In this document: in pieces, positions 1 to 32,589 of the stretch | Numbering within the stretch: the first letter of the stretch is position 1 | Layout: every line of letters begins with the position of its first letter | Origin: an uncultured Bacteroidia bacterium | GTDB lineage: Bacteria; Bacteroidota; Bacteroidia; JACCXN01 | Assembly: GCA_937995645.1 (NCBI GenBank) | Contig: CALKJP010000133.1 | Location: 1 to 32,589, forward strand | Reading direction: 5' to 3' | DNA: 32,589 bases | Made by a program: the position numbers and the translations under genes | The notes under the pieces: model-generated | The model's database searches: none | What the model saw: the letters and a program-made list of their open reading frames with translations, nothing else | What the model was told of the DNA's origin: nothing

Positions 1-445
1 AGAAATAGCGCTAAAAATTGCCGATAAATTAAAAATAGTAGGCGTATTAGCAGTAGAAATGTTTATTACAAAAGCCGGTGAAATATTGGTAAACGAAATG
101 GCGCCACGCCCTCATAACAGCGGGCATCATACCATTGAAGCCAATATTACATCGCAATACGAACAACATTTACGTGCCATTATGAACTGGCCACTGGGCG
201 ATACGTCTATCATAAAACCATCGGTAATGTTAAATTTACTGGGCCATCGCAATTACAGCGGTGAAGCCGTTTTAATCGGACTGGATAAAGTGCTTGAATT
301 AAGCGGAGTTAAACCTCACTGGTATGGAAAAAATATAACAAAGCCATTTAGAAAAATGGGACATATAACCATATTAGGCGAAAGTGTGGAAGAAGTGCTT
401 GATAAAGCCGAAAAAATAAAAGGTGTATTAAAAGTGATTGCTTGA
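1..445 (+). CDS. purK: 5-(carboxyamino)imidazole ribonucleotide synthase (PurK), C-terminal part; gene begins upstream of window
   Basis: Open frame continues to the window edge from nt 2 (EIALKIADKLKIVGVLAVEMF...). ATP-grasp motif VNEMAPRPHNSGHHTIEA and the C-terminal domain are typical of PurK; immediately followed by purE. Confidence 0.95.
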   Translation, partial: EIALKIADKLKIVGVLAVEMFITKAGEILVNEMAPRPHNSGHHTIEANITSQYEQHLRAIMNWPLGDTSIIKPSVMLNLLGHRNYSGEAVLIGLDKVLELSGVKPHWYGKNITKPFRKMGHITILGESVEEVLDKAEKIKGVLKVIA

Positions 446-518
446 TATTAAAGACAAAGCACAGTTATAAAGCATAAAATAAAATTTTTACTAAATTGCC
501 AAATTTAACATCGCAAAT

Positions 519-1022
519 ATGCAACATGTACAAGTTGGAATAATCATGGGTAGTAATTCCGATTATCCTGTAATGAAAGCAGCTGCTGAAATATTAGAAC
601 AGTTAGGAGTAGGAGTAGAAGTAGAAGTAGTATCGGCACACAGAACACCCGAAAAAATGTTTAATTACGCTAAAAATGCTCATAAAAGAGGATTAAAAGT
701 AATAATTGCTGGAGCCGGTGGTGCAGCACATTTACCGGGAATGATTGCATCATTAAGTCCATTACCAATTATAGGAGTACCTATAAAATCAAGCAATTCG
801 ATAGACGGATGGGATTCTGTTTTATCAATTCTACAAATGCCCAACGGAGTTCCGGTTGCTACGGTGGCTTTAAATGCGGCTCAAAATGCCGGAATTTTAG
901 CTGCGCAAATATTAGGTGCGGGCAACGAAGATTTAATGAAAAAAATCATTGAATTTAAAGATAATTTAAAACGAAAAATCGAACTTGCCAATCAAGAATT
1001 ACAGAAAGAACGTCAAAAATAA
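519..1022 (+). CDS. purE: N5-carboxyaminoimidazole ribonucleotide mutase (PurE)
   Basis: GIIMGSNSDYPVMKAAAEIL, SAHRTPEKM, AGAGGAAHLPGMIA: PurE signatures. Confidence 0.97.
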   Translation: MQHVQVGIIMGSNSDYPVMKAAAEILEQLGVGVEVEVVSAHRTPEKMFNYAKNAHKRGLKVIIAGAGGAAHLPGMIASLSPLPIIGVPIKSSNSIDGWDSVLSILQMPNGVPVATVALNAAQNAGILAAQILGAGNEDLMKKIIEFKDNLKRKIELANQELQKERQK

Positions 1023-1025
1023 TGT

Positions 1026-1889
1026 ATGATTAACAAGCTACTTTTATTTACTTTGAATATTACGATTTCCATTGCATTATTTGCCGGAAATAATAATCAT
1101 CCGGTAGGGGCGCGTGCAGGATCAATGGCAGGTGCATCAGTTACACTGTCCGATGTATGGTCAACCTATCATAATCAGGCAGGATTAGCCCATTTAAAAG
1201 GTTTTTCAGCTGGAGTATATTACGAAAATCGTTTTGCCGTAAAAGAATTAAGTACCAAAGGAGCAGCATTAGCAATGCCTTATAAAAACGGAGCTTTTGG
1301 ATTAAGTGTTACCCAATTCGGTTTTTCCTTATATAATGAAAATAAGGTTGGACTGGCTTACTCACAAAAATTTGGAGAAGTATTTTCTGCCGGTGTTCAG
1401 ATGAATTATTTAGGAACTTTTATTGGAGAAGGATACGGACAAAAACATACAGTATCAGCAGAATTAGGTGTTCTTGCAAACCTAACCAAAGATTTAATGA
1501 TAGGGGCGCATATTTATAATCCAACCAGAACAAAATTGGCAGATTACAATAATGAGCGTACACCTACCATTTTTAGATTAGGATTAAATTATCGTTTTTC
1601 AAAACAGGTTTTTATAACAGCCGAAACAGAAAAAAGCACCTATTTAAAACCTGTACTTAAAGCCGGATTAGAATACAAATTCAACGATTATTTTTATTTA
1701 CGCACCGGAGTAGCAAATAATCCTAATATCATTGCTTTTGGTTTTGGAATTAATATGCAAAATTTTCAGTTCGATTTTGGTGCTTCACACCATTCTGTTT
1801 TAGGTTATATTCCACAATTTGGACTAAGTTATGTGCCCGGTAGTACTACCTCTATTTTTAATAAAAACAAATCCCAATCACAGCTTTAA
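1026..1889 (+). CDS. PorV/PorQ (UPF0164)-like outer-membrane beta-barrel protein
   Basis: Signal peptide, then NNHPVGARAGSMAGASVTLSDVWSTYHNQAGLA (typical PorV/PorQ-type N-terminus) and alternating amphipathic strands. Starts 3 nt after the purE stop. Confidence 0.7.
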   Translation: MINKLLLFTLNITISIALFAGNNNHPVGARAGSMAGASVTLSDVWSTYHNQAGLAHLKGFSAGVYYENRFAVKELSTKGAALAMPYKNGAFGLSVTQFGFSLYNENKVGLAYSQKFGEVFSAGVQMNYLGTFIGEGYGQKHTVSAELGVLANLTKDLMIGAHIYNPTRTKLADYNNERTPTIFRLGLNYRFSKQVFITAETEKSTYLKPVLKAGLEYKFNDYFYLRTGVANNPNIIAFGFGINMQNFQFDFGASHHSVLGYIPQFGLSYVPGSTTSIFNKNKSQSQL

Positions 1890-1892
1890 CAA

Positions 1893-4019
1893 TTGAGTAG
1901 ATTTTTTAAATACATTATTTTTTTATTGTTGAACATTATTTCTCTATGTTACAACAACGAATTGTATGCACAGGTTCCCGATCAGGGAGATCCAAGAAAA
2001 GAAAATATTATTGAACAAAAAATTGAATCAATAGCCGAATTGTCAGAAGACGAAAATCTAGATTATACCACCCTTTTAGATGAATTAAAATATTATTTAG
2101 AGCATCCCATTAATTTAAATTTTGCTACCCGCGAAGAATTGGAGCAATTTGGATTATTAGATGATATCCAAATAAATAACTTACTAAACCATATTCAAAA
2201 AAACGGAAGACTGATAGCCATTTATGAATTGCAGACAATTGACGGTTTTGATGCCGTTACCATTCAACGAATTTTACCATTTGTGGTTGTAAAAGTTGAT
2301 TTTAATCGCCCGAATGTATCGTGGAGAGAATTGAAAGAAAACGGTCAAAATCAATTATTTGTTCGCTGGCAACGCATTTTAGAAGAGCAGCTTGGATATT
2401 CACCCATTACGGATTCCTTATTAAAAGCTAAACCAAATTCACGTTATTTAGGAAGCCCTGACAGGATATATACCCGCTATCGTTTTAATTACGGAACTAA
2501 TATAAGTTGGGGATTTACAGCCGAAAAAGATCCGGGCGAAGAATTTTTTAAAGGCTCGCAAAAAAGAGGATTCGATTTTTATTCTGCACATTTTTATCTA
2601 AGAAATATTGGGCGGTTAAAAGCGCTTGCTATCGGTGATTATCATGCTCAATTTGGACAAGGCTTAACTTTATGGACAGGTTTGGCATTTGGGAAATCAA
2701 TTTTTATAACCAATATAAAACGTTCTGCAATAGGTATTCGACCTTATACTGCTTTAGATGAAAATCGCTTTTTGAGAGGAGCAGCAGTTACCTATCAGTT
2801 AATTAAAAATCTAGAAGCAACAGTTTTTTACTCACAAAAAAAAATCGATGCCAACGTTAGTTCCAATGCATCTGATACCTTAAATCGAGAAGAAGGATTA
2901 ATTGTTACCTCGTTTCAATTATCCGGTTTTCATAGAACTCCAAATGAGTTAAGAAATAGAAATATTTTGCAGGAAAGAATTTATGGGGGAAATATTTCAT
3001 ATAAATCAAGAGGATTTAAAGTTGGAATTACGGCTGCTAAAACCGAATATGGAGGTTTATTACAGCGTAGGCTAACATACTACAATCAGTTTGATTTTAA
3101 CAGTAATGAACTATTTAATGTGGGATTAGATTACAATTATATCTATCGAAATATTAATTTATTTGGCGAAATTTCAAGGAGTGATAATGGAGCCATAGCA
3201 TATATTAACGGTGCAATTATGAGTATTGACCCACGAGTAACTTTAACCTTATTGCATCGAAACTATCCACGCAATTATCATAATTTAAATGCAGTTCCAA
3301 TTTCAGAAAATACACGTCCGGCAAACGAACAAGGTATATTATTGGGAATTCAAACTATTCCTGCTTCTAAATGGAATTTTACCGCATATTACGATAAATT
3401 TATATTCCCATGGATGAAATTTCAAGTAGATGCTCCATCGCATGGCTTTGAAGTAATGGCGCAACTTACCTATGTGCCAACAAAGAAAATTGAATTATAC
3501 GGTCGTTTTAGACAACGTAACAGATTTAGAAATACACCGGAGGATATTGAAGATATAGATTTTATTGTTGCCGAAAATCAATTTAATTATCGTTTTAATG
3601 CAACGTATAACATAACACCTTCCATTCGGTTAAGAAACAGGGTAGAATATACCACCTTTAAAAGAGGTGATAATCCGACTGAAAATGGTTATTTAATTTA
3701 TCAGGATATAATTTATAAAGCTTTAAGCAGTCCACTATCTTTTTCGTTCCGATATGCCATATTTCAAACAGACAACTACAATACCCGAATTTATACTTAT
3801 GAAAATTCTGTGTTATATGCTTTTTCTATTCCTGCATTTTTTGATAATGGTTCAAGAGCCTATTTAACATTGCGCTATACAATCGTAAAAAATATTGATT
3901 TATGGCTACGATTTGCACAAACTTTCTATTATAACCGAAATACCATTGGATCGGGATTAGAGCAAATTAATGGTAATACCCGCTCGGAAGTTATTGCTCA
4001 GGTTCGTTTCAGATTTTAA
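1893..4019 (+). CDS. Secreted helix-hairpin-helix domain protein fused to an outer-membrane beta-barrel
   Basis: TTG start followed directly by a signal peptide (MSRFFKYIIFLLLNIISLCYNNELYAQ). N-terminal HhH-like segment (INLNFATREELEQFGLLDDIQINNLLNHIQKNGRLIAIYELQTIDGFD). Long aromatic-rich barrel ending in RFRF. Confidence 0.75.
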   Translation: MSRFFKYIIFLLLNIISLCYNNELYAQVPDQGDPRKENIIEQKIESIAELSEDENLDYTTLLDELKYYLEHPINLNFATREELEQFGLLDDIQINNLLNHIQKNGRLIAIYELQTIDGFDAVTIQRILPFVVVKVDFNRPNVSWRELKENGQNQLFVRWQRILEEQLGYSPITDSLLKAKPNSRYLGSPDRIYTRYRFNYGTNISWGFTAEKDPGEEFFKGSQKRGFDFYSAHFYLRNIGRLKALAIGDYHAQFGQGLTLWTGLAFGKSIFITNIKRSAIGIRPYTALDENRFLRGAAVTYQLIKNLEATVFYSQKKIDANVSSNASDTLNREEGLIVTSFQLSGFHRTPNELRNRNILQERIYGGNISYKSRGFKVGITAAKTEYGGLLQRRLTYYNQFDFNSNELFNVGLDYNYIYRNINLFGEISRSDNGAIAYINGAIMSIDPRVTLTLLHRNYPRNYHNLNAVPISENTRPANEQGILLGIQTIPASKWNFTAYYDKFIFPWMKFQVDAPSHGFEVMAQLTYVPTKKIELYGRFRQRNRFRNTPEDIEDIDFIVAENQFNYRFNATYNITPSIRLRNRVEYTTFKRGDNPTENGYLIYQDIIYKALSSPLSFSFRYAIFQTDNYNTRIYTYENSVLYAFSIPAFFDNGSRAYLTLRYTIVKNIDLWLRFAQTFYYNRNTIGSGLEQINGNTRSEVIAQVRFRF

Positions 4020-4068
4020 CGAAAATATTTTTATAAAAATTTGATTTAAAGTAAATTCGAAGATACTT

Positions 4069-7000
4069 ATGATCTTCAGATTTAACATATTCCTTTTCTT
4101 CATCCTTACCTTTAGTTTTGCTTCTTATGCTCAGCAAAGTGGAGTTTTAATTATTTCAGGTAATGCTCCAGCGCATATTACAGCTTGTGGCGATGATGAA
4201 GTGTTTCAACTTCAAATCTATAATCCAACTCCTTTTAATATTCAAGGTGTACAATTTATATTAACCCTTCCTGCAGGAATAAACTATCTTCCAGGTTCTG
4301 TTGTGGGAGCTATAGAAACAAATATCGCTAATCTCAATCAACCTATATTTACAATTTTGCAATTAAATTCTCAACAGTTTCTTTCCCTTAGTTATCAAGC
4401 AAAAGCTAATTGTACCGTTTTAGCTCAAAGCGCAAGTGGAATGCCCTTTCAGAATAATGCAGTATTTAATTTTAATTTATACAATGTAGCATTTTCAGAA
4501 ACGTATCAAAGTACCTTTTACACGATAAAACAACCCAATTTATCTATCACATCAAGTACTAATACCGCATTTTCTGCCAACATCGGAAGCGTATTTACGC
4601 GCTGTTTTACCATAACCAACGGAGGTACGGGTAGATTATCGGAATTGCTTTTTAAAGATACTCACGGAATAGGTTTTATAGTAATAAGCATAAATGCCGG
4701 AATATGGAACAGTTCAAATAATGTTGAAACAATAATTTTAAATGCAGCTCATTTTACATCGGTTGGAAATGGCGACACTTATTTAGACCCTAACGAAAGT
4801 ATTACTCTTTGCGAGACCATACAGGTTAATAATTGTATGGGAGTTGCATCAAACATAGAAGTTAGTTGGGGTTGCGATAATGTAAACTGTCAATTATTTA
4901 CTAGCACTGCCAATATTGTTTTTCCTGCACTAACTCCAAATCTGGTATTTAGTCCAAGTTCAAGTCAAAATACTTGTTTAGGAATGAATGTGCCCAATCA
5001 ACAAAGTTTATTAATAAAAAATACAGGAGTAGGAATAGCAAAAAATATTGATTTAGAAATTTTTCAAGCATTAACAAGTAATGTATTTACCAATCAGGTT
5101 CGCAGTTTTATTGACCCTGCTTCTATTGAAATCAGATTCGGAAACGGACCATTTCAAAATATTACTCCATATAATGTAACTACTTTGCCAAACTATGATT
5201 GTTTTCAAAACTTACAAGGAATAGGACGATTTTTTATTTTAATTGATTCCATAGCTCCTTTAGATTCAGTAAGAATACGATGGAATGTTTACAGCTGCTG
5301 TATTAATACTTGTTCAGATGCAGGTTCGAGTATAAATGCATGGCAATATAAAGGCAGTTATAAAAACGATTGTAATTTAAATTACACGATACCTGTTGCA
5401 TGGGGCAGAAGCAGTGCATCAGGGGCAAGGTTTATATATCAATTTAATCAAGGACCTATTACAATTTATAATAATCAAATTGAAACCTTTAATTTTTTAA
5501 TTACGCAATTTTCTAATACCTATCAAACCGGAATAGGAGCAAATTGGCGAATTAAGATTATTAAAAATTCTTGTTTAGATTATGTCGGTAATATGCGTAT
5601 TGTTCATTATTCGGGGAGTCCGGTTTGGCAACCTAGTAATGTTATATTTTCTGGTGATACCATTATTGGGATTTTCACAGGTAATCCACCTTTTAATTTA
5701 ACCAATGCAGAATTGCTTTTTGATATGCAGGCTAATTGCAACAATTGTGCATCTGGAGGTTTAACCAATTTACAAATACATACAAGTATAATTCCTGCTA
5801 ATGCATGTAATTGCGAAGCCTTAGTGAATTGTTACACCTATCCTGTTGAAGTTTTATGTCCGCAAAATTGTGATGGCTTTAATATGACCGATTTTGATGT
5901 TAAAAGAATAAATTACGGATTACCCGATAACAATAATGACGGACTGCCCGATAATCCTCCGGCATCGTTAAATATGAATATGATAAGAACAGACAGAGCC
6001 ATGTTTAACGATACGGTTTTAGCTATATATAAAGGAAAGATTAATACTATTTCGCAATCAGCTTGGAGTAATTTATTTGCTGTAACCCGTATTACGGGCT
6101 ATGGCATAGGTTTTACAGTTACTGAAATTCAGTATGAAGTTTTCAGAAACAATGTTCAAACATCGTTTCTGGTACATAATATCAATTTTCAGCACAATGA
6201 TTCTGTTAATACCCGAAGATTTATTTTTGATTTATCAGCTAATCAAGTTTCCGGTAACGGTTCGTTTCCTCCAAATTTTCAATATTTACAGAATGATTCA
6301 GTTGTATTGATGGTAAAATTTGTGCTGAATAATAATCTTACAAGTACTTTAATTAATTGTCAATTTTTGAATGAATTTTATACAAGTAACAGTTCAAACC
6401 CTTTTGCTTCTCCGCAATATGGATGTAATTATTTTAAAGATTATATAACTTATGTAGGACATAATGCTGACGGTTGTTGTATTGAAAATGTAACATTTAA
6501 TACATGCGATACTATATTCATTACTCAATCATTTCGGCAAAAATTAGGCTCTGTGGCAACTGTTACAGGAGGTAATTATTTTCGTTCGGAGTACCGAAAC
6601 ATTTCTTACGTAAAACGTTTTGAGGTAATAAAGCCATCAGGTTATACTTTTCTTAGCGCAAATTTCAGACAAACACGAACTGCTGGAACAAACTCTTCTA
6701 ATGCTTCTCCTATATTTAATATAATTCCTGTAAATCCAAATGCTGATACTTTAGTGTTTAATGTGGCAAATTTACATTCAAGCAATGGTGGAACTATACC
6801 TTTAAGTGACGAAGGCTATTTTTCTACTATCAATGTACGTTTAGCTCCAACTTGTGCTAATCCGCCAACAATTTCTCAGCCATTAAACTACAAAGTAGAG
6901 TTTGAACCCAATCAACGTTTAATTAATTCTCCTACACCTTTTACTATTAATGCCAGTTATGATAATCTAATACATTCGCAACCTCTGCTAGTTTTGCAAT

Positions 7001-10000
7001 CGCCTGCACCTACATTATTAGCTTTAGATAATACAGTAACATGGCAGGTAAATATTTCAAACAACAGTAATCGCAATGCAAATAATACATGGATTGCCAT
7101 TCCGCAAGCAGGCAATGTAAATATTATCGAAGTTAGAAATATTGCAACCAATCAAATAATTAATCCTGTAAACGGTATTTATCAATTAGGGCAATTAACT
7201 CCCAATGCAACTCGTCAATTAGCAATTAAAGCAACTTATACCAATTGTAATGCCGATAGTATTTTGGTTACAACAGGTTGGAATTGTAATGTATATCCTC
7301 AAAATATTTCTTCGATTGTATGTACATCGGCTTCCATTAAATTAAAACTTATTCCTCAGCAGCCACTATTAAATACATTAGTATATCAAACAATAAACAA
7401 CAGTTTGCTTTGCGATACGGCTGAATTATTGATTGAAGGTGTAAATATGCAATTAGGCACCACCTACAATTTAAAATTACAGGTAAAGCTTCCGCCCGGT
7501 GTTAATTATGTTAATAATTCTACAATATTAAAATATCCTCTAAACAGCAATTTTGCTGCTATTGCAAATCCGAGTTTAAACAATGGCGTGTATGAATGGA
7601 ATATTTCGCAATTAAATTCAATCATTCAAAACGATGGTATTAAAGGTGTTTTAGATACGTTGAAAAATAAGATTCAATTAAAATTTAAAGTTGTAACCGA
7701 TTGTAATTATGCAAATGGTTCAGTGGTTGAAGCTCAATACAGTGGTAATAGTGCATGTAATATAGCTACGGGAAATCAAGTATTTTATTCAAGTAATTTT
7801 GCAGATAGTTTTGATACAGGCTCTTATTTAACATCATTACGATTAGAAGGAAATTATATTACATCATGCGGAAATCCTAATAATATAAAGGTTTCTATTG
7901 TAAATAACGGACCACAAAATTTTGGGAATAACGATAGTATCAGCATTTTTATTCCTAGCGGAATTAATTATTTAAACAATTCATTTAGTGCTGTTCATAA
8001 TGCTCCTGTTAATGGAAGTCCGATACTAAGCAATCAAAATGGATTAAGTGTGATAAGTTGGAAATTACCATCAGGAATAAATGTTGGAGACAGTACGGTA
8101 TTTAGTTTTCAAATTACTGGGAATCCTGATAGTTTAAATTGTCGCGTATATCCTTTATTTGCGCAAACAAGCATGCAAAAGGAATTTTTTTGTGCTACTG
8201 CAAACGAAACGTGTAGTTCGAGAAAAATTACCGGAACTGATACTTTATGGTTATACAGCTATAAATCATTTATTACCATTCAAAATGTATCAGGATATAC
8301 ACTGCCCGGCAACAATGGCGAAATTGCAAATGTAACAACACAACTGTTTAATTTTGGCGACAGCATCATACCCCCCAATAATTTTACAATTTCGTTTTAT
8401 GCTGATAATGATGCTAACGGACAAGTATCGCAAGGTGATGTTTTGCTGCACCATGAAATTATAAATTCCATTATCCCCGGAGGTGGAGACAGCACTCTGA
8501 TTAACTCTGTATTTAATATTTCATCAGGAGCTGCGTGTAATTTAATTGCCGTAATTGATACGTCAATAAATAATTGTGCCTGCATGCCATGGCAGTTTAC
8601 ATTTAGCTTGCCTTTAAAAGCTGCCGTTAACGATACCGCTTTATGTTCGTCTGCTCAAGGTGTGCAACTGCAATTAGGTTATAATGCTATTGCAAATTAT
8701 CAATACGCATGGTCTCCGGCTACATTTTTGAATAATCCGCAAATTGCAAATCCTGATTTAATAATTCCGGCTAACAGTTTAACCATAGATACTTTAACGT
8801 ATTATGTAAGCGTAAATGGTATTGGCTGTACAAGTCATGATACGGTATCAATAATTGTTTATCCTTATAATAAGGCCTATGCAGGATTAGATACTGCTAT
8901 TTGCAATATTCCACAGCTGCAATTAAATGCAGCTCCTATATCGAGTATTTCGTCAGGATTTTGGTCTTCTTTATCGGTATTAAATTTTAGTAATGTATTG
9001 TCAAACACTTCTACCGTTTCAGGTTTTCAAAACGGAGTGAATATGTTGTTTTGGGAAGTTTCTAATGCTTATTGCCCAAGCAGCATAGATACGCTTATGG
9101 TAAATTATTTTGAATTGCCTTTTGTAGATGCAGGAGTTGATACTATAATTTGTGGACAAAGTAGTTTTAATTTAAACGGTACAGTACAACCGATTTCATC
9201 AAGCTATTATTGGCAAAATTTATTGGGCAATGCAACTATTGCCAATCCTCAAAATTTGAATACAAGCATTTCTAATTTAGCTAACGATACCTATTCATTT
9301 GTGTTATATGCACAAAATGGAGTTTGTCCTTTTGTGAGCGATACCATTCATGTTCAAAATTATTTGCAACCATTTGTAAATGCGGGTACTGATACTGCAA
9401 TGTGTGCAAACTACCAATTTACGGCACAAGCTGTTAATCCGCAGTTTTATACCAATATAAATTGGATAGCCCAACCAACAGCAAGCATCAGCAATGCAAA
9501 TACAATAAACCCAACATTCTCAAATTTATCGGAAGGCACTTATCAATTTATAATTACAGTTGATAATGCATCTTGCTATTCAATTACTGATACGGTTTTA
9601 TTAACGATTTACGATTTACCTCAAGCAAATGCAGGCACAGATACTTCTTTGTGTGATGCCACTCAAATTCAATTAAATGCTAATCAACCGCAGGGGACAA
9701 GCATCGGAACTTGGAGTTTAATTTCAGGACAAAATAATATAACTATTGTAAATAATACCCAATATAATTCAAATGTTACAGGATTAAGTTATGGAGCATA
9801 TAGCTTTGTGTGGACGGTTTCAAACGGCATTTGCCCTTCTTCATCCGATACGATAATGATTCAAAATTTTGAACCGATTAATGTTACACCATTAAATACA
9901 ATAGAGGCTTGTGATACTACTATCGTTAACTTATCTGCATTTACACCTCCTAACGGGGCTTGGGCATGGTGGGAGCAGGTGAGTGGTACAGCTGTTCAAA

Positions 10001-11436
10001 TTGCAGACATTACCGCTTATAATACAACTGTTTCTGGTTTAACAGAAGGACAATATGTGTTTCAGTGGAATATATCTAACGGTGGCGTATGTACTGATAA
10101 AGCTGTACAGCAAGCTGTAATTATTTACCATACACCACAAGTAAATGCGGGAAGCGATATTTCTGTTTGTATTCCTTCAAGTATAAACCTAAATGCATCG
10201 CCTGATTTAACCAATGCATCAAGCTGGTGGTCGGTATTAAATTCAGTAAATTCTTATACCATTAGTGATTCTACTGCTGCAACAGCCGTATTTACGCCTA
10301 TGGATGAAGCGGTTTATACTTTAGTTTGGCATGTTGCCAATGGAGTTTGTTCTACCTCGAGCGATACCATTAATGTTACAACATTTAATCAACCGATAGC
10401 ACAAACCATAAGCCCTATATCAGTTTGCGATTCTTCATCTATACTGTTACAAGCAAATAGTTTATCGGGGCAAAGTATCGGATTTTGGTATCAAAGTGCA
10501 GGAAATAATGTGGCACAAATTCAAAATGCTAATTCTAATCATACAAGTGTTTCTAATTTAATTCCCGGAAACTATACGTTTTACTGGCTGGTAAGCAATG
10601 GTGTTTGCCCGGCCGATTCTATGCCCGTGTATGTATCAGTTACTCAAAAACCAAGTATCGGTTTAGAGGTTTTTAATCCTGAATTTTGTTCAGGTTTATG
10701 CACCGATATGCAAGCAATTGTTGTTCCTTATATGAATGATAGTATTAAATACTATTCGTTTACAGACAACAAAGGGTCAAATTATTTAATAAATACCATC
10801 AATAAAATTTGTCCTGCCCAAAGCGGAGTATATCATTTTAATATGTATGTTGAAACACAGAATGGTTGTGTTACAGATACTCTTTTTAGTAATGTAATAA
10901 AGGTTTATCCTTCTCCTTTAGCTGCCTTTTCGGTAAATCCTGATTCTGCATATATAACACATCCTGTTTTTTCATTTTATAACTTATCAGAAAATGCCAC
11001 TTATTACGAATGGAATTTTGGTGACAATTCACAACTTGTAATCAATCAAATAAATCCAATTCATACTTATGGTGATACAGGAGTGTATGAGATTACTTTA
11101 TTGGTGAAAAATGAATTTGGCTGTGCTGACACTTCATTTAAAATAATAAAAGTAAAAGATGAATTTGCTATTTATATTCCGAATGCATTTACTCCTAATG
11201 GAGATTTTGATAATCCTACTTTTGGTGCAAAAGGTGTGGGTATAGTTGAGTATGAAATGCTTATTTATAATCGTTGGGGCGAATTAATATATACTTCAAA
11301 TGATATAAGCATCCAATGGGATGGAACCTATCAAGGTTTGGAATCGCCACAGGGTGTTTATGTATATATGATTAATGTGAAAAGTATTAGCGGTCGAACA
11401 TACAATTTTACCGGACACTTTACATTAATTCGATAA
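4069..11436 (+). CDS. Giant secreted surface protein: DUF11/CARDB-like N-terminal half, tandem Ig/PKD-like repeats, PKD domain, type-B gliding motility-associated C-terminal domain (T9SS substrate)
   Basis: Signal peptide MIFRFNIFLFFILTFSFASYAQ. C-terminus IYIPNAFTPNGDFDN...IYNRWGELIYTSND...WDGTYQGLESPQGVYVYMINV is the gliding motility-associated CTD. PKD motif YEWNFGDNS...HTYGDTGVYEITL. Confidence 0.9.
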   Translation: MIFRFNIFLFFILTFSFASYAQQSGVLIISGNAPAHITACGDDEVFQLQIYNPTPFNIQGVQFILTLPAGINYLPGSVVGAIETNIANLNQPIFTILQLNSQQFLSLSYQAKANCTVLAQSASGMPFQNNAVFNFNLYNVAFSETYQSTFYTIKQPNLSITSSTNTAFSANIGSVFTRCFTITNGGTGRLSELLFKDTHGIGFIVISINAGIWNSSNNVETIILNAAHFTSVGNGDTYLDPNESITLCETIQVNNCMGVASNIEVSWGCDNVNCQLFTSTANIVFPALTPNLVFSPSSSQNTCLGMNVPNQQSLLIKNTGVGIAKNIDLEIFQALTSNVFTNQVRSFIDPASIEIRFGNGPFQNITPYNVTTLPNYDCFQNLQGIGRFFILIDSIAPLDSVRIRWNVYSCCINTCSDAGSSINAWQYKGSYKNDCNLNYTIPVAWGRSSASGARFIYQFNQGPITIYNNQIETFNFLITQFSNTYQTGIGANWRIKIIKNSCLDYVGNMRIVHYSGSPVWQPSNVIFSGDTIIGIFTGNPPFNLTNAELLFDMQANCNNCASGGLTNLQIHTSIIPANACNCEALVNCYTYPVEVLCPQNCDGFNMTDFDVKRINYGLPDNNNDGLPDNPPASLNMNMIRTDRAMFNDTVLAIYKGKINTISQSAWSNLFAVTRITGYGIGFTVTEIQYEVFRNNVQTSFLVHNINFQHNDSVNTRRFIFDLSANQVSGNGSFPPNFQYLQNDSVVLMVKFVLNNNLTSTLINCQFLNEFYTSNSSNPFASPQYGCNYFKDYITYVGHNADGCCIENVTFNTCDTIFITQSFRQKLGSVATVTGGNYFRSEYRNISYVKRFEVIKPSGYTFLSANFRQTRTAGTNSSNASPIFNIIPVNPNADTLVFNVANLHSSNGGTIPLSDEGYFSTINVRLAPTCANPPTISQPLNYKVEFEPNQRLINSPTPFTINASYDNLIHSQPLLVLQSPAPTLLALDNTVTWQVNISNNSNRNANNTWIAIPQAGNVNIIEVRNIATNQIINPVNGIYQLGQLTPNATRQLAIKATYTNCNADSILVTTGWNCNVYPQNISSIVCTSASIKLKLIPQQPLLNTLVYQTINNSLLCDTAELLIEGVNMQLGTTYNLKLQVKLPPGVNYVNNSTILKYPLNSNFAAIANPSLNNGVYEWNISQLNSIIQNDGIKGVLDTLKNKIQLKFKVVTDCNYANGSVVEAQYSGNSACNIATGNQVFYSSNFADSFDTGSYLTSLRLEGNYITSCGNPNNIKVSIVNNGPQNFGNNDSISIFIPSGINYLNNSFSAVHNAPVNGSPILSNQNGLSVISWKLPSGINVGDSTVFSFQITGNPDSLNCRVYPLFAQTSMQKEFFCATANETCSSRKITGTDTLWLYSYKSFITIQNVSGYTLPGNNGEIANVTTQLFNFGDSIIPPNNFTISFYADNDANGQVSQGDVLLHHEIINSIIPGGGDSTLINSVFNISSGAACNLIAVIDTSINNCACMPWQFTFSLPLKAAVNDTALCSSAQGVQLQLGYNAIANYQYAWSPATFLNNPQIANPDLIIPANSLTIDTLTYYVSVNGIGCTSHDTVSIIVYPYNKAYAGLDTAICNIPQLQLNAAPISSISSGFWSSLSVLNFSNVLSNTSTVSGFQNGVNMLFWEVSNAYCPSSIDTLMVNYFELPFVDAGVDTIICGQSSFNLNGTVQPISSSYYWQNLLGNATIANPQNLNTSISNLANDTYSFVLYAQNGVCPFVSDTIHVQNYLQPFVNAGTDTAMCANYQFTAQAVNPQFYTNINWIAQPTASISNANTINPTFSNLSEGTYQFIITVDNASCYSITDTVLLTIYDLPQANAGTDTSLCDATQIQLNANQPQGTSIGTWSLISGQNNITIVNNTQYNSNVTGLSYGAYSFVWTVSNGICPSSSDTIMIQNFEPINVTPLNTIEACDTTIVNLSAFTPPNGAWAWWEQVSGTAVQIADITAYNTTVSGLTEGQYVFQWNISNGGVCTDKAVQQAVIIYHTPQVNAGSDISVCIPSSINLNASPDLTNASSWWSVLNSVNSYTISDSTAATAVFTPMDEAVYTLVWHVANGVCSTSSDTINVTTFNQPIAQTISPISVCDSSSILLQANSLSGQSIGFWYQSAGNNVAQIQNANSNHTSVSNLIPGNYTFYWLVSNGVCPADSMPVYVSVTQKPSIGLEVFNPEFCSGLCTDMQAIVVPYMNDSIKYYSFTDNKGSNYLINTINKICPAQSGVYHFNMYVETQNGCVTDTLFSNVIKVYPSPLAAFSVNPDSAYITHPVFSFYNLSENATYYEWNFGDNSQLVINQINPIHTYGDTGVYEITLLVKNEFGCADTSFKIIKVKDEFAIYIPNAFTPNGDFDNPTFGAKGVGIVEYEMLIYNRWGELIYTSNDISIQWDGTYQGLESPQGVYVYMINVKSISGRTYNFTGHFTLIR
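8878..10650 (+). repeat. About seven tandem ~80-85-aa (~250-bp) Ig/PKD-like repeats within the giant protein
   Basis: Recurring pattern NAG(T/S/V)D(T/I)..C....(I/L)(N/Q)LNA....G.W....(I/V)....(V)..L..G.Y.F.W.VSNG.C...SDT; seen e.g. as YAGLDTAIC, DAGVDTIIC, NAGTDTAMC, NAGTDTSLC, NAGSDISVC. Confidence 0.8.
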
Positions 11437-13155
11437 CTTTTTCAATTCATCGTTAATAAATTGCATTAACTCTTTTACATAACTTCGGCTAAAATTAAAT
11501 TCAATACCTGCTGTTTGGTAAATTTCTCCGATACTTTTTGTATAGCCTAATTTTAAGGCATCTTTGTATTGCTGAACAGTTTTTTCAGGATTTTGTTTGT
11601 AATTGCGCCATAATGCAATAGCGCCTAACTGCGCCATTCCATATTCTATGTAATAAAAAGGAACTTCGTATAAGTGTAATTGTTTTTGCCACATGTTGGA
11701 GCGAATTTCTTCCAGCCCGTTCCAATCAATTACGCTGCTGCCAAATGTTGAAATAATTTCATTCCATTTTTCGTAACGTTCTTGTTCGTTGTGAGTTGGA
11801 TTCTCATAAATCCAATGTTGAAATTTATCAATAGCAGCAACCCATGGCAGTGTGCCGATAACTTTTTCTAACTGTTCTTTTTTTGCACGTTTTAAATCAT
11901 TTTTATTGGTAAAAAATTCATCCCAATAATCCATTGAAATTAATTCCATTCCCATCGAAGCTAATTCTGCCACTTCAGAGGGTACGCTTTTAAACTCGGT
12001 TAATTCCAATTTGCGTGATAAAAAGGAGTGGATGGCATGACCGCCTTCATGCACCATGGTAACTAAATCTCTTAAAGTGCCTGCTGCATTCATGTAAATA
12101 AACGGAACGCCAATTTCATATAATGGATAATTAAAACCACCCGGAGCTTTTCCAATTCTGGAATCTAAATCCAGATGCCCCATTTCTTTCATAATTTCAA
12201 TACACTCGCCAAAATAATTATCTAATCGGTAAAATGCTTTTATGGTTTTTTCGAGCAATTCAGATCCGGTTTCAAAAGGTTTTAAAGGAGCTTTTCCGGT
12301 AACATCCACTTCGGTATCCCAAGGTTTTAATTTATCAAGTTTCAGAGCATTTTTTCTTTCTTCATCAATGCGATTTATAATTGGCATTACTTCGCTTGCG
12401 ATGGCATCATGAAAAGCAAAACAATCTTCAATGGAGTAATCAAATCGTCCTAATTCTTCATGCTTGTAATCGCGATAGTTTTTAAAGCCGGCATTTAAGG
12501 CCATTTTATGACGTAATTCAATAAGATGATTGAATTGCTTATTTAATTCATCTTTATCTTGTAATCTGCGATTATTAATCTTAAAGAAAACTTCTTCGCG
12601 TTTAGCTCTATCGTTATCTTTAAAATATTTAGCTGCTTGTTGAAGAGTTAATGTTTTACCATCTACTTCAACAGTCATGGCAGCGCAAACTGCTCCGTAT
12701 TTTTGCTGGTCGGTTTGCAGCTGTGTGATGATGGGAATATTTTCTTCGCGATATAATTCAATACTTTTCTTTACTCCTCTTAGATAAATTTTATAGGCAT
12801 CTCCTTTTAATTCGGATGTATATTTTGATTCATTAACTTTTCTGTTCAGCGCATCTTCATAAGGAGCAATGTTGGGTGAAATTTGTGTTACAAAAAACTC
12901 AAATGCTTCCTGAAATTCTTTGTTAGCAGTATCTATGTTCATTTTAATGTAGCGCCATGCCATGTCTTCTTCAAGCACTGCTTCGAGTTCGCTGCGGTCA
13001 AATAAAAATTTTTCAAGTGCATTAAGAGAATTTATCTCTCTGTTTTTTAAATCTTCGTAAAAGGGCAGAAGCTTTTCCCATGCATCAATTACAAGGTTAT
13101 CCGGTAAAAACTTTCTGGAAGGTTTTTGAGGTATGTTGATACTTTTTGTTGTCAT
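11425..13155 (-). CDS. M3 family oligoendopeptidase (PepF-like)
   Basis: HExxH zinc motif variant in VTMVHEGGHAIHSFLSRK with downstream Glu (FKSVPSEVAELASMGMELIS); M3 oligoendopeptidase layout. Confidence 0.92.
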   Translation of the reverse strand: MTTKSINIPQKPSRKFLPDNLVIDAWEKLLPFYEDLKNREINSLNALEKFLFDRSELEAVLEEDMAWRYIKMNIDTANKEFQEAFEFFVTQISPNIAPYEDALNRKVNESKYTSELKGDAYKIYLRGVKKSIELYREENIPIITQLQTDQQKYGAVCAAMTVEVDGKTLTLQQAAKYFKDNDRAKREEVFFKINNRRLQDKDELNKQFNHLIELRHKMALNAGFKNYRDYKHEELGRFDYSIEDCFAFHDAIASEVMPIINRIDEERKNALKLDKLKPWDTEVDVTGKAPLKPFETGSELLEKTIKAFYRLDNYFGECIEIMKEMGHLDLDSRIGKAPGGFNYPLYEIGVPFIYMNAAGTLRDLVTMVHEGGHAIHSFLSRKLELTEFKSVPSEVAELASMGMELISMDYWDEFFTNKNDLKRAKKEQLEKVIGTLPWVAAIDKFQHWIYENPTHNEQERYEKWNEIISTFGSSVIDWNGLEEIRSNMWQKQLHLYEVPFYYIEYGMAQLGAIALWRNYKQNPEKTVQQYKDALKLGYTKSIGEIYQTAGIEFNFSRSYVKELMQFINDELKKLSN

Positions 13156-13173
13156 AACACTATTTTTTTAAAT

Positions 13174-13200
13174 AAAAAAAGCCGATTATTTATCGGCTTT
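13174..13200 (-). terminator. Rho-independent terminator of the DUF5606-like gene, with the stop codon in the hairpin loop
   Basis: Minus strand AAAGCCGATAAATAATCGGCTTTTTTTATTT: perfect GCCGAT/ATCGGC stem flanked by A/T, followed by a T run. Confidence 0.8.
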
Positions 13201-13800
13201 CTTAGGGGTAGTTTTTTTTGCTTTGGCAGCCGGCTTTTCTTCGCCTTCATCTTTAGCTGCTTTTTTGGTAGTTTTTTTAGGAGCTGTTTCTTTCTTTTCT
13301 GCTTTAGCCTTTGAAGTTTTTTCTTCTTTTACTTTTGTTGTTTTTTGGGCTTTAGGATTTTCTTCTGTTTCTTCGGTAAGATCTTCTTTAACTTCTGGAG
13401 CTTCTTCTTTTAACTCTTTTAATAAGTCTTTAGATTGAAGCAAATTATACCAAGTAAAAAGTTTTTTAATATCTGATGCATATACTCTTTCCTTATCAAA
13501 TTCTGGAAGATAGGATTCTAGTTTTTTTCTTAATTCATCATTACTTGCTTTATTGTCAATCGCTACAGCCCCTCGGTTTTCTTTATCAGCAATTTTTTGA
13601 AAAACTTCTGCTAAAGGCATATCATCTGCTGTTGTAAATACACTTATATCTTCCAGCGCACTGATACGCTGGCTAGAATATGCAGGCATACGTTTGCCAT
13701 CTGCAATAGATTCAACAATTAATCCAAACTTGGTTTGTGATACAACTTTAAACAAACCACCATGTCCTGAAATAGAAATAATTCCTCTTAAATCAATCAT
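13186..13800 (-). CDS. DUF5606-like Bacteroidota protein with lysine/alanine-rich C-terminal tail
   Basis: N-terminal MIDLRGIISISGHGGLFKVVSQTKFGLIVESIADGKRMPAYSSQRISALEDISVFT resembles the DUF5606 family. C-terminal ~80 aa is low-complexity K/A/T/E (KKTTKKAAKDEGEEKPAAKAKKTTPKKADK). Confidence 0.75.
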   Translation of the reverse strand: MIDLRGIISISGHGGLFKVVSQTKFGLIVESIADGKRMPAYSSQRISALEDISVFTTADDMPLAEVFQKIADKENRGAVAIDNKASNDELRKKLESYLPEFDKERVYASDIKKLFTWYNLLQSKDLLKELKEEAPEVKEDLTEETEENPKAQKTTKVKEEKTSKAKAEKKETAPKKTTKKAAKDEGEEKPAAKAKKTTPKKADK

Positions 13801-13899
13801 TCTTTATTTATTTTAGGTTAAAAAGGGTTGCAATAGTACAAAATAAAAATCTAAACTGAAAATTGAATTTTAAATACTTGAAAATCAATTGGTAGATAT

Positions 13900-16668
13900 T
13901 TATTTGGAGAGGATAAAACGATGGATTTCTACACTATTTCTTGTCATAACTTTTATGGTGTAAATTCCATTTTTTAAGTTATTAGTGTCGATAGCTATAT
14001 TTTTTGAGTTGTTTGTATTTTGAGAAGATATAATTCGACCATACAAATCGATTATATCAATTTCAAGAATTTCGTAATTGCTGCTGATGTTTATAACCTC
14101 TTTTGCAGGATTAGGAAAAATTTTGATAGATGCTTGTTGAGTAGCAACTTCAAAAACATTATCAGGAACATTATTTAAATATCGTGTTTGTGCTGCTTGT
14201 GCAGAATTTATTAAATCATTCAGGCTGTCGCCTGCAATTAATGCAAAGGTAATTTCAACTGTTTCGCCTATATTTAAATTAAATGGGCCGCTTGATAAAA
14301 CATGCATAATATCATTACCATCTATGCCTTGTCCTGCTTGTAAACGCGATGTTGAAAGTGTTGTGTATTTTTCTTTGGTGCTAAATCCAAATGCAGTTAA
14401 ATCAACTCCACCGCCACCGCCGGGAATATGGTCAATAGCATAGCAATTAGCAGAAGCGGAATTACTTAATAATTTAATTCCTGCATATTTTCCGTTTGCT
14501 TCGGTAGAGTATGCATAGGCTAATTGATAGAGGGCATTATAATCGCTTTTATTTTTGGCATAATTCATAATGTCCCAATCAGCAAAAATCCCTGCATATA
14601 CCGTTTGAATAGGGGCTGGATAAATATTTTTGATGATGTATTGAATAATAATGTATTTATCATCAGGAGTGTTTTCCCATGCAAAAACACGCTGTTTTAC
14701 ATCTACACCTACATAAGTTGTTGAGTTGGCATCATTAAAAGCACCTTCTGCTTCGTAATCGGCATATACCGGACTAATTTTTTTCTGTATAGGTGCATAG
14801 CCCCAGAAATCGCGGTCGTAGCCGCTTTCACCTCTTATGCAATCGGAAACATACATAGAATCTTTTCCAATCATTAATCCGGCTTCAAATAATAAATTAT
14901 AATCACCGTCAGCGGCTTTGTAAATAAAGCCTAATCCGCTTCCTTTTTGTATATCGCTATATCCAATTTGCCCGGCACTGCCAATGCTTGTCCAAACTTT
15001 ATTTTCTCTAACGTTAATGTAATCAACGTTTACATCTATATCAAAATAAAAATCCTGCTTAAATCCGAAATTGCCTAAAACCGTCAATTTTATTTGAGCT
15101 GAAGCATTTGGAGGTGCATTGGATAAAATTTTAAAGCTGAAAGGATTAGCCAGATTATTTGTTGATTGCAATGTATTTAATGTTCCAACATTAAAAGTAG
15201 AATTTATTATTTGTAAATAATTAGCATCGGTAGAAATTACTGCAAATGCTCCTCCCAATTGCGCAAGCATATTAGTAAATTTTGCACTAAATCGAATGGT
15301 ATCGCCAATTTTAAATGCTTCGTCATTATTATCGGTAAATAAAGCATTGCTTACTAGTACTGAAGGCTGATTTTGATTGGATAAAGCTTTAAGGAGATTT
15401 AATCTTCCCGAACCTAGTTTATTGGCTAAGCCCGGATTATTTTGTGCACTGATATCATCTGCGCTTATGCGTAATACTTCTCCTATTTGAAGAGCTGTAT
15501 AAGATGGGAAACGACTTTTAACTATAGCTGCTGCTCCCGCTACTAAAGGGGCAGCCATAGATGTTCCGGATGAATTGGTGTATCCGTTTATCCATGTTGA
15601 GTAAATATTATGTCCGGGTGCTGAAATATCAACATAATATCCATATGAAGAATTACTCCATTTGCTGTCGTCATAGCTGGTTGCAGCAACTGAAAAAACA
15701 TATTCATAAGCTGCAGGATAAAATTTGATGTCATTATTATTGTTTCCTGCTGCTGCAATTACAAGGGAATTTTTATTTATAGTAGCATAATTAATCACAT
15801 CTTGTGCAAAGCGAGAAAATTCAGGGCTTCCCCACGAGCAGTTGATAATAGCACATCCTTTATCGGCTGCATATACAATGCCATCGTAAGCACCTGTAAG
15901 CATACCATTACTGTTTGCAATTTTAACAGGAAGAAATTTGCAATTAAATCCACTTCCTGCAATTCCTAATCCATTATTTACCACTGCGGATGATATTCCT
16001 GCTACATGCACTCCATGATGTGAAGAGCTGCTTACTAAATGATTATTATCACCGGTATTCCATCCATAATAGTTATCGGTATATCCATCGCCATCATCAT
16101 CAATTCCGTTTATTGGGTCAGCATAATTTATTTTAATGTTTGGAAATAAATCAGGATGATTTAAATCAATTCCGGTATCTGTGATTCCAATAACTACATT
16201 AGTGTCTCCTTGATGAATATTCCATGCGTCAAATGCTTTTACAAGTGGCAGAGAATATTGTAATTGTAACATTTGATCGTTGGGTTGAAAGCATAATTCA
16301 GGAATGTAAAAGGGTTCTACATATTCAAACATTCCAGTTTGTAAAAGTTTTCTGATAATAAAATTTTCCTCCTTGCCTATCGAGTAATAACATTCATAAA
16401 TTAAAGTTAAATCGATTAAGGTTTCGCCTTCTTTATTTTTAGGGATTATTGGACTTTTATGCAAAGGAAATTTTGCTTTAACCTGATAAATTCCTAAATC
16501 GTAAAATATGTTTTGAAGTTTTACGGATGGTGAATTACCGATTATTTCAAAACGATGTTCAGTTTTTAATTTTATAATAAGATAATTCGGAATTTTTTCA
16601 TTTGCCTTTAAACTGCTAAATGCTGTGATGAAAATGCAAGCGATTAGTATGTGGAATAACTTACTCAA
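13900..16668 (-). CDS. Subtilisin-like (S8) serine protease with T9SS type A C-terminal sorting domain
   Basis: Catalytic segments VVIGITDTGIDLNHPDL (Asp), SSHHGVHVAGISSA (His), NSSGTSMAAPLVAGAAA (Ser). CTD IKIFPNPAKEVINIS...LKNGIYTIKV. TTG start followed by a signal peptide. Confidence 0.9.
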   Translation of the reverse strand: MSKLFHILIACIFITAFSSLKANEKIPNYLIIKLKTEHRFEIIGNSPSVKLQNIFYDLGIYQVKAKFPLHKSPIIPKNKEGETLIDLTLIYECYYSIGKEENFIIRKLLQTGMFEYVEPFYIPELCFQPNDQMLQLQYSLPLVKAFDAWNIHQGDTNVVIGITDTGIDLNHPDLFPNIKINYADPINGIDDDGDGYTDNYYGWNTGDNNHLVSSSSHHGVHVAGISSAVVNNGLGIAGSGFNCKFLPVKIANSNGMLTGAYDGIVYAADKGCAIINCSWGSPEFSRFAQDVINYATINKNSLVIAAAGNNNNDIKFYPAAYEYVFSVAATSYDDSKWSNSSYGYYVDISAPGHNIYSTWINGYTNSSGTSMAAPLVAGAAAIVKSRFPSYTALQIGEVLRISADDISAQNNPGLANKLGSGRLNLLKALSNQNQPSVLVSNALFTDNNDEAFKIGDTIRFSAKFTNMLAQLGGAFAVISTDANYLQIINSTFNVGTLNTLQSTNNLANPFSFKILSNAPPNASAQIKLTVLGNFGFKQDFYFDIDVNVDYINVRENKVWTSIGSAGQIGYSDIQKGSGLGFIYKAADGDYNLLFEAGLMIGKDSMYVSDCIRGESGYDRDFWGYAPIQKKISPVYADYEAEGAFNDANSTTYVGVDVKQRVFAWENTPDDKYIIIQYIIKNIYPAPIQTVYAGIFADWDIMNYAKNKSDYNALYQLAYAYSTEANGKYAGIKLLSNSASANCYAIDHIPGGGGGVDLTAFGFSTKEKYTTLSTSRLQAGQGIDGNDIMHVLSSGPFNLNIGETVEITFALIAGDSLNDLINSAQAAQTRYLNNVPDNVFEVATQQASIKIFPNPAKEVINISSNYEILEIDIIDLYGRIISSQNTNNSKNIAIDTNNLKNGIYTIKVMTRNSVEIHRFILSK

Positions 16669-16669
16669 A

Positions 16670-19255
16670 TTACTGTATTAACAATTTAGATGTGTAGTTT
16701 GTTTTTTCACCCTTGAGCTGTATGATGTACATTCCTTTGGGAATATGTTCCGTATTTATTTCATTAGCTGTTCCTGCTTGCAAATGCTGAAGCTGTGTTT
16801 GGTAAATTAATTTTCCATGCAGGTCGCTTATAACTAATTCGGGTTTATCTTCTATATTTTCCGCAAATAGATAAAATTTTCCATTATTAGGATTTGGGAA
16901 AATTTTAATGTTATTTTCAGAATTGTAATTTAATGTTCCAACATTAGTTATCAATAGTGTATCTGATTCGTTGGTACATCCGTTTATAGTCCAAATGCGT
17001 ACTTTATATCTACCGTTTGCAATAACGGTGTAGCTTTGTTGTGTAGCACCGGGTATAGGCCAACCTTCGTAATACCATTGATAGCTATGTGCAGGAGAGG
17101 AGCTTAGTGTTAAAGCTGTTTGCGTGATAGTTGGTTTTGCAGGAGTTGGATGAACAATGATATGAACCGTATCTGATATTCCTGAGCATGAAGAACTGTC
17201 AAATACTTCAACAGCATAAGCACCACTTTGATTTACGTTTATTGAAGGAGTGTTAGCTCCATTTGACCATGTATAGCGAGCAAATCCAGTAGGGGCAATT
17301 AAGGTAATACTTTCTCCCTGGCATAAATTGGTATCGCCTGCAAATGTTATGTTAGTTTGAAATACAGATGATTCCAATACTTTCAGCGCATTAATTTTTC
17401 CATAACCAAAATTATTGTCGGGTAAATTATTTCCTGTATGCATATCTTTCATTGCATTTTGAATTACTGCCTGTTTTATTTCTGCCATGCTTGCATCAGG
17501 ACAACGCTGCAAATACATGGCTGCTATTCCTGCTACAACAGGCGAAGCAATGGATGTTCCGCCATTACGATAATGCATGCCTCCCGGAGCAACTTTAAAC
17601 GGTTCGGTGGCAATTAATGTAGCTGCTGTGGCCAATCGGGCTGTGCATAAAGTTACATTACTGCTGGCGCCAATATCGGGTTTAAAATAATTGTGGCGTG
17701 TTGGTCCTCTGCTCGATTGAAAAAATAATGCACCTTGTGTTCCTCCTGTTACAACGGTGTTTCCATTGTAATCTGTGTAAGATGTACGATTAATATAATT
17801 TGCAACAGATATAATATCGGGTGAACAATTCCAGCTGCTTACAATATTTTGGGTAGCATCTGGTAAAACATAATTTACAATTTCAGGAAATTGTGCAGCA
17901 CTTGGAATGGAAGAAATAATATTGGATGTGCCTAAAAACGATGCAGACCAAACATCCCATCTGCCACTGCCGGTTGTTGAAAAACGGTAGCGATAATTAG
18001 CATTAGAATCGGGTTGCGGTATATGTACTTCCATAAAATAATTGGGTCCGATAATTTCAGCCCATGTTTGAACTATGGCTAATTGTTCGCCATTGCTATT
18101 GTAAAGTGTATCACTTATTAGTTGATTTAAGCGGTTGCTAATTACATCGAAATTGGTACTTGCACGATGTTCAAAATAAGGGCTAACTTTATCAACTCCA
18201 ATTGCAAAATGCACATTATTAAAATTGTTCGTATCAGCCCAAAGTTGAAAGTAAACAGCACCATATCCACCAAAAGAAGGGTTGTATTGAAACCATGTAA
18301 AAGTTGTATCGCTGCTAACATTATGGCCTACATGGAATGATAAATGTCCGGCATTACCGGCAGCACAAACAAAAGCTCTTCCGTTTTTGGCATTTACTAA
18401 ATTTACAATGGTTTGTGCTGCTAAATCAGTTGCATCGTGCGAACCTAAATAAGTTCCAAGGCTTGCATTAATTACGCATGGTTTACCCAGCGAATCTGCT
18501 TTTGAAAAAAGATAGTGAACGGCATCTGCAACGGTATTAGTCCAGTTGGGAGCATTAAAGTTAGAAGATACAGCAATAATGTCAGCCTTTGGAGCAACTC
18601 CTTCAAAATTATTTATGGCAAGTCCGTTACCTGCAGCTACACCGGCAACATTTGAGCCATGCCCCCAATATTGTGGTTGGTCGTCATGGGTACACATACC
18701 ACCGTCAATATCTGCCGCGCTCCATTCTTGTCCATAATTATAGGGTTGAGGAGTTCTTTGTGCATCTAAGGGTTGCGTTTGGTCCCAAATATATTTTATG
18801 CGTGTTGTTCCGTTAGGATGTTTAAAATCCGGATGATTAAAATCAATTCCTGAATCAATAATTCCAACTATTACACCTTCACCATCATATCCTTTCGGAA
18901 GTATTCCCAAGCCTGCTCTCACGCTGTCTATTCGATTATTGATAAGCATAGAATCTGCTAAAGGCTCTCCCTTAGCAGTGCTAAATTCGGTATAGGCATT
19001 TTTTAATGAAGTGCTGAATTGTAATGCTTTTGAAGCAGGAATATTTACTGAATAAATATCATTTACTTTGTATTTAATTTTTCCATCACATAAAGCAACT
19101 GCTGTTGCAACATCGTTTTCGTTTCCTTTTACCAGAAAAACAATTTGCTCCGTACTATTAGCATTCTTACGCTGAAAATTGCGCAGCATAATATTTTGTG
19201 CTGATATGCCAAATGAAATACTTAAAAGTGAAACTAATAGTAGTAGTTTTTTCAT
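16670..19255 (-). CDS. Subtilisin-like (S8) serine protease with Ig-like segment and T9SS type A C-terminal sorting domain
   Basis: Catalytic segments GVIVGIIDSGIDFNHPDF, YWGHGSNVAGVAAGNG, NGGTSIASPVVAGIAAMYL. CTD IKIFPNPNNGKFYLF...IPKGMYIIQLKG. Signal peptide MKKLLLLVSLLSISFGISAQ. Confidence 0.92.
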   Translation of the reverse strand: MKKLLLLVSLLSISFGISAQNIMLRNFQRKNANSTEQIVFLVKGNENDVATAVALCDGKIKYKVNDIYSVNIPASKALQFSTSLKNAYTEFSTAKGEPLADSMLINNRIDSVRAGLGILPKGYDGEGVIVGIIDSGIDFNHPDFKHPNGTTRIKYIWDQTQPLDAQRTPQPYNYGQEWSAADIDGGMCTHDDQPQYWGHGSNVAGVAAGNGLAINNFEGVAPKADIIAVSSNFNAPNWTNTVADAVHYLFSKADSLGKPCVINASLGTYLGSHDATDLAAQTIVNLVNAKNGRAFVCAAGNAGHLSFHVGHNVSSDTTFTWFQYNPSFGGYGAVYFQLWADTNNFNNVHFAIGVDKVSPYFEHRASTNFDVISNRLNQLISDTLYNSNGEQLAIVQTWAEIIGPNYFMEVHIPQPDSNANYRYRFSTTGSGRWDVWSASFLGTSNIISSIPSAAQFPEIVNYVLPDATQNIVSSWNCSPDIISVANYINRTSYTDYNGNTVVTGGTQGALFFQSSRGPTRHNYFKPDIGASSNVTLCTARLATAATLIATEPFKVAPGGMHYRNGGTSIASPVVAGIAAMYLQRCPDASMAEIKQAVIQNAMKDMHTGNNLPDNNFGYGKINALKVLESSVFQTNITFAGDTNLCQGESITLIAPTGFARYTWSNGANTPSINVNQSGAYAVEVFDSSSCSGISDTVHIIVHPTPAKPTITQTALTLSSSPAHSYQWYYEGWPIPGATQQSYTVIANGRYKVRIWTINGCTNESDTLLITNVGTLNYNSENNIKIFPNPNNGKFYLFAENIEDKPELVISDLHGKLIYQTQLQHLQAGTANEINTEHIPKGMYIIQLKGEKTNYTSKLLIQ

Positions 19256-19297
19256 ACTGCAAATTTTACAATAAAATTACGTTCAATCTTTTTAAAA

Positions 19298-19747
19298 TCA
19301 AAGCATTTGATAGGCGGGAATATCTTTTAAAAATTCTGTTTTCTTTTTTGTGTAATTAAATTTAAAACATACGTGTTTTAAGCCGTTGCTTACGATTAAA
19401 ATTTCTGCTTTAATACTGCTGTAGTAGTTGATAATTTGATTGAACACATCATTATTTAAAGCTACATCCGGTGCTTTACATTCAACAATTAAATAGGGTT
19501 GTTTTAGTTTGTTATATATAACAATGTCTGCGCGTTTTTGCAAGTTATTAACTTTTATTCCGGCCTCAACAATCATTAATGAAAGTGGATAATTTAGTTC
19601 TTTATTCAAATAATGAATCCAATGCTGACGTACCCATTCTTCAGGAGTAAGTGATACAAATTTTTTTCGGGCAACATCGTAAATAAAATTTTCTTCGCCT
19701 TTGTTTTCGACTTTAAATTCGTATTCCGGCAGGTTTAATTCTTGCAT
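19298..19747 (-). CDS. Stand-alone type I restriction enzyme HsdR N-terminal-domain (HSDR_N) protein, PD-(D/E)xK-like
   Basis: FIYDVARKKFVSLTPEEWVRQHWIHYL and KRADIVIYNKLKQPYLIVECKAPD (D...ExK core). Confidence 0.85.
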   Translation of the reverse strand: MQELNLPEYEFKVENKGEENFIYDVARKKFVSLTPEEWVRQHWIHYLNKELNYPLSLMIVEAGIKVNNLQKRADIVIYNKLKQPYLIVECKAPDVALNNDVFNQIINYYSSIKAEILIVSNGLKHVCFKFNYTKKKTEFLKDIPAYQML

Positions 19748-19825
19748 AGTTTTTAACTGCTCGCATAAAGGTAGTAGTTTTTAGTTATTTAGTAAAAAGC
19801 CATTATGCATTAGTTGTAAGTTGAT

Positions 19826-19950
19826 AGTTGTAAGTCTATAGTCGTTAGGAAATAGGCATTAGCAATTAGTTAACATGAAAATTTTTATTTTAAGAGATAA
19901 AATAATCAATGAATTTCTATCAATTTCTATGAATATCTATAAATATCTCT
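19826..19950 (+). repeat. Intergenic dispersed element, copy 1 (AGTTGTAAGTCT anchor, AATTTTTATTTTAAGA block, decamer tail)
   Basis: Same ordered blocks occur at 22967-23112. Confidence 0.5.
19911..19950 (+). repeat. Four tandem degenerate decamers
   Basis: gaatttctat / caatttctat / gaatatctat / aaatatctct at exact 10-nt spacing. Confidence 0.75.
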
Positions 19951-19956
19951 TTCAAA

Positions 19957-22362
19957 TTAAAAATCCAGAATAATTCCAATAGATGGTAATACGGTACCGG
20001 TTGTGTTTTTTACAACTTTTGTTTTATAACGCTGTTGTTCAATCGGATCATTTGGATTCAATATCTGTGGATTGCCGTTAATATCTCTATCCAATAATAA
20101 TGTTGGTTGTAATTCTGATTGAAAGTTATAGGCGTTTTGTATATCAAAATAAATATTCAGCGACCATTTATTAAAGAAATATTCTTTATCAACTCGTAAA
20201 TCCATTCCATGAAAAGCAGGAAGTCTTCCACTGTTTAACTGATTAAAGTCTAATACACCTCTTCCGCTTGCATTCCAGTTTTGAACCAAAGACGATGTTT
20301 GAACATCGTATGGGGTAAACGGTGCTCCACCGCTAAATCTTCCTCTTACACCTACTTGCCAGTTTTTCTTGAATTTTTTGCCGGCCGTAAGGTTTACAAT
20401 ATGTCGGCTATCCCATGCTGTTGGTACATAATTGCCGTTTTTGTCTTTAAACTCGCTACGAACAAAAGTATAAGCCAATATTCCAAAAAAACCTTTTATT
20501 AATTTTTGTTGCGCTAAAAATTCAATACCGTAACTTCTGCCAGAAGAATTTGAAACAGCAGGTTCGTTACCTATTATACCAAAATCGCCACCTAAATTTG
20601 CTAATGATATGCTGTCGCGAAGCAAGAATGGATAGTTTGCATAAGTTTTATGAAATCCTTCTAATGTAAAGCGAGCATTGGTAGATGTATTATATTCAAA
20701 ACCTCCCACTATGTGGTTAGATTGTATGTATTTTAAATTTTTATTGTTTACTAAAACTCCCTGAGAATCTCTGTAACCCATTACGGTATATGCCGGAAGT
20801 TGGAAGTAGCTACCTACATTTGCATTAATACTTATTTTGGTTGTTAAAATATATGATGCTGAAAAACGAGGAGAAAGTTGATTCAGTAAATTAGCCATGT
20901 GTTCGTTATAATTATTACCATCGCTTCGTAGTCCTGCTGATAGTATTAATCGCTCGCCTAAAAAGCCTCTGCTTATTTGCGAGAAAAATCCATATTTAAT
21001 AAAGATAAGTGATGATGAAAACTGCACGCGCTGAACTCCAAACGGAGTTGGTATTAAATTATCAGTACTGTTTCTGTATTCGGCTGTTTCTATATTAATA
21101 CCAACATTGCTTTTATAAGAACCATTACGTGAAGTGTTTTCAATACGGAATTTATTTTCTTCTTCCGTTGAATTATAATCTAAAATTTTCGGTTTGTTTT
21201 TGTCATTATCAAAATGTTTATAGGAAATATTTTTTAACATGTTTCGGCTAAGTACAATTGTTGTAAAAGCTTTATCGCGATAATTTTTATATACCAAACC
21301 TGAAGTATAATTCCATTGATCGTTGATTGGGATATTTCCTAAAATATAATTGTTACGCTCCAATGTTTCAGGATCGGTAATATTATCATTTACACTTTTA
21401 TTTAATTCAAATACATCGAGTGCTCCAAGCCCTATAAATGATAGCTCGTTTTTTTCGTTAAGCTTCCATTTAAATTTGTATTGGTAATCGTTGTAGGTGG
21501 GTAAAAATGGTAATCCAATAGCTTTAAATAAAAACTGAAGGTATGAACGTCTGACTGAAAAAATAAAGTTTGCGTTTTTGCCAATTGGGCCATCAAAGGT
21601 TGCTCCAAAGTCAGATGAACCAAGCGTAAGACGTGTGTTTAATTTATCAGGATTTCCATCTATTTGTTTAAACTCAAAAACCGAACTTAATGCATTGCCT
21701 CTTGCAGCCGGGAAAGCCCCTGAATAAAAATCAACTTCGCGAATAAAATTTACATTTATTAATCCTACTGGTCCGCCTGAAGAGCCTTGTGTGGCAAAGT
21801 GATTGATATTAGGAACTTCAACACCATCTAAATAAAATCGGTTTTCGTTAGGTGCACCGCCACGAATAATAATATCATTTCTAAAAGCAGGGGTAGAGGC
21901 AACTCCCGGAAAATTTCGAATAACGGCAGATATATCGCGGTTACCACCCGGATTACGCTCAATTTCGGCTGCTCCAATAGTTCTTAGCGATACAGGACTT
22001 TCCTCTGTTTTATTAAAACCTTGCCCGGTAATTTCAACTGTTTTAAGATCTGTAGCGGTTTCTTCAAGGGCAATATTTACAATTGCTGCTTTGGTATTGG
22101 TTGCCTGTACTTCAAATATTACTTTTTTCTTAAATCCAATATAGCTTACTTCTAAGTTATACAAGCCCGGATTAAGGTTTTTTATTTCATAAAAACCATC
22201 CATATCGCTGGTTGCACCGGTGGTAGTTCCTTGAATAACTACATTGGCAAATGGTATGGCCTCGTTGTTTTTGCTGTTAAACACTTTTCCTTTTATTACA
22301 GCATTTTGAGCAATAGCACTAAGGCTGATAAAAACGAATAGAATATTTATTATACGATACAT
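19957..22362 (-). CDS. TonB-dependent outer-membrane receptor with N-terminal carboxypeptidase-regulatory-like domain
   Basis: MYRIINILFVFISLSAIAQNAVIKGKVFNSKNNEAIPFANVVIQGTTTGATSDMDGFYEIKNL (CarboxypepD_reg-like), plug VSLRTIGAAEIERNPGGNRDISAVIRNFPGV, C-terminal barrel ending in LDF. The ORF track start at 22392 is 10 codons upstream of the likely signal-peptide Met. Confidence 0.92.
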   Translation of the reverse strand: MYRIINILFVFISLSAIAQNAVIKGKVFNSKNNEAIPFANVVIQGTTTGATSDMDGFYEIKNLNPGLYNLEVSYIGFKKKVIFEVQATNTKAAIVNIALEETATDLKTVEITGQGFNKTEESPVSLRTIGAAEIERNPGGNRDISAVIRNFPGVASTPAFRNDIIIRGGAPNENRFYLDGVEVPNINHFATQGSSGGPVGLINVNFIREVDFYSGAFPAARGNALSSVFEFKQIDGNPDKLNTRLTLGSSDFGATFDGPIGKNANFIFSVRRSYLQFLFKAIGLPFLPTYNDYQYKFKWKLNEKNELSFIGLGALDVFELNKSVNDNITDPETLERNNYILGNIPINDQWNYTSGLVYKNYRDKAFTTIVLSRNMLKNISYKHFDNDKNKPKILDYNSTEEENKFRIENTSRNGSYKSNVGINIETAEYRNSTDNLIPTPFGVQRVQFSSSLIFIKYGFFSQISRGFLGERLILSAGLRSDGNNYNEHMANLLNQLSPRFSASYILTTKISINANVGSYFQLPAYTVMGYRDSQGVLVNNKNLKYIQSNHIVGGFEYNTSTNARFTLEGFHKTYANYPFLLRDSISLANLGGDFGIIGNEPAVSNSSGRSYGIEFLAQQKLIKGFFGILAYTFVRSEFKDKNGNYVPTAWDSRHIVNLTAGKKFKKNWQVGVRGRFSGGAPFTPYDVQTSSLVQNWNASGRGVLDFNQLNSGRLPAFHGMDLRVDKEYFFNKWSLNIYFDIQNAYNFQSELQPTLLLDRDINGNPQILNPNDPIEQQRYKTKVVKNTTGTVLPSIGIILDF

Positions 22363-22456
22363 AACTTTGATATGTGAACCCTTAAATAACAAGGCGCAAG
22401 GTAAAATGTTTTTAAAGAGTGAAAATATTTATATTTAGAGTTCAAGAATCAAAAAT

Positions 22457-22951
22457 ATGAACTCAAACTATCTATTTACCGAAAAACAAAAATTTACCCA
22501 ATGGTGGATTTGGCTAATTTTATTGGGAATTAACGGTATGTTTTTATACGGTATTTATAAACAATTTTTTTTAAAAGAAGTTTTTGGTGATAAACCAATG
22601 AGTGATGCAGGTTTGTTGCTGATGTTTCTTTTTACGCTTGTTATTACTTTATCTTTTATAATCATGCGTTTAGAAACCAAAATTGATAATGAAGGAATTC
22701 ATGTAAGGCTTTTTCCATTGCATGTAAACTTTAAATTTTTTAAGTGGGATGAAATTGAAAAAGCCTATATACGAAAGTACAATCCAATAGTAGAATTTGG
22801 AGGTTGGGGTTTACGCTATGGGTTTAAAGGTATGGCTTATAATGTTTCAGGCAATAAAGGTTTACAGCTTGAATTTAAAAACGGTAAAAAACTTTTAATT
22901 GGAACCAATAGGGCAGAGGAGTTAGAGCAAATATTATACTCCTTAAATTAG
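22457..22951 (+). CDS. Small membrane protein, two predicted TM segments followed by a PH-like C-terminal part
   Basis: Hydrophobic stretches WWIWLILLGINGMFLYGIY and GLLLMFLFTLVITLSFIIM, then VRLFPLHVNFKFFKWDEIEKAYIRKYNPI...LQLEFKNGKKLLIGTNRAEELEQIL. Confidence 0.65.
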   Translation: MNSNYLFTEKQKFTQWWIWLILLGINGMFLYGIYKQFFLKEVFGDKPMSDAGLLLMFLFTLVITLSFIIMRLETKIDNEGIHVRLFPLHVNFKFFKWDEIEKAYIRKYNPIVEFGGWGLRYGFKGMAYNVSGNKGLQLEFKNGKKLLIGTNRAEELEQILYSLN

Positions 22952-22966
22952 TTTTTGGGGGATATA

Positions 22967-23112
22967 AGTTGTAAGTCTTAACAAGGGCAGTTAATCAATT
23001 TGCAATTTGCCAATGTGCAAATGAGTTAATAATTTTTGATTTTAGAATATTTAATAAGTAATTTCAATCAATCTCTCTCTTCTAATCTCAACTAATTTCA
23101 ACCAATCTCACT
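22967..23112 (+). repeat. Intergenic dispersed element, copy 2 (AGTTGTAAGTCT anchor, AATTTTTGATTTTAGA block, decamer-like tail)
   Basis: Ordered blocks shared with 19826-19950. Tail includes tctaatctca / actaatttca / accaatctca. Confidence 0.5.
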
Positions 23113-23119
23113 TTAAAAC

Positions 23120-24022
23120 TTAAAAGAAAATTTTTTGTGCCAATCGGTAGGTATTAGCATGTGCTTCAATAATGTCTGATAATTTTTCGGAGTAGCCTCC
23201 TCCCATACTTGCTGCAATGGGTATATTATTATCCTTGCAAAATTGTAAAACAAAGCGGTCGCGTTCCTTGCAGCCTTCTATACTCAAGCCCAGTCTTCCC
23301 AATTTATCGCTTGCCAAAACATCAACACCACTTTGGTAAAAAATAAAATCGGGCTCAAATTCATCTACAATTTTAGGTAAGTTATTTTTTAAAATTTTCA
23401 GATAAGCGGCATCATCAATATTGTCATCTAATTCAATATCCAAATTTGATTGTTCTTTTTGCAGCGGATAATTTTTTTCGCCATGCATGGAGAAGGTAAA
23501 AACATTTTCATTATTTTGAAAAATTGCTGCCGTGCCGTTCCCTTGATGCACGTCTAAATCAACCACCATGATGCGTTTTTTTAATCCATTATCTAACAGG
23601 TATTGCGCAGCAATTGCTATATCATTAAGCAAACAAAATCCTTCGCCTCTGTTGCTGAATGCATGGTGAGTTCCTCCGGCAATATTTAATGAAACACCAT
23701 GTTGTAATGCGTATAAAGCTGCATCAATAGTGCCTTGCATTATTACCTGTTCGCGATGCACCAATTCAACTGAAAGCGGAAATCCCATTTTGCGTATTTC
23801 AGCTTTAGTGAGTTCCAGATTTTTTAAACGATTAAAATAATGTTCATCATGGCAAGCTAAAATACTTTTAGCATCAGCTATTTTCGGTTCAAAGAGATTG
23901 TTATTACTAATGGTGCCTTCGTGCAATAATTGTTCGGGCAGCAATTCGTATTTAGCCATTGGAAAGCGATGCCCCTCAGGCAATGGATGCGCATAGCATT
24001 TAGACCAGGCAATTTTTAGCAT
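23120..24022 (-). CDS. Histone deacetylase superfamily (AcuC/HDAC-like) deacetylase
   Basis: GGTHHAFSNRGEGFCLLNDIAIAA, MVVDLDVHQGNGTAAIF, YQSGVDVLASDKLGRLGLS: zinc-dependent deacetylase motifs. Confidence 0.93.
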   Translation of the reverse strand: MLKIAWSKCYAHPLPEGHRFPMAKYELLPEQLLHEGTISNNNLFEPKIADAKSILACHDEHYFNRLKNLELTKAEIRKMGFPLSVELVHREQVIMQGTIDAALYALQHGVSLNIAGGTHHAFSNRGEGFCLLNDIAIAAQYLLDNGLKKRIMVVDLDVHQGNGTAAIFQNNENVFTFSMHGEKNYPLQKEQSNLDIELDDNIDDAAYLKILKNNLPKIVDEFEPDFIFYQSGVDVLASDKLGRLGLSIEGCKERDRFVLQFCKDNNIPIAASMGGGYSEKLSDIIEAHANTYRLAQKIFF

Positions 24023-24053
24023 AAAGGTTTTTAACTGTAAACAATAAAATTGC

Positions 24054-25151
24054 TTACAGGTTTTTTAATGCTTTTGCTTTTTCTTCAGCAGCTTTGTTTT
24101 TTTCGATAACATGCCCTGGACGCGACCATTTAACTTTTTCAGCGGTTTCAGGGCGATCTTTATAGCTATCTTTTACTTCAGGTTTTTTGCCGTCTTTAAA
24201 AGGCTCTTTAGGAACTAATCCGAGAATGTTGAACATCTGCATATCCTGATTAAACTCAGGATTTGGAGTTGTAAGTAATTTATCGCCTGCAAAAATTGAG
24301 TTAGCACCTGCCATAAAGCAAAGTGCTTGTCCCTCCATACTCATTTGTAATCTGCCTGCCGATAAACGAACTGTTGCTTTAGGCATTATAATACGAGTGG
24401 TAGCAACCATACGAACCATTTCCCAAATAGAAGCAGATTGGGCATCTTCCAATGGAGTTCCTTCTACCGGAACTAATGCGTTTATGGGAACAGACTCCGG
24501 TTGTGGTTCTAAATTAGATAATGTGTAAAGCATGCCAACACGATCTTCTACGCTTTCACCCATGCCAATAATTCCACCTGAACAAACAGTAACTCCTGCT
24601 TTGCGGGCATTTGATATAGTTTGAATTCTGTCGTCAAATGAGCGTGTAGAAATTATTTCTTTATAATGTTCTTCTGATGTATCTATGTTATGATTGTAAG
24701 CATAAAGTCCTGCGTCTGCTAATCTTTTTGCCTGATTTTCGGTAAGCATACCTAAGGTACAACAAACTTCCATATTTAGTTCGTTTACGGTTCGTACCAT
24801 TTCTAATACCCTTTCAAAATCATCGTTATCTTTTACATTGCGCCATGCAGCACCCATACACAAACGTGAAGAGCCGGCAGCTTTGGCATTTATCGCGGCT
24901 TCTTTAACTTCTTCAATGCTCATTAAATCATTCGTTTTTATGTTGGTATGATAACGTGCTGCTTGCGGACAATAAGCACAATCTTCTGCACAGCCTCCGG
25001 TTTTAATAGAAAGTAAAGTGCTTACCTGAACTTCTCTTGGATTATGATGCTGACGGTGAACGGTTGCTGCTTCGTAAACCAATTCCAATAATGGCTTATT
25101 ATATATTGCTAAAATTTCTTCTTTGCTGTATTTCGTATTTGATGTTGACAT
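24054..25151 (-). CDS. bioB: Biotin synthase
   Basis: Radical-SAM CxxxCxxC in GGCAEDCAYCPQAARYHT. SRLCMGAAWRN, YNHNIDTSEEHY, and NSIFAGDKLLTTPNPEFNQD. Confidence 0.97.
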   Translation of the reverse strand: MSTSNTKYSKEEILAIYNKPLLELVYEAATVHRQHHNPREVQVSTLLSIKTGGCAEDCAYCPQAARYHTNIKTNDLMSIEEVKEAAINAKAAGSSRLCMGAAWRNVKDNDDFERVLEMVRTVNELNMEVCCTLGMLTENQAKRLADAGLYAYNHNIDTSEEHYKEIISTRSFDDRIQTISNARKAGVTVCSGGIIGMGESVEDRVGMLYTLSNLEPQPESVPINALVPVEGTPLEDAQSASIWEMVRMVATTRIIMPKATVRLSAGRLQMSMEGQALCFMAGANSIFAGDKLLTTPNPEFNQDMQMFNILGLVPKEPFKDGKKPEVKDSYKDRPETAEKVKWSRPGHVIEKNKAAEEKAKALKNL

Positions 25152-25193
25152 GGAATAAATTTTTAATGGTTAAAAATACAAAATGCAATTGGA

Positions 25194-28025
25194 TTATTTT
25201 TTCTTACTTAATTTTTCTTTTAAATATTTTCCTGTATGTGAGTTTTTACATTTTATTAAATCTTCGGGAATTCCTGCAAATACAAGTTCGCCTCCTTCAT
25301 CACCTCCTTCAGGTCCAAGGTCTATTACCCAGTCGGCACATTTAATAATATCTAAGTTGTGTTCTATTACTACTAAGGAATGGCCGTTTTCGATTAATGC
25401 ATCAAAGGCTTTCAATAATTTTTTTACATCGTGAAAATGCAATCCTGTGGTTGGTTCATCAAAAATAAATAAGATAGGTTGTAATGAATTTCCTTTGCCT
25501 ATAAACGATGCCAGCTTAATTCGCTGTGCTTCGCCTCCGCTTAAAGTGCTTGATGATTGCCCTAGTTTTACATAGCCTAAACCTACATCTTGCAATGGTT
25601 TAAGCTTTTCAATTATTTTTCGTTCTACTTTGCTTTCGCTAATATGTGATTCAAAAAAAACGATAGCATCATCAATAGTCATGTTCAATATATCAAAAAT
25701 ATTTTTTCCATGGTATTCTATTTCCAGAATTTCGTCTTTAAAGCGTTTGCCATGGCAAGTTTCGCAAGTAAGGTGAACATCGGCCATAAATTGCATTTCC
25801 ACTTTTATGATTCCTTCACCTTCGCACATTTCGCATCTTCCACCATCTACATTAAATGAGAAATGAGCGGGCTTATAATTTCTTGCTTTTGATAGTGGAA
25901 GCGATGTGAATAAATCTCTTATTTCATCATAGGCTTTTACATAGGTTACCGGATTTGAGCGTGTTGATTTTCCTATCGGATTTTGATCAATAAATTCTAC
26001 ATTGCTTATGGCATCTATGTTTCCGGCTAATCCATCAAAAACACCTGTGCGTTCTCCATATCCTCCAAATTGTTTTTTTAATGCTGTATATAATACTTTT
26101 TTTACTAATGAACTTTTTCCTGAGCCACTAACTCCTGTTACAACAGTTAACGTGTTTAAGGGAAAACTAACTGAAATATTTTTTAAATTATTTTCGCGTG
26201 CACCATTTATATCAATTGATTTTTTCCACTTTCTGCGGTGCGGTGGAATTTCAATTATTTCTCTTTCTGTAAGATATTTTGCTGTAAGACTTCTTTCTAC
26301 TTTTAATAGTTCATCTTGATTACCTTGAAAAACTACTTCACCACCATGACTTCCTGCCAGCGGTCCCATATCTACAATTTGGTCGGCAGCCAGCATTATT
26401 TCTTCATCATGTTCCACTACAATTACGGTGTTTCCTAAATTTCGTAATGATTTCAATATTTCAATTAATCGTTGTGTGTCACGCGAATGTAAGCCTATAC
26501 TCGGTTCATCTAAAATATACATAGATCCAACAAGGCTGCTTCCCAAAGATGTTGTAAGATTGATGCGTTGCGATTCGCCACCCGATAAGGTATTGGATAA
26601 ACGATTTAATGATAAATAACCTAAGCCAACGTCTTCTAAAAATTTCAAGCGATTTTTTATTTCTACTAAAAGTCGTTTGGCTATTTCATGTTCGTAGTTA
26701 CTTAATTTTAAATTATCAAAAAATGCGCGTGCCTGCGATACAGACATTAAAACAATATCAATAATTGAATGATTGTTTATTTTAACATAACCTGCATCTT
26801 TTCTTAAGCGAGATCCATTACATTCCGGACATTTTGTTTTTCCTCTGTATCGCGAAAGCATTACACGATATTGTATTTTATAACTTTGTTCTTCTAAATG
26901 CTGAAAGAATTCGTTTAAGCCTAAAAAATAGCTGTTGCCGGTCCATAATAGTTTTTTTTGTTTTTCGTCTAATTCGCTATATGGACGATGTACCGGAAAA
27001 TCAAATTTATGAGCAACTTTTAAAAACTGATTTTTCCATTCGCTCATTTTATCTCCTTTCCAGCAAAGTATGGCATCTTCGTAAACTGATAAGCTTTTAT
27101 TAGGTATTACCAAATCTTCATCAATACCAATTACGCTTCCATATCCTTCGCAATACTTACAGGCTCCAATAGGGTTGTTAAAACTAAAAAAGTTTACACT
27201 GGGTTCTTCAAAAGTAATTCCATCTAATTCAAAACGATTATTAAAACGATGTTCTTTTATTCCTTTTGCTGTGTGTATTTCAATAATACATTCGCCATTT
27301 CCTTCGTAAAATGCTGTTTGAATGGAATCGTAAATGCGTGTTACATTATCTTCATCTTCTGCATCAACTGTAAATCGATCAATTAAAATGGCAATGTTTT
27401 CAGCTTTAGCTTTACTGTCTTTAAATTCTTCGATTCGTAAAATTTCTTTATTAACTCGTATTCTCGAAAATCCTTGTTGCAACAACAAATTTAATTCCTG
27501 TGTAACACTGCGATTATTTTTAATAATTAAGGGTGCGTATAATACAATTTTAGTTCTTTTTTCCAGCTTATTTATAAAATTTAAAACATCTTCGCGTGTG
27601 TCTCTTTTTACTTCATTGCCGGAAATAGGAGAATAAGTTTTTCCGATTCGTGCAAATAACAATTTTAAATAATCATAAATTTCAGTTGTAGTGCCAACAG
27701 TTGAGCGTGGGTTGCGCGTATTTACTTTTTGCTCGATAGCTATGGCAGGTGCAATGCCTTTTATATAATCAATATCGGGTTTTTCTATTTTTCCTAAAAA
27801 CTGACGAGCATAAGCCGATAAACTTTCTACATATCTTCTTTGCCCTTCTGCATATAAAGTATCAAAAGCCAGTGAAGATTTACCTGAGCCTGATAAACCG
27901 GTAATAACTATAAATTTATTGCGTGGAAAAGCTATGTCCACATTTTTTAAATTATGAACTCTTGCTCCTTTAATAATGATAAAATTGCGAGGGTCTAATT
28001 CTTCTATATTTTTTTGTGTATTCAT
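25194..28025 (-). CDS. uvrA: Excinuclease ABC subunit A
   Basis: Two ABC ATPase modules (GLSGSGKSSLAFDT, GVSGSGKSSLVKKV), NTLSGGESQRINLT, STLSGGEAQRIKLA, zinc-finger CxxC pairs. Confidence 0.98.
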   Translation of the reverse strand: MNTQKNIEELDPRNFIIIKGARVHNLKNVDIAFPRNKFIVITGLSGSGKSSLAFDTLYAEGQRRYVESLSAYARQFLGKIEKPDIDYIKGIAPAIAIEQKVNTRNPRSTVGTTTEIYDYLKLLFARIGKTYSPISGNEVKRDTREDVLNFINKLEKRTKIVLYAPLIIKNNRSVTQELNLLLQQGFSRIRVNKEILRIEEFKDSKAKAENIAILIDRFTVDAEDEDNVTRIYDSIQTAFYEGNGECIIEIHTAKGIKEHRFNNRFELDGITFEEPSVNFFSFNNPIGACKYCEGYGSVIGIDEDLVIPNKSLSVYEDAILCWKGDKMSEWKNQFLKVAHKFDFPVHRPYSELDEKQKKLLWTGNSYFLGLNEFFQHLEEQSYKIQYRVMLSRYRGKTKCPECNGSRLRKDAGYVKINNHSIIDIVLMSVSQARAFFDNLKLSNYEHEIAKRLLVEIKNRLKFLEDVGLGYLSLNRLSNTLSGGESQRINLTTSLGSSLVGSMYILDEPSIGLHSRDTQRLIEILKSLRNLGNTVIVVEHDEEIMLAADQIVDMGPLAGSHGGEVVFQGNQDELLKVERSLTAKYLTEREIIEIPPHRRKWKKSIDINGARENNLKNISVSFPLNTLTVVTGVSGSGKSSLVKKVLYTALKKQFGGYGERTGVFDGLAGNIDAISNVEFIDQNPIGKSTRSNPVTYVKAYDEIRDLFTSLPLSKARNYKPAHFSFNVDGGRCEMCEGEGIIKVEMQFMADVHLTCETCHGKRFKDEILEIEYHGKNIFDILNMTIDDAIVFFESHISESKVERKIIEKLKPLQDVGLGYVKLGQSSSTLSGGEAQRIKLASFIGKGNSLQPILFIFDEPTTGLHFHDVKKLLKAFDALIENGHSLVVIEHNLDIIKCADWVIDLGPEGGDEGGELVFAGIPEDLIKCKNSHTGKYLKEKLSKKK

Positions 28026-28267
28026 TTTTTTAATGTGCGCAAAAATACTAAATAAATAAGGCTAAATGGCTGTTTAGCTAACAATATGTAATGCCTCTTG
28101 TTTTTATAATTTGAATGATTTTTTTGCAATTAAGAAACCTTTTAATATTTTTACCGTTGAATTGCTTCATAAAACAAATTAAAATTTAACCCATAACGGA
28201 GGAACTGCTTATAGAATAACACCTTTACTTTTTTAGATTTTATTTAAATATAAAAAGGGAGGTTGTT

Positions 28268-28846
28268 ATGGACCAGTTCAACGATCAGGAACTTATCCAA
28301 AAGTTCACAAAGGGTGATAACTCAGCACTTGAAGTATTACTTAAGCGTCATAAAAGAAAACTGTTTACGTACATTTATCATCAGGTTAGAGACCAAGCTG
28401 TTGCACAGGATATTTTTCAGGAAACATTTTTTAAAATTATTATTACATTAAAGAAAGGTTCTTATAATGAAGAAGGTAAGTTTTTACCTTGGGCTGCGCG
28501 TATTTCGCACAATTTAATTATCGACCATTTCAGAGCTAAAAATAAATTTCCTCAATTTGATGGTGGCGAAGATTTTGATATTTTTTCTGTTTTACCATTA
28601 CGCCAGGGAAACATAGAAGATAAAATGGTGAAAAAACAAATAAAGCAGGATTTGCGCGAATTAGTAAGACAGTTACCTCAAGACCAGCGTGAAGTTGTAA
28701 TTATGCGATTGTATAAGGATATGAGTTTTAAAGAAATTGCTGATGTTACCAATGTAAGTATCAATACGGCTTTAGGCAGAATGCGTTATGCATTAATTAA
28801 TCTTAGAAAAATGATTGAGGAGAAAAAGCTGGTATTAACCAAGTAG
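28268..28846 (+). CDS. RNA polymerase sigma-70 family (ECF-type) sigma factor
   Basis: Region 2 (ALEVLLKRHKRKLFTYIYHQVRDQAVAQDIFQETFFKII) and region 4 (LPQDQREVVIMRLYKDMSFKEIADVTNVSINTALGRMRYAL). GGGAGG Shine-Dalgarno-like site upstream. Confidence 0.95.
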   Translation: MDQFNDQELIQKFTKGDNSALEVLLKRHKRKLFTYIYHQVRDQAVAQDIFQETFFKIIITLKKGSYNEEGKFLPWAARISHNLIIDHFRAKNKFPQFDGGEDFDIFSVLPLRQGNIEDKMVKKQIKQDLRELVRQLPQDQREVVIMRLYKDMSFKEIADVTNVSINTALGRMRYALINLRKMIEEKKLVLTK

Positions 28847-28870
28847 CAAATTTTTAAAATGTATTTGTGA

Positions 28871-28910
28871 ACGGAGTAAACTCTTTTGATTAAGAATTTA
28901 CTCCGTTTTT
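28871..28910 (+). terminator. Rho-independent terminator downstream of the sigma factor gene
   Basis: Perfect 10-bp stem ACGGAGTAAA ... TTTACTCCGT with 16-nt loop, followed by TTTT. Confidence 0.8.
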
Positions 28911-28946
28911 CATTATTTATTATTTTTGATAATATTGATTTAAGCC

Positions 28947-30296
28947 ATGAAAAAGCTGATTCTATTACAAACCACAATTTTGTCGATTGTATTTTTTTCA
29001 TGTTCTAAAATAAATAAAGACGACACGTTTACTCATAAAAAATACTGCGATACAACGGAGGTTATTATTAACCAGGCAAGTATTGAAGGCTATACGCATA
29101 AAATGTCTTATCAACCCGGAGAGAAAATAGAATTTAAAATACATACATTAAGTCCGGTTTTTAATATTGAAATTTTCAGAAATGGTTCCCCAAATGCCAT
29201 AGTTCATCAGCAAAATGGAATAGAAGGGTTGCGTCAAAATTATCATTGTTACTCATATTCTTATGGATGTAACTGGCAAACGGTTTATGAAGTAACCGTT
29301 GAAGCAAGCTGGAAATCCGGTTTATATTCTGCAAAACTTGTTAATCCTGATGATGGAAAAGTTGGCTGGATAACTTTTGTAATTAAAAAAGATGCACTGG
29401 CTCCAAAAGCTGATATAGCTGTATTAGCAAGTACTAATACATGGAATGCTTATAACGACTGGGGAGGAGGTTCTTTTTATGATTTTGAAATGGATGAAAA
29501 TGTAATAAGTTCAGAAAATATTAGTTTTCAGCGTCCAAATAAATATGCCGATCCAACTGCCAGAGGAGGACATTTAGCCGCAGCAGAAACTTATTTAATG
29601 CGTTGGATGGATGATAATGGATATAAATGGGACCAATATTCGGAGCACGATTTAATGCTAGAAGAAAATTTACTCACAGGTTACAAAACAATAGTTTTAA
29701 ACTCACATCCCGAATATTATACTAAAGAAATGTATGATAGACTTTATCGCTATGTTCAAAACGGTGGTCACGTGGCCTACTTAGGTGGTAATGCAATATG
29801 GAGTAAAGTAGTATGGGATAGCAAAAGAGATATTTTAGAAATAAGAAGAAATAAACAACGCCATACTTTTACATCAGAACTTGGAGGTTTATGGCGTGAT
29901 TTAGGTATGCCTGAATCAACTTTAATGGGAGTGCAATATGATGAAAGAGGATACTTGACATGGCACCCATACCGAGTTATAGATAAAAACTTTTGGGTAT
30001 TTGCCAATACCGGATTAAACAAAAATGATACATTTGGTGAAGGTTGCCCTGATACCGGTGGTGCATCAGGACATGAAACAGATAAAGTAACTCCTGATTC
30101 GCAAAAAATACCTACACTTAAAATAATTGCAAAAGGAACAAATCCGAATTTTGGCGGAGCGGATATGATTTATTACGAAACCAGCACCGGAGGCAAAGTG
30201 TTTTCAGTAGGTTCTATTAGTTATACCAGTTGTTTGTGCTGCGATTCAATAGTTTCAAAAATTACCAGAAATGTATTAAACGAGTTCATCAAATAA
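28947..30296 (+). CDS. Lipoprotein with N,N-dimethylformamidase beta-subunit-like domain
   Basis: Lipobox in MKKLILLQTTILSIVFFSCSK. DIAVLASTNTWNAYNDWGGGSFYDF, TVVLNSHPEYYTKEMYD-like segment, and ADMIYYETSTGGKVFSVGSISYTSCL resemble the DMFase large-subunit family. Confidence 0.65.
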   Translation: MKKLILLQTTILSIVFFSCSKINKDDTFTHKKYCDTTEVIINQASIEGYTHKMSYQPGEKIEFKIHTLSPVFNIEIFRNGSPNAIVHQQNGIEGLRQNYHCYSYSYGCNWQTVYEVTVEASWKSGLYSAKLVNPDDGKVGWITFVIKKDALAPKADIAVLASTNTWNAYNDWGGGSFYDFEMDENVISSENISFQRPNKYADPTARGGHLAAAETYLMRWMDDNGYKWDQYSEHDLMLEENLLTGYKTIVLNSHPEYYTKEMYDRLYRYVQNGGHVAYLGGNAIWSKVVWDSKRDILEIRRNKQRHTFTSELGGLWRDLGMPESTLMGVQYDERGYLTWHPYRVIDKNFWVFANTGLNKNDTFGEGCPDTGGASGHETDKVTPDSQKIPTLKIIAKGTNPNFGGADMIYYETSTGGKVFSVGSISYTSCLCCDSIVSKITRNVLNEFIK

Positions 30297-30298
30297 CA

Positions 30299-31114
30299 CT
30301 AAACTGTTTTAGTGTTTGTTGAGCGCAGTTTAATTGCTGTAATTACTTTTTTGGTATATAAAGGAAAATCACCTTTCATCATCCAATCGTAATAAGACGG
30401 TTCTGTTTTAAAAACTTCTTCAACCGGCTTACCGGAGTGTTTCCCAAAATTAAATACTTCTATCCCTTTATCGTTGTATATTATTCTTCCTGCCAAATCA
30501 ACGTTTTTGTTAATGTTAGTAAAGTCATGAAGGGCTTTAATATCGTTTTTTACGGGAATAAATTTGTTGCCGTTTTTGTCTTCAATTTCAACTCCATCGT
30601 AACGTTGCAACTGTGACAGGAATACTTCATACGTAGCATTAATATCTGCTAAAGCACTATGTGCATTTACCAATTCTTTTCCGCAATAAAATTTGTAAGC
30701 CGCTTTTAAAGTTCGTTGTTCCATTTGGTGAAAAATATTTTGTACATCAACAAATCTTCTGCTGCTTAAATCAAAATCAATTCCTGCACGTAAAAATTCT
30801 TCTACCAAAATAGGAATATCAAACTTATTTGAATTATAACCTGCCAAATCGCAACCTTTTAAAAAGTTGGCAATAGATGGTGCCAGATCTTTAAAAGTTG
30901 GTTCATTTTTCACCTTTTCATTACTAATTCCATGAATTGAAGTAGCTATTGGAGGAATTGGTATTTCAGGGTTTATAAGTTTTAAATATTCTTCTTTATC
31001 ACCATTTGGATGTATTTTTAAAATGGCTATTTCTACTATTCTGTCGCTTGCTACGTTGGTGCCTGTTGTTTCTAAATCAAAAAAAGCTAAGGGGCGAGTT
31101 AAATTTAGTTGCAT
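30299..31114 (-). CDS. DnaQ-like 3'-5' exonuclease (DNA polymerase III epsilon subunit family)
   Basis: DEDD motifs: AFFDLETTGTNVASDRIVEIAI (ExoI), CDLAGYNSNKFDIPILVEEF (ExoII), NAHSALADINATYEVF (ExoIII). Additional C-terminal domain (FNFGKHSGKPVEEVFKTEPSYYDWMMKGDFP). Confidence 0.93.
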   Translation of the reverse strand: MQLNLTRPLAFFDLETTGTNVASDRIVEIAILKIHPNGDKEEYLKLINPEIPIPPIATSIHGISNEKVKNEPTFKDLAPSIANFLKGCDLAGYNSNKFDIPILVEEFLRAGIDFDLSSRRFVDVQNIFHQMEQRTLKAAYKFYCGKELVNAHSALADINATYEVFLSQLQRYDGVEIEDKNGNKFIPVKNDIKALHDFTNINKNVDLAGRIIYNDKGIEVFNFGKHSGKPVEEVFKTEPSYYDWMMKGDFPLYTKKVITAIKLRSTNTKTV

Positions 31115-31117
31115 GAT

Positions 31118-32450
31118 TTATTTGGGTAAGAGTTTAAAATCTTTTTCTATTAATTCCTGAAATGAATTTTTTCCCAGTATGGTAATGTCTTCAGTATAGG
31201 TATTAAAACCTTCAGCAGTAATAACTATCTTATATTTACCGGGAGGCATAGCCATTACAAATTTATTTTTACTGGTGGGAGTATAGGTGCCGTACTCATC
31301 TTGTGAGCTTAGTTCAATTAAGCTTACAGAGGCATCTTTAACAGTTTTAACTCCATCGGTAGATGCAACTGTACATTTTACTATTGTTTGTCTATCATCT
31401 CTATTATTAAAGTTTACACGATAAATATCTAAATCGCCCATTCCTTCTTTTCTTACATCTGATACATAGGCATATTTCATGTTTTGTGAAAAAAATATGG
31501 TCATATTATCTGCGGGGTTATTAATGGGATAGCCTATATTTCTGGGTTTTGTCCATGTGTTTTTTTCGGAATCGTAAATACTGAAAAAAATATCATATCC
31601 TCCTAATCCTTTATGACCTTGTGAGGCAAAATAAAGGGTTTTTCCATCAGGCATCATATTGGGAAAATCTTCGTTGTAGGGGGTATTAATAGTGGGTCCC
31701 AGATTTTGAGGTTCAGCCCAATCGCCATTGGGTAATTTTCTGGTCATCCATATATCTGTTCCGCCTAAACCTCCGGGTCTGTTGCTGGCAAAAAATAATA
31801 TATCTCCTTCTGCATTTAAAGAGGCAGAGGTTTCAAGGCTTTCGGAGTTTACGGATTTACCAAGTTTTACGCGGGGGCCAAAATTCTTACCTTTTCGTTC
31901 TGATACATAGATTTCGCCAACTTCTTTGATATGATCTATATATATAAAAATTTTATTTCCATCTACAGAAATCCCAACTACTTCTTCATCAAGACCGGTG
32001 TTAATTTGGGGGCCAATATTTTTTGCTTTTTCAAATTGTCCGTTTACTTCTTGTGAAATGTAAATATCTGATGAATAATATCCATCGTATTCTAAAACTG
32101 CTTGTCCGCCTTTTCTTCTGGATGTAAATACAAAAAAAGATTCATCCGGCGGAACAAATGGATAGTAGTCGGGATATTCAGAATTAATACTTGGTCCTAA
32201 ATTTTCAAAAGTAACATCTAAAGGATATTTAATCATTTCTTTTCCTAAGTTACATTGCTCTATGTAACGATCGGCCTCAGCTTTTTCTTTTTCTCCTACC
32301 ATGCTTTTATATTTTGTAAAAGCTTTAATAGCATCATCAAATTTTAATCCATGTTGATAAGCTTTGCCTAAATATAAAACCATTTCAGGCGTAACTTTGC
32401 TTGCTTTGTTTGCTTTTTCGAGATAAGGAATGTTTTTTTCGCGTTTACAT
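31118..32450 (-). CDS. TPR/PD40 (WD40-like) repeat protein of the OmpA-associated type, apparently lacking its native N-terminus
   Basis: NIPYLEKANKASKVTPEMVLYLGKAYQHGLKFDDAIKAFTKY (TPR), several PD40 motifs (ILFFASNRPGGLGGTDIWMTRKLPNGDWAEPQNLGPTINT, TLYFASQGHKGLGGYDIFFS), C-terminal carboxypeptidase-regulatory-like segment. The ORF track extends to 32542, but its first ~32 aa are antisense to the +strand N-terminus below and look spurious. Confidence 0.8.
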
Positions 32451-32589
32451 ATAACATTTTTTGTTGTGCTCTTAATGAGTGTTAATGATCTTATTGCACA
32501 AGATTTAGACCCACGCGAAATTGATGAACACTTTAAATACAAAAACTATTTGGCTGCCATAAAAAGTTTGGAAAAATTCCTAAAAAAAG
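32430..32589 (+). CDS. Partial N-terminus of a TPR/PD40-type secreted protein (signal peptide + first TPR), continuing past the window end
   Basis: Stop-free + frame: ...HITFFVVLLMSVNDLIAQDLDPREIDEHFKYKNYLAAIKSLEKFLKK. Signal peptide ending AQ|D, then a TPR-like helix pair. Not in the supplied ORF track, presumably because it is short or truncated. The true start codon is uncertain because the junction may fall within the signal peptide. Confidence 0.6.
   Translation, partial: MFFSRLHITFFVVLLMSVNDLIAQDLDPREIDEHFKYKNYLAAIKSLEKFLKK

Follow-up and report, generated by a model that had tools for sequence, protein, structure and literature searches.

A very probable fold-back assembly chimera at a contig end accounts for a TPR/PD40 gene that appears split into two opposed halves

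We conclude with high confidence that the final ~180 bp of the window, the 32,589-nucleotide stretch of DNA analysed here, is a fold-back chimera, in which an inverted join has skipped ~170 bp of a single gene at a site that varies between strains. The window covers contig C133 completely (1–32589), and its final base is the end of the contig. A chimeric or fold-back join near the contig end was the option favoured in the original prediction, and it is borne out by an intact N-terminus on another contig of the same genome (C73), by exact 99-bp end overlaps between the two contigs, and by the unbroken state of the gene, with the same neighbours, in relatives.

At the right end of the window (32409–32589) the N-terminus is missing from a TPR/PD40 gene on the minus strand, and a signal peptide and a first TPR are encoded on the plus strand of this stretch. 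The open reading frame at 31118–32542 (minus strand, 474 aa) encodes the TPR/PD40 protein, but its initial ~30 residues are without homology, and it aligns with the protein of relative G002 only from its own residue 34, which corresponds to residue 75 of 525 in G002. This agrees with the earlier observation that the start of the frame is not protein-like and lacks a signal peptide. Clear homology begins at IPYLEKANK, in the second TPR, and runs from 32431 downwards; the gene body from there to the stop codon (31118–32431, minus strand) contains PD40 (Pfam, 2.8e-18) and CarboxypepD_reg-like domains and is 53% identical to the protein of G002 (445 columns, starting at residue 75 of that protein). 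The motif KREKN (32432–32446, minus strand) need not be coding, as the same bases are used by the plus-strand ATG and signal peptide. From the ATG at 32430 to the window end, the plus strand translates as MFFSRLHITFFVVLLMSVNDLIAQDLDPREIDEHFKYKNYLAAIKSLEKFLKK; this misplaced N-terminal fragment (32430–32589) consists of a variant signal peptide and the start of the first TPR, and its frame runs off the contig, as had been described. The plus-strand piece matches residues 2–53 of the N-terminal query taken from C73 and the minus-strand body matches residues 75–119, so that the two do not overlap in protein coordinates, again as anticipated. The split is far beyond chance, given that the pieces are identical to C73 at 99/99 bp and 119/123 bp.

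The source assembly comprises 2.35 Mb in 207 contigs and is 86% complete. When the same genome was searched at the DNA level, both halves of the gene were located on C73 (5403 bp). Positions 5108–5206 (plus strand) of C73 are identical to 32491–32589 (plus strand) of the window (99/99), and C73 5281–5403 matches 32431–32309 of the window, on the minus strand, at 119 of 123 bases. On C73 the two halves have the same orientation within a single frame (MMLYRFYISMYILLFISNHTIIAQDLDPREIDEHFKYKNYLAAIKSLEKFLKKEPNNPDYNYKMGFCYLNTNIDKTAAIPYLEKANKASKV...) that is still open at the end of the contig: the segment 5047–5403 encodes MMLYRFYISMYILLFISNHTIIAQDLDPREIDEHF...NTNIDKTAAIPYLEKANK... in frame, and C73 ends inside the gene. 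Joining C73 to the reverse of C133 yields a protein of 515 aa, 52% identical to the protein of G002, a relative from the same family, over 518 columns (G002 residues 2–519 of 525), with a signal peptide (judged by eye), TPR and PD40 (both by Pfam) in one frame. The TPR/PD40 gene is therefore intact and in one piece in the genome of this organism.

In four relatives (G002, G025, G034, and G022) two consecutive PD40 genes are followed by the TPR/PD40 gene and an exonuclease gene, all on one strand. Here C73 holds both PD40 genes, of which the first has an OmpA domain, together with the N-terminus of the TPR/PD40 gene, and C133 holds the body of that gene and the exonuclease (RNase_T) gene, the latter at 30299–31114 (minus strand) as the downstream neighbour that is kept in all four relatives. 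Since the order seen in the relatives is divided between C73 and C133, and is restored when C73 is joined to reversed C133, the two contigs are neighbours, and the true order is C73 followed by reversed C133. No contig overlapping the left end of C73 was found. The closest homologs in relatives are typically 515–570 aa long; homologs were uninterrupted frames, and an inverted N-terminus was absent from all relatives searched. A search for the fold-back DNA in the same order, covering three genomes only, returned contigs of the organism itself and, in G002, a weak TPR match, but nothing else, and a search for related loci gave a single remote homolog (25% identity) in MAG Flavobacteriales SSF44. 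Compared with the TPR-PD40 gene clusters of Bacteroidota, which have PD40-OmpA neighbours, the gene is a normal member: it has a signal peptide, TPRs, PD40 repeats and a CarboxypepD_reg-like domain, PD40 genes and an exonuclease adjoin it, and with C73 and C133 combined it shows no differences. Elsewhere in the window we noted a 2455-aa secreted repeat protein (4069–11436) with a C-terminus resembling, by eye, gliding-motility/type 9 secretion sorting domains, and a predicted secreted protein (28947–30296) with a strong match to the C-terminal domain of the N,N-dimethylformamidase beta-subunit (PF20254, 3.8e-75).

The lengths of the overlaps bear the signature of the assembly process. The window tail and C73 share exactly 99 bp at two places, each touching a contig end. 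One block (32491–32589, plus strand) is terminal in C133; the other (32309–32407, minus strand) corresponds to the right end of C73 (5305–5403) and represents the true continuation from C73 into C133. Among the 167 ends of 84 contigs that were sampled, there are eight other pairs with an overlap of exactly 141 bp that reaches the physical end of both contigs. Four of the sampled ends contained N; such bases were present in ends of contigs C35 and C75. MEGAHIT works through the k-list 21, 29, 39, 59, 79, 99, 119, and 141, and its contigs that are broken by repeats or variation have common end sequences of maxK length (PMC10914622). As 99 and 141 are both in this list, the join is a path in a de Bruijn graph, and we infer that the assembler was MEGAHIT. 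The overlap lengths directly show the window tail to be a path through the graph that connects two 99-mers of the gene on C73, the terminal block of C133 being the second node of this chimeric path. The situation resembles the contig breaks covered by the COBRA description (PMC10914622) in that an exact sequence of k length is common to contig ends. It differs from those breaks, which are due to repeats or within-population variation, in that one of the paths here is false and inverted, and the shared length is 99 instead of the 141 found at other linked ends. This discrepancy in length, which presumably places the 99-bp path at an earlier k step than the 141-bp links, counts against a fold-back chimera. 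It also counts against it that the junction was assembled at all, which means that some reads or lower-k contigs backed it.

Between the two 99-bp blocks lie 83 bp (32408–32490) that match C73 exactly on neither side and contain the fold-back breakpoint, which can be placed no better than about 32429–32444. No other copy of this junction was found in the organism's own assembly. On its minus-strand side (32408–32431, IPYLEKAN) there are four differences from C73, all of them synonymous; on its plus-strand side (32430–32490) a divergent signal peptide aligns to C73 without gaps, with 36 of 61 bases identical, compared with 20.6 ± 3.3 for shuffled sequences. The synonymous changes and the alignable signal peptide mark the 83 bp as an allele of this gene that has diverged, and such a divergent junction fits the presence of a second strain at the misjoin. 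Five further pairs of contig ends (C4/C31, C25/C74, C18/C43, C53/C74, and C13/C170) overlap at 90–94% identity and not as exact k-mer overlaps, which suggests that two strains are probably mixed in the genome bin. A strain mixture at the misjoin is thus what the data point to, in addition to what the original prediction had proposed. Two quite different signal peptides (window 32430–32490 and C73 5047–5107, 59% identical at the DNA level) are followed by the same mature N-terminus (99/99 bp); strains may have recombined at the boundary of the signal peptide, or the difference may be a by-product of the chimeric join.

The join can be reconstructed as follows. On the real chromosome C73 continues into reversed C133, with the TPR/PD40 gene as one frame of 515 aa. 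The assembly path ascends the minus strand of the gene as far as the second TPR, then changes strand and returns by ~170 bp to where the gene begins. From there it proceeds forward across the signal peptide and first TPR until the contig ends. The 83-bp junction may come from reads of the second strain that became chimeric through a graph error or through template switching at the amplification or library stage, and the assembler would have kept it because it leads into two true 99-mers. A chimeric fragment of the second strain, inverted and lacking ~170 bp, accounts for all of these features. The chimeras of displacement amplification are mostly of this form, an inverted join combined with an intervening deletion making up >85% of 475 (PMC1855051). 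Like the join seen here, these template-switching products have a second segment that is inverted and derived from nearby in the same locus, with a stretch skipped in between (~170 bp in our case), and short shared bases are possible at the join. They differ in that the junction here would stem from a second strain variant and that the exact breakpoint is blurred. Other library or graph errors would have the same appearance as a displacement-amplification chimera.

A real rearrangement carried by a minor strain is very unlikely to be the source of the join. Such an inversion or inverted duplication would place the signal-peptide end head-to-head with the second TPR, with the assembler having taken the junction from that strain, and in its favour neither side of the junction is identical to C73, so that it does not simply come from the C73 strain. 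However, a chimeric read from the second strain explains the divergent junction equally well, and other parts of the bin also show strain mixture; the rearrangement is seen in none of the relatives, would disrupt a conserved gene and gene cluster, and is required by nothing that we observed. The fuller version, in which a co-occurring strain combines a real inverted rearrangement with a divergent signal peptide on an otherwise identical mature N-terminus, as from recombinational exchange of signal peptides, is slightly harder still to credit. An inversion that broke the gene, the second option originally raised, found no positive support: no inverted repeats long enough to be useful flank the site, and inspection of the translations of the window and C73 showed no apparent recombinase-like open reading frame nearby.

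A phase-variable N-terminus or promoter switch, in which site-specific inversion would swap signal peptides, can hardly be entertained. The two versions of the signal peptide in front of an identical mature N-terminus are what such a switch could produce; however, it should give a complete gene in either orientation, whereas the window arrangement lacks ~170 bp and both halves are incomplete, so that a flip would delete this stretch and deprive the second half of an N-terminus. A single arrangement is fixed in the relatives, and inverted repeats able to drive an inversion were only short or imperfect at the site (the best exact repeat being 8 bp); none of them bracketed the flipped piece by lying at its two breakpoints. 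Inspection of the translations of the window and C73, with six proteins scanned against Pfam, revealed no apparent recombinase or invertase. Like the inversion, this option of the original prediction lacks positive support. The same negligible probability attaches to two divergent paralogs placed head to head, one of them decayed: the genome does hold several members of the family, but both pieces map to the single gene on C73 at 99/99 and 119/123 bases, and the nearest other paralogs reach 72–78%.

The feature at the end of the window, which we attribute to a fold-back chimera, is an ordinary assembly-level artefact and carries no evidential value for an inversion or a genetic switch in this organism. 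It provides a clear example of a small fold-back error, located where a contig of a metagenome-type assembly ends, that can pass for an inversion, a phase-variable switch or a pseudogene. The practical lesson is to look first for exact end overlaps of k-mer length among the other contigs of the same assembly.
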